Shown here in pieces: positions 1-64,000 of a stretch of 64,000 nucleotides of DNA. The stretch covers positions 62,001-126,000 of the forward strand of contig JAIOPN010000064.1 in assembly GCA_021413865.1 (NCBI GenBank), read 5' to 3'. Position 1 is the stretch's first letter; each line of letters starts with the position of its first letter. A program made the translations under genes and the position numbers. This DNA is from Planctomycetota bacterium (GTDB taxonomy: Bacteria; Planctomycetota; Phycisphaerae; Phycisphaerales; Phycisphaeraceae). The notes beneath the pieces were generated by a model that saw only the letters and a list, made by a program, of their open reading frames with translations, did not search any database and was not told the origin of the DNA.

Positions 1-1128
1 GCGGTTCTGCTTCCACTCAAAATAGCTCACCGTCACGCCGCCCGCGTTGCAGAGCACGGCCGGTAGCACGGGGATGCCCCGGTCCTGCAGGTGCCGCTCG
101 CCCGGCGGGGTCGTCGGGGCGTTGGCGGCCTCGGCGACGACCTTGCAGTCCATGATCTTGGCGCGTTCGAGGTCCACCATCTGCTCGAGTGCCGCGGGGA
201 TGAACACGTCCACCTTCGTGCGGTAGAAGTCGTCCTCGTTGATGGCGTCGGCGCCGGGGAAGCCGGTGACCCCGCCCGTCTTTTCAACGTGGGCCGTCAG
301 CGCGGCCGCGTCGATCCCGCTGTCGCTGCGGATCGCGCCGGTGTGGTCGAGCACGGCCCGCAGCTTCGCCCCGCGCTGGCACAAGAGCCGGCCGGTCCAC
401 GAGCCGACGTTGCCGAAACCGATCAGGCTGATGCTGATGGTCTCGAGCTTCAGGCCCAGTTCGGGAAGGATTTCTTCCAGCACAAAGACCAGCCCCTGGC
501 CCGTCGCCTTGTCACGGCCGACTGAGCCGCCGAACTCCAGCGGCTTGCCGGTCACGACGCTCTGGCCCCGGGCGCTGTGACTGGGCATGCTCATCATCAT
601 GTAGGTGTCGGCCATCCACGCCATGGTCTGCGCGTTGGTCCCCAGGTCCGGCGCGGGGATGTCGTAATCGGGGCCGATGTTGTCGCCCAGCGCGGTCGTG
701 AACCGCCTGGTGAGCCGCATCAGTTCGTCCTGCGAGATCGAGCGGGGATCAACCTGCACGCCCCCCTTGGCGCCGCCCAGCGGGAGGCGCAGCAGCGAGC
801 ACTTCATCGTCATGATCGCCGCGAGCGCCTTGATCTCGTCCAGGTTCACGGAGGCGTGGTAGCGGATGCCCCCTTTGAACGGCCCAAGCAAGTTGTTGTG
901 CTGGACGCGGTAGCCCTTGAAGAGGCGGTAGCGGCCCGAGTCCATCTTCACGGGGAAGTGGACCATGATCTCGTTCTTGGGCTGTGCGAGGATGAGCTGC
1001 AGGTGGTGCGGCAGTTCGAGGAGCGCCGCGGCGTGCAGCACCGAGTTGATGGTCTGCTGATAAACGCTGTTGGGGTCGTAGCGGAAACCCAGCTCTTCGA
1101 GCACGTTGTTGATCAGCACTTCGCTCAT
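1..1128 (-). CDS. gdhA: Glutamate dehydrogenase (Glu/Leu/Phe/Val family), 3' end missing
   Basis: This cytoplasmic enzyme interconverts glutamate with 2-oxoglutarate and ammonia. The first 376 residues lie in the window; the family usually has about 420, so the C-terminus is cut by the window edge. A substrate-binding segment (FKGGIRYH, about residues 84-91) and the catalytic-lysine motif LGGAKGG (about 118-123, Lys near 121) are visible. They are followed by the NAD(P)-binding motif GFGNVGS near residue 220. Start is the ATG at 1128, giving MSEVLINNVLEELGF. It is divergent from the small gene at 1254. Specificity within the family (Glu versus Leu or Phe) is inferred from overall resemblance only. 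Confidence 0.93.
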   Translation of the reverse strand, partial: MSEVLINNVLEELGFRYDPNSVYQQTINSVLHAAALLELPHHLQLILAQPKNEIMVHFPVKMDSGRYRLFKGYRVQHNNLLGPFKGGIRYHASVNLDEIKALAAIMTMKCSLLRLPLGGAKGGVQVDPRSISQDELMRLTRRFTTALGDNIGPDYDIPAPDLGTNAQTMAWMADTYMMMSMPSHSARGQSVVTGKPLEFGGSVGRDKATGQGLVFVLEEILPELGLKLETISISLIGFGNVGSWTGRLLCQRGAKLRAVLDHTGAIRSDSGIDAAALTAHVEKTGGVTGFPGADAINEDDFYRTKVDVFIPAALEQMVDLERAKIMDCKVVAEAANAPTTPPGERHLQDRGIPVLPAVLCNAGGVTVSYFEWKQNR

Positions 1129-1253
1129 GTCGGCCTCGCGTGGGGAACCCGTTCATTATCGGCAGAACGCGGCACGATCCTCGCCAGACACCCGGCCACC
1201 GCCGGATAACCTTGATCCTCCTCGAATCCCACGCCGCCGCTACAATCCGGCGC

Positions 1254-1631
1254 ATGATCACCTACGCCTGCCAGGACCTGATTTTCGCCACCAAAATACG
1301 CTCGACCGCCGAGACGCTCGGCGTGCCCTGCCGCCCCACGCGCGACCCCGCCGCCCTGGGCAACCGCCTCAACCGCGTGGAGGATGGCAAGCTCAACGAG
1401 CCCGTCACCGGCCTCCTGATCGACCTGGAGATGGGCGAGGCCGGCCTCGCCCTGCTCGATCAGATCAAGGCGTTCGATGCGAAGATACCCGTCGTGGCCT
1501 TCGGTGCGCACGTCGCCACCGAGGTGCTCGACGCCGCCCGCGAGCGCGGGGCCGATTTTGTGATGGCACGCGGCATGTTCACCGCCAACCTGCCCGACAT
1601 CCTCAAGCGGTTGGGCGGCGCGGCGGTGTGA
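1254..1631 (+). CDS. Small receiver-like (degenerate CheY-fold) protein
   Basis: This 125-residue protein has no recognised function. The pattern resembles a response-regulator receiver: an Asp at the end of the presumed third strand (LLIDLEMG), a hydrophobic fourth strand (IPVVAFGAH), and GADFVMARGMF where receivers carry the conserved Lys region. The acidic pair normally ending strand 1 is absent (MITYACQDLIF) and the conserved Lys is not in place, so phosphorylation is doubtful. Start is the ATG at 1254; a longer reading from 1140 would run through the promoter space shared with gdhA. Divergent from gdhA and convergent with hom. Fold assignment is an inference from pattern. Confidence 0.7.
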   Translation: MITYACQDLIFATKIRSTAETLGVPCRPTRDPAALGNRLNRVEDGKLNEPVTGLLIDLEMGEAGLALLDQIKAFDAKIPVVAFGAHVATEVLDAARERGADFVMARGMFTANLPDILKRLGGAAV

Positions 1632-1658
1632 TTTTTTGAATGGGTTGGACGGATCGGG

Positions 1659-3011
1659 TCAGCTCTGCGGCATGTCCACGATGCGGATCGCCACCGGCCG
1701 GCCGCCGATCACATCCAGCTTCTCGATGCGGTCCATCGCGGTCATCAGCGCGCCGCGGCGGGCGCGGTGCGTCGTGATGACGACGGGGACCATCTTGCCC
1801 ACGGCCGCCTCGTGCTGGAGGATCGCCGAGATGCTGATCCCCATCTCACCCAGGGCCGTGCTCACCTTGCCCATCACGCCGGGCACGTCCAGGGCATTGA
1901 TGCGGAGGTAGAACCGGCTTTCAAGATCGCCCGGATCGACGAGGTTCACCGGCTCGTGCGAGTCGCACCAGAGGCGCATGCGTGAGAACGCCTGCGGGTA
2001 CCAGCCGGAGGCGACGTTGAGCAGGTCGCTCACTACGGCGCTGGCGGTGGGCATGCGGCCCGCGCCCCGGCCGTAGTACATGGTGTGCCCGTTGGCGTGG
2101 CCGTACACGGAGAGCGCGTTGTAGGAGCCGTTCACCTGCGCCAGGGGCAGCGTCTTGTGAACGAAGCAGGGCTGGACGCGCAGCGATAATTTCGTCGCGC
2201 CGGGCGCGGCCGGGCCGTTCGCCGTGTCGCGGCCGAACCCCTCGCGCTCCGCGATGGCGAGCAGCTTGATCGTGTAGCCCAGCTCGCCGGCAAAGCGGAT
2301 GTCCTGCAGGTCGAGGGTGTCGATGCCCTCGGAGGGCACCTGCCCGTCGGTGACATGCGCGCCGAACGCCAGCGACGCGAGCACCGCCAGCTTCTGCGCC
2401 GCGTCGCGTCCCGAGACGTCCAGCGTCGGGTCGGCCTCGGCGAAACCAAGCTCCTGCGCCTCCTTCAACGCGACGGCATAGGGCTTATCCTTCTGCACCA
2501 TCTCGGTGAGGATGTAGTTGCATGTCCCGTTGAGGATGCCGTAGAGCGCCTCGATCCGGTTGGCCATCAGGCCGAACTGCATTGCTGTGATGATCGGGAT
2601 GCCGCCCCCGCAGGAGGCCTCGAAGGCGATGGAGACGCTGTGCTTTCGCGCCAGGGCGAAGAGCTCGTCCCCCTCGGCGGCGAGCATGGTCTTGTTGGCG
2701 GTGACGATGTGCTTGCCCGAGGTGATCGCCCGGCGGACGTGCCGGCTTACGTCGCGGCCGCCGGCGACCTCGACCACGATCGACATGCCCGGCGTCTCGA
2801 AAAACGCCTCGGCGTCGTTCGTGATGATGGAGCGGTCCACCAGCCCGGAAGCGGCGGCCCTGGCGGCGTCGCGCACCAGCACGCGGCGGAGCTCGAGCCT
2901 CGTCCCGGCGCGGCGGGCATAGACGTCGCTCATCTCGCGCAACAGCGTGGCCACGCCGCCCCCGACGGTGCCGCAGCCGATCATCCCGACGCCGATCACC
3001 GACTCTGCCAC
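1659..3011 (-). CDS. hom: Homoserine dehydrogenase with C-terminal ACT domain
   Basis: Catalyses NAD(P)H-dependent reduction of aspartate semialdehyde to homoserine, on the route to threonine and methionine. The 450-residue reading is normal for the long form. It starts with a nucleotide-binding motif (GMIGCGTVGGGV), has the family signature NGTCNYILTEM in the middle, and ends with an ACT regulatory domain (YLRINALDVPGVMGKVST onward), which suggests amino-acid feedback. Start is inferred as GTG at 3011 with GGAG about 7 bases upstream; longer readings would overlap the divergent Fur gene. An ATG 9 codons in, directly before the glycine motif, is the alternative start. Confidence 0.93.
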   Translation of the reverse strand: MAESVIGVGMIGCGTVGGGVATLLREMSDVYARRAGTRLELRRVLVRDAARAAASGLVDRSIITNDAEAFFETPGMSIVVEVAGGRDVSRHVRRAITSGKHIVTANKTMLAAEGDELFALARKHSVSIAFEASCGGGIPIITAMQFGLMANRIEALYGILNGTCNYILTEMVQKDKPYAVALKEAQELGFAEADPTLDVSGRDAAQKLAVLASLAFGAHVTDGQVPSEGIDTLDLQDIRFAGELGYTIKLLAIAEREGFGRDTANGPAAPGATKLSLRVQPCFVHKTLPLAQVNGSYNALSVYGHANGHTMYYGRGAGRMPTASAVVSDLLNVASGWYPQAFSRMRLWCDSHEPVNLVDPGDLESRFYLRINALDVPGVMGKVSTALGEMGISISAILQHEAAVGKMVPVVITTHRARRGALMTAMDRIEKLDVIGGRPVAIRIVDMPQS

Positions 3012-3123
3012 GTGCGGGCTCCGTGAATGGTCATGGAAAGATCGGCCAAGATACCAGCCCTGTTGAGGCCGGGCCAACCGGCGCCGTAAAAACGTGGATG
3101 ACTCCCACGCCAATGCGGATACA

Positions 3124-3639
3124 ATGCTCCGAATGACACCGCAGACGCCCGCCACCTCCTCCGATGAACCGTTCGTCCTGCCGCTCTGCGCGATCTTCCG
3201 CAGGTCGCTCAAGAGGGCGGGGCTTAAGTTCACGCCGGAGCGGGCGAAGATCCTCGACGCGGTGCTCTCCAAGAAGAACGTGTTCGAGGCCGAGGCGCTG
3301 CTCTACGAGATGCGGCAGTCGGGCCACCAGGTGAGCAAGGCGACGATCTACCGCACGCTCAAGCACCTGATGGACGCGAAGATCATCTCCGAGGTTCTGC
3401 TCGACGCCAAGCAGGCGCACTACCAGCTCACTTACGGCAAGGAGCCCAAGGGGCACCTGGTGTGCGTCGAGACCAACCGCATCGTCGAGTTCGACGCGCC
3501 GGAACTGATGGCGCTGCGAAAACGCATCTGCAAGGAACACGGGTTCGACCCGGTGACCCACCGTTTCGTGATCTACGGCGTCTCCCCCGAAGCGCTGCAG
3601 ACCCCCGAGGCGGAGGTCGGCGAAGAGCCGCACGAGTAG
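3124..3639 (+). CDS. Fur-family metal-responsive or peroxide-responsive regulator
   Basis: A DNA-binding repressor of the Fur/PerR/Zur family, 171 residues. The winged-helix segment is clear (LKFTPERAKILDAVL, then VSKATIYRTLKHLMDAKII), followed by the dimerisation domain (HLVCVETNRIVEF and HGFDPVTHRFVIYG). The first structural-zinc CxxC of typical Fur proteins is reduced to a single Cys (CVET), and there is no C-terminal CxxC pair, so a structural Zn site seems missing. Which metal or stress it senses cannot be told. Start is one of two nearby ATGs (3124 or 3133); neither has a strong ribosome-binding site. Divergent from hom. Confidence 0.88.
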   Translation: MLRMTPQTPATSSDEPFVLPLCAIFRRSLKRAGLKFTPERAKILDAVLSKKNVFEAEALLYEMRQSGHQVSKATIYRTLKHLMDAKIISEVLLDAKQAHYQLTYGKEPKGHLVCVETNRIVEFDAPELMALRKRICKEHGFDPVTHRFVIYGVSPEALQTPEAEVGEEPHE

Positions 3640-3670
3640 TCAGCCGCCGGGCTCGTCCGACGCCGAACCA

Positions 3671-4375
3671 TCATTCCTCATCCAGGTCCGCCTCCTCGAT
3701 CGGCCGCGAGATGCGGTAATCGCCCGTGGCCCACTTGCCCAGATCGATCGTGCGGCAGCGCTTCGAGCAAAACGGAAACGCCGGCGCATCCGCCGCAACC
3801 GGCTCTTTGCAAATCGGGCAGGGCCGAGACTGTAATTTCGGCTTTGCCCCGGCCCCGGTGGATATCGCCAAGTCGAACAGCCGCCTGAGCTCGTCCCATC
3901 GTGACGCCCATGATGGGACGCACTGAATCACGACGTCGCGTGACTCCTCGCCGGCGTGCGTGAGAATCACCGTGAGCGCGTCACGGCCGATGTTCGCCCC
4001 GATGCGGTCCGCCCATTCGACGACGACGATCGCCCCCTCGCGCAGCTCGCCGCCGCCCGGCGCGGTCCAGCCGATGGTTTCGAGGTCGCCCGTGCCGTGC
4101 AGGCGGTAGGCGTCGATGTGGACGACCACCGGCTTCCCGGGCAACCCCTCGTATTCATGCACGAGCACGAACGTCGGGCTGGCGACGGCCGCCGGCTCGA
4201 CGCCCGCGCCCTCGGCAATGCCGCGCACGAGCTGCGTCTTGCCCGCGCCCAGTTCGCCGCTGAGCGCGACCAGGTCCCCCGCCGCCGCCGCTGCGCCAAT
4301 CGCGCGGCCGATCGCCCGGGTCTGCTCGGGCGACGTGCTGCGGCCCCGCCATGCTGGTGCGCCCGTGTCGCTCAT
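3671..4375 (-). CDS. tsaE: TsaE tRNA t6A ATPase fused to a YacG-type zinc-finger domain
   Basis: Residues 1 to about 155 match TsaE, the ATPase that supports the TsaD/TsaB complex making N6-threonylcarbamoyladenosine at tRNA position 37. The P-loop is GELGAGKT (40-47), followed by SPTFVLVHEY and HIDAYRL typical of the family. After a linker, residues 183-234 match YacG (DUF329), a small zinc protein reported to inhibit DNA gyrase: C186-x2-C189 and C203-x3-C207, then TIDLGKWATGDYRI. One open frame with no stop spans both. The ATG at 4375 overlaps the thiL stop by four bases (ATGA), so translation is coupled to thiL. I do not know this fusion as a standard arrangement. Confidence 0.9.
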   Translation of the reverse strand: MSDTGAPAWRGRSTSPEQTRAIGRAIGAAAAAGDLVALSGELGAGKTQLVRGIAEGAGVEPAAVASPTFVLVHEYEGLPGKPVVVHIDAYRLHGTGDLETIGWTAPGGGELREGAIVVVEWADRIGANIGRDALTVILTHAGEESRDVVIQCVPSWASRWDELRRLFDLAISTGAGAKPKLQSRPCPICKEPVAADAPAFPFCSKRCRTIDLGKWATGDYRISRPIEEADLDEE

Positions 4376-5322
4376 TTCCCGTGATGCTCCCAGCCTAATC
4401 CCACCAGATCGACTGTCTCGCCGCCTGGTTTTACGAGTGAAACCACCGCCCCGCCGCCGGCCACGACCCGGCCGATCACGGTGACGGGCACGCCGTTGAT
4501 CTCGCGCGGCAAGCGTGCGGCGCGGTCGGCGTCGATCGTGAAACAAAGCTCGTAATCCTCGCCGTCGCCGACGGCGTGCATCCAGGCCGGTCTGCCGTCG
4601 CGTCGGGAGGCCTGCTCACCGCCTGCGCTGATCGGCAGCCGATCAGCTTCGATGACCGCCGAGACGGATGCGGCGCGGCAGAGGTGGCCCAGATCGCGTG
4701 CCAGGCCGTCGGAGAGGTCGATCATGCAATTGGGGCGCGTCGCCGGGTCGGAGGCGAGACGGCGGGCGAGCGACAGGCGGGGCTCGAAGTCGAGGTGGTG
4801 GGTGTAGCCGTTCACGTCTTCGAGGCTGCCGCCGAGCCGGCCGGTGACGCAGACGGCGTCGCCGACTTTCGCGCCGCGACGCAATATGGGGTCAACCCCG
4901 CGCGCCTCGGCGAGCACGGTCACGGTCAGGATCATCGGGTGGTCCCACACCGAGACGTCCCCGCCGAAGAGCGGGCAGTCGTAGCGGGCGGCGGTTTGAC
5001 GCATCATGTCGGACAATTTTTCGGCGTCGGCCTCGGAGAAGCCGCGCGGCAGGCAGGCGGCCACCACCGCGCCGACCGGGGCGGCGGCCATTGCCGCCAC
5101 GTCGGAGAGGTTGCGCGTGATCGCCTTGCGGGCGATTTTTTCCAGCGGCGTCGTGCGCAGGTCGAAGTGGACGCCGTCGGCCACCTGATCGACAGTGACG
5201 AGCACCTCCCCCCCACCGGCCAAACGCACCGCCCCCATGTCGTCGCCGGGGGGAATCGTCACGCGACCCGGCAGCGTCGGGTTCTGGGTGTAGATGTGGC
5301 GTAGAAGGTCGAACTCGCGCAT
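4372..5322 (-). CDS. thiL: Thiamine-monophosphate kinase
   Basis: Phosphorylates thiamine monophosphate to the active cofactor thiamine diphosphate with ATP, in the cytoplasm. The 316-residue length is normal. It carries the ThiL pattern: an N-terminal PPGDDMGAV, then VDQVADGVHF, RNLSDVAAMAA, FGGDVS and IDLSDGLARDLGHL, the Asp- and Gly-rich motifs that bind Mg-ATP. It is first of a coupled pair with tsaE-yacG (four-base overlap), and lies 54 bases downstream of the small gene at 5377-5796, so the three may share a transcript. thiL next to tsaE occurs in other bacteria, so the context fits. Confidence 0.95.
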   Translation of the reverse strand: MREFDLLRHIYTQNPTLPGRVTIPPGDDMGAVRLAGGGEVLVTVDQVADGVHFDLRTTPLEKIARKAITRNLSDVAAMAAAPVGAVVAACLPRGFSEADAEKLSDMMRQTAARYDCPLFGGDVSVWDHPMILTVTVLAEARGVDPILRRGAKVGDAVCVTGRLGGSLEDVNGYTHHLDFEPRLSLARRLASDPATRPNCMIDLSDGLARDLGHLCRAASVSAVIEADRLPISAGGEQASRRDGRPAWMHAVGDGEDYELCFTIDADRAARLPREINGVPVTVIGRVVAGGGAVVSLVKPGGETVDLVGLGWEHHGK

Positions 5323-5376
5323 GGGGGTTGATGGTGAGAAAAATTGAAGCAGGAAGACGCTTAGCCGCGAGCGGCT

Positions 5377-5796
5377 TTACTTGGCGAGCTTGGCGATGAT
5401 GCGCCAGACGGCGTAGGGCGAGAGCGACAGGCCCGCGCGGGAGTTGAAGGTGACGACAAGTTGGTCGAACGCGTCGGTGTAGGGCAACTGGTCGCGAAGG
5501 CTCAGCTTGCCCAAGGCCTGTTCGACCAGGCCGGCCAGCATCGCCTCGTGGCTCGGGTCGATCCTCGGCGGCTTCTCGGCGGCCCGGCCCAGACGCGGCA
5601 GGCGGGAGGCTTTGCGGAGGTTGTGCAGGTGGTGAAAAATCTCGGCACGCTGCGGCTTGCCCGTGACCCCCATGGCATCGCAGAGTGCGTCAAACTCCGG
5701 CGTGTAGGGCAGGTCGTCGAGGGTCCGACCCTGCCTGAGGTACACGCTGACCAGCAACTCGTTCGTGCTGTCGGGGAACAGCCTGGGCTCGCTCAT
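5377..5796 (-). CDS. Conserved hypothetical protein with internally repeated half
   Basis: This 139-residue protein is not recognised. The two halves resemble each other. NELLVSVYLRQG, then LPYTPEFDALCDAMG and a basic helix (about residues 13-65) is echoed by EAMLAGLVEQALG, then LPYTDAFDQLVV and YAVWRIIAKLAK (about 83-139). The shared core LPYTxxFDxL makes an ancient internal duplication likely. It is soluble, without signal peptide or transmembrane segment. It sits between glgP and thiL on the same strand. A nucleic-acid or protein-binding role is possible but nothing in the sequence proves it. Confidence 0.75.
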   Translation of the reverse strand: MSEPRLFPDSTNELLVSVYLRQGRTLDDLPYTPEFDALCDAMGVTGKPQRAEIFHHLHNLRKASRLPRLGRAAEKPPRIDPSHEAMLAGLVEQALGKLSLRDQLPYTDAFDQLVVTFNSRAGLSLSPYAVWRIIAKLAK

Positions 5797-5847
5797 GCCG
5801 CGAGGATAACCCGGCGGTGGGCGGGGTGAAAGGGATGCTCAAAAGGA

Positions 5848-5929
5848 GGGTGGCTGGGGCAGAGTCCTCGATGCCCCGGTTCAGGCGTCACCAAACCGGG
5901 GCTTCGCAAAGCCTCAGCCCCAGCCACCC
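5848..5929. repeat. Nested palindromic element between glgP and the next gene
   Basis: Outer arms 5848-5860 (GGGTGGCTGGGGC) and 5917-5929 are perfect 13-base inverted repeats. Inside them, 5873-5881 (GCCCCGGTT) pairs perfectly with 5894-5902, giving two stacked hairpins. The element starts 20 bases after the glgP stop codon on the minus strand, so in RNA it may act as a terminator or 3' stabiliser. No U-run follows. Its compact, self-contained shape suggests a dispersed REP/MITE-like element. Only one copy is in this window. Confidence 0.75.
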
Positions 5930-5948
5930 ATTGAATCGCTCATAGGTC

Positions 5949-8570
5949 TCACACCGTCGCCGCCGCGGTGACGGGTGCCGGCGCGGGCGTCGGGGTTGGG
6001 ACGCGGTCCCACACCATCAGGCCCGGCTCAGTGACGGTGCGGAGCAACTCGCCGCCGGGGACGACGCGGACGGCAAAACCGTACCGCCCGCTGTTGGGCG
6101 CGTGTACGGTCCCCTCGAAGCGGTGGCGTCCACCGCCCAGGTCCTGGCGGTGATCCATGTCGCTGGCCGTGCCGTGGGTGATCCGACCGTCGTGGTCCAT
6201 CGGGCCGAGGAAGACCTGCACGCGCACGTCAGCCGGCGCGAGCTCGGCGAGGTTGATGACGATCCCCACCGGCATGCTCTCGCCCACGCCCAGCGGCCGA
6301 CCGACATCGGCGATCACGTCCTCGATACGGAGCTTGCCCCAGTTGGCGCGGAGGCGGTCCTTCTGGTGTGCCAGCTCGATGGAGCCTGCGAGCTTGTTCT
6401 CCGACAGCCGGCGTGCGCGGTGGAGCGCTGGCAGGTAGAGCTTCTGGGCGTACTCCTGCACCATGCGGTTGGTGTTGAACGCCGGCGCCAGGATGGAGAT
6501 GCACCGCTTCATGCGGGCGACCCAGTGGCGGGGCACGCCCTGCTCGTCGCGGTTGTAGAAGAGCGGGATGATCTGCTTCTCGAGGAGGTCGTAGAGGGTG
6601 CGGCTCTCGATGTCGTCCTGGGTCTCGGTGTTGGAGTAGGACTCCCCGCGGCCGATGGACCAGCCCAGGTCGGGCTCGCCGACCTCGTCCCACCAGCCGT
6701 CGCGGACGGAGCAGTTGAGGACGCCGTTGAGTGCGGCCTTCATGCCGCTGGTGCCCGAGGCCTCCATGCCGCGCTTGGGGGTGTTGAGCCATACGTCGCA
6801 GCCCTGGACGAGCCACTTGGCGACGTTGATGTCGTAGTTCTCCACGAAGATGATGCGGTGGCCGGCATCGCCGGCGAAGCGGACGATCTGGCGGATGAGG
6901 TCCTTGCCGCCGCCGTCGGCGGGGTGCGCCTTGCCGGCGATGAGGAACTGCACCGGCTGCTGCTGGTTGGCGAGCAGCGCCTTGAGCCGTGCGGGGTCGC
7001 GCATCAGGAGCGTGGCGCGCTTGTAGGTGGCGAAGCGGCGGGCGAAGCCGATGGTCAGCGCGTTGGGCGAGAGGGCCTCGCTCATCGGGCGGATGACCTC
7101 GGTGTCCATGCCGCGTGCCTCGGACTGCGCCTTGAGCCGCTGGCGGGTCCAGATGATGAGCTGGTGGCGCCGCCGCTCGTGGACGCGCCAGAGCTCCTCG
7201 TCGGGGACCTCGTTGACCTGCTGCCAGACGGTCTGGTCGGCGGGGTCGTTCTGCCAGCGTGAGCCCAGGTAGCGGTCGAGGAGCTGGATAAGCTCGCCGG
7301 AGAGCCAGGAGCGGGCGTGCACGCCGTTGGTGACGTGGGTGATGGGCACCTCGCCGTCTGGGACACCGGGCCAGATGCCCTTCCACATGTTGCGGCTGAC
7401 CTCGCCGTGCAGCCGGCTCACGCCGTTGACGTGCTCGGCGGTGCGGATGGCGAGCACGGCCATCGAGAAGAACTCGTTCTTGGCGAAGACATTCTCCCGC
7501 CCCAGCGCCAGCAGGCCCTCGATGTCCAGCTTGAGCATGGGGTGGTAGTTCTTGAAGTACCGCTGGATCATGTCCGGCGGGAAGCGGTCGATGCCGGCGG
7601 GCACGGGGGTGTGGGTGGTGAAAACGTGGCTGGCGGCGGCCTGCTGGCGTGCCTCGTCGAAGGTGACGCCGTGCTTCTCGATGAGCCTGCGGATGCGCTC
7701 CAGGGCGAGGAACGCCGAGTGTCCCTCGTTCATGTGGCAGACGTCCGGCTCGATGCCCATCGCTGATAGCGCGTGGATACCGCCGATGCCCAGGACGATC
7801 TCCTGCTTGATGCGCATCTCCATGTCGCCGCCGTAGAGCTGGCTGGTGATGCCGCGGTCGGCGGCGTCGTTCTCGGGGATGTTGGTGTCGAGCAGGTAGA
7901 GCGGGATGCGGCCGACGACGGCCTTCCAGACGGCGATCCAGACGTCGCGCCCGGGCAATTGCACGCTGACTTTGATCTGTTTGCCGTTGTCGCCGAGCAC
8001 GGGGCTGATCGGAAGATTCGAGAAATCCAGTTCGGGGTAATACTCCTGCTGCCAGCCGTCGGCGTTGAGGTACTGCTGGAAGTAGCCGTTGCGGTAGAGC
8101 AGGCCGACGCCGACCAGGGGCATGCCCAGTTCGGTGGCGGACTTGAGGTGGTCGCCGGCGAGGCAGCCCAAGCCGCCGGAGTAGATCTGGAGGCACTCGG
8201 TCAGGCCGAACTCGGCGCAGAAGTAGGCGATGGTGAATGGCGCGTCGCTGCTGAGTTTCTGCTTGACGATCCAGGGCGTGCGCGTGAGGTGGCGTTCGAG
8301 GTTCTGGACGCAGCGTTCGAGCGAGTGGAGGAAGCCCTCGTCGCGCGCAACCTCGTCGAGGCGGGACTGCGGGCAGGCGCCCAGGAGCTTGATGGGGTTG
8401 TGGTTGGTGGCCTCCCACAGGTTGCGTTCGACGCGGCTGAAGAGCTCGACGGCCTCGGGGTGCCACGTCCACCAGAGGTTGTGCGCGATCCGGAGCAGCG
8501 GCTTGAGCGGCTCGGGCAGCGAGGGGACGACCTCAAAGGCACGGATGCGGGCCAGATCGGGGCTGAGCAT
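5949..8570 (-). CDS. glgP: Alpha-glucan (glycogen) phosphorylase, GT35
   Basis: Releases glucose 1-phosphate from alpha-1,4-glucan using pyridoxal phosphate. The 873-residue protein belongs to the branch with an N-terminal DUF3417 domain (LLRIAHNLWWTWHPEAVELF, residues about 26-45). The phosphorylase body follows (YSGGLGCLAGDHLKSATELG, HMNEGHSAFLALE, TTHTPVPAG). The PLP-binding lysine lies in EASGTSGMKAALNG, Lys near residue 611. About 130 C-terminal residues form a beta-rich extension ending in a Pro/Ala-rich tail. Start is the ATG at 8570. Glycogen or another storage glucan is the probable substrate. Confidence 0.95.
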   Translation of the reverse strand: MLSPDLARIRAFEVVPSLPEPLKPLLRIAHNLWWTWHPEAVELFSRVERNLWEATNHNPIKLLGACPQSRLDEVARDEGFLHSLERCVQNLERHLTRTPWIVKQKLSSDAPFTIAYFCAEFGLTECLQIYSGGLGCLAGDHLKSATELGMPLVGVGLLYRNGYFQQYLNADGWQQEYYPELDFSNLPISPVLGDNGKQIKVSVQLPGRDVWIAVWKAVVGRIPLYLLDTNIPENDAADRGITSQLYGGDMEMRIKQEIVLGIGGIHALSAMGIEPDVCHMNEGHSAFLALERIRRLIEKHGVTFDEARQQAAASHVFTTHTPVPAGIDRFPPDMIQRYFKNYHPMLKLDIEGLLALGRENVFAKNEFFSMAVLAIRTAEHVNGVSRLHGEVSRNMWKGIWPGVPDGEVPITHVTNGVHARSWLSGELIQLLDRYLGSRWQNDPADQTVWQQVNEVPDEELWRVHERRRHQLIIWTRQRLKAQSEARGMDTEVIRPMSEALSPNALTIGFARRFATYKRATLLMRDPARLKALLANQQQPVQFLIAGKAHPADGGGKDLIRQIVRFAGDAGHRIIFVENYDINVAKWLVQGCDVWLNTPKRGMEASGTSGMKAALNGVLNCSVRDGWWDEVGEPDLGWSIGRGESYSNTETQDDIESRTLYDLLEKQIIPLFYNRDEQGVPRHWVARMKRCISILAPAFNTNRMVQEYAQKLYLPALHRARRLSENKLAGSIELAHQKDRLRANWGKLRIEDVIADVGRPLGVGESMPVGIVINLAELAPADVRVQVFLGPMDHDGRITHGTASDMDHRQDLGGGRHRFEGTVHAPNSGRYGFAVRVVPGGELLRTVTEPGLMVWDRVPTPTPAPAPVTAAATV

Positions 8571-8692
8571 GATGGACTCCCTGGATCGACGGACGCCGGG
8601 TCAACACGGACACACCGCCCGAGTCGTGTAGATCGGTCGGGGGATGGCCGCTGCCATGAACATCTGCGATCGGCACGTCCGAATCAAGGTTA

Positions 8693-9337
8693 TCAGGCGG
8701 GGGTGTTGGGTTTCTGTGAGGGCGTTCGCAAGGAATCGGCGTTGTGCCCGCGGGCGGCGGCGGCCAGAAGGGACTCCAACCGCCCCAGCGCCCGGTCGAT
8801 CTGCGTGCGGTAGAAGTTGTAGGGGAAGATGGCGATGATCGCGACCATCAGCCCCCCGGCGGTGTTGAGCATCGCCTCGGAGAGCCCGACGCCGACGGAG
8901 CGCGGGTCCGCACCGACCATCTGATCGGAGAGCAGTTTGAACGTCGAGATCAGGCCGACCACGGTGCCCAGCAGGCCCGCGAGCGGCGCGGCGGTGATCA
9001 TGGTGGAGAGCGTGCTCATGTACCGGTCGAAGCGAGGCCTCTGCCGCTCGATGACGGCCGTCGCCAGGGCGTCGCTGTACCCCTCTTCGAGCAGGGCCAG
9101 CACGACCTTGCCGTAGATCGTCCGGTCGTCCTGCGCGAGCACTTTGGCGCCGGCGACGTCGCCGTCGCGGAGCATGCGCTCCATCCTCGCCACGCGGGCC
9201 CGCTCCGTGGGGCCGTTGGTCGTGGCCCAGAACCAGGCGCGCTCGAAGACGAGCGTCACGGTGACGACGCTCATCGTCAGGAGGACCCACATGACGGGTC
9301 CGCCCTTGTGCATCAGATCGAGGAAGGTGCTGTACAA
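8693..9337 (-). CDS. MotA/TolQ/ExbB-family proton-channel protein
   Basis: An inner-membrane proton-channel subunit of 214 residues. The three expected membrane segments are present: about 14-34 (MWVLLTMSVVTVTLVFERAWF), about 112-135 (ITAAPLAGLLGTVVGLISTF) and about 155-175 (MLNTAGGLMVAIIAIFPYNF), with the family GLLGTVVG and ALxxTAxGL patterns. ExbB/TolQ subunits normally work with an ExbD/TolR partner, but no partner gene is adjacent. It lies 14 bases after the transketolase stop on the same strand and is probably co-transcribed. Whether it energises outer-membrane transport, gliding or envelope stability cannot be told from context. Confidence 0.9.
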   Translation of the reverse strand: MYSTFLDLMHKGGPVMWVLLTMSVVTVTLVFERAWFWATTNGPTERARVARMERMLRDGDVAGAKVLAQDDRTIYGKVVLALLEEGYSDALATAVIERQRPRFDRYMSTLSTMITAAPLAGLLGTVVGLISTFKLLSDQMVGADPRSVGVGLSEAMLNTAGGLMVAIIAIFPYNFYRTQIDRALGRLESLLAAAARGHNADSLRTPSQKPNTPA

Positions 9338-9351
9338 CGTCGTATCCCCGA

Positions 9352-11322
9352 TCAGGTCGCCGACAGTTCGAGCAACTGCATCGCCTGCTGGACGATCTGG
9401 TCCGCGCCCAGGCCGCAGTAGTTCAGCACCTCGTCGGGCGTCCTGCCGGACTTGGGGATGTTGCGGACAAACATCTGGCGGACGTTGAACCCGCCGCCGT
9501 CGGCGGAGACCGCGTCGGCGATGGCGCTGCCGATCCCGCCGCCGTAGTTATCCTCCAGCGTCAGGATCATGCCGTTGTTCTCGTTGGCCAGGTCGAGGAT
9601 CGCCTCTTCATCAAAAGGCAGCGAGTAGAGATCGACCAGCGTGGCGTCCACGCCCTGGGCGTCGAGCCGCTCGATGGCCTTGTTGGCCTCGTGGACCATG
9701 TAGCCCGAGGCGACGATCAGCAGGTCGCGGCCCTCGATGAGGACCTCGTGCCCGCCGAGGGTGAAGGTGTCGTTCTCGCCGTAGAGGAACTCGGCGTCGG
9801 GGCGGAGGGTGCGCATGTACACCGGGCCGTCGTGCTCCGCCATCGCCAGCGTCAGGGCGTAGGCCTGGTAGGCGTCGCTGGGCTGGAGCACGTAGAAGCC
9901 GGGCTGGCCCTTCTGGTTCCGCATGGTGGAGAAGGAGCGGAACCAGGCGACGTCGGGCAGGGACATCTGGCTGGGGCCGTCGGCCGCCAGCGAGATGCCC
10001 GCGTGCGAGCCGGCGATCTTGATGTTGGCGCCGGAGTTCACGGCCATCTCGATCTGGTCGTAGCCGCGCGTGACGAACTTGGCGAATGTCGAGCAGAACG
10101 GAACCTTGCCGCCCGCCGACAAACCGGCGGCGACGGAGAACATGTTCTGCTCGGCGATGCGGCACTCCCAGTAACGGCTCTTGAGGTCGTTGTCCTTGGC
10201 GAACATGTCGGCGAAGGTGGAGTTCTTGACGTCGGCGTCGAGGGCGACAAGGTCGCTGCGTGCGTGGCCCAGGGCGCGGAGGGCGACGCCGTAGGCGCGG
10301 CGGGTGGAGAACTTGCCCTTGGCGATCGCCGAGTCCAGGCCGTACGCCTTGAGCGCCTCGTTGAAGGTCATCGCGGGCTTGACGACCGCAGGCTCGGGCT
10401 TGGTGGTCGGCATGAGGCCGATCTTCAGCGATACGTCGGCCGACGCGCCGAGTTGCTTGGCCGTCTCATCCAGTTCGGCCAGCGCCTTGGCGAGTTCCTC
10501 GCCCTCGGCGGGCTTGCCGTGGTGGCCGCCGCCCTGCTGCGACGGGCTGCCCCAGCCCTTGACGGTGCGGGCGACGATCGCCAGCGGAGCGGACTGCGGG
10601 TCGTGCATCTGCTGGGCGTGCTGGCTCAGGGCGGACTGGATCGCGGTGGGGTTGTGGCCGTCGATCACCAGCGCCTTGTACCCGAACGCGTCGAGCTTCT
10701 TGGCCAGCGCTTCCCAGGTCTGCTGCGGGCTGACCACGTCGGACTGGGCGTAAACGTTGGCGTTAAAGATCGGGCAGACAGCCTTGAGGCCGTGGTCCTT
10801 GATGAAGTCCAGCGCCTCCCAGTTCTGCCCCTCGCGCGACTCACCGTCGCCGATGATGCAGAAGATGCGCTTGTCGATGCCGTCGATGCGTGCGGCGGCT
10901 GCGAGGCCGGCGGCGTGCGAGAGGCCCTGGCCCAGCGAACCGGTGGCGGTGTCGAAGAAGGGAAAGCCCTCGACGGGGTTGGGGTGGCCGTCGATCACCG
11001 AGTCGATGGCGCGGAGCGACATGGCGTCGTCGCGGGTCATGGGGCGGAGCGCGGCCTTGTCCTTGCCGATGGCGATGCCAAGATCGGCGGCGGCGGAATA
11101 GACGATGGGGACGGCGTGGCCCTCGCTGAGCACGAGCCGGTCGCTCGACGGGTGGCCGGGGTTGGCCGGCTCGTAGCGCATGTGGCTGTACATCAGCACG
11201 GTGACGATGTGGGCCAGGCTGGCGGCGGTGGTCGGGTGGCCCGAACCGGCGGCGGCGGTGGTCTCATAGCTGAGCTTGGCGATGTCGATCGCCTTGGCGT
11301 TGATGGTCGAATCGAATGACAT
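9352..11322 (-). CDS. tkt: Transketolase
   Basis: Thiamine-diphosphate enzyme that moves two-carbon ketol units between sugar phosphates in the pentose phosphate pathway. The single 656-residue chain is full length. The thiamine-diphosphate/Mg motif GDGESREGQNWEAL lies in the N-terminal domain. A pyrimidine-binding domain (RIAEQNMFSVAAGLSAGG) and a C-terminal domain (RLDAQGVDATLVDLYSLPFD) follow. The N-terminal SYETTAAAGSGHPTTAASLAH is typical of the family. Start is the ATG at 11322, preceded by AAGGA; a longer reading from 11415 lacks support. Followed by the ExbB-like gene after 14 bases. Confidence 0.95.
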   Translation of the reverse strand: MSFDSTINAKAIDIAKLSYETTAAAGSGHPTTAASLAHIVTVLMYSHMRYEPANPGHPSSDRLVLSEGHAVPIVYSAAADLGIAIGKDKAALRPMTRDDAMSLRAIDSVIDGHPNPVEGFPFFDTATGSLGQGLSHAAGLAAAARIDGIDKRIFCIIGDGESREGQNWEALDFIKDHGLKAVCPIFNANVYAQSDVVSPQQTWEALAKKLDAFGYKALVIDGHNPTAIQSALSQHAQQMHDPQSAPLAIVARTVKGWGSPSQQGGGHHGKPAEGEELAKALAELDETAKQLGASADVSLKIGLMPTTKPEPAVVKPAMTFNEALKAYGLDSAIAKGKFSTRRAYGVALRALGHARSDLVALDADVKNSTFADMFAKDNDLKSRYWECRIAEQNMFSVAAGLSAGGKVPFCSTFAKFVTRGYDQIEMAVNSGANIKIAGSHAGISLAADGPSQMSLPDVAWFRSFSTMRNQKGQPGFYVLQPSDAYQAYALTLAMAEHDGPVYMRTLRPDAEFLYGENDTFTLGGHEVLIEGRDLLIVASGYMVHEANKAIERLDAQGVDATLVDLYSLPFDEEAILDLANENNGMILTLEDNYGGGIGSAIADAVSADGGGFNVRQMFVRNIPKSGRTPDEVLNYCGLGADQIVQQAMQLLELSAT

Positions 11323-11476
11323 ACGTAAATCCTTCCCTGGGGTTGATCGCGGTCCAAAAGGCCAATTATGTGCGGATGGCGTCGATATCGCAACGTCACG
11401 ACCCGGAAAATCCATGGCCGTACGCGGCGGACAGGGGCCGATCGTCGTAGCAAAGCGTCAGAAATATGTTACGGCT

Positions 11477-11564
11477 CTGGACGAGCCGCGACCGTGATGG
11501 TGCGGTTCTGCACTTGATGTCATATCCAAAACAGACCGCTCCCTCACGGTCGCGGCTCGTCCAG
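11477..11564. repeat. 88-bp palindromic element, copy 1
   Basis: Arms 11477-11510 and 11532-11564 are inverted repeats beginning CTGGACGAGCCGCGACCGTG, with a few mismatches near the inner end. The element has the same length and outer sequence as the copy at 15019-15106, while the loops differ. It starts 20 bases downstream of the diguanylate cyclase stop on the minus strand. The bases next to its left end read GTAACATATT on the minus strand, similar to the motif ahead of the PEP-CTERM genes. Likely a mobile or REP-like intergenic element. Confidence 0.85.
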
Positions 11565-11584
11565 GCTCGTCGTCAAGCGGGGCG

Positions 11585-13171
11585 TCAGTCTTGCGGCGCG
11601 TTGTCCATCAGGCTCGCCTGGGCCGCGCCGGGGCCGAGCGTGACGACGTTCTTTCCCTGCCGCTTGGATTGGATCGCCATGCGGTCGGCGACCTCGAGCA
11701 GGGCATCGGGCGTCTGGCCGTCCCATGGGAAACTCGCCAGACCACCGGAAATGGTGAGCACGCCCGGGGCCTCGTCGGCGAGCTTGGGAAACCGGTGCTC
11801 GCTGATCGCCTTGCGGAACCGCTTGGCGGCCAGGCTCACGTCGGTTGGGTGGCTGCTATTGGGGCGGCGCGGGCCGCCGGCATCCCAGAAGATGACGGCG
11901 AACTCGTCCCCGCCGATGCGGGCGACGATGTCGTGGTCGCGCACCACCGAGCACATCAGCCGCGACGCCTCGCGCAGGATCTCGTCCCCCGCCGAGTGGC
12001 CGTAGCGGTCGTTGTAGAGCTTGAAGTCGTCGATGTCGAACATCATGACGGTGACGGCGAACCGCTCGGCGCGGGCGCGGCTGAGCACGGTCTCCAGGAA
12101 TCGGTTGAAGTACCGCCGGTTCCACACACCCGTCAGCTCGTCCTTGTATGAGGCGGCCCACAACTCGCCCATGCGCTGATCCATTGCCAGCCAGTGCCCC
12201 AGCCAGGAGGCCCAGGAGCGCAGGGAATCCTCTGATGCCACCGCCTCGGCGTGCAGGTACCCCAGCGCCCGGCCGCGGTGCTCCACCGTGGCCACCACGC
12301 GCCCGGTGGGGATTGACTCCGCCCGTTCCGACCAGCCCACGCCCACGAGGCCCGACCGCGAGGCGACCATCCTCATCGCAAGGTCGCGCAGCCCGCGGCG
12401 GTCCATGAGCAATTGATCGACGAGGTCCACGTCGCCTAAATCCGCGTCGGCGACCAGCGACGGACTTGGGGGGAAATGCGACCCGAAAAGAATGTCCAGG
12501 TCGTAAGCGTCCGTACCGGTCGGCGGGGTCTGCGGGGCCGGCTGCTCTTCGCCGTGAGCGTATTCATTGATCGGCGGCTCGTCTTCCAGGCCGGCCCTCT
12601 CGTCGAGTTGGATCGGCAACGGCGCGGCGGGAGCCGCCGGCTTCGTATCGAGCGAGAGATGGGCGATGGGCGTCGGCGGCGAATAAACAGGCGGCGGGGC
12701 TGACGTTGGTTTGGTGGGTGCGGCCGGCTTCATCACCGGCGCTTGCGGTGAAGCAGGCGTTGAGGCTGGTGCCGTCGGCGTGGTGGTCCGCATCGCCAAG
12801 GCCAGTTCGGCCGTGTCGATCGGCTCGACCACGTAGGCGTCAAACCCCGCACGGACGGCCTTGCGTGCCTCGGGTTCGTCCTCCGCCTCGGCGACCAGCA
12901 CCAGCCGCGCACCGGGTGAGAGCCGGCGCAGCGCCCGGGCCGTGCTCGCGGCCGCGTCGCGCAGCACCGACGCGCGTCCGACGATCACGGAGGCCGGCGA
13001 CGCCGCCAGGTGCCCGATCGCCATCAGGAAGTGTTCGACACGCTCCACACCGGCCTCGCCGACTGCGGCGCGAACGGCCTGCAACAGCTCGTCGTCACCG
13101 ACAACAAGCACGGCAGTCCGTGGCTCGGCGTTGCCCCGTCGGTTCGGATTCAGTGCGTTCGCGGCGGTCAA
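11585..13171 (-). CDS. Diguanylate cyclase with degenerate N-terminal receiver
   Basis: Predicted to make cyclic di-GMP from two GTP. The C-terminal domain of the 528-residue protein has the GGDEF signature intact (RIGGDEFAVIF) and an RxxD inhibitory site exactly five residues before it (RDHD), so product inhibition is likely. The N-terminus (about 15-130) looks like a receiver that has lost its Asp (SVIVGRASVLRD where the acceptor should be). A Pro/Thr/Ala-rich linker and a GAF-like middle region follow. Start is inferred as TTG at 13171, overlapping the upstream stop as TTGA, with GGAGGGAG just before it. No membrane segments. Confidence 0.9.
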   Translation of the reverse strand: MTAANALNPNRRGNAEPRTAVLVVGDDELLQAVRAAVGEAGVERVEHFLMAIGHLAASPASVIVGRASVLRDAAASTARALRRLSPGARLVLVAEAEDEPEARKAVRAGFDAYVVEPIDTAELALAMRTTTPTAPASTPASPQAPVMKPAAPTKPTSAPPPVYSPPTPIAHLSLDTKPAAPAAPLPIQLDERAGLEDEPPINEYAHGEEQPAPQTPPTGTDAYDLDILFGSHFPPSPSLVADADLGDVDLVDQLLMDRRGLRDLAMRMVASRSGLVGVGWSERAESIPTGRVVATVEHRGRALGYLHAEAVASEDSLRSWASWLGHWLAMDQRMGELWAASYKDELTGVWNRRYFNRFLETVLSRARAERFAVTVMMFDIDDFKLYNDRYGHSAGDEILREASRLMCSVVRDHDIVARIGGDEFAVIFWDAGGPRRPNSSHPTDVSLAAKRFRKAISEHRFPKLADEAPGVLTISGGLASFPWDGQTPDALLEVADRMAIQSKRQGKNVVTLGPGAAQASLMDNAPQD

Positions 13172-13755
13172 GCGTCTCCCTCCGTCTCCCTGGCCTTGTC
13201 GTGCGTCTCGCCCGGCTCCGGCAGCGGCGCGAGCAGCATGTCCATCTCTTCCCGCGAGATCAGCGGCGGCCGGCCTGTCGGATCGGCGGCGGGGTGCGTC
13301 GGCTTGGCCGTGCGAGCGGGGGCCGCAACAGGCGTTCGTGTCGGTGTCATTGCGGGTGTCGCGGCTCTCGTCATCGTGCCGTACAACGCCTCTCCTCTGC
13401 CCGGCGGACGGCCGTTCATTCTCACCAGCGCCGGACGCCCCGACAGCAGCGAGTCGAACCGCCAGCACAACACCCTTGGGTAATAACGATGGACAGCATC
13501 CACAAGTTCGTCCAAACGGCGCAGTGTTGTCGGCTCGTGGATGACCAGCACGTGGCCGCCCTGCGACAGTTCCACCATCGCCGCCGCCGCGTCCGCCACC
13601 ACGCTTACGCGCGCCCCGCGCCGCGTCAGCCCTTCCAGAAGTTTCGCGGGGAGCGTCAGGCCACGCCCCGAAAGGATGACGCACCACACCCCCCGACCGA
13701 TGCCGGGCGTGGACCCACCGCCGGCCACGTTTTCATGGTGCGTCGCTTCTCCCAT
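13168..13755 (-). CDS. Receiver-like partner protein coupled to a diguanylate cyclase
   Basis: This 195-residue protein is of unknown function. Residues about 20-110 have alternating strands and helices (VWCVILSGRGLTLPAKLLEGL, ARVSVVADAAAAMVEL, GHVLVIHEP, YYPRVLCWRFD) that suggest a flavodoxin or receiver fold without the phosphorylation site. A Thr/Pro/Ala-rich stretch and an acidic tail (ISREEMDMLLAPLPEP) follow. Its stop overlaps the TTG start of the cyclase gene, so the two are translated together. The likely, unproven role is control or localisation of that cyclase. Start is the ATG at 13755, preceded by GGATTGGA. Confidence 0.75.
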   Translation of the reverse strand: MGEATHHENVAGGGSTPGIGRGVWCVILSGRGLTLPAKLLEGLTRRGARVSVVADAAAAMVELSQGGHVLVIHEPTTLRRLDELVDAVHRYYPRVLCWRFDSLLSGRPALVRMNGRPPGRGEALYGTMTRAATPAMTPTRTPVAAPARTAKPTHPAADPTGRPPLISREEMDMLLAPLPEPGETHDKARETEGDA

Positions 13756-13811
13756 TCCAATCCATTCTACATGCGCCTGCGCCGGAGGCGGGGGAATCGT
13801 CGGGGAATCCG

Positions 13812-13910
13812 GTTAGCCGTCGGGCTCGCCAGACGTTTGCCCGCCGCGATAGGGACGACATGAGACTCAAAACACTCGGACCACAGCGTCGGGCGAGCCC
13901 GACGGCTAAC
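13812..13910. repeat. Palindromic element with 19-base perfect arms
   Basis: Arms 13812-13830 (GTTAGCCGTCGGGCTCGCC) and 13892-13910 are perfect inverted repeats. After one mismatch they extend by four more pairs (13832-13835 with 13887-13890). The interior of about 50 bases shows no coding. It begins 34 bases after the stop of the 13945-15003 gene on the minus strand, in the space before the 13755 start. The sequence differs from the 88-bp family, so this is a second kind of dispersed palindrome. Confidence 0.8.
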
Positions 13911-13944
13911 GACCGCCCAAATTACCCAAACGCCACCAACAGAC

Positions 13945-15003
13945 TCACACCGGCACGCCCAAGAGCACCTTCGCCGCCTCGCGGATGGCGGCGTCAGGGC
14001 CGGCGAGGATGTGGGTCGTGTTCGAGCTCGACCGCGTCTCGGGGCTGCGGCCGACAATGACGCCCGGGTCGTGGTATTCCATTTCGCCAAAGCCGCCGAA
14101 CTGGCCGCCGTCGTTGTAGGACTGCAGGGCGTCGCCGCCGGTCAGGTCGTCGCTCGTGAGGGGCAGGTCGATGTAGGGTTCGCCCGGCTGCGTGCCGAAG
14201 GTGCGGAAAATCAAGGTGGAGATACCGCCGCCGACGGGCCTGTGGTAGCCGGCGCGGCCGGTGGTCTGCCAGGGGGTGAGGCCGAATTTGAGTTGGCGCT
14301 TGCCGTCGATCTGGAAGCGGAAGGCGCGGTCGTCGTGGCTCATGCGCTGGGGATCGAAGGCCCCGTAATAAATGCGCGGCGAAGACACCGGCCCCAGCGT
14401 CGGGCAGACCAGCGTCCCCCCTGCCGGCAGTTGCAACAGGTCCCACGTCCCGACCACCGCGCCGTCGTCACCGGCAAGGACCGCCAGTTCATTGCGGATC
14501 GAGAAGCTCAATGACTTCACCCCCGCGGGGAGGTTCGGCGGCGCGTCGATCACGTTGAACTGCCGAGCCAGTCGGACGGTAACGCTCTTCTGAATACGGC
14601 CGTCGCGCATCGTCATCTCGGCGGTGAGACGCAGGTGGTTCTGCGCCTCTTCGGCGATGTGCCAGTCTGCCGGGTCCATCTGCCGCGGGACCTTGTACGA
14701 GTCCCACGGGCTGATGCGTGCCTTTTTGATGTCGGGCCAGGAGAAGCCGATCTCGGGGCCAAGCCAGAGGCGGTCGCCGCCAAGCCCGCCGCCGGCGCTG
14801 TTCATTATGGCCTTGGCTTTTTCGGCGCGTTCGATGTCCATGTTGTGCCAGAACAGGTCGCCCTCGACGCCGTCCATCCGGCAGGACAACACCCGCGCCG
14901 CAAAGGGCGTGATCAACAACCGCCCCGCGCCGACGGACCACACCCGTGTCTCAAACCCGGCAGAACGCACGGCGGAATCGATGCGGTCGAACCAATCGGG
15001 CAT
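13945..15003 (-). CDS. Uncharacterised protein, possibly mutarotase-like fold
   Basis: A 352-residue soluble protein without a signal peptide. The sequence is beta-rich with many aromatic and Gly residues (DRLWLGPEIGFSWPD, LFWHNMDIERA, GGDALQSYNDGG), which recalls uncharacterised galactose-mutarotase-like proteins of planctomycetes (DUF6786-type). I cannot confirm the family by eye, and no catalytic motif is certain. Start is the ATG at 15003 with GAGGA eight bases upstream. It lies between two palindromic elements and follows the phytanoyl-CoA dioxygenase-like gene on the same strand, so a shared role in carbohydrate or small-molecule use is possible but unproven. Confidence 0.75.
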   Translation of the reverse strand: MPDWFDRIDSAVRSAGFETRVWSVGAGRLLITPFAARVLSCRMDGVEGDLFWHNMDIERAEKAKAIMNSAGGGLGGDRLWLGPEIGFSWPDIKKARISPWDSYKVPRQMDPADWHIAEEAQNHLRLTAEMTMRDGRIQKSVTVRLARQFNVIDAPPNLPAGVKSLSFSIRNELAVLAGDDGAVVGTWDLLQLPAGGTLVCPTLGPVSSPRIYYGAFDPQRMSHDDRAFRFQIDGKRQLKFGLTPWQTTGRAGYHRPVGGGISTLIFRTFGTQPGEPYIDLPLTSDDLTGGDALQSYNDGGQFGGFGEMEYHDPGVIVGRSPETRSSSNTTHILAGPDAAIREAAKVLLGVPV

Positions 15004-15018
15004 GGAGAGTTCCTCATT

Positions 15019-15106
15019 CTGGACGAACCGCGACCGTGAGGGAGCGGTTCTTTCTGGAAATGTCGTTTATTACGGAACCGCTCCCTCACGGTCGCGGCTC
15101 GTCCAG
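15019..15106. repeat. 88-bp palindromic element, copy 2
   Basis: The left arm begins at 15019 (CTGGACGAACCGCGACCGTG) and the right arm ends at 15106; about 31 bases pair with a single mismatch. It has the same length and outer sequence as the copy at 11477-11564, with a different loop. It begins eight bases after the phytanoyl-dioxygenase stop on the minus strand and ends 15 bases before the next start codon at 15003. Confidence 0.87.
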
Positions 15107-15113
15107 ATCGTTG

Positions 15114-15911
15114 TCAGGCGCTCTTGCGTTCCCACACGAGCGGGAAGTGGTCGCCCTGGATCATCTGCCCACGCGCCATGTGGCCGGCGAACTGCACCAT
15201 CGGGTGGCCGCCGGGGAGGAAGCAGGTGTTCTCGGTCATGTAGTGGATGGCGATGGCGCGGCGCGGGCGGTCGCTGGTGTTGGCGTGCGAGCCATGCCAC
15301 GTCAGGCCGTGGTGGTAGTGGACGTGGCCCTTCTTCACCGGGCAGAGCTTCACTTCGATCTTGTGCCCGTTCCACTCCTTGGGCATCTGGTCGAACTCCT
15401 TGATGTTCGCCAGCACCTTCATCATCTGGTCGCCCCACTGGTGCGAGCCGACGACCATGCTCATGCAGCCGTTGGATTCGTCCACATCGTCGAGGGCATA
15501 CCAGGCGGTGACCTGCGCCGGTTGGGAGAGCAGGTCCCAGAGCGGCCAGTCCTGGTGCCACATGTTCACACCGCCCTTGCTGGCGGGCTTGTACTGGATC
15601 TGGTCGTGCCAGACGCGGAGTTGCTTGGCGTCGGTGAGCTGACCGACCTCCTCGCAGGCACGCTTGACGTAAATCAGGTCGTGGAACTCCTTGCTCGCCT
15701 CCCAGATGTTGACGATCTGCCAGATCGGGTCGGTGTCGCCGCCCTTGAGGTTGCGCAGGAGCACGGGCTGCTTCACGTCCTTGCGGTCGCGGTTGTCGAG
15801 CACCGTTTTCAGGTCGGCGCGGAGGCGTTCGACCTGCTCGTCGTTGAGGAGCTTATCGCCGACGAGGAACCCGTCGTGGTGGAACTGCGCGACCTGTTGC
15901 GGCGTGAGCAT
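15114..15911 (-). CDS. Phytanoyl-CoA dioxygenase (PhyH) family protein
   Basis: Predicted Fe(II)/2-oxoglutarate-dependent oxygenase of 265 residues. The iron-binding HxD is visible (MWHQDWPLW, H119 and D121), with a distal His in TWHGSHAN (H206). The Arg that holds 2-oxoglutarate lies in SDRPRRAI (about 217-218). Length and order agree with bacterial PhyH proteins. The substrate is unknown, as is usual for this family. Start is the ATG at 15911, after a weak GGAAATAAG. It lies between rpiB and the uncharacterised 13945 gene, all on the minus strand. Confidence 0.9.
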   Translation of the reverse strand: MLTPQQVAQFHHDGFLVGDKLLNDEQVERLRADLKTVLDNRDRKDVKQPVLLRNLKGGDTDPIWQIVNIWEASKEFHDLIYVKRACEEVGQLTDAKQLRVWHDQIQYKPASKGGVNMWHQDWPLWDLLSQPAQVTAWYALDDVDESNGCMSMVVGSHQWGDQMMKVLANIKEFDQMPKEWNGHKIEVKLCPVKKGHVHYHHGLTWHGSHANTSDRPRRAIAIHYMTENTCFLPGGHPMVQFAGHMARGQMIQGDHFPLVWERKSA

Positions 15912-15974
15912 GGCTTATTTCCAGTTAGGCCCGGGCTATTCACGTTACACCACGCCACGCGGGCGGGCAACGGT

Positions 15975-16424
15975 TCACCCCGCGGCCTCGATCGCGTTCA
16001 CTTTGGCCAGCCGGCGTGCGTGGCGGTCCTCGGCGGAGAACTTCGCGTTGGCGAAGGCGCGGACGATCTCGGTCGCCAGCGCGACGCCGACGATCCTGGC
16101 CCCCAGACAGAGGACGTTGACGTCGTCGTGCTCGACTCCCTGAGCAGCGGAGTAGGTGTCGTGGCAGAGGCCGGCGCGGACGCCCTTGAGCTTGTTGGCG
16201 GCGACGCACGCCCCGACCCCGCTGCCGCAGATGATCAGGCCGCGCTGGGCCTCGCGCGATTGCACCGCCTTGCCAACGGCCAGGGCGAAATCGGGGTAGT
16301 CATCTTTGGGGTCATTCTGATAGGCCCCCTTGTCGATAATCTCGTGGCCCATGGATTTGAGCAGGTCCACCAGCGGGGCCTTGAGCGGGAACCCTCCGTG
16401 GTCGCAGCCGACGGCGATCTTCAT
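15975..16424 (-). CDS. rpiB: Ribose-5-phosphate isomerase B (RpiB/LacAB family)
   Basis: Interconverts ribose 5-phosphate and ribulose 5-phosphate; together with the nearby transketolase it serves the pentose phosphate pathway. The 149-residue length is typical. It begins MKIAVGCDHGGFPLK, has the active-site segment ICGSGVGACVAANKLKGVRA with the catalytic-type Cys, and has HDDVNVLCLGARIVG further on. Start is the ATG at 16424; a longer reading to 16481 adds residues not found in the family. Divergent from the 16507 gene. Allose-6-phosphate isomerase activity is possible in this family. Confidence 0.94.
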   Translation of the reverse strand: MKIAVGCDHGGFPLKAPLVDLLKSMGHEIIDKGAYQNDPKDDYPDFALAVGKAVQSREAQRGLIICGSGVGACVAANKLKGVRAGLCHDTYSAAQGVEHDDVNVLCLGARIVGVALATEIVRAFANAKFSAEDRHARRLAKVNAIEAAG

Positions 16425-16506
16425 GTTCGTGCTCCGTGCGGGGAGTTGCTTCTCCCTCGTAACGCCCCCATCATAACGCACCCGTCTTCAGTACTGGAAT
16501 CGCCCC

Positions 16507-18048
16507 ATGAAACGCCGACGCATCATCGTCAACAACGACTACTTCAACATCTTCCAGGTCAAACAACCGGTCACGGAGAAAGACATCCACGACGCCGTCG
16601 ATCGGATGGTCGCCCCCGCGGTCAAGGGGAGCCAGGTGGACGCGCTCTTCCTGCTGGTGGATGAAGACATGGAGTCGTCGCTGGATGCGCGTCTGGTGAA
16701 GCTGTACGACCACCCGGACGTGGACCCATCGCTCAACGCGCTGCGGGCGTTTCAGGCGCGGGGCAAGGACCCGTACGGCATGGTCGTCGCCCGCGCGAAG
16801 CAGAAAAAGATCGACATCTTCGCAAGCGTGCGCATGAACGACACGCATTACAAGGACCAGCCGTTCAACCCGTGGTTGCCGCCCTTCTACTACGACAACC
16901 TCCACAACCGGCTCACCCCCTCGGCCACGATGGACGGCACGCGCAACAATACCGAGTTCGACTACCGCAAGACGGTGGTGCGCGACCACTACTTCAACAT
17001 CATCAAAACGGCGGTGGAAAAGTACGACCTGGACGGCGTGGAGATGGACTTCACCCGGAACTGTAAATACTTCCCCGACCCCAACCGCGAGGAGTGCGCG
17101 CCGGTGATGACGGAGTTCGTCCGCCGGGTGCGAGAATTCCTCGACGCACAGGGGAAGAAAAAGAAGCGCAGGATCGAGCTGGCGGTGACGACACCCTACT
17201 CGCTCTACCGCACCCGCCTCGAAGGGCTGGACATCACGACCTGGGCGCGGCTGGGTTACATCGACCTGGTCTGCATGTCCACGCCGTTCAGCGTGGACAC
17301 TGGCCGGGACATCGCCGACACCGTCGCGAAGCTCGGCGGCGTGCCGGTGTACGCCGGGTGCGATCGCAATTTCCAGTGGCCCGGCAGGCCCTTCCCCAAG
17401 GAGGCCTACCGCGCGATGGCGATCACCGCCCTGCACCAGGGCGCCGCGGGGTTCTACGCCTACAACGTCATGCACTGGACCATCCGGCTCGAGGAGATGC
17501 CTGAGATCCTCAAGCTCCAGGGCGGGCAGAGCAACTCCGTCCAGGACGCCTGCCTCATGTCCGAGCTCGGCGAGATCGCCTCTCTCGAACGGCTCGACAA
17601 GCTCTACATCGTCAGCCACGGCCCGGAAGTGGTGGACAAGCCCTACGCCTCGCTGCCCGTCACCGTCCCCGCCCTGGGCGAGGTCACGCTGCGGATCGAC
17701 GTGGGCGAGGATATCGCCGCCGACGCCGCGGAGGACGCGATCGAACGCATCTGGGTACAGGCCGTCTCGCCGGATTGCGGCAACTACAACAATTACACGC
17801 TCAAGCTCAACGGCATCGATCTGGCGCGGCAGTACGCCTTCCTGCCCTACGCCACAAAGCCCGAGAGCCGCTTCATCTTCCCCGAGCCGGAGAACACGCA
17901 GCCGGCCGTGCCGCCGGAGAACGTCCGCCGCCACCCGGCGCGCGCGATCGACCTGCACCGCGGGGTGAACTTCGTCACGATCAAGAGCTGGAAGGACGCG
18001 ATGACGATCAGCGACGTGGAGATCGGGATCGTTTACCGCAAGAAGTGA
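16507..18048 (+). CDS. Glycosidase-like TIM-barrel protein (GH10-like, uncharacterised)
   Basis: A 513-residue protein without a signal peptide. Strand-like segments VDALFLLVDED, IDIFASVRMNDTHY, YDLDGVEMDFTRN, IELAVTTPYS and GYIDLVCMSTPF suggest a TIM barrel like the uncharacterised glycosyl-hydrolase-like (GHL) proteins. DGVEMDF and SVRMND hold acidic residues where such barrels have catalytic sites. About 130 C-terminal residues look like a beta-sandwich (NYTLKLNGIDLARQYAF). Substrate and activity are unknown. Start is the ATG at 16507, after GGAAT, and divergent from rpiB. Confidence 0.8.
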   Translation: MKRRRIIVNNDYFNIFQVKQPVTEKDIHDAVDRMVAPAVKGSQVDALFLLVDEDMESSLDARLVKLYDHPDVDPSLNALRAFQARGKDPYGMVVARAKQKKIDIFASVRMNDTHYKDQPFNPWLPPFYYDNLHNRLTPSATMDGTRNNTEFDYRKTVVRDHYFNIIKTAVEKYDLDGVEMDFTRNCKYFPDPNREECAPVMTEFVRRVREFLDAQGKKKKRRIELAVTTPYSLYRTRLEGLDITTWARLGYIDLVCMSTPFSVDTGRDIADTVAKLGGVPVYAGCDRNFQWPGRPFPKEAYRAMAITALHQGAAGFYAYNVMHWTIRLEEMPEILKLQGGQSNSVQDACLMSELGEIASLERLDKLYIVSHGPEVVDKPYASLPVTVPALGEVTLRIDVGEDIAADAAEDAIERIWVQAVSPDCGNYNNYTLKLNGIDLARQYAFLPYATKPESRFIFPEPENTQPAVPPENVRRHPARAIDLHRGVNFVTIKSWKDAMTISDVEIGIVYRKK

Positions 18049-18055
18049 GTGGCAC

Positions 18056-18385
18056 TCACACCGCGGAATTGCCCGAGCCGCGGTTGCGGGTGAAGTAGTA
18101 AATCCCGAACCCGCCCGCAGCCAGGAAGGTGTAGGGCACGGCGATCATCAGGTAGATCGAGTAGGCGTACCCCTTGGGCGTGTCGCCGGAAGGCCCGGGC
18201 TCGACCACGGCCAGAGGCATCGGGTCAGTCGCCAGCGGGCGCGCGGAGGGCAGGACTGTTTTGTTGTCCGCGGCCTCGTCCGCCATCGCCTCGCGGCAGT
18301 TGGGGCAGGCGCTGGCGATCAGCGGCGCGAACGCCATTACGGCGATAAAGGCCAGAGCGGCCACGGGGAAGCGTCGCGTCGTCAT
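18056..18385 (-). CDS. Small exported membrane protein with CPNC motif
   Basis: A 109-residue protein with an N-terminal hydrophobic signal (VAALAFIAVMAFAPLIASA), then CPNCREAMADEAA, and one C-terminal membrane span (YLMIAVPYTFLAAGGFGIYYF). The two Cys in CPNC could bind a metal or form a disulfide outside the cytoplasm. Similar small proteins occur beside cytochrome-oxidase or copper-handling genes in planctomycetes, from memory, but no such genes are adjacent here. Start could be the ATG at 18385 or at 18403. Convergent with the 16507 gene, 7 bases apart. Confidence 0.75.
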   Translation of the reverse strand: MTTRRFPVAALAFIAVMAFAPLIASACPNCREAMADEAADNKTVLPSARPLATDPMPLAVVEPGPSGDTPKGYAYSIYLMIAVPYTFLAAGGFGIYYFTRNRGSGNSAV

Positions 18386-18477
18386 GCTCGGACCCTTATT
18401 CATACGGTGATCGTAGTGTGGCTCTCGGGTGAAGAGCAAATCGACCGTTCCGTGACACCGCGTGAGAAACCCACGGA

Positions 18478-19530
18478 TCATTCATCGTGGGCTTCACCAG
18501 GATCGGGAACAGCCTGATCCGGCGGGGGCACCCGCGCGGGCTTGATCTCCTGCGGCCTGATAAACCGCTGGGGCTGTGCCGGTACGGCTTCCGCCCGAGC
18601 CGCTTCCTCCCTGATAACCCTGAGCCTCGCCTCCACGGCCGCTCGCTCGACCGCCTGCTCATGCAGACGCATCTTCTGAACTCGCAAAGCCGTCTCCGCG
18701 CGCTTCACCTGCGCCACCTCGATCGCCTGCCGGCGGACAAGCTCGTCTTGCCCCCGCATCTGGGCGTCGGGCGGCGCGGTGCCCATCCTGGGCATCGTGC
18801 TCAGGTCCACTTTCAGCGGCGTGTCGTCCGAGGCATCGGGGAAATACTTCCCTCGAAGCTCGGACCACTTCGTGTAATACGCGCCCTGGAGCATCGTGGG
18901 CGTCGAGTCGAATATCTGCTTGAGGCCCATGAACGCCGCGAGTTGCATCGTCACCTTCACCGTCTGCCCGTTGCGGTCGAGGGTCAGGCGCAGCTCGGAG
19001 CCCGCCTTGCGCGACTGGATCGCGGCGATGAAGCGGTTCTGCACCTCGGCGTCGCCGTCCAACGGCTGGTCATCCAGCGCGGTGATCGTATCGCCGGGCT
19101 CGAGGTGCACGTAGGCCGGGAAGCCGGGGAAGGTCGCGGCGATGCGCACGCTCCCCGGCGCCGGCCGCTCGCCGGGCTCGAGCGGCATCTGTGGCGTGAG
19201 GATCACCCCCATGGACCCTGCGCCGCCGGCGCTGGCCAGCGCCTCCTGCTCGCGGCGCAGGAAGTGGTGCCTCGCCACCTCCACAAGCCGGTTCCTCTGC
19301 TCGGGAGTCGTGGCGCGGCGGTACACCTGGGCCAGCTCTTCAACGGTCAATCGGTTGTCGGCCAGCAGTGTGTGGGTGGCGCTGCGGCGGACATTGAAGT
19401 CCTCCGACGCCAGGTCGTGGAGCACCTGCTCGGTGTTGATCGGCTCGGCGTGCAGCGGGGCCGCCAGCAACAGGACCAGGATGGGAAGCCATCGGCTCAC
19501 GAGAGGTTCCCGTACGGGATAACTCATCAT
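18478..19530 (-). CDS. Secreted PDZ-domain protein with C-terminal helical region
   Basis: A 350-residue exported protein. It starts with a signal peptide (MMSYPVREPLVSRWLPILVLLLAAPLHA) and a helical region (INTEQVLHDLASEDFNVRRS). A PDZ-like domain at about 125-205 follows (FPAYVHLEPGDTITALDDQPL, then LRLTLDRNGQTVKVTMQL). A charged, probably coiled-coil tail is rich in Glu, Arg and Ala and ends Pro-rich. No protease domain is present, so it likely binds protein rather than cutting it. Start is one of two consecutive ATGs at 19530 and 19527; the longer reading to 19827 is unsupported. It follows the phosphotransferase gene on the same strand. Confidence 0.8.
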   Translation of the reverse strand: MMSYPVREPLVSRWLPILVLLLAAPLHAEPINTEQVLHDLASEDFNVRRSATHTLLADNRLTVEELAQVYRRATTPEQRNRLVEVARHHFLRREQEALASAGGAGSMGVILTPQMPLEPGERPAPGSVRIAATFPGFPAYVHLEPGDTITALDDQPLDGDAEVQNRFIAAIQSRKAGSELRLTLDRNGQTVKVTMQLAAFMGLKQIFDSTPTMLQGAYYTKWSELRGKYFPDASDDTPLKVDLSTMPRMGTAPPDAQMRGQDELVRRQAIEVAQVKRAETALRVQKMRLHEQAVERAAVEARLRVIREEAARAEAVPAQPQRFIRPQEIKPARVPPPDQAVPDPGEAHDE

Positions 19531-19565
19531 ACCCCCGCGGAGGCGACCCGCCGCGGCGTCACGCC

Positions 19566-20732
19566 TCAATCCAGCGCACTGCCCAGGGCCTCGGCGTGCT
19601 CCTGCAGCCAGCGAACCTTGCGCTCCACCATGAGCAGGAAGCCGATGCCCTCCATGCGGGCGAAGCTGCCGGTCTGCGCGATGGGGATGACGCTCTCGGC
19701 GATGAGCGCCTCGATCATCAGCCAGGGGATGGTGCGCAACTCGGCGCGGGAGAGGACGCAGTCGGGCACCGCCTCGTAGCCGCGCAGGAACCGCTTGAAG
19801 CGGGACTCGTCGAGGTAGTCGGGCCACTGCGCCGGGTCGTCGCCCCCGCCGATGATGGAGAACTGCAAAGAGCCGTTGGCGATCTCGGTGATGCGCTGCT
19901 GGAGGCGGGCGGCGTCGTAGTCGATGACGGCCACGACGCGTGATCCGCGGAAGAGCATGTTGCCCGGGTGCCAGTCGCTGTGCACGATCTGCATGGGCCA
20001 GTCAGCGAAGCCCATCTCGTTGACGCGCATGGCGGCGTCGTTGTACGCGGCGTGGAGGAACTGCACGACCTGGTTGATCCGGTCGGTCTGCGTGTTGTTG
20101 CGCGGATCGAGGCTGGTGAGTGTGTTGGGGATGGCGTCCATCGAGGCGGCGACGTGGCGCGACGCGTGGTACGACCCCTGCGGCGGCTCGTACTCGGGCT
20201 GGTAATCCAACAGCAGCTTGTGGAACAGGCCAAGCACCTTACCTGCGTCCGCCGTCGCCTCCAGCGAGTTGTCGTAGCTCGTACCCTTGATGTACTCGAA
20301 CAGCTCGTAGATCGCTCCCTTCCAGGCGAGCATCGAATTGTTGTCTTTTTTCGTGCCGATCAGGTGCGGCAGCGGGAACTGCTTGGCCGCCAGGTGGAGC
20401 TGCAGGGAGTGGCAGAAGGCGACCTTGAACGGGTCATCCTTGCCCTTAGCGCGGCGTTTGAGCAGATACATGCCGGTGTTGTCTGTGCGGATCAGGAGCT
20501 TGGGCGCCTTGCGCGAGCCCTTGGGGAACTCCTGGATCGCCTCGACAACCCCGATGTCGTAGTGGGTGAGAACGATGGCCAACTCAAAAGCGTCGAAGCG
20601 GTCGCGTCCGATACCGCCGGGCGGGCCCGAGGGCATCGCCGACCCGCCCGCGCCGGCAGGCCCACTGGCGCCCGGGGGCCCGCTGGGGGGCGGACCGCTC
20701 GGCGGGTTGGGGGGCGAGGGGTTGCCGCTCAT
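19566..20732 (-). CDS. Aminoglycoside phosphotransferase-like kinase
   Basis: A 388-residue protein with the kinase-like phosphotransferase (APH/HSK2/CotS) fold. The first 40 residues are Pro/Gly/Ser-rich and disordered. The catalytic loop HSDWHPGNMLF and the metal-binding segment VIDYDAARLQQR (DYD in place of the common DFD) are present near residues 250-275. The N-lobe has a nucleotide-binding Lys in the LIRTDNTGMYLLKRRAKG region. Substrates in this family range from homoserine to sugars and antibiotics, and nothing here fixes which. It lies downstream of yicC. Confidence 0.85.
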   Translation of the reverse strand: MSGNPSPPNPPSGPPPSGPPGASGPAGAGGSAMPSGPPGGIGRDRFDAFELAIVLTHYDIGVVEAIQEFPKGSRKAPKLLIRTDNTGMYLLKRRAKGKDDPFKVAFCHSLQLHLAAKQFPLPHLIGTKKDNNSMLAWKGAIYELFEYIKGTSYDNSLEATADAGKVLGLFHKLLLDYQPEYEPPQGSYHASRHVAASMDAIPNTLTSLDPRNNTQTDRINQVVQFLHAAYNDAAMRVNEMGFADWPMQIVHSDWHPGNMLFRGSRVVAVIDYDAARLQQRITEIANGSLQFSIIGGGDDPAQWPDYLDESRFKRFLRGYEAVPDCVLSRAELRTIPWLMIEALIAESVIPIAQTGSFARMEGIGFLLMVERKVRWLQEHAEALGSALD

Positions 20733-20777
20733 CGTGGATTCACCTGTGTATCACCGGCGCGGCCGGGGCGGGATGGG

Positions 20778-21671
20778 TCACTCGACGTTCTGGACCTGTT
20801 CCTTGATGCGGTCGATCGCCCCCTTGACCTCGACGATCGCGCGGGAGATCGTCGAGTCGTTGGACTTGCTGGCGATGGTGTTGGCCTCGCGGAGCAATTC
20901 CTGCGAGAGGAAATCGAGTGTCCGACCGGCCGGTTCGCCGTCTGCAAGGTCCACGATCCGCTGCATCTGTTCCATGTGCGCCCGCAGCCGGGTGATCTCC
21001 TCCGACACGTCCGAGCGCTCGGCGTAGATCGCCACCTCGCGGATCAGGTCCTGGTGGTCCATCTTCAGCTCCGCGCGCTTCAGCAGCTCATCGATCCGCG
21101 TCCGCAGCCTGCCGTGGTACTCCTCCACCACCTGCGGGGCACGCTGGGCGACGGCGTCCACGCGTTCGAGGATGTAAAGCTTCTGCTTGTTGAGGTCCAC
21201 GCGGATCGTCTCGCCCTCGCGGACGCGCATGGCCAGGAGCTTGTCGCACGCCTGCTCGGTCAGCCGCTGCATGATCGGCCGGACCGTCTCCATCATCGCA
21301 CGCTCGTCCTCGGGCTGGAGCACGCCCGGCAGCGCCAGCAGCGCCGTCAGGTCGATGTTGATCGACTGGTCCTTCGAGAACTTCTTGTGCAGCGTTTCGA
21401 GGTGGTCGAGATACGTGACCAGGGCCGCATCGTTGATGCGGTGCGTCGCCAGCCCCTCGGCGGCGTAGCGCTTGCCCACCAGCGTGATCGACCCGCGGCT
21501 CAGGCGGTTGCGGAGCTGGGTCTCGATCTCGGCCTCAAGCCCGGCGATCTCGTCGGGCAGGCGGATGGCCGCCTTGAAATAACGGTTGTTGAGGCTCCGC
21601 ACCTCGACGGCGTAGTGCACGCCGTCGATCTGCTCGGACACCGCGCCGAATCCGGTCATCGATCGGATCAA
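20778..21671 (-). CDS. yicC: YicC/YloC-family endoribonuclease
   Basis: A 297-residue member of the YicC family, whose E. coli and B. subtilis members were reported as endoribonucleases. The family start MIRSMTGFG and the end (LSQELLREANTIASKSND, then VEVKGAIDRIKEQVQNVE) are both intact, with a long helical middle. The start is TTG at 21671, which overlaps the secG stop as TTGA and restores the conserved MIRSMTGFG. An ATG four codons later would lose MIRS. Translation is therefore probably coupled to secG. Confidence 0.93.
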   Translation of the reverse strand: MIRSMTGFGAVSEQIDGVHYAVEVRSLNNRYFKAAIRLPDEIAGLEAEIETQLRNRLSRGSITLVGKRYAAEGLATHRINDAALVTYLDHLETLHKKFSKDQSINIDLTALLALPGVLQPEDERAMMETVRPIMQRLTEQACDKLLAMRVREGETIRVDLNKQKLYILERVDAVAQRAPQVVEEYHGRLRTRIDELLKRAELKMDHQDLIREVAIYAERSDVSEEITRLRAHMEQMQRIVDLADGEPAGRTLDFLSQELLREANTIASKSNDSTISRAIVEVKGAIDRIKEQVQNVE

Positions 21672-22069
21672 TGCGGGTTCTCCGGCTGGGTCTCGGGCGC
21701 GGTGGTCGGGGCCGTCGTCGGCACCGCGGGGGATTCCTGGGTCGGCACCGGGGGGACCTCCCGCTGGGAAGAACCGGGCGGTGCGTCGAGTTCGAGGCCG
21801 GTGGCGCGAACGGGCTTGCTCATCCACGTCAGTGCCATCGCCAGCAACAGGAAGATGACGAAGAAGCCGCAGGTGAACCACGTCAGCGCGTCGCCGGTCT
21901 TGCTGCCGAAGACGGATTGAGCACCGCCGCCGCCCCCACCGAACGCGCCGCTGAGCCCGCCGCCGCGCGGCTTCTGGATCAGCACGACGGCGATCAGCAG
22001 CAGCGACACGAACAAGAAAACCGTCGCCGTCAGGGTCACGAACCACGTGCTTGCGGCCAGCGTCAGCAT
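21668..22069 (-). CDS. secG: Preprotein translocase subunit SecG
   Basis: A small inner-membrane subunit that assists SecYE in protein export. The 133-residue protein has two membrane spans, about 8-30 (WFVTLTATVFLFVSLLLIAV) and about 65-85 (ALTWFTCGFFVIFLLLAMAL). Between them is the family loop VLIQKPRGGGLSGAFGGGGG. The C-terminal tail is Pro/Thr-rich and longer than usual. Start is the ATG at 22069. It is downstream of tpiA, a common bacterial neighbour order, and its stop overlaps the yicC start. Confidence 0.94.
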   Translation of the reverse strand: MLTLAASTWFVTLTATVFLFVSLLLIAVVLIQKPRGGGLSGAFGGGGGGAQSVFGSKTGDALTWFTCGFFVIFLLLAMALTWMSKPVRATGLELDAPPGSSQREVPPVPTQESPAVPTTAPTTAPETQPENPH

Positions 22070-22139
22070 GAAAACGATCCTTTCCGAAACCCGTCGTCGG
22101 CCGGCGTCTCCGCCGACCGGGTGAAATCTTACCCGTTCG

Positions 22140-22916
22140 TTACTTCGCCGCCGCCTTGACGATGGCGGCAAACTCCTCGGCCTTGAGCGACGCCCCGCCG
22201 ATCAGCCCGCCGTCGATGTCCGGCTGCGTGAACAATTCCTTGGCGTTGGCGGCCTTGACCGAACCGCCGTACTGGATGCGGACGGCCTCGCCAACCGCCT
22301 GGCCGAAGAGGCCGTGGATCAACGTCTCGCGGAGCCTGCGGTGTGCGGACTGCGCGTCGGCGGGCGTGGCGTTCTTGCCCGTGCCGATCGCCCACACCGG
22401 CTCGTAGGCAATCGTCACGCGGCTCATCTGTTCGGGCTTCACGCCGGCCAAACCGTAAACCATCTGCGCGGCGTTGATCGCGTCGGTCTGGCCCAGCTCT
22501 CGCTGCTCCAGCTTTTCGCCGACACAGAGGATCACTTCCAGACCGGCGTCCAGAGCGGCGCGGACCTTCGTATTGATCAACACGTCGCACTCGCCGATCA
22601 CGTGGCGGCGTTCGCTGTGGCCCACGAGCACCACCTGCACGCCCAGGTCCTTAAGCATCGCCAGGCTCACCTCGCCGGTGAAGGCGCCATTGGGCTGGTG
22701 ATAGAAATCCTGGGCGCCGAGTTTGACGGCGTTGCCCGGCACCTTGCCGAGCACCTCGCCGACGTCCGACAGGTAGGGGAACGGCGGGAAGACCGCGGCC
22801 TCGACGGCCGGGCCATTCGCCAGCGCCGACGCCACCGACTGCGCCAGGGCGCGGGCCTCGGCGCGGTTGAGGTTCATCTTCCAGTTGCCGCCGACAAAGG
22901 GTTTCCGCGTGGGCAT
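22140..22916 (-). CDS. tpiA: Triosephosphate isomerase
   Basis: Interconverts dihydroxyacetone phosphate and glyceraldehyde 3-phosphate in glycolysis. The 258-residue length is typical. It starts MPTRKPFVGGNWKMN, with the family Asn and Lys. The catalytic His lies in VLVGHSERR and the catalytic Glu in the signature AYEPVWAIGTGK. The phosphate-binding loop is IQYGGSVKAAN followed by DGGLIGGASL. Start is the ATG at 22916; the longer reading to 23390 overlaps hemC. Order hemC, tpiA, secG, yicC on one strand with short gaps suggests co-transcription. Confidence 0.97.
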   Translation of the reverse strand: MPTRKPFVGGNWKMNLNRAEARALAQSVASALANGPAVEAAVFPPFPYLSDVGEVLGKVPGNAVKLGAQDFYHQPNGAFTGEVSLAMLKDLGVQVVLVGHSERRHVIGECDVLINTKVRAALDAGLEVILCVGEKLEQRELGQTDAINAAQMVYGLAGVKPEQMSRVTIAYEPVWAIGTGKNATPADAQSAHRRLRETLIHGLFGQAVGEAVRIQYGGSVKAANAKELFTQPDIDGGLIGGASLKAEEFAAIVKAAAK

Positions 22917-22960
22917 GGCGTCTTTCAGGGGGTGCGGGAAAGCCCGGGAGTATAACACAA

Positions 22961-23899
22961 TCACCCGGCCATCACCCGCTCGGCCCCCTGCGCGGAAAGG
23001 AGCTTGAGGACCTTCCGCCCCAGCTTGTCCACCGCCTTGCGCGTCGCCTGCTCGTCCACCTCGACCATTTTGGAACCGTCCGGGCTCAGCACCCGCACGC
23101 GCAGGCGCATGCCCATGTCGATCGGCTCCGCGAATGCCGCGATCGGCGAGTTGCAGTCGCCGTACAGCCCCGCCACCACGCCGCGTTCGAGCGTCACGGC
23201 CGCGGCCGTCGCCGCGTGGTTCAGCGGCAGGCAACGCGACATCGTCACGTGGTCGTCCATCCGGCACTGGATAGCCAGCGCGCCCTGGGACGCCGCGGGG
23301 AGGATGACGGCCGGGTCGATCGGGTGCGCCGTCCAGCGCTGCAACCCGGCACGGATCAGACCCGCCATCGCCAATAACGTCGCGTCGCACTCCCGGCCGA
23401 TGGAATCCTCGGTCGCCTTGCGTATGCGCGTCTCGACGTTGCCACGGATGAGCTTGATCTGGAGATCGGGCCGGAGGCGGCGGACCTGGGCGGCGCGGCG
23501 CGGGCTGGCGGTGCCGAGCACGGCCTGCCGCGGCAGGTCCTCGATTTTGGCGACGTTCCCGTGCCCCACCAGGCAGTCGCGGGGGTCCTCACGCATCGGG
23601 ACGGCGGCGATGGTCAGCCCCGACGTGCCTTGCGCCGGAAGGTCTTTCAGGCTGTGCACCGCGAGGTCGGCGCGGCCGGCGAGCACCTCACGCTCGATCG
23701 CCCGGGCGAACAGCCCCTTGCCTCCGCTCGAGCTCAGGGGCGCATCGGGGATGTGGTCCCCCTCGGATTCGATCCAGAGGTATTCGACGGCGACACCCGG
23801 GTTCACCACCGCCAGCGCACGGCCAACCATCTCAGCCTGGGCGCGGGCGAGAGCGCTCTTGCGCGATGCGATCACAATGGGTCGTCGGCTTCGTCGCAA
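22961..23899 (-). CDS. hemC: Porphobilinogen deaminase (hydroxymethylbilane synthase)
   Basis: Joins four porphobilinogen units into hydroxymethylbilane for heme and other tetrapyrroles. The 312-residue protein has IASRKSALARAQAE at the start, HSLKDLPAQ with the catalytic-type Asp region, and GTASPRRAAQVR. The cofactor-attachment Cys is in GDCNSPIAAFA near residue 244. Start is a TTG at 23899, giving MRRSRRPIVIASRKS. No ATG lies close in frame, so a non-ATG start is required. Other heme genes are not adjacent. Confidence 0.95.
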   Translation of the reverse strand: MRRSRRPIVIASRKSALARAQAEMVGRALAVVNPGVAVEYLWIESEGDHIPDAPLSSSGGKGLFARAIEREVLAGRADLAVHSLKDLPAQGTSGLTIAAVPMREDPRDCLVGHGNVAKIEDLPRQAVLGTASPRRAAQVRRLRPDLQIKLIRGNVETRIRKATEDSIGRECDATLLAMAGLIRAGLQRWTAHPIDPAVILPAASQGALAIQCRMDDHVTMSRCLPLNHAATAAAVTLERGVVAGLYGDCNSPIAAFAEPIDMGMRLRVRVLSPDGSKMVEVDEQATRKAVDKLGRKVLKLLSAQGAERVMAG

Positions 23900-23998
23900 T
23901 GTACCTGCTCCCGCGCGCCACTATAGCTTCGCGCCTCGCCGCGGTGGACATCCCGACATATCCACAAACCCGGCTTTCATCAGCCGCTCACACATTCT

Positions 23999-24574
23999 TC
24001 AGGGCACCGATTCAACGGTGTACCGCCACACACGCAGGCTCGGCGACCAGTGATCCGCCGGCAGGCCCGCCTTGGCTTTGAGGTGGGCCAGGAACCGCGC
24101 GGGGTCGCGCACCTTCTCCCACACGGTGGGGAGGAACGTCCCGCGCTTGCCCCGGTCCTCCAGCACCAGGCCGTCGATCCCCGGCCGGACCTGACCCAAC
24201 AGGTCGGCCTCGTCGGTGAAGGCCACCGCCTCCATGGGCGAGAGGATCGAAATATGGATGGCGAGCACGCCCGCCTCGGCCTGAGTCACGGGGGCGAAGC
24301 GTGGGTCCTCGAACGCGGCGGCGCCGGCGTTGTGCGCCACGTCCTGGATCAACGGCCGGCGCGCCTCGAGCGTCCCGATGCAGCCGCGCAGCTCGTGGTG
24401 AACCTCGAGCGTCACGAACGTGGCCCGGATCACCCGCAGGGATTCGGGGAAGCCGCCCGGGTCAACGGCCATCGGCCGGCCGTGTTCGAGCCGGTACGCG
24501 ATCGCCGCGGCGGCGGTGCGGAGCAGTGCCGCACGGTCTTCACTCGACAGCGGTGTTCCCGGTGACGTTTGCAC
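23999..24574 (-). CDS. amrA: AMMECR1-domain protein (AmmeMemoRadiSam system protein A type)
   Basis: A 191-residue AMMECR1-domain protein. The signature LRGCIGTLEARRPL is present, followed by NAGAAAFEDPRFAPVTQAE and ISILSPMEAV, and a conserved C-terminus (WEKVRDPARFLAHLKAKAGL). AMMECR1, Memo-like (AmrB) and a radical-SAM protein usually occur together as the AmmeMemoRadiSam system of unknown function. The two partners are not next to this gene. Start is the ATG at 24574. It lies between hemC and a diguanylate cyclase gene on the same strand. Confidence 0.88.
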   Translation of the reverse strand: MQTSPGTPLSSEDRAALLRTAAAAIAYRLEHGRPMAVDPGGFPESLRVIRATFVTLEVHHELRGCIGTLEARRPLIQDVAHNAGAAAFEDPRFAPVTQAEAGVLAIHISILSPMEAVAFTDEADLLGQVRPGIDGLVLEDRGKRGTFLPTVWEKVRDPARFLAHLKAKAGLPADHWSPSLRVWRYTVESVP

Positions 24575-24624
24575 GACACCAGTGTCGCCGGGCGGACGCC
24601 GGGGTTCAACAGGATTGATGCGGC

Positions 24625-25623
24625 TCAGGCGCGGGGCGGTGCGTCGCAGACGCGGTTTTTGCCGCCGCGTTTGGCGGAGTAGAGCGCCTCGTCGGCGCGG
24701 CGGAGGAGGTCCGCCGCGTTGGCCGACGGGTCGCTATCCGCGAGCCCCGCGACACCGACGGAAAGGCTTGTCGGGCACGATGGGGGAAGCGTGTGCTGTG
24801 TGTGCTGGCTAAAGAGGGCCACCAACTGCTCGGCGAACTGCACGGCACGCGGCACCCCGCAGCCCGGCAGCAAAATAACGAACTCGTCCCCGCCCAGACG
24901 GATGGCGTAGTCACCGCCACGGCAGAGGCCGCGGATCAACTGGCCCAGGAACTTGAGCAGTTCGTCCCCCGCCGCGTGGCCTAGCGTATCGTTGATCCCC
25001 TTGAAATTATCCACGTCGATCGCGATGCAGACCATCTCGCTGCCCGACTCGCGGATCGACCGGACCAGCGGCTCGAACTGCTCGTCGAGGAACCGGCGGT
25101 TGCCCAGCCCGGTGAGCGGGTCTCGCATCACGAGGCGGCGGAGCTCGTGCGTGGCGCGCTGGGTCGCCTGCGCGACGCGATGGTCGAGCGTGCGCCGGAG
25201 CTGGGCGGCGTCGTTGTGGTTCCGCACGGAGACGCTGCCGATATCGTGGATGAGCCGTGCGATCTGGCCCACCTCGTCGTACCGATCCATGGGCAATTTT
25301 GACAGCGCGTCGGTGTGGTAATCCTTCTTAATGCGTTCGAGCTGCTCGACGAGTTGATCGAAGGGCGTTCCGATCCAGTAACGGGCGAGGGTGAGGAGCG
25401 ACACGGCCAGAACGGTAAGCCCCAGCGAGAGGACCCAGCTCGGTCGGCCGAACTCGACCTCGAGCATGCCCACCAATGCGCCGCCGGCCAGCGCAAGGAA
25501 AATGAGCATGACGACCTTGGTGCGCAGCGTAGCGTCGTTCCACGCGCGCCGGCCCCGTGAGGGCTCGGCAGCGTGGGCACTTACCCCCGGAACAGCGGGT
25601 TGTTCTATCGCGCCTCGGCTCAC
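24625..25623 (-). CDS. Membrane-anchored HAMP-like diguanylate cyclase
   Basis: Predicted to make cyclic di-GMP at the membrane. The N-terminal region has two hydrophobic spans (VVMLIFLALAGGALVGML and VLSLGLTVLAVSLLTLA) with only a short loop between, so it lacks a sizeable periplasmic sensor. A HAMP-like helix pair follows (FDQLVEQLERIKKDY, DRYDEVGQIARLIHDIG), then a complete GGDEF domain (RLGGDEFVILL). An RGGD sits five residues before GGDEF, an intact inhibitory site. Start is uncertain: GTG at 25623 (332 residues) is the best in-frame candidate after the ymdB stop, without a clear ribosome-binding site. Confidence 0.87.
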   Translation of the reverse strand: MSRGAIEQPAVPGVSAHAAEPSRGRRAWNDATLRTKVVMLIFLALAGGALVGMLEVEFGRPSWVLSLGLTVLAVSLLTLARYWIGTPFDQLVEQLERIKKDYHTDALSKLPMDRYDEVGQIARLIHDIGSVSVRNHNDAAQLRRTLDHRVAQATQRATHELRRLVMRDPLTGLGNRRFLDEQFEPLVRSIRESGSEMVCIAIDVDNFKGINDTLGHAAGDELLKFLGQLIRGLCRGGDYAIRLGGDEFVILLPGCGVPRAVQFAEQLVALFSQHTQHTLPPSCPTSLSVGVAGLADSDPSANAADLLRRADEALYSAKRGGKNRVCDAPPRA

Positions 25624-25688
25624 AGAGGGTTTATCGGGCGGATTCGGGGTGCAGTTTGGCGGCGGGGGTCCGAAAACCGCCCCCGTCG

Positions 25689-26513
25689 CTAGGCGGTAAA
25701 CGGCGGCGCGGAGGGGTTCGCCTTGAGCTCGATGCGTTCGATGGCGGTGGCCAGGCCCGTCTTTTCGTCGATATCGATGCACACCCCGCAGACGCGCGGG
25801 TCGCCCTCGGCGACGTCGAAGGGGGCGGGCATCGCGGTGATCATGCGGGAGAGGACCTTGTCGATATCCCTGCCGAGAACGGAATCCCACGGGCCGGACA
25901 TGCCCAGGTCCGTGATGTACGCCGTCCCGTGGGATAGCACGCGGGCGTCGGCGGTGGCGATATGCGTGTGTGAGCCTAGCACGGCGGCGACCCGGCCGTT
26001 GAATTGCCAGCCAACCGCCATTTTCTCGCTCGTGGCCTCCGCGTGAATCTCCACGATCACGATCGGGTCTTTCTCGGTGAACTCCTTGAGCGCCCGCTCA
26101 ACCGCGGCGAACGGGTCGTCGGCGGGCATGTTGTGCATGAAGATTCGGCCGAGCACCGTGACGACGAACAGGCCCCTCGCGGGGTTGCCCGGGAACGGGA
26201 TGCGCATCCACCCCTTGCCGCGCGCCCCCAGCGGGAGGTTGAACGGCCGGATGATGTCGCCGGCGGTGTCGAGGGTCTCGACGATCTGGACCTTCTTGAA
26301 GCAATGGTCGCCCAGCGTCATGCCGTTGAGGCCTGCGTCTTTGAGGCGGGCGTAATGCTCGGGCGTCAGGCCGGTGCCATTAGAGGTGTTCTCCACATTG
26401 GCGAGGATCAGGTCGGGCTTCCAGCGCTCGCGGATGACGGGAACCTGCTGCGCCACCGCCAGACGGCCCGGTCGGCCGACGATGTCGCCCAGCATGACTA
26501 CTCGCAAGGTCAT
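25689..26513 (-). CDS. ymdB: YmdB-family metallophosphoesterase
   Basis: A 274-residue protein of the calcineurin-like YmdB family (TIGR00282), whose B. subtilis member hydrolyses 2',3'-cyclic AMP and affects colony development. The metal-binding residues appear in MLGDIVGRPGR, LANVENTSNG, MTLGDHCFKK, VEIHAEATSEK and the closing GSHTHIATADA. Length and motif order are standard. Start is the ATG at 26513; longer readings run into the nrdR promoter space. Divergent from nrdR. A cyclase gene lies downstream, though a functional link between the two nucleotide signals is only a guess. Confidence 0.92.
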   Translation of the reverse strand: MTLRVVMLGDIVGRPGRLAVAQQVPVIRERWKPDLILANVENTSNGTGLTPEHYARLKDAGLNGMTLGDHCFKKVQIVETLDTAGDIIRPFNLPLGARGKGWMRIPFPGNPARGLFVVTVLGRIFMHNMPADDPFAAVERALKEFTEKDPIVIVEIHAEATSEKMAVGWQFNGRVAAVLGSHTHIATADARVLSHGTAYITDLGMSGPWDSVLGRDIDKVLSRMITAMPAPFDVAEGDPRVCGVCIDIDEKTGLATAIERIELKANPSAPPFTA

Positions 26514-26605
26514 GGGCAGAGAGTAACAAATCCCGATGACCACGGATGGCCTTCCGGACAGGGCGTGATCACCAATCACCTCCCGCGCTTATACTGATCT
26601 GCGAT

Positions 26606-27094
26606 ATGCGATGCCCCTACTGCGGCGAGGACCGCGACAAGGTGATCGACTCCCGCGCCACGGACGGCGCCAAGGCGATCCGTCGCCGCCGCGAGTGCCT
26701 GGCGTGCAGCCGCCGTTTCACGACCTACGAATACATCGAGCCCAACACCAAGCTCGTCGTCGTCAAGCGCGACGGCACACGCGTGCCCTACGACCGCGCC
26801 AAGATGCTCGACGGCCTCGAGCGTGCCTGCTACAAACGGCCCGTCAGCTCCGAGGCCCTGCAGAAACTCGTCGAAGAGGTCGAGGAAGAGGTCTTCCGGC
26901 AACACGACCGCGAGGTGCAGTCGATCGAGATCGGCCGCGCCATCGCCGAGCGGCTGCGCCGCATCGATCAGGTCGCGTACGTGCGATTCGCGAGCGTGTA
27001 CAAGCAGTTCCGGGACGTGCAGGACCTGCTGGACGAGGTGCGTGAGGTCATGGAAACGCCGCCCGACCCGCCGGAGCAGGGAAAACTGTTCTGA
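26606..27094 (+). CDS. nrdR: Transcriptional repressor NrdR
   Basis: Represses ribonucleotide reductase genes when (d)ATP is bound. The 162-residue protein has the N-terminal zinc ribbon MRCPYCGEDRDKVIDSR with RRRRECLACSRRFTTYEY. The ATP-cone domain follows (VVVKRDGTRVPYDRAKMLDGLERAC to VAYVRFASVYKQF). Length and start agree with the family; the ATG at 26606 gives the conserved MRCPYC. Divergent from ymdB, with a 92-base gap holding both promoters. No nrdA/B genes are in the window. Confidence 0.96.
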   Translation: MRCPYCGEDRDKVIDSRATDGAKAIRRRRECLACSRRFTTYEYIEPNTKLVVVKRDGTRVPYDRAKMLDGLERACYKRPVSSEALQKLVEEVEEEVFRQHDREVQSIEIGRAIAERLRRIDQVAYVRFASVYKQFRDVQDLLDEVREVMETPPDPPEQGKLF

Positions 27095-27114
27095 CGTCAC
27101 AAGCCGGTGTGCGG

Positions 27115-27918
27115 TCAGGGCAGGGGCAGGAATCCCTCACGGCGAAACACCACGGTCGCCTGCGGCCCGGTGAGCCAGTTCAGCGCCTTCTGCGACAGCT
27201 CGGGGTATTTCGTCCCGTTCACCACCGCCCCGGCGTAAATGATCGGCTCGTGCAGCCTGGGGTCGATCGCGAAGGCAGCGCTCACGTCCAAACGCCGCGT
27301 CACGTCCGTCTGGTACACGATCCCCGCCGGGCATTGGCCTTTGACCACCAGCGCCAGCGCCGCGCGCGCATCCGGCGCGCTGGTGACGTGGTCCTTCACG
27401 CTGTTCCACACGCCCGAGGCTTCGAGGGCCTGCCGCGCATACCGGCCGACGGGGACGTGCGACGGGTCGCCCAGCGCCAAGGGGTGGAACGAGGGCAGGC
27501 CCAGGTCTTCGAGCCGCGAGGGACGCGCCGACGCGGTGCTCTGCATCACCACGACGAGCCTGTTGCCGGCGATGTTCACGCGTGACTGGGGCAACAGGAG
27601 CTTCTTCTGGTCCAGGTAATCGACCCATTCCAGCGAGGCGGAGACGTACACGTCCGCCTCGAGACCGCTCTCGATCTGGCGTGCGAGCGTGCTGCTGGCG
27701 CCGTCGATGACGTCGATGTCGGCGCCCAGGTCGCGTGAGAGTGCTTTCCTGAGTTCACCGACCACGTCTCTGAGGCTGGAAGCGATCGCCACGCGGAGCT
27801 TCGGCCGCGGCGCGGCGGGTGGATTGGCCGATCGCCAGTCGCATCCGGTTATGCCGGCCATGACGATCAGGAAGATCGAAAGGACCGGGAACGGCCTCGT
27901 GGATTTGGTTCTGGGCAT
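27115..27918 (-). CDS. modA: Molybdate-type ABC transporter substrate-binding lipoprotein
   Basis: Predicted periplasmic or lipid-anchored binding protein for molybdate or tungstate, 267 residues. A signal peptide with a lipobox (LIVMAGITGC) suggests a lipoprotein. The ModA pattern follows: LRVAIASSLRDVVGELRKAL, GASSTLARQIESGLEADVYVSAS, NRLVVVMQ, DPSHVPVGRYARQAL and GIVYQTDV. The permease and ATPase genes (modB, modC) are not adjacent, so it either works with a distant transporter or binds another anion. Start is the ATG at 27918. Convergent with nrdR, 20 bases apart. Confidence 0.88.
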   Translation of the reverse strand: MPRTKSTRPFPVLSIFLIVMAGITGCDWRSANPPAAPRPKLRVAIASSLRDVVGELRKALSRDLGADIDVIDGASSTLARQIESGLEADVYVSASLEWVDYLDQKKLLLPQSRVNIAGNRLVVVMQSTASARPSRLEDLGLPSFHPLALGDPSHVPVGRYARQALEASGVWNSVKDHVTSAPDARAALALVVKGQCPAGIVYQTDVTRRLDVSAAFAIDPRLHEPIIYAGAVVNGTKYPELSQKALNWLTGPQATVVFRREGFLPLP

Positions 27919-28147
27919 ATCACGATGAACACGGGCGGGTGGGATGAAGAGAATAACAACATCATTTGAAAATTTCTCTTGTCTCGGCATGGATGGGGGG
28001 CTTTAATACTTATAGATCGTTCGCGCTGCGGGCCGTGAAGGCCGGTCGTGCGGGTCGGCAACACATTTCGCGCCGACGTATCGCCGGTCAACCAAGCTGA
28101 CCACTTATCAGGCAGACCGTTACAACTCGTTTTTGAAAGGAGTCACC

Positions 28148-28621
28148 ATGGCGACTGTCGCCGATATCCTCTCCCGGAAAGAGGGTCGGGTTTACAGCAT
28201 TGCCCCGCGTGCCACGGTCTTTACCGCCGCACAGGCGATGAACATCTGGCGCGTCGGGTGCCTGCTCGTCATGGACCAGGGGCGTATCATGGGCATTTTC
28301 ACGGAGCGGGACATCCTGCGCCGTGTCGTCGCCGAGTGTCTTGACCCGGCAACCACACCTGTCGAAGAGGTGATGTCACGCGAGGTCATATGCTGCCGGC
28401 ACGACACGCCCCTCGATGAAGCCCGTACGGTCATGATGACCCGCCGCATCCGCCACCTCCCCGTGGTCGGCGTGGACGAGCGCGTCTGCGGGCTGATCTC
28501 GATCGGTGACCTCAACGCTCAACTCGTCAACGACCAGGAAGTCACGATCCAGTTCCTGCACGAGTACCTCAACGGCCATGCCTCGGTAGCACATTCACCC
28601 GAGATGCCTCTCCAGGCGTGA
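28148..28621 (+). CDS. CBS-pair domain protein
   Basis: A 157-residue protein that is almost entirely two CBS motifs: residues about 15-70 (FTAAQAMNIWRVGCLLVMDQGRIMGIFTERDILRR) and about 80-135 (LDEARTVMMTRRIRHLPVVGVDERVCGLISIGDL). Such pairs bind adenine nucleotides and sense energy state. No catalytic domain is attached, so it probably regulates a partner. Start is the ATG at 28148, with AGGAG seven bases upstream. A 229-base space separates it from modA. A palindromic element follows its stop. Confidence 0.92.
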   Translation: MATVADILSRKEGRVYSIAPRATVFTAAQAMNIWRVGCLLVMDQGRIMGIFTERDILRRVVAECLDPATTPVEEVMSREVICCRHDTPLDEARTVMMTRRIRHLPVVGVDERVCGLISIGDLNAQLVNDQEVTIQFLHEYLNGHASVAHSPEMPLQA

Positions 28622-28638
28622 GCGGCCCGTTTTGCCGA

Positions 28639-28723
28639 TGGGTGAGGGCGCGGCATCCAATAGCCGGCGGTGATTGCCGCCGATTCATCGTGTGCACCGA
28701 TGGGCCTCGAACGCCCTCACCCA
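28639..28723. repeat. Palindromic element after the CBS gene
   Basis: Twelve-base perfect inverted repeats, TGGGTGAGGGCG at 28639-28650 and its complement at 28712-28723, bracket 61 bases. A smaller inner hairpin is possible (GGCGG with CCGCC). It begins 18 bases after the CBS stop. It could be a long-loop 3' structure or a small mobile element. Confidence 0.65.
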
Positions 28724-28782
28724 CGGTCTTTTGATGAGGCCGGCGAAATGCGCGGCACACGGAAGTAGATCGCGACATCACC

Positions 28783-28829
28783 ACCTCCCCCGTTGGAGGG
28801 GCCGGGGGAGGTTGTGTTTAGGCAAACAC
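28783..28829. repeat. Two adjacent hairpins upstream of the double amidohydrolase gene
   Basis: Hairpin one pairs ACCTCCCCC (28783-28791) with 28804-28812 around a 12-base loop. Hairpin two pairs GTGTTT (28814-28819) with AAACAC (28824-28829) around AGGC. They lie about 85 bases before the start codon at 28914. The first resembles GC-rich intergenic repeats seen in many genomes. A leader-RNA role is possible but untested. Confidence 0.55.
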
Positions 28830-28913
28830 CTCAACGCCCTGTTCCCGCACTTGCGTTAGCATGAGGGCTCCCGGCCGCGCCCACGCGCGACCCCACCCCC
28901 ACGGAGCCGACCG

Positions 28914-30512
28914 ATGCCCCCGGTCTATTTCGACGCATTCACGCGCTTCGGCCCCCGCCCGCGCAAACACCCCCGCCACCCCTACACCCTCGAACACCTC
29001 ATCGCCGAGATGCGCCACTGCTCCATCTCCGGCGCGATGGTCGCCGCCACCGCGCAGACGATGTACGACGCGATGTTCGAGAACCTGAGGCTGATCAAAA
29101 CCCTCAAGCCCTACGATTTCCTCTTCCCGCTCTGGAACGTACACCCGCACTGGTCCGGCGACTTCCCGGAGCCCGCCGAGCTAACCGGGCTGATGAAGGA
29201 GCACGGCGTCCGGGCCGTCATCATCCACCCCAGTAGTAACGGCTGGCAACTCGCCGCCAAGTGCAACAGGCCGCTGCTCGATGAACTGGAGCGGACGCGC
29301 ACGCCGGTCATCGTCGAGTTCCCCGAGGTGGACGCCCGTGACTTTGAGGCCGTGCTCGAACGCCACCCCAGCCTTCCCTTCGTGCTGCACCGCTTCACCT
29401 GGGGCCAGGGCCATTCGGTCGAGCCGCTGTTCCGCAACTACGCCAACCTGCACATAGGGTTCGACTCGTTCCAGTCCAACTACGCGATCGAGAAATTCGT
29501 CGGCTGGGGGCTCGAGGACCGGCTGCTCTACTGCTCGAACGGTGTCGAGATGAGCATGGGGGCGCACCGGATGTACGTCGATTACGCCGACATCCCCAAG
29601 AGCGCAAAGGCCAAGATCGCCGGCGGGAACCTGTCCCGCCTGCTCCACGGCCTCAAGCCGCCGCGTGAGATCGTGAACGCGAGCGAAGACCCGATCATGG
29701 CCGAGGCCAGACGCGGCGTGCCGCTCACGCCGCTGGTCATCGACATGCACGCCCACATGCTCGACGAGGGATTGAATAGCGCCGGTTCGGCGTACGCGAT
29801 GTACAAGGGCGGGCCCAAGGGCACCTACGCGCTGGCCAAGCGCATGGGCGTGGACGCGATGGGCATCATGAGCTGGAACGGCACCGTCGGGGTCCATGCC
29901 GAGCAGGGCAACCGGTGCGTCACCGACGCACTCAACGCCTTGCCCGATTTCTACTGGGGCCTGGCCACGGTGGACGTGCTGCACGAAACCGCCGAATCTT
30001 CCCGCGCCAAGCTCGAAGAGATTTTCAAGGACAAACGCTTCCTGGGCCTCAAGCCCTACCCGCAATACGGCGTGCCCTACAACGACCCGCGTTTCGACGC
30101 CTGGTGGCAGTTCGGCAACGAGCGCAAGCTCTACTGCGGTCTCCACCCCGTCAACTGGTTCCAGCCCGGCGAGTTCGAGAGCATCTGCTCCCGCTTTCCC
30201 GACCTGACCGTCGTCGCCTACCACGGCGGCGGCGACTACACCATCGCCGACACCTGCATCGCGCTGGCGAAAAAATTCCCCAACTTCATGATCGAGATCA
30301 CGCTTACGCCAGTCTGCACCGGCATCATCGACTACCTCGTCGAGGGCGCGGGCGCGGACCGCGTGATGTACGGCTCCGACCTACCCATGCGCGACCCACG
30401 CCAGCAACTGGGCTGGGTCGTCTATTCACACCTGAACCTCGAAGACAAGAAAAAAGTGCTCGGCGGCAACGCGAAGAAACTCATTGACCGCATCCGCGCC
30501 GCGAACGCGTGA
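28914..30512 (+). CDS. Double amidohydrolase-2 family protein
   Basis: A 532-residue protein that looks like two amidohydrolase-related TIM barrels in one chain. The second half (about 275-532) has a metal-type start LVIDMHAHMLDEGL, then GLKPYPQYGVP, VVAYHGGGDYT and MYGSDLPMRDPRQQLGWV, close to the amidohydrolase-2 pattern. The first half (YFDAFTRFGPRPRKHPRHPY, VRAVIIHPSSNG, FVLHRFTWGQGH, RLLYCSNGVEM, GGNLSRLLH) has the same order but lacks HxH at its start, so it may not hold a metal there. The substrate is unknown. Start is the ATG at 28914, with a weak ribosome-binding site. Convergent with the DUF4838 gene, one base apart. Confidence 0.85.
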   Translation: MPPVYFDAFTRFGPRPRKHPRHPYTLEHLIAEMRHCSISGAMVAATAQTMYDAMFENLRLIKTLKPYDFLFPLWNVHPHWSGDFPEPAELTGLMKEHGVRAVIIHPSSNGWQLAAKCNRPLLDELERTRTPVIVEFPEVDARDFEAVLERHPSLPFVLHRFTWGQGHSVEPLFRNYANLHIGFDSFQSNYAIEKFVGWGLEDRLLYCSNGVEMSMGAHRMYVDYADIPKSAKAKIAGGNLSRLLHGLKPPREIVNASEDPIMAEARRGVPLTPLVIDMHAHMLDEGLNSAGSAYAMYKGGPKGTYALAKRMGVDAMGIMSWNGTVGVHAEQGNRCVTDALNALPDFYWGLATVDVLHETAESSRAKLEEIFKDKRFLGLKPYPQYGVPYNDPRFDAWWQFGNERKLYCGLHPVNWFQPGEFESICSRFPDLTVVAYHGGGDYTIADTCIALAKKFPNFMIEITLTPVCTGIIDYLVEGAGADRVMYGSDLPMRDPRQQLGWVVYSHLNLEDKKKVLGGNAKKLIDRIRAANA

Positions 30513-30513
30513 A

Positions 30514-32961
30514 TCACTCCTCGATCGGTCCGAGCTCCCCGCCCGGGAGCACGCGGCGGTGCTCCATCTGCTGCGGCGCTTTCTGCGGCAGCCGCGGACC
30601 GGTGAAGATGAACGAGGGGCGCAACAGGCCACCCAACCCGATCTCGTTTGCGTTGCCGTTGCGGACCACCTGGACCGCGATGAGGTTCGGCGCGCCGGCC
30701 TTCACGTCATCGGTCAGGTCGAACACAGCGGGCAGGCTGAACCGCACGCCGCTCGTGCCGACAAACTTTCCGTTCACCCAGACGCGGGCCTCATCTTCCA
30801 TCCCGCCTAAGAACAACCCGATCGGTTTGCCCTTCAGGTCACCGGACAGGTCAAAATGGATGCGGTACCACACCGCGCCGCTGCGCATGCCCGTCAGCCC
30901 CAGCGCGTCCCACGGCATCGACCACGTTTTGGTCCGTACGAAGTTCGCGTCGTTGATCGCCGGGCTCTGGTAGCGTAGCTCGTGCCCCACCGTCAGCGGG
31001 TCGAACATCGTCGGAAGTTCGTCGGGGATCGTGTACACCTTCTTATACGCGCCCGTGCTCCTCGCGAGTCCCTCATCCACAAAGCTCTGCAAAAACCTCG
31101 CTAGATACTGCGGGCACTCGTTGGCGACAATGTCCGGGTTCATCTCGTAGCCGAGCCGCCAGTGGGCGAGGAGTGCATCAAGCCCCGCCTTCGCGGCGAC
31201 GAAATCCATCCGCCCCGCGGCGCGGAAATACTCCAGGTACAACGGCAGGAACTCGAACCCGTGCGCCGCGTAGCGCACGCGAGTCTTCTCCGCCTCGCCC
31301 TCCGCCTTCTGCTCCGCCTTCTTCAGATTCCCGCGCTGCTCCGACACGAACGCATCGTCGTACATCACCGGGAACGCGAAGTACGACCCCGCCTCCTGCC
31401 CCGCCTCCGTCTGCCGCTCCGTCAGCGCCAGCCAGTAACGCTCCATCGCCGGCCCGCCCTTGCCGTACGCCTTCTCGCAGTACTCGTGCAGCAGCGCCTT
31501 CCAGTCCCGCGATGGGTCCCAGCAGAGCCGCATGTAGATGTAGTTGCTCGGCGCAAGCACGCCCCACTGCTTGGTCGCCTCGGTGTTGAACGCGATCACC
31601 CCCTGCTTGGCGTACCAGGGAATCTCCTCACCCCAGATGCGGATCTTCGAATAGGGCAGCATATTGTCGGCGAGGTTCCAGTTGTAACCGCGGTAGATCA
31701 ACGGGTTCCCCTGCGCCGCACTGAGCCTGCCCCACGCCTCCACCACGCCGCGGTAATACCCCTGCGTCTTGGAGTTCGGCGCGAGCACGCTGTGGAACCG
31801 CGAGAAATTGATCGGGGCGAAGATCTGCACGATGCGCGGGTTGGGCTTGTAGCGCGACGGGTAGTCGGCGTGAACGGAATAGGAATAGAAACCGACCATC
31901 ACGTTGGGGTAATCGGGCCCGAGCGTTTCGAGGATGCGGTTGCCCAGGTTGATGAGCGTGTCTGTCTGGTCGGCCTCGCCAACGATCGGATCGGTGCGTC
32001 CGGCGGAGACAAGTTGGCTCTCGGAGGAGACGGAATAACCCAGGCCATCCGCCGGACCGATCGGGAAGGCGACGCCCTGATTCCTGGGCCAATTGTTCTT
32101 CTCCAAGGCCTCCTTGATGTCGGCCACCATCAGTTCAAGCACGCGCGGGTGCGTGGTCTCGATCTGCGGGCCGCGCCGCTTGAGCTGGCCGTCGCGCACG
32201 TCACGCACGAGGGCGTACATCGTCGGGTCCTTCTCGAACTCGGCCGCGTGTTTGCGGACGAACGCCTCCCACATGTGGCCCGCCGTGCCGCCGGCGACGG
32301 GGGAATACGCCCCGCCGCGCTGGCGCGTCAGCCAGCGGTCCATGCGTGACGATTCATCGCTCTTGCGATCAGGGTAGCCGCGGTACCAGAGGCGTCGCAT
32401 CTGGAACGCCGGCGCCTGCGTCACGTCGAGATCACCTACCTCGACGGTTTTGTGTGACGGGATCACCTCGCCGATCTCGCCGGGCATGACCCAGTCGCAC
32501 CCGAGGCGGTTGAGCAGTTCGTACACGCCGAACACCACCGCGGCGTCACTCTCGCCGCCGATGAGGACGCGGTCGCCCTTGATGACGATGCGGAACGCCT
32601 CTTTCGAGGGTGTGGTCTTCGCGGGCGTCGCGCCCATCGCGTTGGCCAGATCGCCCAGCACGATCGCCGGTCCGACAATCTCCCCGGCCTTCTCGGCGAC
32701 GACGATCTCGACCTCGACCCCGCTCATCTTTTTCAGGTGATGCGCCAGGTCCCGCGCGGCGGCAGAGAGCGCCGCGCCGTCGCCGGCCTTTTGTTTTTTA
32801 GATTTGGCCTTGCCGGCCGCGGGCGGCGCCGCGGGGTCGTCGGTGAGCACATTCACATAGATGCGCGTCGCCGGCTTGCCGTCCTTCACGAATACCGCAG
32901 CACGCACGCACGCCGATGCCCACAACATCATCGCCACCGCCGCAACGATACGGGTGTTCAT
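30514..32961 (-). CDS. Secreted DUF4838-type glycoside hydrolase-like protein
   Basis: An 815-residue exported protein. After a signal peptide (MNTRIVAAVAMMLWASACVRA) comes an N-terminal domain like those preceding GH20 or GH67 enzymes (AARDLAHHLKKMSGVEVEI, VFGVYELLNRLGCDWVMPGE). The DUF4838 region follows (about 190-600, for example YSVHADYPSRYKPNPRIVQIFAPINFSRF). A C-terminal jelly roll ends it (WYRIHFDLSGDLKGKPIGLFLGGMEDEARVWVNGKFVG). A Lys-rich insertion (KAKSKKQK) sits near residue 55. It probably acts on a polysaccharide outside the cytoplasm; specificity is unknown. Start is the ATG at 32961. Confidence 0.85.
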   Translation of the reverse strand: MNTRIVAAVAMMLWASACVRAAVFVKDGKPATRIYVNVLTDDPAAPPAAGKAKSKKQKAGDGAALSAAARDLAHHLKKMSGVEVEIVVAEKAGEIVGPAIVLGDLANAMGATPAKTTPSKEAFRIVIKGDRVLIGGESDAAVVFGVYELLNRLGCDWVMPGEIGEVIPSHKTVEVGDLDVTQAPAFQMRRLWYRGYPDRKSDESSRMDRWLTRQRGGAYSPVAGGTAGHMWEAFVRKHAAEFEKDPTMYALVRDVRDGQLKRRGPQIETTHPRVLELMVADIKEALEKNNWPRNQGVAFPIGPADGLGYSVSSESQLVSAGRTDPIVGEADQTDTLINLGNRILETLGPDYPNVMVGFYSYSVHADYPSRYKPNPRIVQIFAPINFSRFHSVLAPNSKTQGYYRGVVEAWGRLSAAQGNPLIYRGYNWNLADNMLPYSKIRIWGEEIPWYAKQGVIAFNTEATKQWGVLAPSNYIYMRLCWDPSRDWKALLHEYCEKAYGKGGPAMERYWLALTERQTEAGQEAGSYFAFPVMYDDAFVSEQRGNLKKAEQKAEGEAEKTRVRYAAHGFEFLPLYLEYFRAAGRMDFVAAKAGLDALLAHWRLGYEMNPDIVANECPQYLARFLQSFVDEGLARSTGAYKKVYTIPDELPTMFDPLTVGHELRYQSPAINDANFVRTKTWSMPWDALGLTGMRSGAVWYRIHFDLSGDLKGKPIGLFLGGMEDEARVWVNGKFVGTSGVRFSLPAVFDLTDDVKAGAPNLIAVQVVRNGNANEIGLGGLLRPSFIFTGPRLPQKAPQQMEHRRVLPGGELGPIEE

Positions 32962-32993
32962 GATCGTATCCCTCGCGCCAAACGCGCATCGGA

Positions 32994-34088
32994 TTACAGT
33001 TCCGCCAGCACCAAATCCGCGACTTCCTTCGTCGGCATGGGCAGACGGTCGAACGTCTTGCCGGCAAATCGCGGGGTCACGCGCGTGACGGCCGCCTCGA
33101 TCAGGTCGCCCGCCTGCACGAGCTTCGCGTCCTTGCGGGCCGTGCCGGTCTGCTGGAGCAGCATCGCCATCGAGAGCATCGCGGCGATGGGGTTGGCCTT
33201 GTTCTGGCCCGCGATGTCCGGCGCCGAGCCATGGATCGGCTCAAAGATCGAGGGCGACTTGCCCGTCGGGTCGAGGTTCCCCGACGCCGCCACGCCCATG
33301 CCGCCCGCGATCGCCGCCCCCAGGTCGGTAATGATGTCGCCGAACATGTTGGTCGTGACGATCACGTCGTACATCTCGGGCTTGGCGACCATGTACATGC
33401 AGCAGGCATCGACGTGGTGGTACTCGCGCTGGATGTCGGGGTACTCCTTCGTGCCCATCTCGGTGAAGGCCCGCATCCACAGGTCGTGGGCGAAGGTGAG
33501 CACATTGGTCTTGGCGACGAGCGTGAGCTTCTTGCCCTTGGCCGGGTTCTGCTTGTTGCGCGAGCGGCAGGTCTCGAAGGCGTAGCGGAGGCAGCGGTCC
33601 ACGCCGAACCGGGTGGCGATCATTTCCTGGGTGGCGACCTCGTTGGGCGTGCCGCGGCGCAGGAAACCGCCGACGCCGCAGTAGAGGTCCTCGGTGTTCT
33701 CGCGGATGACAACGAAGTCGATGTGCTCGCCAGTCTTGTTGGCCAGCGGGGTCTGCACGCCGGGGTAGAGCCTCACGGGGCGGTAGTTGATGAAGAGGTC
33801 GAGCTCGAAGCGGAGGCGGAGCAGCAGGCCCCGCTCCATCACGCCCGGGGGCACGTCGGGCCGGCCGACCGCGCCGAGGTAGATCGCGTCGGAGTTGTTA
33901 CGCAGGTCGGCGAGTTCCTCGTCGGTGATGACAAGTTTCTCTTTGATGTAGCGCTCGCCGCTGAAGGGCGTCTGCCTGACGCTGTATTGGACGCCGAGCT
34001 TGCCGGCGACCTTTTCGAGGGCGCGCAGCCCCTGGACCGTCACTTCCGGGCCGATCCCGTCGCCGCCGATGACCGCGATCCTGAGCAT
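32994..34088 (-). CDS. leuB: 3-Isopropylmalate dehydrogenase family protein
   Basis: Predicted to oxidise and decarboxylate 3-isopropylmalate in leucine biosynthesis. The 364-residue protein starts MLRIAVIGGDGIGPEVTVQG. It has RGLLLRLRFELDLFINYRPV for substrate binding, the metal-binding NMFGDIITDLGAAIAGGMG, and the nucleotide-binding FEPIHGSAPDIAGQ. It looks more like the actinobacterial-type LeuB than the E. coli type, and related tartrate or homoisocitrate dehydrogenases cannot be excluded. leuA, leuC and leuD are not in the window. Start is the ATG at 34088; the longer reading to 34295 is unsupported. Confidence 0.9.
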   Translation of the reverse strand: MLRIAVIGGDGIGPEVTVQGLRALEKVAGKLGVQYSVRQTPFSGERYIKEKLVITDEELADLRNNSDAIYLGAVGRPDVPPGVMERGLLLRLRFELDLFINYRPVRLYPGVQTPLANKTGEHIDFVVIRENTEDLYCGVGGFLRRGTPNEVATQEMIATRFGVDRCLRYAFETCRSRNKQNPAKGKKLTLVAKTNVLTFAHDLWMRAFTEMGTKEYPDIQREYHHVDACCMYMVAKPEMYDVIVTTNMFGDIITDLGAAIAGGMGVAASGNLDPTGKSPSIFEPIHGSAPDIAGQNKANPIAAMLSMAMLLQQTGTARKDAKLVQAGDLIEAAVTRVTPRFAGKTFDRLPMPTKEVADLVLAEL

Positions 34089-34170
34089 GTGCAACTCCTG
34101 CCGTGTGAAACGGTGAGCCGCATAGGCTACAGGGCGCTGGGGGCGGGGGCAAAGTGGAACCAGCCGTCGG

Positions 34171-35190
34171 TCACGCGCGGGGGTGGAACTGCGAGATGAC
34201 CTGCTTGAGGCGGGTGGCGTCGACGTGGGTGTAGATCTGCGTGGTCTTGATGTTGGAGTGGCCGAGCAGTTCCTGCACGACGCGCAGGTCGGCACCGCCG
34301 GCGAGCATGTGCGTGGCGAAGGAGTGCCGCAGCGTGTGCGGGTGGACGTTCACAAGCCCCGCGCGGCGGGCGTGCTTGGTGACGACCTGCCAGACGATGA
34401 TACGCGTGATCGGCGCACCGGAGCGGGAGAGCAGCAGCCTGTCGCTGGGCTTCTCGGGCCGCGCGAGCTTGGGCCGTAGTTCGTCGAGGTATCGCCGCGC
34501 CGCCGCCAGCGCCGGCTTGCCGATCGGCACGATGCGCTCCTTGCCGCCCTTGCCCATCACGCGGGCGATGCCCAGGTCGAAGTGCAGCGAGGGCGTGACG
34601 AGCTCCGCCAGTTCACTGGCGCGGAGCCCGCCGGCGTAGAGCAACTCCAGCAGCGCCACATCGCGGAGGTACAACAATTCCTCGGGCCGTGGAGCGGCGA
34701 GCAACCCCTTGATCTCCGGCTGCCCCAGCACGCCGGGCAGCGTGTGCCACGTCTGCGGCTGGTTCAGTGTCGCTGCGGGATCGGCCGCGACGACACCGGT
34801 GGATTCGAGGTAGCGGCAGAAAACGCGGATGGTCGCCACGTGCCGTGCGATGGAACTGACGGCCAGACCCCGCCCGTCGAGGCTGCGCAGGTGCGCCGCG
34901 ATGACCTCGATATTCAGATCGCCCCACTGCCGTGTGCCCCGTGTCTCGAGCCAGAGCTGCAGCTCGCGCAGGTCGGCGGTGTAGGCCTTGAGCGTCGCGT
35001 CGGCGAAGCCGCACTCGATCCGGCAGTACGACAGGAAATCGCGCACCGGCGGCGTCAGGTCCGAAGACGTTATCGGCGCCGGCCGCGACGCGATCATCGC
35101 CGCGCGTGCGTGCATCGGGCTGGCGACCAGCCCCGGGGGGACGGCCACCACCACCGGCTTGGACACCAGACGTGAACGCGCCTTGATCAT
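34171..35190 (-). CDS. Tyrosine recombinase of the XerC/XerD type
   Basis: A site-specific recombinase of 339 residues, probably for chromosome dimer resolution. It has a SAM-like N-terminal DNA-binding domain ([27 protein letters not shown]). The catalytic residues are the Arg in [10 protein letters not shown], Lys in [12 protein letters not shown], HxxR in [14 protein letters not shown], the His in [16 protein letters not shown] and the Tyr at IYTH. The N-terminus is about 40 residues longer than usual, so the start may be later (an ATG at MHARAAM). No adjacent integration signs (tRNA, att repeats) are seen, which supports a housekeeping role. Confidence 0.92.
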
Positions 35191-35333
35191 TGAAATCCCA
35201 CCACGACAGACCCGGAAATCCGACCCCTTGTATCGGCGTCCGCTCAGCGAGGGCGTGAATCGCAACAGCCCTATTTTTCAGCCGAATCATGGTTATCCGG
35301 CCGCAGGCCGCGGGCGGGTGCTAGACTTCACTC

Positions 35334-35561
35334 ATGCAATGCAACATCGACGCCAAGGGCAAAGCGGCAAGGCTGATCAGCGGGTTCGTCACCCTGCTCG
35401 CGGGGATCATCCTCGCCGTGCTGGCGGTGACCGGGGTATTTGGAGGAACGTGGATATGGATTGTCGCAACGGCCGCGTTGGCGGGCGGTGCGTTCCAGAT
35501 TTATGAGGGCTGGGCCGGCTGGTGCGTCGTGCGGGCGATGGGGTTCAAAACGCCGGTCTGA
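35334..35561 (+). CDS. Small DUF2892-type inner-membrane protein
   Basis: A 75-residue protein starting MQCNIDAKGKAARLISG, with two membrane spans (about 13-34 and 38-55) separated by GGTW. The pattern is that of DUF2892 (YgaP-type) membrane proteins, which often accompany rhodanese domains; none is attached here. A conserved-looking Cys sits near the C-terminus (GWCVVRAMG). Start is the ATG at 35334. It lies between the Xer gene and a convergent secreted protein gene. Confidence 0.82.
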   Translation: MQCNIDAKGKAARLISGFVTLLAGIILAVLAVTGVFGGTWIWIVATAALAGGAFQIYEGWAGWCVVRAMGFKTPV

Positions 35562-35576
35562 CCGCCCCGCCGCGCC

Positions 35577-36602
35577 TCACTCTTCCGATATCCGCAGCGC
35601 CTGCCCCTGGAGCGTCTCGTCCACGGTGCGCTGCATCGTCACGTTGTTGGGCAGGTGGATCTTCACCTCGATCAGCGTCTGCTGCGTCGTGTTCCGTCCC
35701 ACCGCCTCGCCGCGCTGCAGGTCGAACATGACCTGTGTGTCCACCGTGCCGCGCACGAGTTTCACGTCCACCTTCGGCCCGCCCGCGGGGGGCAGTTTTG
35801 ATGGATCGACTTCCAGCCTCAGCGTCGCCCTGCCGGTCACCGTCGCCAGCGGGATGCCCTCGACTTCTTCCTCGGAGACGACGGTGTATTTCATCGCCTG
35901 GTAGAGCGTGCCCATCTCGTGGCTCCAGGCGAACGAGGCGTCCCAGCGCGTGCCGATCGCCGCCTGTGCCGGGGCGAGCGCGATCGACGCGAGGTCGGTG
36001 GCGGACTCCATGAAATCAAGGTCCGTCGGCGCGGGGATGTCGTTGCCCAGCCGGCGCTTGATCGCCTCGGCGCCGGTCGCGCTGATGACCGAGCCGTCTG
36101 CGGCCATCTCCACCTTCACCGGCAGGCCCGTGAGCGCCTTGGCCAGGCGGTAGAGCGTCTCGGGATCGCCCGAGGAACGCCGGCTATCGACCGACTTGGT
36201 TTCGCCCTCCGCGCCGGTGAGCGTCACGGTGAGCCAATCGACCGTCATGGTGCACGACGCCGAACCGTCGGACTTCACGTGGTCCACTGTCCAAGTCACC
36301 TCGCTGTTGACCTCCATGCGCGTCGCGGCCGTCCTGCTCTGGCCGTTCAGGCTCATCGACATGTTCTGCTGCCGCAGTGTCCAGCCGGAATACCGCGAGC
36401 GGCGGCCCTCGACCAAGCGGGGGCGGAGATTGATCCCCTCGGTCGCGGCAGGCGCGGGGTCGGCCTTGGGTTTTCCGTCGCCCTTGGCGTCCGCTTCGGC
36501 GCGCAGCGGCACGGTCAGCGCGAGCGCCGCCGCCATGCACGCCAACACCGGCCACCACGCGACACGGACCCGCTGAGTGAGGTGGGGATTCATCACTCTC
36601 AT
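35577..36602 (-). CDS. Exported hypothetical protein (DUF6263-like)
   Basis: A 341-residue protein with an N-terminal signal (VAWWPVLACMAAALALTVPLRAEA) and a beta-rich mature part (EVTWTVDHVKSDGSASCTMTVDWLTVTL, GLPVKVEMAADGSVISATG, IPLATVTGRATLRLEVD). The pattern resembles DUF6263-type exported proteins of planctomycetes; this is from memory. Function is unknown. Start is the ATG at 36602 (after GGGGTGATAAG) or 36593. It lies 19 bases after the 36622-37227 gene on the same strand and is probably co-transcribed with it. Confidence 0.78.
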   Translation of the reverse strand: MRVMNPHLTQRVRVAWWPVLACMAAALALTVPLRAEADAKGDGKPKADPAPAATEGINLRPRLVEGRRSRYSGWTLRQQNMSMSLNGQSRTAATRMEVNSEVTWTVDHVKSDGSASCTMTVDWLTVTLTGAEGETKSVDSRRSSGDPETLYRLAKALTGLPVKVEMAADGSVISATGAEAIKRRLGNDIPAPTDLDFMESATDLASIALAPAQAAIGTRWDASFAWSHEMGTLYQAMKYTVVSEEEVEGIPLATVTGRATLRLEVDPSKLPPAGGPKVDVKLVRGTVDTQVMFDLQRGEAVGRNTTQQTLIEVKIHLPNNVTMQRTVDETLQGQALRISEE

Positions 36603-36621
36603 CTTATCACCCCCGGCGGGC

Positions 36622-37227
36622 TCACCACAGCAACGCCGGCGACGGCTCGGCGTTCTCGTATCTCAACCACTGCACGTCGGCGACGCGCCACACCCCGTCA
36701 CCGCCCTTCTGCCAGCGGATGCGCCAATGGGTGTGCACGGGGCGATCGCCGTACTCGCTACCGATGAGGGTGCGCACCCCAAACTCGCTCAGCCCCTCGC
36801 CCGCGCCGCGTCCCTCCGCGTCGATGCCGTCAAGCGCGTTGCCGGTGATGTTGAAACGCCGGCTGGTCGAATCGAGGACCTGAAACACGCGATCAAAAGG
36901 GAGCCATGTATTCCCGCGTGGGCCCGAGAGTGTGGCCCCCGGAGTGAAAAAGGCCTTCAGACCCGGCGTGTCGAGCGGCGCGGTGTGCGCGACCAGCAGC
37001 CCCGTGCGCTCGATGAGTTGCTCCCGGGTCGTCTCCACCAGCGACGCAAGGCCCCACACCGCCCCCGCCAGCAGGAACATCGCCAAACCCGCCCACGTCA
37101 CCCGGCGGTTCAACCGGCGCATCCCGTGCCACGCCACGATCAGCCCGAGCAGCACCAACGCCACCACCAGAGGGATCGGGCTCTCCAACAGCAGGTGTGA
37201 CCACCACGGGGGTCCGTTCAGGCTCAT
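36622..37227 (-). CDS. Membrane-anchored hypothetical protein
   Basis: A 201-residue protein with two N-terminal membrane spans (PIPLVVALVLLGLIVAWHGM and VTWAGLAMFLLAGAVWGLASLV) and a soluble C-terminal domain (about 75-201). The latter may have an NTF2-like fold (FDRVFQVLDSTSRRFNITGNALDGIDAEG, then VHTHWRIRWQKGGDGVWRVADVQW). No active site is recognised. Start is the ATG at 37227. Divergent from the glycosylation operon that starts at 37301, and upstream of the exported gene at 35577. Confidence 0.75.
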   Translation of the reverse strand: MSLNGPPWWSHLLLESPIPLVVALVLLGLIVAWHGMRRLNRRVTWAGLAMFLLAGAVWGLASLVETTREQLIERTGLLVAHTAPLDTPGLKAFFTPGATLSGPRGNTWLPFDRVFQVLDSTSRRFNITGNALDGIDAEGRGAGEGLSEFGVRTLIGSEYGDRPVHTHWRIRWQKGGDGVWRVADVQWLRYENAEPSPALLW

Positions 37228-37300
37228 GGAAGGATCATCGCAGGCCGGCGGGCTGTTTCAAGCCGCGCGGGCCGATGTTCCGATAAATCGTCACGGGAAC

Positions 37301-39232
37301 ATGCCGCCGGACCCCTCCATACTGCGCGCCAACCTCGCCGCCCTGGCGAAGGTTAACGCCGCGCTCGCCCAGCGGCTGGCAGAGACCACGCCCGCGGAAC
37401 TGGAGTGGTCCGACTCCAAGGCCGGCCCGCTCACCGCCACCCGCCGCCACGAGGGCAAGACCCTGGGCCTCGCCAGCCGGTTCGACCCGCTCACCGAGGC
37501 CAAGGCCATCACCAACTCCGTTGACTTCACCAAGCACGGCGGGGTCGTCGTACTCGGCCTGGCGCTGGGCTACCACGTCACCCACCTCGCGGCCCAGGTG
37601 CCCAACGACGGCCTGTTAATCGTCTATGAACCCGACGCGACCCTCATCCGCGCCGTGCTCGAACGCATCGACCACCGCCGCTGGCTGGGCAGGTCCAACA
37701 TCCACATGGTGGACAGCACCATCGAACGCGGCGACCTGGTGCGGCGCGTCGAGAAGTTCGGCGCGATCATGCTCCAGGGCACGGCCATGGTCACGCACCC
37801 CTGCACGCGCCAGACCCACGGCGCGGCGCTGCAGGCCTTCACCGCCATGTTCGGCGAGGTGATGGCCTACTACCGCACCAACGTCGCCACCACGCTGGTC
37901 AATTCCTCGCGCACCATCGCCAACCTCACCGCCAACCTGGCGTACTACGCCGCCGGCGCGAACACCAACGAGCTGCACAACGCGGCGCGCGGCTTCCCCG
38001 CCGTCTGCGTCGGCGCGGGGCCCAGCCTTGCCCGCAACGTGGACCTGCTCCGCGACCCGGCCGTTCGCGGCAACGTGATCGTCATCACCGCGCAGACCAC
38101 GCTCAAGCCCCTGCTCGACCGCGGCATCCGGCCGGACTTCGTCACCGCCCTGGACTACCACGAGATCTCCAAGCGCTTCTACGAGGGCCTGCCCCGCCTC
38201 GACGACGTCACCCTCGTCGCCGAGCCCAAGGCCAACCCCTCCATCCTCGACAGCTTCCCCGGCCCGATCCGCGTCACCGCCAGCAGCCTGCTCGACCGGC
38301 TGCTGGGCGAGCATGCCGCGCCGATGATCTCCATCCCCAGCGGTGCGACCGTCGCGCACCTCTCCTTCTATCTCGCCCAGCACCTGGGCTGCGACCCGAT
38401 CATCCTCATCGGGCAGGACCTGGGGTTCTCCGACGGCCTCTATTACTGCCCCGGCACCGCGATCCACGACGTATGGGCGCCCGAGCTTGGCGCGTTCAAC
38501 ACCCTCGAGATGCTCGAGTGGCAGCGCATCGTCCGCCACCGCAACCACCTCAAGAAACTCGACGACATCCACGGCCAGCCGATCTACACCGACGAGCAGA
38601 TGCTCACCTACCTCAAGCAGTTCGAGCGCGACTTCTCGCACGCCACGCAGACGATCATCGACGCCACCGAGGGCGGGCTGCCCAAGCAGCACACCACACG
38701 CGTGCCGCTCGCCGAGGCCGTCGCACGGCACGCGACCCGTCCCGTGCCGACGCTGCCTCGCGCCGGGCGCGGCTTTGACGCCGGACGAGTCGATGACGTG
38801 CTCGACGTGATCCGCCAGCGCATCAGGGAGAGCGAGGAGATCCGGTCCCTGGCCCGCAAGACCATCCCGATCCTCCGGCAGATGCGCGAGCACCAGCGCG
38901 ACCGCGAACGGATGGACAAGCTCTTCCACCAGGTGGAACGCAACAAGCGCCGCGTCGATGAGCTGAACACCACCTTCACGCTGCTCAACGAGATCAACGC
39001 CATCGGGTGCTTCAAGCGCGCCCGCACCGACCGGGCGATCCTTAATGACAACGACGCCGACCCCGTGCAGCGCCAGCAGCGGCAGCTCGACCGGGATATC
39101 GAGAATCTGGAGTGGTTGATCCAATCGTGCGACGAGGGCCTGCGCATCTTCACCGCCGCGATCGAGCGCGTGCAGCGGGCTCAGAACGGCGTGAAGCCCG
39201 GGGCGACAGAGAGAGAGACGGTGAAGGTATGA
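37301..39232 (+). CDS. MAF-type motility accessory glycosyltransferase (DUF115)
   Basis: Motility accessory factors transfer nonulosonic acids (pseudaminic or legionaminic acid) onto flagellin in the cytoplasm. The 643-residue protein has the MAF core: CVGAGPSLARNVDLLRDP (GAGPS at 238-242), ITAQTTLKPLLDRGIRPDFV and IGQDLGFSDGLYY (371-379). An N-terminal domain precedes it, and a helical C-terminal region rich in Arg, Glu and Asp follows (about 480-640). Start is the ATG at 37301, which removes a long upstream reading into the divergent gene. Its stop overlaps the next start by four bases (ATGA). Flagellin as the target is inferred. Confidence 0.92.
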   Translation: MPPDPSILRANLAALAKVNAALAQRLAETTPAELEWSDSKAGPLTATRRHEGKTLGLASRFDPLTEAKAITNSVDFTKHGGVVVLGLALGYHVTHLAAQVPNDGLLIVYEPDATLIRAVLERIDHRRWLGRSNIHMVDSTIERGDLVRRVEKFGAIMLQGTAMVTHPCTRQTHGAALQAFTAMFGEVMAYYRTNVATTLVNSSRTIANLTANLAYYAAGANTNELHNAARGFPAVCVGAGPSLARNVDLLRDPAVRGNVIVITAQTTLKPLLDRGIRPDFVTALDYHEISKRFYEGLPRLDDVTLVAEPKANPSILDSFPGPIRVTASSLLDRLLGEHAAPMISIPSGATVAHLSFYLAQHLGCDPIILIGQDLGFSDGLYYCPGTAIHDVWAPELGAFNTLEMLEWQRIVRHRNHLKKLDDIHGQPIYTDEQMLTYLKQFERDFSHATQTIIDATEGGLPKQHTTRVPLAEAVARHATRPVPTLPRAGRGFDAGRVDDVLDVIRQRIRESEEIRSLARKTIPILRQMREHQRDRERMDKLFHQVERNKRRVDELNTTFTLLNEINAIGCFKRARTDRAILNDNDADPVQRQQRQLDRDIENLEWLIQSCDEGLRIFTAAIERVQRAQNGVKPGATERETVKV

Positions 39233-40878
39233 GCGGTGTCGTGGCCATCATCCCGTGTGATATGGAACGCACCCGCCTCGGACTGATCGCGGCATTGGAC
39301 CGTGTCATCGCGGGACGGCCGGCGCTGCACCACACGCTGATGCGCGTCGCCGCCGTACCGCTGGTCGAACGCATCGTGCTGGTCCATCCGGCGAGGCAGG
39401 ATGTGCGAGGCCTCGTGACGGGTACCGCCTTTGCCAAGCCGATCGAGTTCTTTGCCGACCCGGCGGGGCTGCGTGATCCTCACGCCTCCACCACGCTGGC
39501 GGCGCGGGCCTGGGCGCTGCACTCCTGGCGTGGCGGGCTTGGCAACGCGACCTGTTACGACGAACTACTCCCCGCCGCGCCGCTCCACCGGGCCGCCGCC
39601 GCGCACGGGGCCGAAGTTGTATTGCTCGTCGGCGGTGATTGGGTGCTGGTCGATCCGGCGCTCTGCCAGCGCGTGATCGAACGCCACCTCGAAGCGCCTG
39701 AACAGATGCAGATGACCTTCACGCAGGCACCCCCGGGCCTGTGCGGCGTGGCGCTGGGCGCGAACCTGCTCGAACAGCTCGCCCAGACGCCCGGCTCGAC
39801 GATCGGCCAGACCCTCGCCTATGTCCCCAGCCGGCCGCAGGCGGACCCGATCGGCAAGGACGTCTGCGTCCAGGTCTCGGCGCAGGTGCGCTCCTGCGCC
39901 CGCCGCTTCATCGACGACACGCCGCGCAGCCGCATCCTCATCGACGCGCTTGCGGCACGGCTCGGTGACCGTCTTATGGATTCCGACGCCAATGCCATCG
40001 CCGCCGCCGTCAATGAGGTCGAGCACGACCCATCGCACATCCCCGCTGTGCCGCAACAGGTGACGCTCGAACTCACCCCCGAGCGTGCCGTGTCAGGCCC
40101 GATCGTCCCGCAGTTCCACGCGAAGCTCGGCCGCGCCCCGATGGATATCGCCCGCGCCGTCGCCATCATCGAGCAGCTCGGCGCGGCCGGCGACGTCGCC
40201 CTCACGCTTGGTGGACTTGGCGACGCTCTATTGCACCCCGATTTCGACACCCTCATCACCGCCGCGAAAAGAGCGGGCGTGCTGGGCGTCTGCATCGAGA
40301 CCGATCTGCTCGTGGACGAGCCGACGCTTGACCGTTTGCTGCGATCGCCCGTCGATGTCGTCGTGGTCCGCGTTAACGCCGACCGCGAGGCGACTTACAA
40401 AAAGACGATGGGGACCGAGGGCCTCAAGCGCGTCATCGACAACCTGCAATACCTCTACCGCGAGCGTTCCAAGATCGGCGCGACGCTGCCCTGGCTCGTG
40501 CCCAGCATGATCAAAACCGCCGATACGCTGCCGGACATGGAGAGCTTCTATGACCGCTGGGTTCACTACCTGGGTCACGCGGTGGTCGAGGGGGCCAAGA
40601 GCGGCTGCGGCCTGATGCCGGAGATGAGCCCCGTAGCAATGACGCCCCCACGCCGCCGCCCCTGCCGGCAGGTCAACGAGCGTATGACGATTCATTCCGA
40701 CGGCCGCGTCGCACGCTGCGACCAGGACTGGCAGGGCCGCGCCGCCGCCGGCGACACGGCCCGTGCATCGCTCGCGGAAATCTGGTCGTCGATGCAGCAG
40801 GTCCGCACGGCGCACGACCAGGGGCGTGGACAGGAACTGGAACTCTGCGGCGCGTGCACGGAGTGGCACCGGCCGTAA
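39229..40878 (+). CDS. SpsF-like nucleotidyltransferase fused to a cluster-less radical-SAM/SPASM domain
   Basis: A 549-residue fusion. Residues 1 to about 245 resemble SpsF/CMP-sugar synthetase-like nucleotidyltransferases (MSGVVAIIPCDMERTRLGLI, VVLLVGGDWVLVDPALCQRVIERH). Residues about 275-480 follow the radical-SAM barrel layout, including GGLGDALLHPDF (328-339), but the CX3CX2C loop is ELTPERAVSGPIVPQ, without Cys. The SPASM tail is kept: C479, C497 (ARCDQDWQG), C540 and C543 (LCGACTEW). It should therefore hold an auxiliary cluster but not do classic SAM chemistry. Start is the ATG at 39229, overlapping the MAF stop. The role is unknown; context points to glycan modification. Confidence 0.85.
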   Translation: MSGVVAIIPCDMERTRLGLIAALDRVIAGRPALHHTLMRVAAVPLVERIVLVHPARQDVRGLVTGTAFAKPIEFFADPAGLRDPHASTTLAARAWALHSWRGGLGNATCYDELLPAAPLHRAAAAHGAEVVLLVGGDWVLVDPALCQRVIERHLEAPEQMQMTFTQAPPGLCGVALGANLLEQLAQTPGSTIGQTLAYVPSRPQADPIGKDVCVQVSAQVRSCARRFIDDTPRSRILIDALAARLGDRLMDSDANAIAAAVNEVEHDPSHIPAVPQQVTLELTPERAVSGPIVPQFHAKLGRAPMDIARAVAIIEQLGAAGDVALTLGGLGDALLHPDFDTLITAAKRAGVLGVCIETDLLVDEPTLDRLLRSPVDVVVVRVNADREATYKKTMGTEGLKRVIDNLQYLYRERSKIGATLPWLVPSMIKTADTLPDMESFYDRWVHYLGHAVVEGAKSGCGLMPEMSPVAMTPPRRRPCRQVNERMTIHSDGRVARCDQDWQGRAAAGDTARASLAEIWSSMQQVRTAHDQGRGQELELCGACTEWHRP

Positions 40879-40907
40879 CGCACAGCCGCAAGTCGGAGGA
40901 TATCCAT

Positions 40908-41624
40908 ATGACCACCCTCGCCGTCATCATCGCCCGCGCCGGGAGCAAGGGGCTCACCAACAAGAACGTGCGCCCGCTGGCGGGCCGTCCGCTGGTGGCG
41001 TGGACCATCGAGCACGCGCAGGGCAGCAAGCGCATCGACGACATCGTGCTCACCTCGGACGGCGAGTCGATCCTCGACGTGGGCCGAGCGTCGGGCGTCC
41101 ATTCCTACAAGCGCCCACCCGATCGTTCGACCGACACGGCGACGATCGACGACGCGGCGCGGCACGGCGTGGAGTGCTGGGAGGCGGAGCACGGCAAGGA
41201 GTGCGACTACGTCGCCATCCTCTACGCCAACGTCGCCCTGCGCCCCCCCGACCTGACCGACCGCGCGGTGACCAAGCTCATCGAGACCGAGGCCGACAGC
41301 GTGCAGACCGTGTACCCGGTGGGCAAGATGCACCCGCTCTGGATGCGGAAACTCAACGGCCCGTTCCAGGACGTGCTCGAGCCTTACCAGCCCAACGAGA
41401 TCTATCGCCGCCAGGACCTGCCGCCGGTGTACATGCTCAACAGCGGCGTGCTCGCCGTGACGCGCAGGAGCCTGTTCAACGTCGACCCCGCGCACCCGCA
41501 CAACTTCCTCGGCGAAGACCGCCGGGCGATCGTCACCCGCGCCGATGACGTGGTCGATATCGACGATGAATTGGACCTGATCATCGCCGAGGCGATCGTG
41601 AAGAAGAGGGCCATGAGCCTGTAG
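40908..41624 (+). CDS. neuA: CMP-nonulosonate (acylneuraminate-type) cytidylyltransferase
   Basis: Activates a nine-carbon sugar acid with CTP for transfer, here presumably for the MAF protein. The 238-residue protein starts MTTLAVIIARAGSKGLTNKN, the CTP-binding pattern of the family (IxARxGSKG), and has LAGRPLVAWTIEHA, ILYANVALRPPDL, YMLNSGVLAVTRR and DDVVDIDDELDL. Legionaminate, pseudaminate or a related acid is possible as substrate. Start is the ATG at 40908, with GGAGGA eight bases upstream. It lies between the fusion protein gene and neuC in one operon. Confidence 0.92.
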   Translation: MTTLAVIIARAGSKGLTNKNVRPLAGRPLVAWTIEHAQGSKRIDDIVLTSDGESILDVGRASGVHSYKRPPDRSTDTATIDDAARHGVECWEAEHGKECDYVAILYANVALRPPDLTDRAVTKLIETEADSVQTVYPVGKMHPLWMRKLNGPFQDVLEPYQPNEIYRRQDLPPVYMLNSGVLAVTRRSLFNVDPAHPHNFLGEDRRAIVTRADDVVDIDDELDLIIAEAIVKKRAMSL

Positions 41625-41633
41625 CGCTCTGGC

Positions 41634-41656
41634 CCCCTCTCCCTTCGGGAGAGGGG
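41634..41656. repeat. Perfect hairpin between neuA and neuC
   Basis: CCCCTCTCCC (41634-41643) pairs perfectly with 41647-41656 around TTC. It begins 10 bases after the neuA stop and ends 19 bases before the neuC start, inside the operon. It may lower or stabilise transcript levels of either gene. The sequence is like a common GC-rich intergenic REP-type motif. Confidence 0.8.
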
Positions 41657-41675
41657 CGAAGAGCAATCGACACCA

Positions 41676-42761
41676 ATGGCCGCCAGCCCCCGCTACATCA
41701 TCGCCGTGACCGGCACCCGTGCGGAGTTGGGGCTCCTCGCGCCGGTCATGCGTGCCATCGACGCGCATCGCCGCTTGCGGCTTGGCGTGGTCGCAACCGG
41801 TACACACCTGACCCGCGGCACGTGGCGGGAAATCCCCTCGATGGGATTCCAGATCGCCGCCAAGGTCCCGATGCAGCGGCGAGGCGGCACCGGCCGTGCG
41901 GCCGACGTGGCGGCGCTGGGGCGCGGGATTACGGGGCTTGGCGCGGCGTTCGACAAACTCAAACCCGACGCCGTGCTCGTGCTGGGTGATCGGGTCGAGG
42001 TGCTCGCGGCGGCCTGCGCGGCGGCGGTGGGCGGGTATCGGTTGGCGCATATCCACGGCGGGGATCGGGCCGAGGGCATCGCGGATGAGTCGATGCGGCA
42101 CGCGGTGAGTAAGTTGGCGCACCTTCATTTTACGGCCAGTGCCCTAAGCCGTGAGCGGCTGATCCGGATGGGGGAGAACCCGAAACGGGTGTTCAACACC
42201 GGTTCGCCCGCGATCGACGGGTTGCAGGAGATTCAACCGTACATGGATGCTGATGGGCCGGGCGTTGTCGTGATGCAGCACCCGATCGGCGCGGCGGATT
42301 CGGCTGAAGAACGCTGGATGAAACAGACCCTCGCCGCGGTGGGCGAGGCCTACCTGTTCGCTCCCAATAGCGATCCGGGCAGCGCAGGCATCCGCCGGGC
42401 GCTACGGCCCTATCGCTGCACGGTCATCGAACACCTGCCACGCGGGGATTTTCTCCGGCTGCTGGCCGGCGCACGCGCGATTGTGGGGAACTCCTCGGCG
42501 GGGCTGATCGAGGCGGCGGGGCTGCGCGTGCCGTGTGTAAACATTGGGCCACGCCAGGGCGGGCGGGAAAAACCCAGCAACGTCATTGATTGCGGGTACG
42601 GCGAAACAAATGTCCGCCTCGCACTGGCCCGCGCGCTCAAAATGGACCGCCGCCGCATCCGCCACCCCTACGGCGACGGCCGGACGGGCCCGCGGATCGC
42701 CCAGATTCTCGCGACGATTGACCTGACCGCCATCTCCACCCGCAAGCAAAACGCGTACTGA
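41676..42761 (+). CDS. neuC: UDP-N-acetylglucosamine 2-epimerase (hydrolysing, NeuC type)
   Basis: Predicted to form N-acetylmannosamine (or a diamino analogue in legionaminate synthesis) and UDP. The 361-residue protein has ITGTRAELG-like ends (IAVTGTRAELGLLAPVMRAI), VLGDRVEVLAAACAA, LAHIHGGDRAEGIADESMRHAVSKLAHLHFTAS and VGNSSAGLIEAAGLRVPCVNIG, all in the family order. A NeuB synthase, the next step, is not present in the window. Start is the ATG at 41676. Last gene of the glycosylation operon; the P-type ATPase follows after 112 bases. Confidence 0.92.
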   Translation: MAASPRYIIAVTGTRAELGLLAPVMRAIDAHRRLRLGVVATGTHLTRGTWREIPSMGFQIAAKVPMQRRGGTGRAADVAALGRGITGLGAAFDKLKPDAVLVLGDRVEVLAAACAAAVGGYRLAHIHGGDRAEGIADESMRHAVSKLAHLHFTASALSRERLIRMGENPKRVFNTGSPAIDGLQEIQPYMDADGPGVVVMQHPIGAADSAEERWMKQTLAAVGEAYLFAPNSDPGSAGIRRALRPYRCTVIEHLPRGDFLRLLAGARAIVGNSSAGLIEAAGLRVPCVNIGPRQGGREKPSNVIDCGYGETNVRLALARALKMDRRRIRHPYGDGRTGPRIAQILATIDLTAISTRKQNAY

Positions 42762-42873
42762 GCCGTGAAGCCCCGGCGTCGGGTCGCCGCGCTCGGCTAT
42801 AGTGCCCGAACCTGTGCCGGGCCGGGGCGTATGGTCTATCATCATTGAACGCTTGCACGCAGGGAAAATGACT

Positions 42874-44892
42874 ATGGCGCACGACTATGTGAAGGAGGCC
42901 GTCGAGGTCGAGGCAGAAACCGGCCGCGTGAGCTTCCAGATCCTGGCGACGCTGGTCGGCGGCGTGCTGCTCGTCTGCTCGCTCGTCGCCGAGTTCTCGT
43001 TCGACAACCCCGATTACGCGACCGCGCTGGCGATGCTCTCGGCTGTCCTGCTGGGTGTGCCGCTGGTGTGGGTCGCGATCAAGGACCTGTACGAAGGCCA
43101 CACGCACATGAACGAGCTAGTGGCGCTGGCGGTGCTCGCCTCTTTTGCGATCGGCAAATACCAGGAATCCGCCGCGATCGCGTTCTTCATGATCATCGCG
43201 GTGCTGATCGAGAACCGCACGGCCCTGGGCGCTCAGGCGAGCATCGAGTCGCTGGTGCGCATCACGCCGACCCGCGCGCACCGTGTCAGGGACGGCGCGG
43301 AGACCGAGGTCGAGGCCAAGGACCTGATGCCGGGCGACATTGTCCGCGTGCGCCCCGGGGACAACATCCCCGCCGACGGCAAAGTCGCACGCGGGACCAG
43401 CACGGTGAACCAGGCGAACATCACCGGCGAATCGCTGCCGGTGGACAAGAACGAGGGCGACGAGGTGTTCGGCGGGACGATTAACGTCACCGGCGCGATG
43501 GACATCCAGGTAACCAAGGCGGGCAGCGACACGACGCTGGGCAAGGTGAAGGAGTTGATCCTTCAGGCCGAACGGACACGCATCCCGATCATGCGGATGA
43601 TCGACCGCTACGCCGGCTGGTACACGCCGACGGTGCTGATGCTGGTGGGCATCGTGCTGTTTTTCACGATGAAACTGGGGCTGGAGAACCCGTGGGAGCG
43701 CGCGATCACCATGCTGGTGCTTGCTTGCCCCTGCGCGTTGATCCTGGCGACGCCGACGGCGATGGTGGCCGGGCTGTCGGCCGCGGCGCGGCTGGGCGTG
43801 CTGGTCAAGAGCGTGCTCGACCTCGAGGCGGCGCGCAACCTCACCGCCATCGTGTTCGACAAGACCGGCACGCTGACCACGGGGCAGTTGCAGGTCCGGC
43901 GTCTGTCGCCGGTCGCCGACGCGGTGGACAGCATCGAGTTCGTCCGCGTCGCCGCCAGCGCCGAGCAGCACAGCAAGCACCCGGTGGCCCGGGCGGTGGT
44001 GGACGTCGCGCGCAAGGCGCGGGTGACGATCACCGAACCGACGGCGTTTGAAGAGGTGTCGGGGCGCGGCGTGAGGGCGACGATCGACGGCCGCTCGGTC
44101 GCGGTCGGGCGTGCGAAGTGGCTGATCGAATCGGGCGGTCTCGACACGGCGACCTCCGCGGTGGTGAGCGAGGTCCAATCAAGCCCGGACGCCGAGGGGT
44201 TGAGCGTGCTGTTCGTCGTGCGTGACGGCCGGCTGCTGGGGTGGATCGGCCTGGAGGACGCGACGCGGCCCGAGGCGGCGGCGGCGATGGACCGGCTGCG
44301 CGAGCAGGGGCTCAAGCGGCTCATCATCGTGACGGGCGACCGCGAGAGCGTCGCCAAGCGTGTTGCCGCCGAGATGCACACCGATTACAAGGCCGAGGTC
44401 CTCCCGCACGAAAAACTCGAGATCGTCGATGAGCTCAAGGCCCGCGGCCACAAGGTCGCGGTGATCGGCGACGGCGTGAACGACGCCCCCGCGCTGGCGG
44501 CGGGCGACATCTCCATCGCCATGGGCGCCGCCGGCTCCGACGTCGCCATCCACTCGGCCTCCATCGCCCTGATGAACAACAACCTCAACCGCATCCCCTT
44601 CCTGGTGGACCTGTCGCGTCAGACCGGCGCGGTGATCCGCCAGAACCTGGTGTTCGGCATCTCCTTTGTGCTCATCTTCGGCACGCTGGCCGCGATGAAC
44701 ATGCTCGGCGGCGCCAACGGCCCGATCATCGCGGCCGTGCTGCACGTGGTCAGCAGCCTGATCGTCGTGTTCAACTCCGCGCGGCTGGTGCGGGCGGGCG
44801 AAGACATCGAGATGGCGGAGGCCTCGGCGGGGCAGAAACGCGAGCGGCGTCCGGCCGCGGTTGCGCCGTCACCGATGCCGGCGACGGCGTGA
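42874..44892 (+). CDS. Metal-transporting P1B-type ATPase
   Basis: A heavy-metal pump of the inner membrane, 672 residues. Membrane helices flank TGES (184-187), the metal-passage motif CPC (LACPCALIL, 285-287), the phosphorylated Asp in DKTGT (D329), the SKHPVARAVV nucleotide-binding motif and GDGVNDAPALA. No N-terminal heavy-metal-binding domain is present. The last helices read IAAVLHVVSSLIVVFN, which matches neither the copper nor the zinc consensus exactly, so the metal is not assigned. Start is the ATG at 42874 (AGGGAAAA nine bases before); an ATG two codons earlier is possible. Confidence 0.93.
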   Translation: MAHDYVKEAVEVEAETGRVSFQILATLVGGVLLVCSLVAEFSFDNPDYATALAMLSAVLLGVPLVWVAIKDLYEGHTHMNELVALAVLASFAIGKYQESAAIAFFMIIAVLIENRTALGAQASIESLVRITPTRAHRVRDGAETEVEAKDLMPGDIVRVRPGDNIPADGKVARGTSTVNQANITGESLPVDKNEGDEVFGGTINVTGAMDIQVTKAGSDTTLGKVKELILQAERTRIPIMRMIDRYAGWYTPTVLMLVGIVLFFTMKLGLENPWERAITMLVLACPCALILATPTAMVAGLSAAARLGVLVKSVLDLEAARNLTAIVFDKTGTLTTGQLQVRRLSPVADAVDSIEFVRVAASAEQHSKHPVARAVVDVARKARVTITEPTAFEEVSGRGVRATIDGRSVAVGRAKWLIESGGLDTATSAVVSEVQSSPDAEGLSVLFVVRDGRLLGWIGLEDATRPEAAAAMDRLREQGLKRLIIVTGDRESVAKRVAAEMHTDYKAEVLPHEKLEIVDELKARGHKVAVIGDGVNDAPALAAGDISIAMGAAGSDVAIHSASIALMNNNLNRIPFLVDLSRQTGAVIRQNLVFGISFVLIFGTLAAMNMLGGANGPIIAAVLHVVSSLIVVFNSARLVRAGEDIEMAEASAGQKRERRPAAVAPSPMPATA

Positions 44893-45135
44893 GCGTGTAC
44901 ATCGCGACGTCGCACCGAGAATGTGCGTTAGAGGCTGTTAGCTCCTTCCCGCCAGTGACTTGCTCCCCCCCCAAACTACTGATCAAGGTGGGATGAGAGT
45001 CTCTACGGGCCTGTCCCAATCCACTCGATGTGGACGCGGAGCGCCGACGGTCATGTTGTTCTGGCGGCCTGCGTTATCCTAGACGGGTTGATCCGTGACA
45101 TTTCCAGGCCCGACCCCCGCAGGAATCTCGGCAAC

Positions 45136-48129
45136 ATGGCACGGGAAACAGACGCAGGCACGCGTGATGAATCCATGGCCGCGGACTACGCACGCCGCGT
45201 CGCCGACGGCGAGGGCTTCATGCCCTGGCAGAAACGCGAAAGGGGCTCGCCCGACGAGGTGTCGTTCCGGGCGATGATCGAGGAGCGGAAGACCCGGTTG
45301 CTGGCGGGCCGGGCGCCGGTGTGTCACCCGGTCACGCTGACGGCCGATCAGGTCGCGCAGGCGCGGCGGCACATCGCCTCCGAACCGTGGGCACAAAAAT
45401 ATTTCGCGGCCGCGAAGGCCGTCGCCGATTACGTCGCGCAGCGCGACGACGCCTACCTCGCGGCGATGATCCCCGAACTGACACCCACTAATCCCTACGG
45501 CATCTCCTGCCCCAACTGCGTGGGCCGGCTCACGCAGGAGTGCTCGATCTATTACAGCGGCGGCACCGAGTGGGACTACCGCAACCCCGACGTGATCCGC
45601 TGCAAGGCGTGCGGGCAAGTGCTGCCCGACGCCCGCTTCCCGGAAGAGGGGCGGATGGTCTGCCCGCGAACCGGCCAGACGTTTACCTATTACATCAACC
45701 CCGCCGAGCAATCCCACCCCGAGGACCGCAGCGGCCGGTACGCTTGGAAATGGGCGAACTACCCGATCCACGTCAGCTTCGAGGGCATCCTCCGCGAGCG
45801 AAAAGTCGGTTTCATGATCGACGCTCTGCACAAACTCGGCGTGGTCTATGCGCTGACCGGTGAGCCTCGGTATGCTCGCGCGGCCGTGGCCATTTTTCAG
45901 CGCCTCGCGCACTGTTACCGCTTCTGGCTCTACCACGATTACTGCGACTCGTACGTGGACTGCGACCCGATGTACGCAGCGTGGCATTACGACACCGTGC
46001 CCCTGGAGTGGAAGCGGAACCCATGTGCCGATGCCTACGGCGACAAGACCGACGGTCCGTCGATGGTCAGGAATTATTTTGGGGCCGGCCGCATCCATGC
46101 GAGCTGCGACGTGGTGAGCAAACTGATGGGCATCTGCCGGACGTACGACCTGGCGCACGACGCGCGGGACGCCGACGGACGGCCGCTCTGGACCGAAGAG
46201 TCACGCGCGAAGGTGGAGCGGGATTTCCTGCTGGAGTACATCATGGGGGCCGAACGGTGGCTGGGCGGGCATCTTGAGGCCACAAACCTTAATAACAAGG
46301 CCGGCCGTGCGTATTGTGCCGTCGCCGCGATCGGCAAGTGCATGGGCCTTCCCGGTTACGCCGACACCGCCCTGCGCGGATACGAGGCGCTGCTCGATAA
46401 GGCATTCCTCTCGGACGGGCACAGCGGCGAAAGCCCGTTCTACTCCTTCGACGGGTTCCTCTCGCCGTTGATCTGGGTGCCGGAGATGCTCGACGGCTTC
46501 GAGTGGCCGGCCGATTACAAAAAACGAACTGGTACGGTCCGGGTGTTCGAGAGCGACACGAAGCTGCGAATGGTCATGCGCACGCTGCTCGATTGTCTGC
46601 GTCCCAACGGCCTGTATGTGCCGCTCTCCGACACGCGCGTCCCGCACGGCCCGAGCCTGCACCTGCTGGAGATCGGGCTGAAGCACTACCCCGACCTATA
46701 CGGCGGAACGATGCCGACGCTCAGCCGCGGCCGCGACCCCAGCGAGTACGCCCTCTTCAACCTGACGACCGACGAGTTGCGGCGCGACACGGGCTTCACG
46801 CCGCCGGAGGTTCTCTTCCCCGCGTGGAAGGCGGCGATCCTGCGGCACGGCGACGGACCCGGCGCGGCCTGCCTCGCCTTGCCGTTCAACAACCAGGGCA
46901 TCCACCTCCAGAACGACAGCCTCTCGCTCTACTACGCCGACGGCGGCGACTGCATCCTGGGCGACCACGGCTACATGTGCGACACGCCGATGAACGGCTG
47001 GATCTACTCGACGTTCAGCCACAACGTGGTGATCGTTGACGACGCCGAGCAGGAGCAATGGGGCAGGCGCGTCCCGAGCCTGCGGATGATGGCGTCCGCG
47101 CCGGGCGTCTCGGTGGTCGAAGCGGAGTCGAACGTCTATGGGCAGTGCGGTGTCTATCAACGCCTGGCGGCGATGGTCAAGGGGCCGGGCTCGCAAACCT
47201 TCGTCGTGGATATTTTCCGGGTGCGCGGCGGCCGCAGGCACGCGTGGCAGTGCTTCAGCGAGATCGGCGCGAGCGACGCGGAGGGGAATGGCCGCCGGTT
47301 TGTCGGTCTGGACATGCCGGCCGAGCCCCCGCTGCCGAACTTCGGCGGGAGCGTCGATCCCGAGCACATCTCACGCCTGCGCGACGCGCGGCGCGTCGAG
47401 TCCCCGCCCGCGGCGTGGGAGGCGATCTGGTCGCAGAAGAGCCGGCGCTACCGCCTGCATGTGCTCAGCCCCGCCGACGCAGTTGAGGCGACCAACGGCC
47501 CGGGGCAGGAGGACGAATTACAGGTCGGCCGACGGGTGCGCTACCTCAATGTGATCCGTCAAGGCGAAAACCTGGCGAGCACCTTCGTGGCGATCCACGA
47601 GCCGGGGGGGACCGGTGGAGAGACCGACATGCCGATCATCCGGGCGCAGCGGGTGGACGTGCCCGCCGAGGCGGGCCCCGATGCGCTGGCCGTGCGAATC
47701 AAATCGCGCTGGGGAACATACTTTCTGCTCAACCGTTTCGACCGCGTTGTGCAGATCGAAGGCGTGCGGTTCCGCGGTGAGTTTGGGGTGCTTTGCGTGG
47801 AGCCGAGCGGTCGCCGGTGGCTGATGGGCGTCGCCGCAGAGACCTTCAAAGCCAACGGTCTGGGTTACGAAAACGCGACGCCCTCTTGGTCCGGCAGGGT
47901 CGTCGAGAAATCGGCGGACACACTCACGGTGGATGCCGACAAACCCGCGGACTGGCCGGCGACGCCCGCCGGCGTCACGTCCTATGTCCGCACGGCCGCT
48001 GACACCGCCTGCACGGGTTTCCCTGTCGCCTCGGTCGGCGAACGGCGGATCGTTGTCGGCCGGTTCCCGCTCATCGACGCCGCGCGATTCGAATTGCCCG
48101 CCGTGCGATGCGCCGCCGATCCCCGTTAG
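45136..48129 (+). CDS. Heparinase II/III-like polysaccharide lyase-type protein
   Basis: A 997-residue protein. The N-terminal two thirds are helical and toroid-like (PWAQKYFAAAKAVADYV, GEPRYARAAVAIFQRLAHCYRFW, GRIHASCDVVSKLMGICRTYDLA). A beta-rich region (LSLYYADGGDCILGDHGYMCDTPMNGWIYSTFSHNVVIVDD) matches the heparinase II/III layout. An unusual zinc-ribbon-like insertion near residue 130-190 has CPNC, CKAC and a further Cys. No signal peptide is obvious from the chosen ATG at 45136. The expected substrate is an acidic polysaccharide, unproven. Nearby genes suggest carbohydrate use. Confidence 0.8.
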   Translation: MARETDAGTRDESMAADYARRVADGEGFMPWQKRERGSPDEVSFRAMIEERKTRLLAGRAPVCHPVTLTADQVAQARRHIASEPWAQKYFAAAKAVADYVAQRDDAYLAAMIPELTPTNPYGISCPNCVGRLTQECSIYYSGGTEWDYRNPDVIRCKACGQVLPDARFPEEGRMVCPRTGQTFTYYINPAEQSHPEDRSGRYAWKWANYPIHVSFEGILRERKVGFMIDALHKLGVVYALTGEPRYARAAVAIFQRLAHCYRFWLYHDYCDSYVDCDPMYAAWHYDTVPLEWKRNPCADAYGDKTDGPSMVRNYFGAGRIHASCDVVSKLMGICRTYDLAHDARDADGRPLWTEESRAKVERDFLLEYIMGAERWLGGHLEATNLNNKAGRAYCAVAAIGKCMGLPGYADTALRGYEALLDKAFLSDGHSGESPFYSFDGFLSPLIWVPEMLDGFEWPADYKKRTGTVRVFESDTKLRMVMRTLLDCLRPNGLYVPLSDTRVPHGPSLHLLEIGLKHYPDLYGGTMPTLSRGRDPSEYALFNLTTDELRRDTGFTPPEVLFPAWKAAILRHGDGPGAACLALPFNNQGIHLQNDSLSLYYADGGDCILGDHGYMCDTPMNGWIYSTFSHNVVIVDDAEQEQWGRRVPSLRMMASAPGVSVVEAESNVYGQCGVYQRLAAMVKGPGSQTFVVDIFRVRGGRRHAWQCFSEIGASDAEGNGRRFVGLDMPAEPPLPNFGGSVDPEHISRLRDARRVESPPAAWEAIWSQKSRRYRLHVLSPADAVEATNGPGQEDELQVGRRVRYLNVIRQGENLASTFVAIHEPGGTGGETDMPIIRAQRVDVPAEAGPDALAVRIKSRWGTYFLLNRFDRVVQIEGVRFRGEFGVLCVEPSGRRWLMGVAAETFKANGLGYENATPSWSGRVVEKSADTLTVDADKPADWPATPAGVTSYVRTAADTACTGFPVASVGERRIVVGRFPLIDAARFELPAVRCAADPR

Positions 48130-48177
48130 ACCCGACGCCGCTATGATGTTGTCAACTCCCGATCAGGAACCACCGCG

Positions 48178-48933
48178 ATGCGAACCTCTAATCCCATGCT
48201 GAACGAGCGCACCTTCACCGACATGGCAATGCCCCGCGCTGGCGGCCAGACCATGACGGCGCAGGGCACGGCGACCAAGACCGTCATGCTCCTGCTCCTC
48301 GCCCTGCTCACCGCCGCCTGGGGATGGCACTTTTATGATCCCACGGCCAAGACGTTGGCCCCCGAGGCCGTGGCCTGGTTGATCGGCGGCCTGATCGGCG
48401 GCCTGGTTTTGGCACTCATCACCGCCTTCAAGCAGAACTGGGCCCCCGTCACCGCGCCGCTCTACGCGCTGTGCGAAGGCCTTGTGCTCGGCGTGCTCTC
48501 CGTCATGTTTGAGGCGCAGTACCCGGGCATCGTCATGCAGGCCGTCGGCCTGACCTTCGGCACCGCCATCTCCATGCTGCTGGCTTACAAGCTCGGCATT
48601 ATCCGCGCCACCGAGAAGTTCAAGCTAGGCGTCACCGCCGCCACCGGCGCCGTCGCGGTGGTCTATCTGGTTTCGATGGTCGGCCGGATGGTTTTCAGAT
48701 GGGACATGCCCTACCTGCACGAGGCCACCCCGATCGGGATCGCCATCAGCGGCGTGATCGTCGTCATCGCGGCGCTCAACCTCGTGCTCGACTTCGACCT
48801 CATCGAGACCGCCGCCGAACGGGGCGCTCCCAAGTCGTACGAGTGGTACGGTGCCTTCGCCCTGATGGTCACCCTGGTGTGGCTCTACCTGGAAATCCTC
48901 CGTCTGCTCTCCAAGCTCCGCAGCCGGAACTGA
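48178..48933 (+). CDS. Bax inhibitor-1/YccA-family membrane protein
   Basis: A 251-residue integral membrane protein with about seven spans (for example TVMLLLLALLTAAWGW, AVAWLIGGLIGGLVLALIT, GVTAATGAVAVVYLVSMVG, IAISGVIVVIAALNLVLDFDLIE). It ends with the family pattern APKSYEWYGAFALMVTLVWLYLEILRLL. BI-1 proteins form pH-sensitive calcium leak channels in characterised cases; the role here is unknown. Start is the ATG at 48178, after AGGAA. Convergent with the Gfo/Idh/MocA gene. Confidence 0.93.
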   Translation: MRTSNPMLNERTFTDMAMPRAGGQTMTAQGTATKTVMLLLLALLTAAWGWHFYDPTAKTLAPEAVAWLIGGLIGGLVLALITAFKQNWAPVTAPLYALCEGLVLGVLSVMFEAQYPGIVMQAVGLTFGTAISMLLAYKLGIIRATEKFKLGVTAATGAVAVVYLVSMVGRMVFRWDMPYLHEATPIGIAISGVIVVIAALNLVLDFDLIETAAERGAPKSYEWYGAFALMVTLVWLYLEILRLLSKLRSRN

Positions 48934-49011
48934 TAGAACGGCGCAACCATACCGCGGGCAATCGCCTGCCTCTCGCGGTCGTTAGACCTACGGTGATATT
49001 TGACCGCGTCA

Positions 49012-49028
49012 GTGCCCCAGCGGGGCAC
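49012..49028. terminator. Hairpin between convergent genes
   Basis: GTGCCCC (49012-49018) pairs with GGGGCAC (49022-49028) around a three-base loop, between the BI-1 stop and the Gfo/Idh/MocA stop. It may end transcription from both sides. No U-run follows on either strand. Confidence 0.5.
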
Positions 49029-49034
49029 CGGTGG

Positions 49035-50144
49035 TTATTGATCGCGCACGTCGCGCTTGAGCGGGGGCAGCGGGTGCGGGCGGACCAGTTCGCCGCCCTG
49101 CTCGCAGGAGTCGATCGCGGCGAAGGTGTACTCAAGCGTCGCCAGCGCGTCGTGCCCCGAGGCACGTAGCTTGTGGCTGGGCACCTTGGCGGTGACGTCC
49201 TCGAGGAAGGCGTGGATGCGCGCCGGGAACGTCAGGCCAAAGTCGGTCACGCCGGTGTTGGTCGTCTCCGGTCCGGGCTGGCCGCCCAGCCCGAGAGATT
49301 CCTTGGGCTTGGGCGTGGGGTAGTAGGTCAGCTTCTCCACGCAGTTCTCGATGCAGAACGTGCCCTTGGTGCCGCCCATTTCGAAGCTCCACCAGCCGCC
49401 CATGCCCATGGTCACGTCGCCGCGCGAGCTGAAGAGGTAGCCGACGGCGCCGCTCATGAAGCGGACGTGGATGCTGGCGATGGACATCATCAGGTCGTTG
49501 GCCTTGCGGCGCGAGGCCGGGCGGTCCATGAAAGCCTGGATGTGCGTGATGTCGCCGCAGAAGTGACGCATGATGCTGAAGGGGTGCGCGAGGAACGCCT
49601 TGGTGTGGGCATAGGGGAAGCCGTCGAAGTTCGCGCCGCTGCCGGGTGCGTACGTCTCCTCGCCGCCGGGGAAGCCCATGCGGTGGAGGCAGTAGATGGG
49701 CTGGCCGACCTTGCCGTCGGTGATCAGTTGCTTCGCCTGCCGCGCGGGTTCGGTGAAGTAATGGTTGAGGTTGCAGCCCAGGTATAGGTTCTTCGCGGCG
49801 GCGAACTTCACCAGGTCGCGTGCCTCCTGGATGTCGTTGGAGAGCGGCTTCTCGACCAGCGTGTGCTTGCCGGCCTGGAGCGCCTCGATCGCCGGCTCGT
49901 AGTGCCAGCCGCCGTTCTCGAACCCGCCCGTGCAGACGTCCACGATGTCCAGGTCCGGGTGGGCGGAGAGCATGTCCTTGAGCGAGCCGTACGCCTTGAC
50001 GCCAAGCTCGGCGGCGAGCTTCTCGGCGCGGCCCTTGACCACGTCGCAGACCGCGACCAGGTTGGCCAGTTCATCCTTCTTGTGGCACCGGGCATGCTGT
50101 GACCCGATGCCGCCAATCCCGACCACGCCGACTTTGAGCGCCAT
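49035..50144 (-). CDS. Gfo/Idh/MocA-family oxidoreductase
   Basis: Predicted NAD(P)-dependent sugar or inositol-type oxidoreductase of 369 residues in the cytoplasm. The Rossmann motif GVVGIGGIGSQHAR is at the start, and the catalytic-region motif EKPLSNDIQEA follows at about 98. The C-terminal sheet domain includes FDGFPYAHTKAFLAHPF and VTMGMGGWWSFEMGGTKGTF. Many family members in planctomycetes work in carbohydrate use, which suits the surrounding genes. Start is the ATG at 50144. It lies downstream of the PEP-CTERM gene at 50241, same strand. Confidence 0.92.
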   Translation of the reverse strand: MALKVGVVGIGGIGSQHARCHKKDELANLVAVCDVVKGRAEKLAAELGVKAYGSLKDMLSAHPDLDIVDVCTGGFENGGWHYEPAIEALQAGKHTLVEKPLSNDIQEARDLVKFAAAKNLYLGCNLNHYFTEPARQAKQLITDGKVGQPIYCLHRMGFPGGEETYAPGSGANFDGFPYAHTKAFLAHPFSIMRHFCGDITHIQAFMDRPASRRKANDLMMSIASIHVRFMSGAVGYLFSSRGDVTMGMGGWWSFEMGGTKGTFCIENCVEKLTYYPTPKPKESLGLGGQPGPETTNTGVTDFGLTFPARIHAFLEDVTAKVPSHKLRASGHDALATLEYTFAAIDSCEQGGELVRPHPLPPLKRDVRDQ

Positions 50145-50240
50145 GACTAGCTCCTTCTTTGTCTCGCCACGGCAAGGCCGCGGCCGGAGATAAACCGGGA
50201 GTATAGTGGAATGGTTTGTCGTGCGGTAAAGGTGGGTGGG

Positions 50241-51770
50241 TCACACCCGCCGCCGGCGCGCAAGGACGAGCGCCGCGCCGACACCCAGGAGCGCCAAACT
50301 CGCGGGCTCGGGGACTTCGGTGATGCGGTAGATCACGCCGTTCTGGCCTTCGCCGGCGGAGTAGAAGTTCCCCGTGGTGGTCATGTCCGCCAGGTAGAGG
50401 GCATTGGCGGTGGCGTGCGCGCCGTCGATGTGGCCGATGCCCGCGGTCTGGCCATAGATGGTCTGCCAGTAACCGTCGGTGATGGGGGCGGTGTTGATGG
50501 CGTCGAGATCGAGGAAGACGGTCGGGTTCTCGGTGTTCGCGGTGCCGCCGGAGGTGAACCTGCCGTGGTTGGTGATGAACAACCCGTCCGCAAGAGCGCC
50601 GACCCAATCAGTCGGGGAGAAGGCGATGTGGTTGATGCCCTGCGCGTCGCGGCCGTTCTGCGCGAGGATGGCGACGAGGGGCTGGATGGCGTCGCGGTTG
50701 GTCTCGTCCCAGTTGTCGCCGGCGTTGTAGCCCCCCGGGGCGCCGGGCCCGCCGTACACGATGTAGTCGGTCTCGAAGCCGAAGTCCATGACGGTGTTGG
50801 GCAGGTTGTCGAGGGTGGATTTGGTGATGATGTTGATCTCGTCGGCGCTGAGCGGGTCGTTGCCGCCGTTGATGGTGCCGTCCTTGCCGTTGTCCTGGAA
50901 CCAGAGGTCGCCGTTTGACGCGAAGGAGAGGCCGGCGGCGTTGCGCAGCCCGCGTGCGACCTGGTTCAGAGAGGAGATGACGGGCGAAGCGCCGGTGTTA
51001 TCCACGCCGAAGCGGTAGAGCGAGTCGCGGTCCATCTGGGCGTTGGTCAGGCCCATGCCGGTGGCGAAGGCGGGATTGTCACCGGGGGCGGAGGCGTTGT
51101 CGGTGACGGAGCCGACGTTGAAATAGACCTCGTAGTTGCCGGCGGTGGTCGGGCGGACCGCCAGGCCGTAGGACTGGTGATACTGGGATACGCCCGCGGC
51201 CGTGGTGGTGAACTGGATGTGGATGGAATCGACCAGCGTGAGCGTGGGGTTGTTGGTCGGGCCACCCAGGCGGAGGAAGGTGAGGTTGGCGTCGTTGTTG
51301 AGGTGGCCGGCGACGTTTTCGTAGGCGTTCTGCCTGCTGGAGAGTGCGATGACCAGGTCGCCCGCACGCGCCAGCGCGGTGACGCCGCCCTTGTCGGTGG
51401 TGGAGGTGGCGTTGCCGAACGGGGCGGTGTAGAGGGTGGTGTGGGAATCCGAAACGCCGTCGTTGTTGGTATCGACCAGGCGGTCGATGGTGAACGAGCC
51501 GGTGGCGAAGCCGGGGCCGCTGTCGCCGATGTTGGAGCCGTAGATGATCGAGCCGTCGTCCAGCGACATCATGCCCACGGGCAGTTTGAGGCCGGTGGCG
51601 AACTCGGTGACTTGGTAGCCGCTGAGCGGGTTGCCCGAGGCGTCGCGCAGGACGAAAGGCACCGCCGCGAACGCAGACGAACCGACACACACCGCGAGCC
51701 ACGCGGCGACGACCAAGCTCGTCGCGCCGCACGGGCCGCAACCCGAGAATCGACATCGCAGTTGATGCAC
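50241..51770 (-). CDS. PEP-CTERM protein with sugar-dehydrogenase-like propeller
   Basis: A 509-residue exported protein. A signal region (SLVVAAWLAVCVGSSAFA) leads to a beta-propeller similar to PQQ-dependent glucose/sorbosone dehydrogenases (VTEFATGLKLPVGMMSLDDGSIIYG, QYHQSYGLAVRPT, RGLRNAAGLSFASNGDLWFQDNG). It ends with a PEP-CTERM tail: VPEPASLALLGVGAALVLARRRRV, sorted by exosortase elsewhere in the genome. Start is inferred as GTG at 51770, with AGGAGAAAG eight bases before. It may bind or oxidise a sugar; enzyme activity is uncertain. Confidence 0.88.
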   Translation of the reverse strand: MHQLRCRFSGCGPCGATSLVVAAWLAVCVGSSAFAAVPFVLRDASGNPLSGYQVTEFATGLKLPVGMMSLDDGSIIYGSNIGDSGPGFATGSFTIDRLVDTNNDGVSDSHTTLYTAPFGNATSTTDKGGVTALARAGDLVIALSSRQNAYENVAGHLNNDANLTFLRLGGPTNNPTLTLVDSIHIQFTTTAAGVSQYHQSYGLAVRPTTAGNYEVYFNVGSVTDNASAPGDNPAFATGMGLTNAQMDRDSLYRFGVDNTGASPVISSLNQVARGLRNAAGLSFASNGDLWFQDNGKDGTINGGNDPLSADEINIITKSTLDNLPNTVMDFGFETDYIVYGGPGAPGGYNAGDNWDETNRDAIQPLVAILAQNGRDAQGINHIAFSPTDWVGALADGLFITNHGRFTSGGTANTENPTVFLDLDAINTAPITDGYWQTIYGQTAGIGHIDGAHATANALYLADMTTTGNFYSAGEGQNGVIYRITEVPEPASLALLGVGAALVLARRRRV

Positions 51771-51819
51771 GCTCTTTCTCCTCGCACGGCCGGAGGGGAA
51801 TATCCGGCCCAAGTCACAT

Positions 51820-51835
51820 CAAAACACTATGTTAC
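51820..51835 (-). promoter_or_regulatory. Shared upstream motif GTAACATA, site 1
   Basis: On the minus strand this reads GTAACATAGTGTTTTG, 49 bases before the GTG start of the 50241 gene. It agrees at 14 of 16 positions with the site at 53085-53100. It includes an AACA-N3-TGTT dyad. It may be a promoter or regulator site. Confidence 0.5.
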
Positions 51836-51910
51836 CAATACACAGGTACCGGCGTCTACTGATATCTCACCAAAACAATCACCGAACGGGATTCTTTTCC
51901 CGCAAGAAGC

Positions 51911-51942
51911 ACGAAGGCCGTGGGTAGCCCCACGGCCTTCGT
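51911..51942. terminator. Strong hairpin after the 51970 gene
   Basis: ACGAAGGCCGTGGG (51911-51924) pairs perfectly over 14 bases with 51929-51942 around TAGC. It lies 28 bases past the stop of the PEP-CTERM gene at 51970 on the minus strand. No U-run follows, so it may be a 3' end stabiliser as much as a terminator. Confidence 0.7.
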
Positions 51943-51969
51943 GTTGATCAAAAGGATGTCAGACACCGA

Positions 51970-53022
51970 TCAGGACCGGCTGCGGCGTCGGGCCATCACG
52001 AGCAGGCTGCCCAAGCCGATGAGCCCAAGGCTCGCGGGTTCGGGGATCTGCGTCGTGTAGTTGCTGCCGTAGTTGTAGTCGAGGAAAGTGAGTGTGCCCT
52101 TGAATTGACGGCCACCCAGGTCCACGTGGTTGATCGCAAAGGCGTTGCCGAAACCCGACTGGTTGAACCAGTCGTTGGACCATGTCGGATATGTGGTGCC
52201 GTTTACGGTCCATGTGAACTCGATCTTGCCGTTGGCGAGCCTGCCGACCTTGACCTCAACTGTTGACCCGTCAACGCGCGCCACGCGGTTGATGATGCCC
52301 AGGGTCGAAGTATTGAGGGTCGCGGTCTGGTTGCCGCCGGTGGTCGCGAAGTTAGGGGTGCCCGCGCCGTAGTCGTGATGGAGCGAGCTGAAAAGACCGT
52401 TGTCAGCGCTGGCGTCGGTGACGGGTTCAAGGCCAAACCCGTGATACTGCGTATTCCAAGGGGCGGTCGTGATGGCGCCGTTGTTTGCCAACTTCCACGG
52501 GTTGACCTCAACAGGGTAACCCGAGCCCGCATTGATCTGGTTCTTCGCGGTGTTGCCCAGCCCGGTGCTGTCGTCGGCATTGAGATACATCATGAACTGA
52601 GGCCAAGAGCCATCCGAGTTCTTCCTGTCGATGTATTTGAACGAAAACCAGGGGGTGCCGGTGGTGTTCATGGCGGTGAACTCCGCCGTGGCGGCTGCCT
52701 GGGCGCCGACGCCCACGATATTTTGCCAGCCGGAGAAGATGCCGCCGTTGGGGTAATTGCTGTACATCGCTGTCCCGCCGCTGCCGGAGGTGACCTCGAT
52801 ACGCTCGTTAACGCCCGGGGTACCAAAGATGGCGTTGGTTGCGCCGCCGCCGGAGGCGCTATCACGGAAGATCAGCGTCTTGCCGCTGGCAGGGGACCAC
52901 GCACCTTGGGTAAATGCAGCCGCATTGACCGCCGAAGCCGTACAAAGCCCCGCCACGACGACAACGCTGGCCACCAAGCCTCGTGTACTGAACCGACGAT
53001 CGCAGATACGCGTAAATGACAT
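51970..53022 (-). CDS. PEP-CTERM sorted exported protein
   Basis: A 350-residue protein with a signal peptide (LVASVVVVAGLCTASAVNAAA), a Gly/Ser/Asn-rich beta-type mature part (GGIFSGWQNIVGVGAQAAATAEFTAM, FSFKYIDRKNSDGSWPQF) and the PEP-CTERM tail IPEPASLGLIGLGSLLVMARRRSRS. Function is unknown; it is presumably a cell-surface or matrix protein handled by an exosortase. Start is the ATG at 53022, with AAGGAG before it. Followed by a hairpin and preceded by the GTAACATA motif. Confidence 0.88.
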   Translation of the reverse strand: MSFTRICDRRFSTRGLVASVVVVAGLCTASAVNAAAFTQGAWSPASGKTLIFRDSASGGGATNAIFGTPGVNERIEVTSGSGGTAMYSNYPNGGIFSGWQNIVGVGAQAAATAEFTAMNTTGTPWFSFKYIDRKNSDGSWPQFMMYLNADDSTGLGNTAKNQINAGSGYPVEVNPWKLANNGAITTAPWNTQYHGFGLEPVTDASADNGLFSSLHHDYGAGTPNFATTGGNQTATLNTSTLGIINRVARVDGSTVEVKVGRLANGKIEFTWTVNGTTYPTWSNDWFNQSGFGNAFAINHVDLGGRQFKGTLTFLDYNYGSNYTTQIPEPASLGLIGLGSLLVMARRRSRS

Positions 53023-53657
53023 GAATGTTTCTCCTTAGTATTAGTAGTGGGCGTCAAACAGCCGCCCAGACGTGATGAAGGTACCAAACCAATATGTTAC
53101 GACGCAGGAAGTGCTCGAAGTCGCCATGCCCCAAGCTGTTGTTCGCTGGGACACCAACACCTAGTAACACAAACCGCCCAAGGCGCACGACTCTGATTTC
53201 GATCTATCGCGTGAACTGCCCTCCTTCTCCCTTGTTCCAGTGTGACTTAGAAATACCGCAATTCGATTGCCTCTGCCACCAACGAACGCCCGCCAGTCAT
53301 CCCACAGAAGCCCGCCGGGGTTCACCCCCGTTTACAGCTTTCGCACAGAAAGTGTGCTCGCAACGGGCCCTCAAAGCCATAGGTGTATCTGTGATAAACA
53401 TTTCTTTTTCTGCGATTCTCGCTAGGATATGTTCCGCCGTCTATCGCGAGCAACACGCGTCCCAGAGTCCCGGCTTGTGCGGTATTGCCGCTGATTTGCA
53501 GAGCAATATTCCGCCAAGAAAATTATAATGAATAGTAGTGTAACACCGAAGCGTATCCCATGGCAAGGAAAATTCATCCCCCCGGTAACTTCCGTGTACA
53601 AACTGGTTTTTTGAACCTGCCCGCGCATGAGCATTATTGTTTTGTGTGTCCAGTTTT
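53023..53657. other. 635-base intergenic space, AT-richer
   Basis: Between the divergent PEP-CTERM and AraC genes. A reading of 144 residues (53094-53528) has no plausible protein features. The only item I can point to is the GTAACATA motif near the left end. Promoters for both genes should lie here. Base composition is lower in GC than the neighbours. Confidence 0.6.
53085..53100 (-). promoter_or_regulatory. Shared upstream motif GTAACATA, site 2
   Basis: On the minus strand this reads GTAACATATTGGTTTG, 62 bases before the ATG of the PEP-CTERM gene at 51970. It agrees at 14 of 16 positions with the site at 51820-51835. The similar placement ahead of two PEP-CTERM genes suggests common control. 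Confidence 0.5.
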
Positions 53658-54539
53658 ATGAACCAACCAAGCTCCCGCAAAATCTATGAAGGCTCCCGGG
53701 TCATCGAATGGCCGTCCAAGGACACGCCCCGCGGCCAACTCATGGCGGGGCACAAAACCAACAGCCCCGATTACGAATACCGCGCGCCCCAGGGGGTGCC
53801 CTACTGGGACCTGATCTACCTCTCCGATGGCGCTGTGCACCTGCGCGCCAACGGCGCGCAGCACCGCTTCAATGCCCCCTGCCTCCTGCTGATCAAACCG
53901 GATACGCCTTACGAAATGTCCGGGGCGATCGCAGACGAGCCCTGGTCCGAGTACTGGGCGGTGTTCTCTGCGCGGCGGCACTGGCACGGGCTGCTGGAGT
54001 GGCCCGCGATCCTGCCGGGCATCATGGCGCTTCGGCTCGGCGACCCTAAACCCAAACGCCGTATCAAGACCGCATTTGCACAGGCCGTCAGGCTGCAACA
54101 CTGCAAGCTCGGCGCGGCCGTTCACCCCTACCGCGAGGACTTCGCCATGAACGCCCTCGAACGGGTGTTGCTCCTGACCAGCTGCGTCAACCCCGACGTT
54201 AAACGCCCCGCCATCGATTCACGCATCCAACAGGCGGTTCAATACCTGAACGACCACCTCGCCGATCCGATCAGTGTGGAGGGCGTGGCCAAGGCCGTCC
54301 ACCTCTCGCCCTCCCACCTGGCGCACCTGTTCCGCCAGGAAATCCGCGAATCGCTCAAACGCTACCTGGAGCGGCGGCGCATCGAGCGCAGCCGTGAACT
54401 TTTGCTGCAGACGGACGCCCCCATCAACCAGGTCGCCAAGGAAGTCGGCTTCGACAACCCCCTTCATTTTTCGACCCGGTTCCGCAGGTACTCCGGCCAG
54501 TCGCCGCGCGACTACCGGCTGCACAACAAAGCCGATTGA
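53658..54539 (+). CDS. AraC-family transcriptional regulator
   Basis: A 293-residue regulator. The N-terminal part has a cupin-like ligand-binding pattern (VPYWDLIYLSDGAVHLRANGAQHRF, APCLLLIKPDTPYEM). The C-terminal pair of helix-turn-helix motifs is at about 190-290 (ISVEGVAKAVHLSPSHLAHLFRQEI, INQVAKEVGFDNPLHFSTRFRRYSG). Such proteins often respond to sugars, and the large secreted protein gene immediately downstream is a reasonable target. Start is the ATG at 53658; the reading from 53637 is less likely. Own promoter is in the 635-base space before it. Confidence 0.92.
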   Translation: MNQPSSRKIYEGSRVIEWPSKDTPRGQLMAGHKTNSPDYEYRAPQGVPYWDLIYLSDGAVHLRANGAQHRFNAPCLLLIKPDTPYEMSGAIADEPWSEYWAVFSARRHWHGLLEWPAILPGIMALRLGDPKPKRRIKTAFAQAVRLQHCKLGAAVHPYREDFAMNALERVLLLTSCVNPDVKRPAIDSRIQQAVQYLNDHLADPISVEGVAKAVHLSPSHLAHLFRQEIRESLKRYLERRRIERSRELLLQTDAPINQVAKEVGFDNPLHFSTRFRRYSGQSPRDYRLHNKAD

Positions 54540-54662
54540 TAAAAGCCCTTCCGACGCGCGAGACCCGCAGCATAATTGCGGTACGAATCTGCCCTACGCG
54601 ACGCTGTACCCGATAGAGTGTGTCGGCTCTGTTACATCGTTTCAGTCATCCAGGAGTCAGGC

Positions 54663-57600
54663 ATGATGGCGTTCTTCAATCGGCGGGCCGTGGCGTTGGG
54701 TGTCGGCGTGGCGATGCTGGCGGGTGTCGCGTTCGCGCAGACGCCCGGCCGTGACGCGGGCTGGACCGGGAACGTCGCCAAAAACCCCGGGTTCGAGGAA
54801 GACTCCGTCAACATCCACGGCGAGGGCCACGTGCTCTCCTTCAAGGGTGACTGGTACTACAACCAGAAAGACCTCGTCCCCGACTACTGGGCGTTCACCG
54901 GGCCTTACTCGTGGGAATCAACCGGGGCACACTCGGGCGAGCACTATCTGAAGCTGGCCCCCGGCGGGTTCGTTGTGCAGAACTACCCCGGCGCGAGCTA
55001 TGAGGACGAGGGCGGCGCGTGGGGTGCCGCCCCGGCGCTGCCGATCAACGGCTACGCCCCGGCCAAGTGCAAGCGCGCCTGGCGCGCCTCCGTCTGGGTG
55101 CGCAACGGCGCGGGGTCGATCAAACTGGGCACGGCGACCGCGACCGCGGCCGCGTCCCCGCAGTGGACGCTCCTCTCCGTGGAACTCCCGGCGGACAAGG
55201 TCGGAGACGGCCTCGACATGGCCGTGACGCTCACCGGCCCCGCCGAGTTCGACGACCTGATCGTGCAGGAACAAAAACCCGCCGACGCCAACCTCATGCC
55301 CAACGCCGGCTTCGAGGAGTCCGACAAGGACGGCCACCCCACCGGCTGGTCCACCCAGCGCAAGTACCGCGCCATCGGCCCAACCTACTACGTCTGGACC
55401 GACTGGAACCACTGCTTCCGTGACAACCGCGGCGAGGTGCGCGTCGATCCGCTCATCTCCTTTGCCGGCAAACAATCGCTCCGCTTCGACGTCTATCCCG
55501 GCGACGAGAAGTTCGTCGAGAGCGACCTCATCCCCCTCAAACAGACCACGCCCGGCATGGTCGAGGTCGGCGTCTGGGTCCGCGGCGACCGCTCACGCAT
55601 CTTCGACATCCGCCTGGTGGACAACGAGGGCGCGCCGATGCTCGGCGTGTACCCCATCTCGCCCGAGAACTACGACGGCGGGTCCGCGGTGTACGGCAGC
55701 GGGACGTTCAACTGGCGATACATCCGCAAGTTCTTCGCCGTCCCGCTCAACACCAACCCGGTCAAGGCCTTCCGCGTCCGCCTCTGCGCCCGCGGCTTCA
55801 ACGGCCACACACTCGACGACGCCGGCACCCGCAGCTACGCCTGTCAGACCTCCACCGTCTGGTGGGACAACCTGACCGTCACCGAGCGCGGCGTGACCGC
55901 CGCCGAGCTGCAGGCTCGCGGCGCGAAGGTCCTGCCCGCCCCCGCCCTGGATCAGGATGGCCCCGTCGCCGATGCCGAGCTCGACCTGGGAGACCGGCTG
56001 TACGGCACCAACACGCTCGCCCTCAACTTCACCTCACCCAAAGACGCCACGTACCAGGTCCGCCTCTCGACCACGCTGCACGGCAGCCAGCCCGTCGTCA
56101 CCGAATCCGAGAAGGCCAAGGGAGGCAAGGGGACACGCGTCGCCCTGAAGGTGAACTACGAGGTCGCCCAGCTTGTCGGCGACGTGATGGACCAGGGCAA
56201 GCTCCGCGTCGAGTTGCTCCGCGACGGCAAGCCCGTTGCCGACACCACCTACGCATTCAACACCTGGCCCGTCGTGATCGATTTCGACGTATCGCGCAGC
56301 TACAACCTGCCCGCCGAAAACCCGGTCACCACCTCGCTGAACCTCGGCGTCGCCTCCGGCACGCTCGCCAAGGTCGCCAAGCTCGAACTCTTCCTCGCCG
56401 ACGCGCGCGACACCTCCAAGATCATCCAACCCGTCACCACCTACACCGACCTGAAACAGGCTTACACCCAGACGCTGGCGGGCATCGCCAACAACACTTT
56501 TCCCGACAAGGAGTTCAACCTCCCCACCCCGGCGACCAGCGTGGACCGGACCAATCTCATCATGCTCAAGCTCGACCTGAGCAAGCTCAAGGTGTGGCCG
56601 CACGACTACCCGGTGCGTGACACCGTCCTCGTCGCACGCGGGCTGGACTCCTCGGGCAAGGTGCTCTTCGAGGACCGGAGCGATCCCTTCGGCCGCATGG
56701 AGCAGACGCCGAAGCAGGAGCCCATCAAGAGCGTTGTGGTGCGCGAGGACGGCGCGATCCTCATCAACGACCAGCCCCGCTTCCTCTTCGGCGCTTCCCA
56801 CCAGAACAACCGCACCAAGCACGAGGCCCCGCTCCAGCAGCAACTGGGCATCATGGGCTTCCGCCTGGAGCACGGCATGAAGATGGACGACAAGGCCAAA
56901 CTCTACGACGACTTCGGCCTCTACGTCATCCAGGCCAAGCCCGCCAGCGGCCAGGCCAGCGTCACAGCCATCGTCAACCTGACCGACGCGGAGAAAACCG
57001 AACTGACCGCCTTCACCGCAAAGGGTGGCACCAAGAACATCGTTTCCTTCAACACCGGCGGCTGGGAAGGCACGATCGACTTCCACAACCCCGCCGAGCT
57101 CGCCATGCACCTGGCGACCAACGACTTCGTCGCCAAGACCACCAAGCGCCCCATCGCCATCAGCACCAGCGGCGCATACAACGCCTGGTGGCTGGCCGAC
57201 TGCAAGTATTACGACATCGACCACGCCGAGACCGAGATGTGGGGCCCGATGGACTTCAACGTCATCTTCACGCCCTACATGAAGCGCGAGAAAAAGACGC
57301 CCACCGCGTGGGTCTGCCTCCCGCAGCTCTACGACAACACACCCTACGAGCGCTACCGCTTCGAGACCTATGAGAACATCCTCCGCGGCTCGGCGGGCAT
57401 CGAGATGATCCAGGGCATCGGCGACCCGACCTTCAACCGCGGCCTCGCCGGCGAACTCCGTTACCTGGAGAAGCCGCTGAGCAGCCTCGACAAGGCCCCC
57501 GCCGCCAGCGTCGAGCCCAACCTCTCTCACAAGGTCACCCAGTACAAGGGCAAGACCTACATCCTCGCCACCAACGCAGGCCCGATCCAGATCGGCAACT

Positions 57601-58538
57601 GGAAGTGGGACACGACCACCAAGCAGAGCGGCGCCGCCAGCCACGAGGGCGACACCGTCAACCAGCTCTGGTTCCGCCCCGCGGGCATCCGCATCCACGG
57701 CTTCCGAGGCCTGCCCAACCCCGAGTTGATCCAGAAGGGGGACAAGATCGTGCAGTACGTCTGGCTTGATCCGAAGGAAACGCCGGATTGGGTGATGGTC
57801 GCCGTGCGTGGCGACGGGCGGTTCACCCACAACGCCGTGCTGGGCAAGTTCGACTTCGAGAAATTCAAGGCGGACTACGGCAACATCGCGATGTTCTCCG
57901 AGCTGGAGCACTCGGTGTGGCACGCGATCAACTGGGTCTTCGACCAGCCGACCTACGAGCTCTCCGTGAAATACATGGGGCAGAAGTGGGCGGACAACAT
58001 GAAGAAGTCCGCCGATCAGTACCGCACCGTGGTGGACAAAGAGATCTACCAGGCCGGCGACTTCCGCAAGGCCGGCGACAAACCCGCGGCGGGCCAGTGG
58101 GTCCGCATCGAGATGGACGCCGAGAAATACGGCCTCGTCGGCGCGCTCGTGGACGGCTTCGCCTACATGACGCAAAACGGTCGGGCGCTCTGGGACTACT
58201 CCACGCTCGAGCGCGGCGGCCAGGTCGTCCGCGTTTTCTGCGAGGACACCGTCGGCATCGACCGCGCCCTGCTCAAGAGCGTCCGCTTCAACGTCGCGGG
58301 CCTCAAGAAGGGCACGAAGATCAGGTCGCTCTTCGACGAGCGTGAGATCACCGCCGAGGAGGGCTACTTCACCGACAACATGGAGGGCGTGGACACCTAC
58401 GGCTTCGAGGGCTCGGCCGTCGAGGGCGACATGCTCGGCTTCGTGAAGGACCCCAACCGCGAACTGCCCCGCATGATGCCCTCGGGCTACGGCTACAAAT
58501 ACGGCCCGACCTCCGTGCGCATCTACGAGTTCAAATAG
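54663..58538 (+). CDS. Large secreted carbohydrate-active-like protein
   Basis: A 1291-residue exported protein. A signal peptide (ALGVGVAMLAGVAFAQT) precedes at least two carbohydrate-binding-like jelly rolls, each with the NPGFEE/NAGFEE start (about 40-200 and 215-420). A beta-sandwich linker region follows. A glycosidase-like barrel starts at VREDGAILINDQPRFLFGASH (about 690-705) and includes YDDFGLYVIQAKPASG and AWWLADCKYYDIDHAETEMWGPMDF. The C-terminus is another sandwich. Probable acidic catalytic residues cannot be assigned. Start is the ATG at 54663, with AGGAG. Its end overlaps the convergent SGNH gene by 16 bases. Confidence 0.85.
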   Translation: MMAFFNRRAVALGVGVAMLAGVAFAQTPGRDAGWTGNVAKNPGFEEDSVNIHGEGHVLSFKGDWYYNQKDLVPDYWAFTGPYSWESTGAHSGEHYLKLAPGGFVVQNYPGASYEDEGGAWGAAPALPINGYAPAKCKRAWRASVWVRNGAGSIKLGTATATAAASPQWTLLSVELPADKVGDGLDMAVTLTGPAEFDDLIVQEQKPADANLMPNAGFEESDKDGHPTGWSTQRKYRAIGPTYYVWTDWNHCFRDNRGEVRVDPLISFAGKQSLRFDVYPGDEKFVESDLIPLKQTTPGMVEVGVWVRGDRSRIFDIRLVDNEGAPMLGVYPISPENYDGGSAVYGSGTFNWRYIRKFFAVPLNTNPVKAFRVRLCARGFNGHTLDDAGTRSYACQTSTVWWDNLTVTERGVTAAELQARGAKVLPAPALDQDGPVADAELDLGDRLYGTNTLALNFTSPKDATYQVRLSTTLHGSQPVVTESEKAKGGKGTRVALKVNYEVAQLVGDVMDQGKLRVELLRDGKPVADTTYAFNTWPVVIDFDVSRSYNLPAENPVTTSLNLGVASGTLAKVAKLELFLADARDTSKIIQPVTTYTDLKQAYTQTLAGIANNTFPDKEFNLPTPATSVDRTNLIMLKLDLSKLKVWPHDYPVRDTVLVARGLDSSGKVLFEDRSDPFGRMEQTPKQEPIKSVVVREDGAILINDQPRFLFGASHQNNRTKHEAPLQQQLGIMGFRLEHGMKMDDKAKLYDDFGLYVIQAKPASGQASVTAIVNLTDAEKTELTAFTAKGGTKNIVSFNTGGWEGTIDFHNPAELAMHLATNDFVAKTTKRPIAISTSGAYNAWWLADCKYYDIDHAETEMWGPMDFNVIFTPYMKREKKTPTAWVCLPQLYDNTPYERYRFETYENILRGSAGIEMIQGIGDPTFNRGLAGELRYLEKPLSSLDKAPAASVEPNLSHKVTQYKGKTYILATNAGPIQIGNWKWDTTTKQSGAASHEGDTVNQLWFRPAGIRIHGFRGLPNPELIQKGDKIVQYVWLDPKETPDWVMVAVRGDGRFTHNAVLGKFDFEKFKADYGNIAMFSELEHSVWHAINWVFDQPTYELSVKYMGQKWADNMKKSADQYRTVVDKEIYQAGDFRKAGDKPAAGQWVRIEMDAEKYGLVGALVDGFAYMTQNGRALWDYSTLERGGQVVRVFCEDTVGIDRALLKSVRFNVAGLKKGTKIRSLFDEREITAEEGYFTDNMEGVDTYGFEGSAVEGDMLGFVKDPNRELPRMMPSGYGYKYGPTSVRIYEFK

Positions 58539-59167
58539 GCCGCCACCCGCGCTTCGAGCACGGGCAGCACCGTCTGGGCGATTGCCCGGTTCCCCGCCGC
58601 CGTCATGTGTACGCCGTCGGGCAGAAAGTTCGCCGCCATGTCGGCCCGCAGCGGCGGGTCGATGTCCGCCAGCGCCAACTTGTGCGTCCGCGAGAAGTCG
58701 CGCGCCGCCGCGCGGTACGCCTCGATGTAGCGGTCAGGCCCGCCGGCGGGTTTGTACTTCTCGTGGTCGCGCGTGAACACGTCACGGTCCACCACCGGCG
58801 GGAACGGCAGCACGATCATCTCCGCGCCATTACAAGCATCGAGCCGGGCCTTCATCGCGGCGAGATTGGCCTTGAACTCGTCCAGCGACACGGATCTCGC
58901 AGGCTCGTAAGTCGAATCATTCCCGCCGAACTCGACGAGCACGATCTCCGGTGAATGCGCGAGCACGTCACGCTCCATCCGCGCCAGCCCCTCACGCGAC
59001 GTGTTCCCGCCGACACCCGCGTTGACCACCACTGGTTTCAGTTGAGCGAACCGCTCCGCCAATCGACCCCCCACCAGCGCCGGCCAGCGATCGGCCTCCG
59101 GAACTTCGACGGCCTGCGTGATCGAATCGCCGAACGCCACGATCGTGAAAGGATGATCTTTCGCCAC
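58523..59167 (-). CDS. SGNH/GDSL hydrolase
   Basis: A 214-residue esterase-type enzyme. The nucleophile block is AFGDSITQ (Ser near 15). Gly and Asn blocks follow (NAGVGGNTS and VEFGGNDST), and the His block is LPDGVHMTAAGN. No signal peptide is present, so it acts in the cytoplasm, perhaps removing acetyl groups from imported sugars, a known role for the family. Start is the ATG at 59167. Divergent from the 59268 gene; its 3' end overlaps the secreted protein gene by 16 bases. Confidence 0.9.
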   Translation of the reverse strand: MAKDHPFTIVAFGDSITQAVEVPEADRWPALVGGRLAERFAQLKPVVVNAGVGGNTSREGLARMERDVLAHSPEIVLVEFGGNDSTYEPARSVSLDEFKANLAAMKARLDACNGAEMIVLPFPPVVDRDVFTRDHEKYKPAGGPDRYIEAYRAAARDFSRTHKLALADIDPPLRADMAANFLPDGVHMTAAGNRAIAQTVLPVLEARVAAYLNS

Positions 59168-59267
59168 ACCAATGACTCCATGAGTTGAGGGACAGCATAA
59201 CGCCGGCCCGGATCACATCCGCCGGATTTTTCTTGTATCGTGCCGGTCCATATCCAAGGAGTCCGCG

Positions 59268-60740
59268 ATGGACACCGCCAACGCCACACCCATCGGCAAT
59301 CGCCTCGAACTATTCGTCGATGACGCCCTCATCGACTCGATCGCGGACAAGGCCTCGCTCCGCCTGCACGCGCCGACGATGCGCGAGGCCTCCCTCACCA
59401 TGGACCGCCCGTGGGAAGGGAACATGTGCGGCGGCTACAAAACGTATTTCCGTGACGGCGGCGTTTTCCGCATGTACTACCAGGCTTGGCACGGCGTCCT
59501 CGCCGAGGTGGACGGGAAGATGACCCTCAAAGATGCGCCGATCCGCATCTGCCACGCGGAGAGCGACGACGGCATCCACTGGCGACGACCGTCCCTGGGG
59601 CTGTTCGAGTACGAGGGATCGAAGGACAACAACATCACCTTCATGGGGTTCGGCCCCGAGAAGATCGGCATCCACGGTTTTGCGCCCTTCAAGGATTCCA
59701 ACCCGGCCTGCACGCCCGAGGCACGCTACAAGGCCTTCGGGGCGTCGGACGTCTGGCCTTACAAGCTCTACGCCCTGCAATCACCCGACGGCCTGCGCTG
59801 GTCGCTCCTCCGCGACGAGCCGATCATCACAGTCGGCGCTTTCGACTCGCAGAACCTGGCCTTCTGGGACACGACGCGCGGCGAGTACCGCGCCTACATC
59901 CGCGACTTCAGCGGCGACTGGTTCCGCGGCATCAAGACCTGCACCTCGCCGGATTTCGTCCAATGGACGGAGTCACGCTGGCTCGAATACCCCGGCGCGC
60001 CGGCCGAGCAGCTCTACACCAACCAGGTGATGCCCTACCCGCGTGCGCCACACCTCTTCATCGGTTTCCCCACCCGCTACGTCGAACGGCCTTGGTCCCC
60101 CGCCATCGAGGCGCTGCCGGAACTAGAGCACCGCCGGCTGCGCGCCAGGGCCCACGAGCGCTACGGCGCGGCCGTGACCGACGGGCTGTTCATGGCGAGC
60201 CGCGATGGGCTTAGCTTCAAACGCTGGGACGAGGCGTTCATCCGACCCGGCCTGCGACCGCAGGGAAGCTGGGCCTACGGCGACTGCTACCAGGGCTGGG
60301 GCCTGCTCGAAACCGCGTCGGACATCGCCGGCGCGCCAAGCGAACTCTCCATGTACGCCAGCGAGGGCTACTGGCGCGGCGCAGCCAACACCATCCGGCG
60401 GTACACCCTCCGCACCGATGGCTTTGTTTCACTGCACGCACCGATCGGTGGCGGCGAACTGACCACCAGACCCATGACCTTCACCGGCGACCGCCTGCTG
60501 CTGAACATATCGACTTCCGCCGCCGGCTCAGCACGCGCCGAGTTGCAATCGCCCGACGGCAAACCGATCGAGGGCTTCACGCTCGACGATTGCACCGAGA
60601 TCATCGGCGACGATCTGGCGTTCCCCGTGCGCTGGCGCGGCGGCGGCGTGGGCGCGCTCGAGGGGCGGGCGGTGCGGCTGCGATTCGTGATCCGGGACGC
60701 GGATTTATACAGCTTCCGGTTCGCGGATACGGCCCGCTGA
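59268..60740 (+). CDS. Five-bladed-propeller glycosidase-like protein (GH32/GH43-type)
   Basis: A 490-residue protein without a signal peptide. Repeated strands with Asp and Trp (RLELFVDDALID, GGVFRMYYQAWHG, CHAESDDGIHWRRPSLGLFEYEGSKDNNI, YALQSPDGLRWSLLRDEP, NLAFWDTTRGEYRAYIRDF) suggest the propeller of GH32/GH43-type enzymes. A C-terminal sandwich follows (about 390-490). Which Asp or Glu would be catalytic is not clear, and many planctomycete relatives have no known activity. Start is the ATG at 59268, with AGGAG. Confidence 0.8.
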   Translation: MDTANATPIGNRLELFVDDALIDSIADKASLRLHAPTMREASLTMDRPWEGNMCGGYKTYFRDGGVFRMYYQAWHGVLAEVDGKMTLKDAPIRICHAESDDGIHWRRPSLGLFEYEGSKDNNITFMGFGPEKIGIHGFAPFKDSNPACTPEARYKAFGASDVWPYKLYALQSPDGLRWSLLRDEPIITVGAFDSQNLAFWDTTRGEYRAYIRDFSGDWFRGIKTCTSPDFVQWTESRWLEYPGAPAEQLYTNQVMPYPRAPHLFIGFPTRYVERPWSPAIEALPELEHRRLRARAHERYGAAVTDGLFMASRDGLSFKRWDEAFIRPGLRPQGSWAYGDCYQGWGLLETASDIAGAPSELSMYASEGYWRGAANTIRRYTLRTDGFVSLHAPIGGGELTTRPMTFTGDRLLLNISTSAAGSARAELQSPDGKPIEGFTLDDCTEIIGDDLAFPVRWRGGGVGALEGRAVRLRFVIRDADLYSFRFADTAR

Positions 60741-60752
60741 AGCGGGCGTGCC

Positions 60753-61826
60753 TCACCCCAATTTGCGCAGGCGCAGGATCAATGCCTCGGCCATGCGCAT
60801 AAAACCAAGGTCGCTCGGGTGGACGCCGTCCGCGGTTCCCTCGCCGTCCTCGCCGAGGAACTTTTCCGCTTCAACGAAGTGCAGCCCACGGACGCCCGCG
60901 GCGAGCAACCGGTTCACGACCGCGCGGAACGCATCGTTCTTGACCTTCGGGGAATAAGGCGCGTTGAGCGCCCCCGCCCGCCCGTGCGTCGCGCTCATCA
61001 GTACGATCGGCGTCTTCGGGTGCGCCCGGTGCAGCTCGCGGATGAACGGCTCGGCGTTCTGGTTGATCATGTCCATCGACATGTTGTGAACCGGGTCGAT
61101 CACGAAGACCGACGCCTCCACCCCGGCGAACAATTTCGCGACCGCTAGGTCCATCTGCGCGTTGCCGTCCACCGCGAGGTTGATGAGCGGGCGGTCGAGC
61201 AACCGGCTGATGATGGCGGGGTAGCTCATGCCCGGGCGCGAGGCGCACCCGCCGTGCGTGATTGACGTGCCGTAGAAGCACATGGGCCTGCCGCTGTTTG
61301 GCCAGCGCGGCGGCGGCGTGATCGACGCGCCTATCGGCAGGCCGATGTGAGCGAACTCCAGGCCGCTGTAGAGCGGGAGGTAGAGCATGAACTCGCGCGG
61401 CTCGGGCTTGAGGCCGGAGATGAGCAGCGCGGTGTTGGCGTTCGCCTCGCCCGGCCGCGCGTTGGAGACGAGGCGCCACGGCGCGTTGCTACCGGGCTTG
61501 CCGTCACGCACATAAAGGTCCAGCCCGCACGTGCTGTTGGCGGCCATGTTCATTGACCTGATCGGCGCGCGCAGCGTCCACCGCACCTCGATGCCCGCGG
61601 CGTCAGTGACGAAGCGGGCGTACAGGCCGCTGGTCTTGCAGGCCATGTCCCACACGCCGGGGCGCACCACTTCTTTTGCGCGTGCGGGGAAGCGGTGATA
61701 AAAATGCTCGGTGTCGTCGAAGACGCGCCCCTCCAGGCCGACGTCGCGCAGGTCGTACCAGCGCGTGCCATAGAGGGTCTCCGTGGGTTTGAATTGGGTG
61801 GTTCGGCGGTTCGACTTTTTGGCCAT
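60753..61826 (-). CDS. SGNH hydrolase with N-terminal GxDLY domain
   Basis: A 357-residue esterase-type protein. The N-terminal half contains the GxDLY signature (TCGLDLYVRDG). The second half has an SGNH hydrolase: FYGTSITHGGCAS for the Ser block, LINLAVDGNAQMDLAVA, VFVIDPVHNMSMD, and EGTADGVHPSDLGFMRMA for the Asp-His pair. PF14607/PF14606-type proteins of this order occur in polysaccharide-using bacteria. Start is uncertain: the ATG at 61826 (MAKKSNRR) is preferred, and an ATG at 61865 also exists. Convergent with the 59268 gene. Confidence 0.87.
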   Translation of the reverse strand: MAKKSNRRTTQFKPTETLYGTRWYDLRDVGLEGRVFDDTEHFYHRFPARAKEVVRPGVWDMACKTSGLYARFVTDAAGIEVRWTLRAPIRSMNMAANSTCGLDLYVRDGKPGSNAPWRLVSNARPGEANANTALLISGLKPEPREFMLYLPLYSGLEFAHIGLPIGASITPPPRWPNSGRPMCFYGTSITHGGCASRPGMSYPAIISRLLDRPLINLAVDGNAQMDLAVAKLFAGVEASVFVIDPVHNMSMDMINQNAEPFIRELHRAHPKTPIVLMSATHGRAGALNAPYSPKVKNDAFRAVVNRLLAAGVRGLHFVEAEKFLGEDGEGTADGVHPSDLGFMRMAEALILRLRKLG

Positions 61827-62170
61827 CGGTAGTGCTCGCGCGGTGTGATAAATCGGGACGGCCATCGTAACCAAACGGAGAGGGACGGCGGCACAACCCA
61901 TTGCCTGAGTACGGGTGCAAACCCCTGAAGTAACGGACAACACGCAACCTGCCTCTGTAACGCGTCTTAAACTACGAATCCCGCATAGCCGATAAGAACT
62001 ACGCCCACCGTCTTAGAGGCCTTATTCCTCCCATTATTCCCATATTCACTTCTTGGTTTTTTCGGGATTTTAGGGCTGGACAAATAGATGCAACGAGGTA
62101 TCTTTGGGGCGTAGTCATTCTCTGATGTGGGGAAAGATTCGAGCAAGTCGCCTTTTGGGAGGGAGCATCC
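61827..62170. other. 344-base intergenic space between divergent genes
   Basis: AT-rich compared with the neighbours, with no convincing reading frame. It must hold the promoters of the GxDLY hydrolase and the PEP-CTERM gene at 62171. I could not assign a specific site with confidence. Confidence 0.5.
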
Positions 62171-62866
62171 GTGAGCATTCGCCAATTGTCTAAGGTTGTA
62201 CCCGCGCTGTTGCTGGCACTCGTGCTGGCGAACCGGGCCGCAGCGCTGACCACCGTCAGCTTCGAGCCCACCGATTCCACGGGCGCCGGCGACAGCAACT
62301 ACCACGACCTCGAAGACCTCGAGCACCAGTACGCCTACCGCTGGGGCATCAACTACTTCATCCCCTCCGGCATGCAGGTCAGCGCCGCCCGCCTGACCTT
62401 CACGAACATGAAGAACTGGGACAACAACGCTTTCTCGCTCTACGTCCGCATGATCGACACCACCTCGTCCCAGGTCGGCGTCACCAAGTTCGCGGATAAC
62501 CCCAACGACAACGTCTTCGCCGACTACTTCGCCAGCACCAGCCCCAGCCTGGCACTGACGACCTACACCGACGTCAACACCCCGTCGCTGAAACTCTCGG
62601 GCAACAGCGGCAACCCCGTCAACCTGACCTACAACTTCACCTCCGGGCAATTGAGCACTCTGGTCACCTATATGTCCAACGGCTACTTCGGCTTCGGCTT
62701 CGACCCCGACTGCCACTTCTACAACGACGGCATCAAGCTCCTGCTCGACCTCGTCCCCACCGGTGGCGGCTCACCGCCCCCCACCCCCGAGCCCGCCACC
62801 GCGGCCCTCGGTGTGCTCAGCATCGGCGGCCTGATCTTCTCCGCCACCCGCCGCCGCAAGGCCTGA
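62171..62866 (+). CDS. PEP-CTERM sorted exported protein
   Basis: A 231-residue protein with a signal peptide (VVPALLLALVLANRAAA), an Asn/Asp/Tyr-rich beta-type mature part (ISFEP-like VSFEPTDSTGAGDSNYHD, FGFGFDPDCHFYNDGIKLLLDL) and a PEP-CTERM tail (TPEPATAALGVLSIGGLIFS, then ATRRRKA). Function is unknown. Start is a GTG at 62171, after GGGAGG, with no good ATG nearby. Followed by a terminator hairpin at 62894. Confidence 0.86.
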   Translation: MSIRQLSKVVPALLLALVLANRAAALTTVSFEPTDSTGAGDSNYHDLEDLEHQYAYRWGINYFIPSGMQVSAARLTFTNMKNWDNNAFSLYVRMIDTTSSQVGVTKFADNPNDNVFADYFASTSPSLALTTYTDVNTPSLKLSGNSGNPVNLTYNFTSGQLSTLVTYMSNGYFGFGFDPDCHFYNDGIKLLLDLVPTGGGSPPPTPEPATAALGVLSIGGLIFSATRRRKA

Positions 62867-62893
62867 GTATCCGCTAAACCTGCTCAACCAACG

Positions 62894-62922
62894 ACAAGCC
62901 CCGGCTCAACGCCGGGGCTTGT
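62894..62922 (+). terminator. Intrinsic terminator-like hairpin after the PEP-CTERM gene
   Basis: ACAAGCCCCGGC (62894-62905) pairs perfectly with 62911-62922 around TCAAC, followed by a short T-rich stretch (TCGTTT). It lies 27 bases after the stop at 62866. Confidence 0.8.
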
Positions 62923-62967
62923 TCGTTTAACGCCTCACGCACGACCGGCCGCGATGGGGTGAAACAA

Positions 62968-62997
62968 AAAAGCCCCCGGCAGGTGCCGGGGGCTTTT
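62968..62997 (-). terminator. Intrinsic terminator of the HU-like gene
   Basis: AAAAGCCCCCGGCA (62968-62981) pairs with 62984-62997. Read on the minus strand, the hairpin is followed by TTTTTTGTTT, a normal intrinsic terminator. It lies 28 bases past the HU-like stop. Confidence 0.88.
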
Positions 62998-63025
62998 GAC
63001 TGTCGTATGACAAAGGCGTCGTCGA

Positions 63026-63337
63026 TTACTTCGCCATGTCCTTGAGCGCCTTGAGAGGGCGGACCTTGATGACCTTGCGGGCCGGCTTGGCCTTGAACAT
63101 CTGCTTTTCTTTGGTGAACGGGTTGATGCCTTCGCGCGCCGGCACGGCCGGCTTCTTCACGACGACGATCTTGGCGAGGCCGGGAAGAGTGAAAATGCCG
63201 GGGCCTTTCTTGCCCAGGGCGTTCTTGATCTCTTCGCCGAGTGAATCAAACACAGAGCCGATCTGCTTTCGGGTCAGTTCCGTCTTGGCGGAAATGTTCG
63301 CGTACGTTTCGCTTTTCGTGGCGGCTTTCTTTGCCAT
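63026..63337 (-). CDS. HU-family-like DNA-binding protein
   Basis: A 103-residue basic nucleoid-type protein. Helix segments (ISAKTELTRKQIGSVFDSLGEEIKNALGKKG) are followed by FTLPGLAKIVVVKKPAVPAREGINPFTKEKQMFKAK, where INPFTKE corresponds to the DNA-contacting RNP loop of HU. A Lys-rich end follows (ALKDMAK). The N-terminus (MAKKAATKSETYANI) is longer than in E. coli HU. Start is the ATG at 63337, with AAGGAG before it; the longer reading to 63433 is unsupported. Divergent from dnaK. Confidence 0.88.
   Translation of the reverse strand: MAKKAATKSETYANISAKTELTRKQIGSVFDSLGEEIKNALGKKGPGIFTLPGLAKIVVVKKPAVPAREGINPFTKEKQMFKAKPARKVIKVRPLKALKDMAK

Positions 63338-64000
<663 letters not shown>

Follow-up and report, generated by a model that had tools for sequence, protein, structure and literature searches.

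TsaE and YacG in one planctomycete reading frame: the fused form of a tsaE-yacG unit that spans its order

A single reading frame in the 64,000-nucleotide stretch of planctomycete DNA analyzed here (the window) joins TsaE, the ATPase of tRNA t6A synthesis, to YacG, a family whose descriptions mostly concern a small gyrase inhibitor of proteobacteria. The fusion is one state of a tsaE-yacG unit found across the order to which the window genome belongs. By analogy with the E. coli protein, the fused product may be bifunctional, with a YacG module that still faces gyrase by docking on GyrB and is co-produced with TsaE; the probability given to this reading is about 0.5. An entire order in which YacG almost invariably adjoins a core translation protein or forms part of it offers a natural system for asking what purpose YacG serves.

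The fusion frame begins with an ATG at 4375, ends with a stop at 3673-3671, and is uninterrupted on the minus strand; the strand was absent from the initial annotation and is established here. Its parts and its two neighbors are the following:

3671..4375, minus strand: tsaE-yacG fusion gene, an open frame of 234 amino acids with Pfam TsaE and YacG domains
3935..4336, minus strand: TsaE domain, residues 14-147 (PF02367, E 1.5e-31; Walker A GELGAGKT, and VVEWADR)
3824..3934, minus strand: linker of 37 codons with no ATG, one GTG (149), and one TTG (169)
3683..3823, minus strand: YacG domain, residues 185-231 (PF03884, E 1.1e-16)
4372..5322, minus strand: thiL, thiamine-phosphate kinase (TIGR01379, E 5e-69), upstream, with a 4-nt overlap with tsaE
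3094..3639, plus strand: Fur-family regulator gene (PF01475, E 1.1e-25), downstream and convergent

Both domains score well over their cut-offs (PF02367, 109.5 bits against 26.6; TIGR00150, 74.3 against 60.1; PF03884, 60.7 against 25.5), so that the proposal of one frame joining TsaE to YacG holds, and the C-terminal part does match YacG in a profile search. The P-loop GELGAGKT occupies residues 40-47. The four cysteines named in the initial annotation (C186, C189, C203, and C207) are present as claimed, together with D211-L212-x-x-W215, of which W215 corresponds to W40 in an alignment with E. coli YacG. Among PDB sequences, the TsaE part matches 5mvr/5np9 (E 3.5e-20) and the YacG part 4tma/1lv3 (E about 6e-7); by sequence, the nearest solved structures are those of TsaE from B. 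subtilis and YacG from E. coli. The window protein falls under the equivalog cut-offs of the NCBIfam YacG models (PRK00418, 44.2 versus 83; PRK01343, 53.9 versus 79), which look clade-specific because E. coli YacG also fails PRK01343 (36.7 versus 79). As its YacG is fused to TsaE, the protein is filed here as a YacG-domain protein rather than a free YacG. The predicted model (AlphaFold) has a mean pLDDT of 84.8, with about 78-96 in the TsaE blocks and about 51-79 in the YacG blocks. Its predicted TsaE fold resembles 5np9 (TM 0.88 by target length, Foldseek), and the significant Foldseek matches of the full model are TsaE structures alone, with no YacG among them, confidence in the YacG part being modest.

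Compared with known TsaE proteins (YjeE/YdiB), the t6A ATPase, the window protein has the full domain, the Walker A motif, and the fold of 5np9 and 6n9a_E in common; however, the solved TsaE chains that were matched have 141-184 residues, whereas the window protein has 234, with a C-terminal linker and YacG. The window YacG domain shares C-x2-C ... FC-x3-C, DLxxW, and an acidic tail with E. coli YacG (PDB 1LV3, 4TMA). In contrast to the window domain, E. coli YacG is a free 65-residue protein, and its gene adjoins zapD and coaE, whereas the yacG of this order adjoins tsaE; moreover, 20 relatives in a sister family (f2) have lost the zinc site. The free YacG proteins of other planctomycete orders belong to the same family and have a similar tail in several cases, but each is encoded by its own gene, many of them near chaperone genes. 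Fusions of t6A-related enzymes are known in Kae1-Bud32 and YrdC-Kae1, as noted in a passage of PMC9654439; these join domains of the same pathway or chemistry, whereas the partner in the window belongs to a gyrase-inhibitor family.

A profile search of the whole window genome (assembly 95% complete) finds one YacG; the check for a separate yacG elsewhere, which the initial annotation had called for, thus found none. TsaE likewise has one match above the cut-off, another match being weak and below it. PF00814 has two matches, G000:C41 and G000:C13, corresponding to TsaD and a second protein; the shorter is taken to be TsaB.

The order sample comprises 101 genomes, in which TsaE is found in 98 and YacG in 84, with 85 YacG matches. 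All 85 lie directly 3' of tsaE on the same strand, the gap between the ends of the two domains being 30-298 nt; 55 are fused to tsaE in one frame and 30 occupy a separate neighboring frame. The pairing that the initial annotation regarded as unexpected is therefore real, although it is order-wide rather than peculiar to this genome. The ratio of fused to split pairs varies between families: 5 to 24 in the window genome's own family (f1), 20 to 6 in f2 (at YacG matches above threshold), and 30 to none in f3-f6 (f3, 15; f4, 1; f5, 6; f6, 8). A search of the entire own family gives a YacG match in 45 of 51 genomes, and reading the frames one by one identifies ten fused genomes: G000, G011, G067, G076, G082, G337, G338, G341, G348, and G350. 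Two of these, G337 and G338, belong to one genus; the family search included no second genome from the genus of the window genome. Of two full-length relatives of the window protein, L002 is fused and L003 is split. G339, suggested as a fusion by its open-frame figure, was rejected because its DNA has a stop between the domains. Other arrangements in individual genomes include G347, where about 700 nt separate tsaE and YacG, and G354 (L303, G354:C10), the sole f1 genome observed to carry YacG on the opposite strand, 13 kb away from tsaE. G064 has two tsaE-yacG pairs, both split (G064:C54 = L083; G064:C239 = L190), which represent either a duplication or a mixed assembly.

Seventeen genomes of the order sample have no YacG match. 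Three of these also have no TsaE match (G028, G034, and G088), in G087 a contig end cuts the locus, and the YacG of G012, which is zinc-less, scores below threshold. The remaining 12 have TsaE without YacG beside it, and the YacG module is therefore dispensable. Loss beside TsaE is seen in the f3 genomes G066, G078, and G093 and in others, several of which are small (1.9-2.8 Mb). On the weakly resolved TsaE tree (102 rows and 132 columns, with 46 of 99 inner branches open and the short rows G091 and G052 left out), at least 10 changes between the fused and split states are counted.

The linkers of the fused genes vary from 11 to 84 codons. Among the 55 fused genes of the order sample, 27 linkers contain no ATG, GTG, or TTG, 15 contain GTG or TTG only, and 13 contain ATG. 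Linker dN/dS is 0.10-0.69 in 17 fused pairs, which argues that the linker is coding and translated. In 16 of the 30 split pairs a candidate YacG start overlaps the tsaE stop by 4 nt, an arrangement suggesting that split pairs are often translationally coupled.

Beyond the window genome's own family, 20 fused proteins of f2 kept the YacG domain after losing three of the four zinc ligands, a point that is new here. The comparison covers 86 YacG domains of the order (the 85 matches and that of G012), in E. coli numbering. D36 and W40 are found in all 86 and L37 in 85. In the 66 zinc-keeping domains, C12, C28, and C32 are invariant and C9 is kept in 64. The other 20 are without C12, C28, and C32, with T or S at position 12 in every case, and all 20 keep C9, P26, F27, D36, L37, and W40. 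These zinc-less domains, which represent 13 genera, are all in f2 and all fused. Within f2 the zinc site is lost in 20 of 21 fused proteins versus none of six split proteins, G036 being the fused exception; this association is not independent, as the zinc-less proteins probably form one lineage. A single origin of zinc loss is compatible with the data (p-AU 0.867), and the independent fusion-zinc pairs on starred branches number four, too few to establish a link.

In substitution rates, the zinc-less domain is strongly conserved and under purifying selection rather than decaying. YacG dN is below TsaE dN in nine of nine zinc-less pairs (not independent comparisons, as six of the nine fall within one genus and genomes are shared), and YacG dN/dS is 0.05-0.24 where dS is finite, as it is in eight of them; among zinc-keeping pairs, YacG dN is the lower in four of eight. 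The initial annotation had proposed that the fused zinc domain might tether TsaE to a partner; a zinc-dependent tether is not the general function of the domain, since this sister lineage keeps it without the zinc site. In the conserved zinc-less version, natural selection has set the gyrase-facing residues apart from the zinc site, and this version therefore predicts which part of the domain works.

The gyrase contacts are described for the E. coli protein. According to section 4.4 of a review (PMC10886550), the Trp of E. coli YacG inserts into GyrB and the tail spans GyrB and GyrA; a passage of PMC5507300 has YacG residue 40, written there as F40, meeting GyrB F513. Residue 40 of E. coli YacG is W. 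All 22 genomes examined encode a long GyrB that has F513 and an insert of the E. coli type; this insert measures 197-257 residues, and E. coli GyrB counted in the same way has 186. The insert and F513 also occur in five examined order genomes without YacG (G018, G066, G075, G078, and G090); present with or without YacG, these GyrB features do not discriminate. W40 itself could instead be a residue of the fold. In five f1 genomes the long GyrB is accompanied by a short GyrB/ParE-like protein that lacks the insert; the window genome shows this pattern with two GyrB-like proteins, L237 (G000:C21) and L258 (G000:C20), one long with the insert and one short.

Outside the order, yacG has a different home, often among chaperone genes, as indicated by the neighborhoods found. 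In 20 chosen free-YacG loci from other planctomycete orders (L210-L229), the neighbors include DnaJ (11 loci), GroEL (10), GrpE (9), a zinc-ribbon protein (8), and a Der-like GTPase (6), with one member of each neighbor cluster confirmed by Pfam. Among the listed genomes of the phylum outside the order in which both genes were placed, none of 100 has tsaE and yacG within 5 kb, a count in which contig ends may hide neighbors; 14 of these 100 have the two genes on one contig at distances of 138 kb to 3.4 Mb, and the other 86 have them on different contigs. From the long YacG frames listed for other planctomycetes, thirteen were hand-picked, judged by eye as possible TsaE-YacG fusions, and rejected, as each has a possible start codon near YacG (at most 20 residues away in 12, and at 22 in G306). 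In the phylum to which G357, an alphaproteobacterial MAG, belongs, 212 of 299 sampled genomes also have YacG; pairing there was likewise rejected, TsaE lying elsewhere in all ten of the listed genomes with long YacG frames that were checked. The literature searched, mostly at listing level, yielded no report of a TsaE-YacG fusion.

In the bifunctional reading, the N-terminal TsaE ATPase would serve t6A synthesis with TsaD and TsaB, while a presumably flexible linker would carry a C-terminal YacG module that keeps its gyrase-docking surface. If the E. coli analogy holds, the DLxxW helix would put W215 into the TOPRIM pocket of GyrB and the acidic tail would extend in the direction of the DNA gate. 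During the history of the order, yacG would have come to follow tsaE immediately, in many cases with translational coupling, and loss or gain of the intervening stop would have turned split pairs into fused ones and back again many times. The main consequence would be a gyrase-binding module made in step with TsaE, perhaps stoichiometrically. A functional circuit between t6A and DNA topology, as the initial annotation envisaged, is possible. Its most elaborate form would be one regulatory device throughout the order, in which TsaE engaged on TsaBD holds or presents the YacG arm differently, so that tRNA-modification (translation) capacity sets gyrase activity, and in which the f2 arm is zinc-independent because the fused TsaE gives the stability formerly obtained from zinc; so specific a scheme is quite improbable.

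A serious rival, tentative though it is, holds that the fusion is functionally neutral: co-transcribed, coupled, and unrelated genes would have been joined by loss of a stop, each domain working alone with no link between t6A and gyrase. The repeated alternation of fused and split states, the 4-nt overlaps of split pairs, and the 12 genomes with no YacG beside TsaE are consistent with it, as is the displaced YacG of G354; the variable linker length, with so many split pairs, fits simple co-expression. However, adjacency is retained in every YacG match of the order even though families differ in how the genes farther out than thiL and fur are arranged, and every f3-f6 match is fused. An alternative in which YacG now serves the t6A machinery as a partner-binding part, contacting TsaD, TsaB, or tRNA with its gyrase action gone, would account for the constant position beside TsaE in the order sample and for zinc loss in fused f2 proteins only, probably in one lineage. 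It is nonetheless unlikely: the zinc-less domains keep F27, D36, L37, and W40, including the Trp position through which E. coli YacG contacts GyrB, f1 has many split pairs, and TsaE occurs without YacG in 12 genomes.

The window fusion could, finally, be an artifact in which an indel from assembly or sequencing joined two split genes, the frameshift objection foreseen in the initial annotation, and the predominance of split pairs in the own family (24 of 29 in the order sample) leans that way. Yet nine other own-family genomes are fused, and the window linker has no in-frame ATG for a separate YacG start, GTG149 and TTG169 being its only candidates, which makes such an error in the window highly improbable. 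As a general explanation a frameshift is unlikely because ten own-family genomes and all 30 f3-f6 matches are fused in frame, which answers the objection as far as is possible.

The genes flanking the fusion recur in related loci. In a set of 74 loci of about 3-6.7 kb, from which shorter loci were left out and in which the labels denote resemblance to the window genes, a ThiL-like gene lies 5' of tsaE in 66 (five loci outside the order included) and a Fur-like gene 3' of tsaE in 40. Positions 5377-5796 of the window, on the minus strand, encode a 139-residue protein with no Pfam or NCBIfam match; by eye, a similar protein lies 5' of thiL in 9 of the 74 loci, outgroup families included.

Follow-up and report, generated by a model that had tools for sequence, protein, structure and literature searches.

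A Planctomycetota Protein with a Cysteine-Less Radical-SAM Barrel Is Probably a Non-Catalytic Partner of a MAF Flagellin Glycosyltransferase

Judging by its sequence, a 549-amino-acid protein from a Phycisphaerae planctomycete no longer has the residues required of a radical SAM enzyme. The gene has nevertheless been kept beside that of a MAF flagellin glycosyltransferase and has twice been fused to it, and therefore the protein most likely serves as a recycled, non-catalytic partner. It would probably assist MAF in the glycosylation of flagellin with nonulosonic acid. The relevant features of the window (the whole stretch of 64,000 nucleotides that was analyzed) are as follows:

37301..39232, + strand: MAF flagellin glycosyltransferase (MptE-like PF01973, 125 bits; Maf_flag10_N, 29 bits)
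39229..40878, + strand: 549-amino-acid protein with a cytidylyltransferase-like domain, a Cys-less radical-SAM barrel, and a twitch/SPASM domain (ORF, profile matches, predicted structure)
39229..40023, + strand: cytidylyltransferase-like domain, about residues 1–265 (alignment, fold match)
40054..40638, + strand: radical-SAM-like barrel without CX3CX2C, about residues 276–470 (Pfam, BtrN alignment, structure)
40069..40119, + strand: loop ELTPERAVSGPIVPQFH, residues 281–297, at the place where true radical SAM enzymes have CX3CX2C (alignments; R286, G290, and V293 at the Cys positions)
40663..40857, + strand: twitch/SPASM domain with Cys479, 497, 540, and 543 (PF13186, BtrN alignment)
40908..41624, + strand: NeuA/CMP-nonulosonate synthetase (CTP_transf_3, 58 bits; ARAGSKGLxxKN signature intact)
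41676..42761, + strand: NeuC/UDP-GlcNAc 2-epimerase (Epimerase_2, 224 bits)

The frame at 39229–40878 is unbroken from ATG to TAA. The MAF gene probably starts at the ATG at 37301 (the mechanical ORF runs from 36932), and its stop codon overlaps the start of the 549-amino-acid gene in an ATGA at 39229–39232. NeuA and NeuC genes then follow, which confirms the operon context described in the first-pass annotation. This order is conserved in relatives as MAF, pseudo-radical-SAM gene, NeuA, (NeuB), NeuC. MAF is adjacent to the pseudo-radical-SAM gene or fused to it in 49 of the 51 loci (upstream in 30, fused in 19), and the remaining two loci lie at contig edges. NeuA is found downstream in 44 of these loci and NeuC in 42. 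MAF and the pseudo-radical-SAM gene agree in their occurrence in 59 of the 61 relatives compared (Fisher p 6e-9), and the pseudo-radical-SAM gene is associated with flagellin (p 0.0008); both p values overstate independence because the genomes are related. MAF is also present in all 19 over-threshold carriers from a draw of 199 genomes of the phylum. The link to MAF and the nonulosonate genes is thus strong. Distant family members in three genomes (G029, G122, and G221) stand apart from MAF. Genomes G043 and G055 have no flagellin and keep the module with an eroded MAF part, and are therefore a poor fit to a pure flagellin role.

Fusion to MAF occurred in two independent events; a single fused clade is rejected by the AU test (p 3e-36). 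Two candidate fusions, L034 and L108, were rejected as long overlapping open frames.

Profile searches against the radical-SAM and SPASM families, as proposed in the first-pass annotation, gave matches over the gathering threshold for both PF04055 (Radical_SAM; 30.9 bits, gathering 29.5, residues 304–415) and PF13186 (SPASM; 37.7 bits, gathering 21.5, residues 479–544). The PF04055 match enters the profile only at position 27, past the part that contains the cysteines. The GGLGDALLHPDF block is found in the protein. In a profile alignment, the CX3CX2C of BtrN falls without gaps onto ELTPERAVSGPIVPQ, and comparison with 15 Cys-bearing relatives aligns CNLxCxMCP with RxxxGPITP. The three radical-SAM Cys positions are therefore occupied by R286, G290, and V293 (codons CGT, GGC, and GTC). 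As first noticed, the barrel does not contain the CX3CX2C that defines the SAM-cleaving [4Fe-4S] cluster of the superfamily, and there is no Cys at all between residues 223 and 355. Homologues with a misaligned CX3CX2C had been named as evidence that would speak against this reading. None was found: Cys is present at none of the three positions in any of 76 distinct homologues, so the loss is common to them. The positions are R-G-T/V in the group of the window protein and unrelated residues in the other homologues, and the barrel has no other conserved Cys.

A frameshift or misread register, already discounted at the first reading, is ruled out by the open frame, the ungapped alignment, and the same feature in the 76 homologues. 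An ordinary radical SAM enzyme with its motif elsewhere is also ruled out. A CX3CX2C string occurs in two homologues (L020 and L023), but both lack Cys at the three barrel positions, so the string is not the barrel motif. One protein of 565 amino acids (L062, CX3CX2C at 287) was considered as a Cys-bearing, nucleotidyltransferase-fused ancestor within the phylum and was rejected, as its N-terminus is a different domain. By eye, this N-terminus looks WbqC-like.

In a tree built after removal of the Cys columns, the Cys-less proteins group together in a single clade, separate from the canonical radical-SAM/SPASM relatives (SH-aLRT 99). The replaced loop forms a conserved motif in Phycisphaeraceae, ELTPRRxxxGPITPQHH, and lies at the 96th percentile of conservation among Phycisphaeraceae-type members.

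The AF2 model of the protein (pLDDT 93.6, pTM 0.93) shows the partial TIM barrel of the radical SAM superfamily, on which the first reading depended. Foldseek matched it to BtrN (TMt 0.73) and to the cytidylyltransferase 6oew (TMt 0.62–0.65); further matches include DesII and SuiB for the barrel and IspD for the N-terminal domain. BtrN (PDB 4m7s/4m7t) is the best match of the barrel plus twitch in both sequence and fold, and shares the four cluster Cys. However, BtrN has C16, C20, and C23, all three of which are replaced here; its substrate is 2-deoxy-scyllo-inosamine, and the 549-amino-acid protein has a cytidylyltransferase-like domain before the barrel. The C16A/C20A/C23A triple mutant of BtrN retains its auxiliary [4Fe-4S] cluster (PMC9012708), which is a precedent for the chemistry.

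The N-terminal domain had been annotated as an SpsF-like nucleotidyltransferase, resembling a CMP-sugar synthetase. The fold is right: residues 1–265 adopt in the model the fold of SpsF/KdsB-type cytidylyltransferases (PF02348; PDB 6oew, 1gq9). In sequence the likeness is weak, as CTP_transf_3 scores 12.9 bits, below the cut-off of 22.6, and most of the nucleotide-binding signature is lost (in ARxGSxRLPxK, R to D/E, R to G, and K to R). We consider it unlikely that this domain still works as an unusual nucleotidyltransferase, such as an additional CMP- or NDP-sugar synthetase supplying the glycan, with the barrel and twitch only binding or shaping the substrate. Such activity would be consistent with the WRGG block (100–103), D142, R226, and D230, which do not vary among the 22 N-terminal domains aligned, and with the match of 6oew to both this model and that of a main-clade fusion without the SPASM Cys (TMt 0.61; BtrN TMt 0.67). 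Most Phycisphaerae retain the first Mg-type Asp, and with the Mg-binding-type residues D137 and D230 kept in the lineage of the window protein, the domain may still have nucleotide binding or activity. Against this stand the replaced signature, a nucleotide loop at only the 28th percentile of conservation in Phycisphaeraceae-type members, the adjoining canonical NeuA with its intact signature, and a distant pair (L183/L184) in which WRGG is lost too. Given the lost nucleotide-binding signature, a role as a non-catalytic partner is more likely than the new enzymatic step that had been suggested.

The twitch/SPASM domain contains all four SPASM-type Cys that were first noted, in a spacing (18/43/3) close to that of BtrN (18/45/3). 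They are kept in the lineage of the window protein (41 separate proteins of 76 sequences). These Cys and the PF13186 match would suit an Fe-S electron carrier or redox sensor, in which the twitch cluster gates flagellin glycosylation by donating or accepting an electron, or by signaling oxygen or iron. This role is improbable. C479 is missing in 6–7 separate proteins, and the SPASM Cys set is absent from all true MAF fusions of the main clade. Across orthologues, the auxiliary-cluster Cys go from four to three to none with the operon and predicted fold unchanged, and no redox partner gene was seen in the operon. The persistence of the predicted fold in the main fused lineage without Fe-S Cys therefore argues against the electron carrier proposed in the first-pass annotation.

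Two further explanations carry very little weight. Radical chemistry on a sugar, with non-Cys ligands or a cluster elsewhere, would fit the kept barrel and GGxGD block and the sugar or sugar-like substrates of the closest folds (BtrN and DesII), and is highly improbable given the residues found at the three positions and the lack of any other conserved Cys in the barrel. A decaying, functionless remnant carried along in the operon would explain why some lineages have lost metal ligands step by step, and is scarcely credible for a family with frames uninterrupted in nearly all genomes searched, 56–57% identity between the window protein and its nearest relatives, a strongly conserved new loop, and two independent MAF fusions.

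The nearest named families are the NCBIfam spiro-SPASM (TIGR04321, below cut-off) and pseudo-SAM/SPASM (TIGR04347). Spiro-SPASM proteins have equal length and part order (residues 125–547 against profile positions 86–506 of 510), but the 549-amino-acid protein scores about 123 bits (123.4), whereas the cut-off is 250. In the phylum draw the best score is about 158, so that all its genomes stay below this cut-off, and scores fall strongly once the SPASM Cys are removed from the sequence. Cys added to the query gain 1.6, 4.2, and 2.3 bits, versus 6–7 in a true radical-SAM model; as judged from the profile model, this suggests that TIGR04321 members keep the radical-SAM Cys only in part. Plasmid matches cover the radical-SAM half only. 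TIGR04347 is, by its title, a named precedent for SPASM proteins whose radical-SAM-like fold is called “pseudo-SAM”; it matches homologue L041 weakly (29 bits; cut-off 525) and does not match the 549-amino-acid protein at E 0.001.

We infer that the non-catalytic partner forms a complex with MAF, binds flagellin or the donor, lacks catalysis, and holds a structural cluster. The ancestor would have been a cytidylyltransferase-like domain fused to a radical-SAM/SPASM (twitch) enzyme. Before the sampled Planctomycetota lineages diverged, the protein probably lost its SAM-cleaving cluster, along with most of the nucleotide-binding signature of the first domain, and it was retained as a non-catalytic partner of MAF. 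NeuC, NeuB, and NeuA would make CMP-nonulosonic acid, and MAF is expected to transfer it to flagellin in the cytoplasm. Most likely the partner attaches to MAF and there presents or orients a substrate, either the flagellin acceptor or the CMP-sugar donor; in proteins that have the [4Fe-4S] site, it would be structural glue. A narrower version, which we offer tentatively, is that the pseudo-nucleotidyltransferase and pseudo-radical-SAM parts form an obligate MAF subunit, a non-catalytic recognition module whose Fe-S glue was kept at first and dispensed with in the MAF-fused lineage. There is precedent for the partner role in the modular flagellin O-glycosyltransferase FlmG, a nonulosonate glycosyltransferase that carries a flagellin-binding domain of its own, to which it owes its specificity (PMC7591256); FlmG belongs to another transferase class, however, and the likeness is in the proposed role alone. 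Maf1 contacts flagellin directly, ahead of chaperone binding and export (PMC4065374).

None of the papers searched links a radical-SAM-fold protein to flagellin glycosylation. To our knowledge, degenerate radical SAM proteins have scarcely been studied. The family appears to be a graded natural series: all sampled members are without the catalytic cluster, whereas the predicted auxiliary cluster is kept in most, is down to three of its four ligands in some, and is without any ligand in the main MAF-fused lineage. It makes two questions directly testable: what purpose an auxiliary cluster serves when there is no radical chemistry, and by what means MAF transferases select their sugar donor or flagellin acceptor. 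These genes would also no longer be annotated as radical SAM enzymes. If the proposal is true, the radical-SAM fold would have found a second use in a bacterial flagellin glycosyltransferase, as a recognition module without catalytic activity.

The genome holding the window is a 4.4 Mb member of the Phycisphaeraceae (Planctomycetota). The start codon of the gene studied here overlaps the stop codon of the upstream MAF gene in an ATGA. The local features are:

35577–36602 (−): DUF6263 protein, divergent from MAF
36622–37227 (−): 201-aa protein with a weak O-antigen-ligase match, divergent from MAF
Upstream of the gene: MAF glycosyltransferase (MptE-like, 125 bits; Maf_flag10_N, 29 bits)
39229–40878 (+): the gene itself, an open frame of 549 aa without internal stop
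Downstream of the gene: NeuA-type cytidylyltransferase (58 bits)
Downstream of the gene: NeuC-type UDP-GlcNAc 2-epimerase (224 bits)
42802–44892 (+): heavy-metal P-type ATPase after the operon, likewise in several relatives

The NeuA of the operon retains the canonical ARAGSKGLxxKN signature. NeuB lies at a separate site of this genome (C32); in many relatives it is inside or adjoins the MAF operon. At loci L022, L024, L073, L078, L082 and L106, NeuA-matching frames of 580–680 aa also have a NeuB domain, and CMP-nonulosonate synthetase and nonulosonate synthase thus appear to be fused in several Phycisphaerae. At most Phycisphaerae loci the 201-aa and DUF6263 genes are still found next to the MAF operon, the former in genomes with a MAF fusion too.

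The Pfam matches Radical_SAM (residues 304–415, profile entered at position 27) and SPASM (residues 479–544) are above gathering score, and the N-terminus has weak MobA/CTP transferase matches. The family profile, compared with PDB sequences, matched BtrN best (E 2e-13 and 5e-13), with both barrel and twitch aligned; after BtrN, the N-terminus matched the cytidylyltransferase 6oew and KdsB. An AlphaFold2 model from 38 sequences has a pLDDT of 93.6 and a pTM of 0.93. Foldseek ranked BtrN first (TMt 0.73), with DesII, SuiB and SkfB next, and matched the first domain to 6oew (TMt 0.62–0.65). From these profile, model and Foldseek matches, the single chain carries two enzyme folds, a cytidylyltransferase and then a radical-SAM barrel with a twitch. 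The first-pass annotation had read the protein as a radical-SAM/SPASM domain joined to a nucleotidyltransferase-like domain, and the matches, including that of the predicted structure to a SPASM-type enzyme, uphold this reading. W100-R-G-G103, D142, R226 and D230 do not vary among 22 aligned N-terminal domains. The ARxGSxRLPxK cytidylyltransferase signature is substituted (R to D/E, R to G, K to R), and its loop is at the 28th percentile of conservation. Judged from its sequence, this domain has probably lost the usual catalysis, and nucleotide or sugar binding by its fold may persist.

The CNRTCWYC of BtrN aligns without a gap to RAVSGPIV, so that R286, G290 and V293 stand in place of the three cysteines. 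The CNLxCxMCP of 15 Cys-bearing radical-SAM/SPASM proteins from the same phylum aligns to RxxxGPITP. None of 76 distinct homologues has Cys at any of the three positions. Both the absence of CX3CX2C, as first noticed, and its extension to the whole family were thus borne out. The Phycisphaeraceae-type loop, ELTPrRxvxGPItPQHh, is at the 96th percentile of conservation along the alignment of these members, a value slightly inflated because two of its 17 columns (R286, G290) served to select members. In the rest of the phylum the loop sequence differs, and Cys is absent there too. A single branch (SH-aLRT 99) parts all Cys-less from all Cys-bearing proteins in a tree built after removal of the loop and SPASM Cys columns, consistent with a single loss.

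Two Cys-bearing relatives have other settings. L062 (genome G088, 685–2379 (+)) has an intact CX3CX2C and the same barrel type in another fusion, with an unrelated N-terminal domain that is WbqC-like by eye. L145 (plasmid CP026658.1) stands immediately ahead of genes for a perosamine synthetase and an asparagine synthase, a setting which suggests that active members modify sugars.

Among named families, TIGR04321 (spiro-SPASM) comes nearest: the match spans most of its length and reaches half of the cut-off score. Cys placed at the three positions raised this score by 1.6, 4.2 and 2.3 bits, and that of a tungsten-cofactor maturase model by 6–7 bits each; removal of the SPASM Cys lowered the TIGR04321 score by 25 bits. 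By these scores of the profile model, retention of the radical-SAM Cys among spiro-SPASM members would be partial only. TIGR04347, pseudo-SAM/SPASM, is a precedent by title. The kind is therefore already named, and the planctomycete MAF-linked branch is the new part; we found no paper on it in the literature searched, which mostly excludes subscription journals.

A single genome scan with the family alignment yielded 51 loci. In 30 of them MAF lies immediately upstream, in 19 it is fused to the gene, and the other two (L126, L131) begin at a contig edge. The supposed linkage to MAF genes is thus supported. NeuA follows in 44 loci and NeuC in 42. MAF and the window-type gene are concordant in 59 of 61 relatives (Fisher p 6e-9; since the genomes are kin, this and the other co-occurrence p values are guides only). 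Of the discordant genomes, G036 has a MAF truncated by the contig end just where the window-type gene would come, and in G055 the MAF is eroded. Among 199 genomes drawn from the phylum, MAF was present in all 19 with a window-type gene over threshold and was also found without one.

The MAF fusion arose at least twice by sequence: L183, a 1174-aa fusion in genome G234 with all four twitch Cys retained, groups as sister to the separate gene L184, and the main fused clade is far removed from it (AU test p 3e-36). L184 lies beside its own MAF in the same genome, and both proteins lack the first-domain WRGG motif. Planctomycete MAF fusion operons are also present in records titled Vicinamibacteraceae (L127, which adjoins a planctomycete sequence in the tree) and Verrucomicrobiia (L143), through either mis-binned contigs or gene transfer.

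All four twitch-cluster Cys are present in the window protein, spaced 18/43/3 as against 18/45/3 in BtrN. The auxiliary [4Fe-4S] cluster still forms in the C16A/C20A/C23A mutant of BtrN (PMC9012708), which by analogy makes a cluster plausible in such a Cys-less protein. Four twitch Cys occur in 41 separate proteins, and the first has been lost from six or seven others. The set is absent from all fusions of the main clade (L034 and L108, at first labelled as MAF fusions, are not fusions), and sequence comparison thus indicates that the family can do without the Fe–S ligands. The model of one such fusion, L119, keeps the fold (pLDDT 86.5; BtrN TMt 0.67, 6oew TMt 0.61). Ligand loss with retention of the predicted fold is the main evidence against an electron carrier, one of the roles first proposed, which we now disfavour. 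We infer that the radical-SAM cluster would have been lost first and that the auxiliary cluster later became dispensable in some lineages; in the main fused lineage this would go with covalent joining to MAF.

Of the 61 relatives, 54 have flagellin (PF00669), and its absence is associated with absence of the window-type gene (Fisher p 0.0008 over all relatives, 0.002 over genomes at least 90% complete). Two genomes without flagellin, G043 and G055, keep the pseudo-radical-SAM module (L185, 443 bits; L186, 423 bits) in fused proteins whose MAF part is largely eroded. This disfavours a purely flagellar role there.

Nonulosonate transfer to flagellin by MAF is cytoplasmic, and Maf1 contacts flagellin directly, before chaperone binding and export (PMC4065374). 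In the FlmG transferase an attached flagellin-binding domain confers specificity (PMC7591256), a part comparable to that which we propose for the window protein. It would be a non-catalytic subunit of the planctomycete MAF. By this analogy its role as MAF partner is most likely the positioning of flagellin or CMP-sugar, either of which the subunit would place for MAF.
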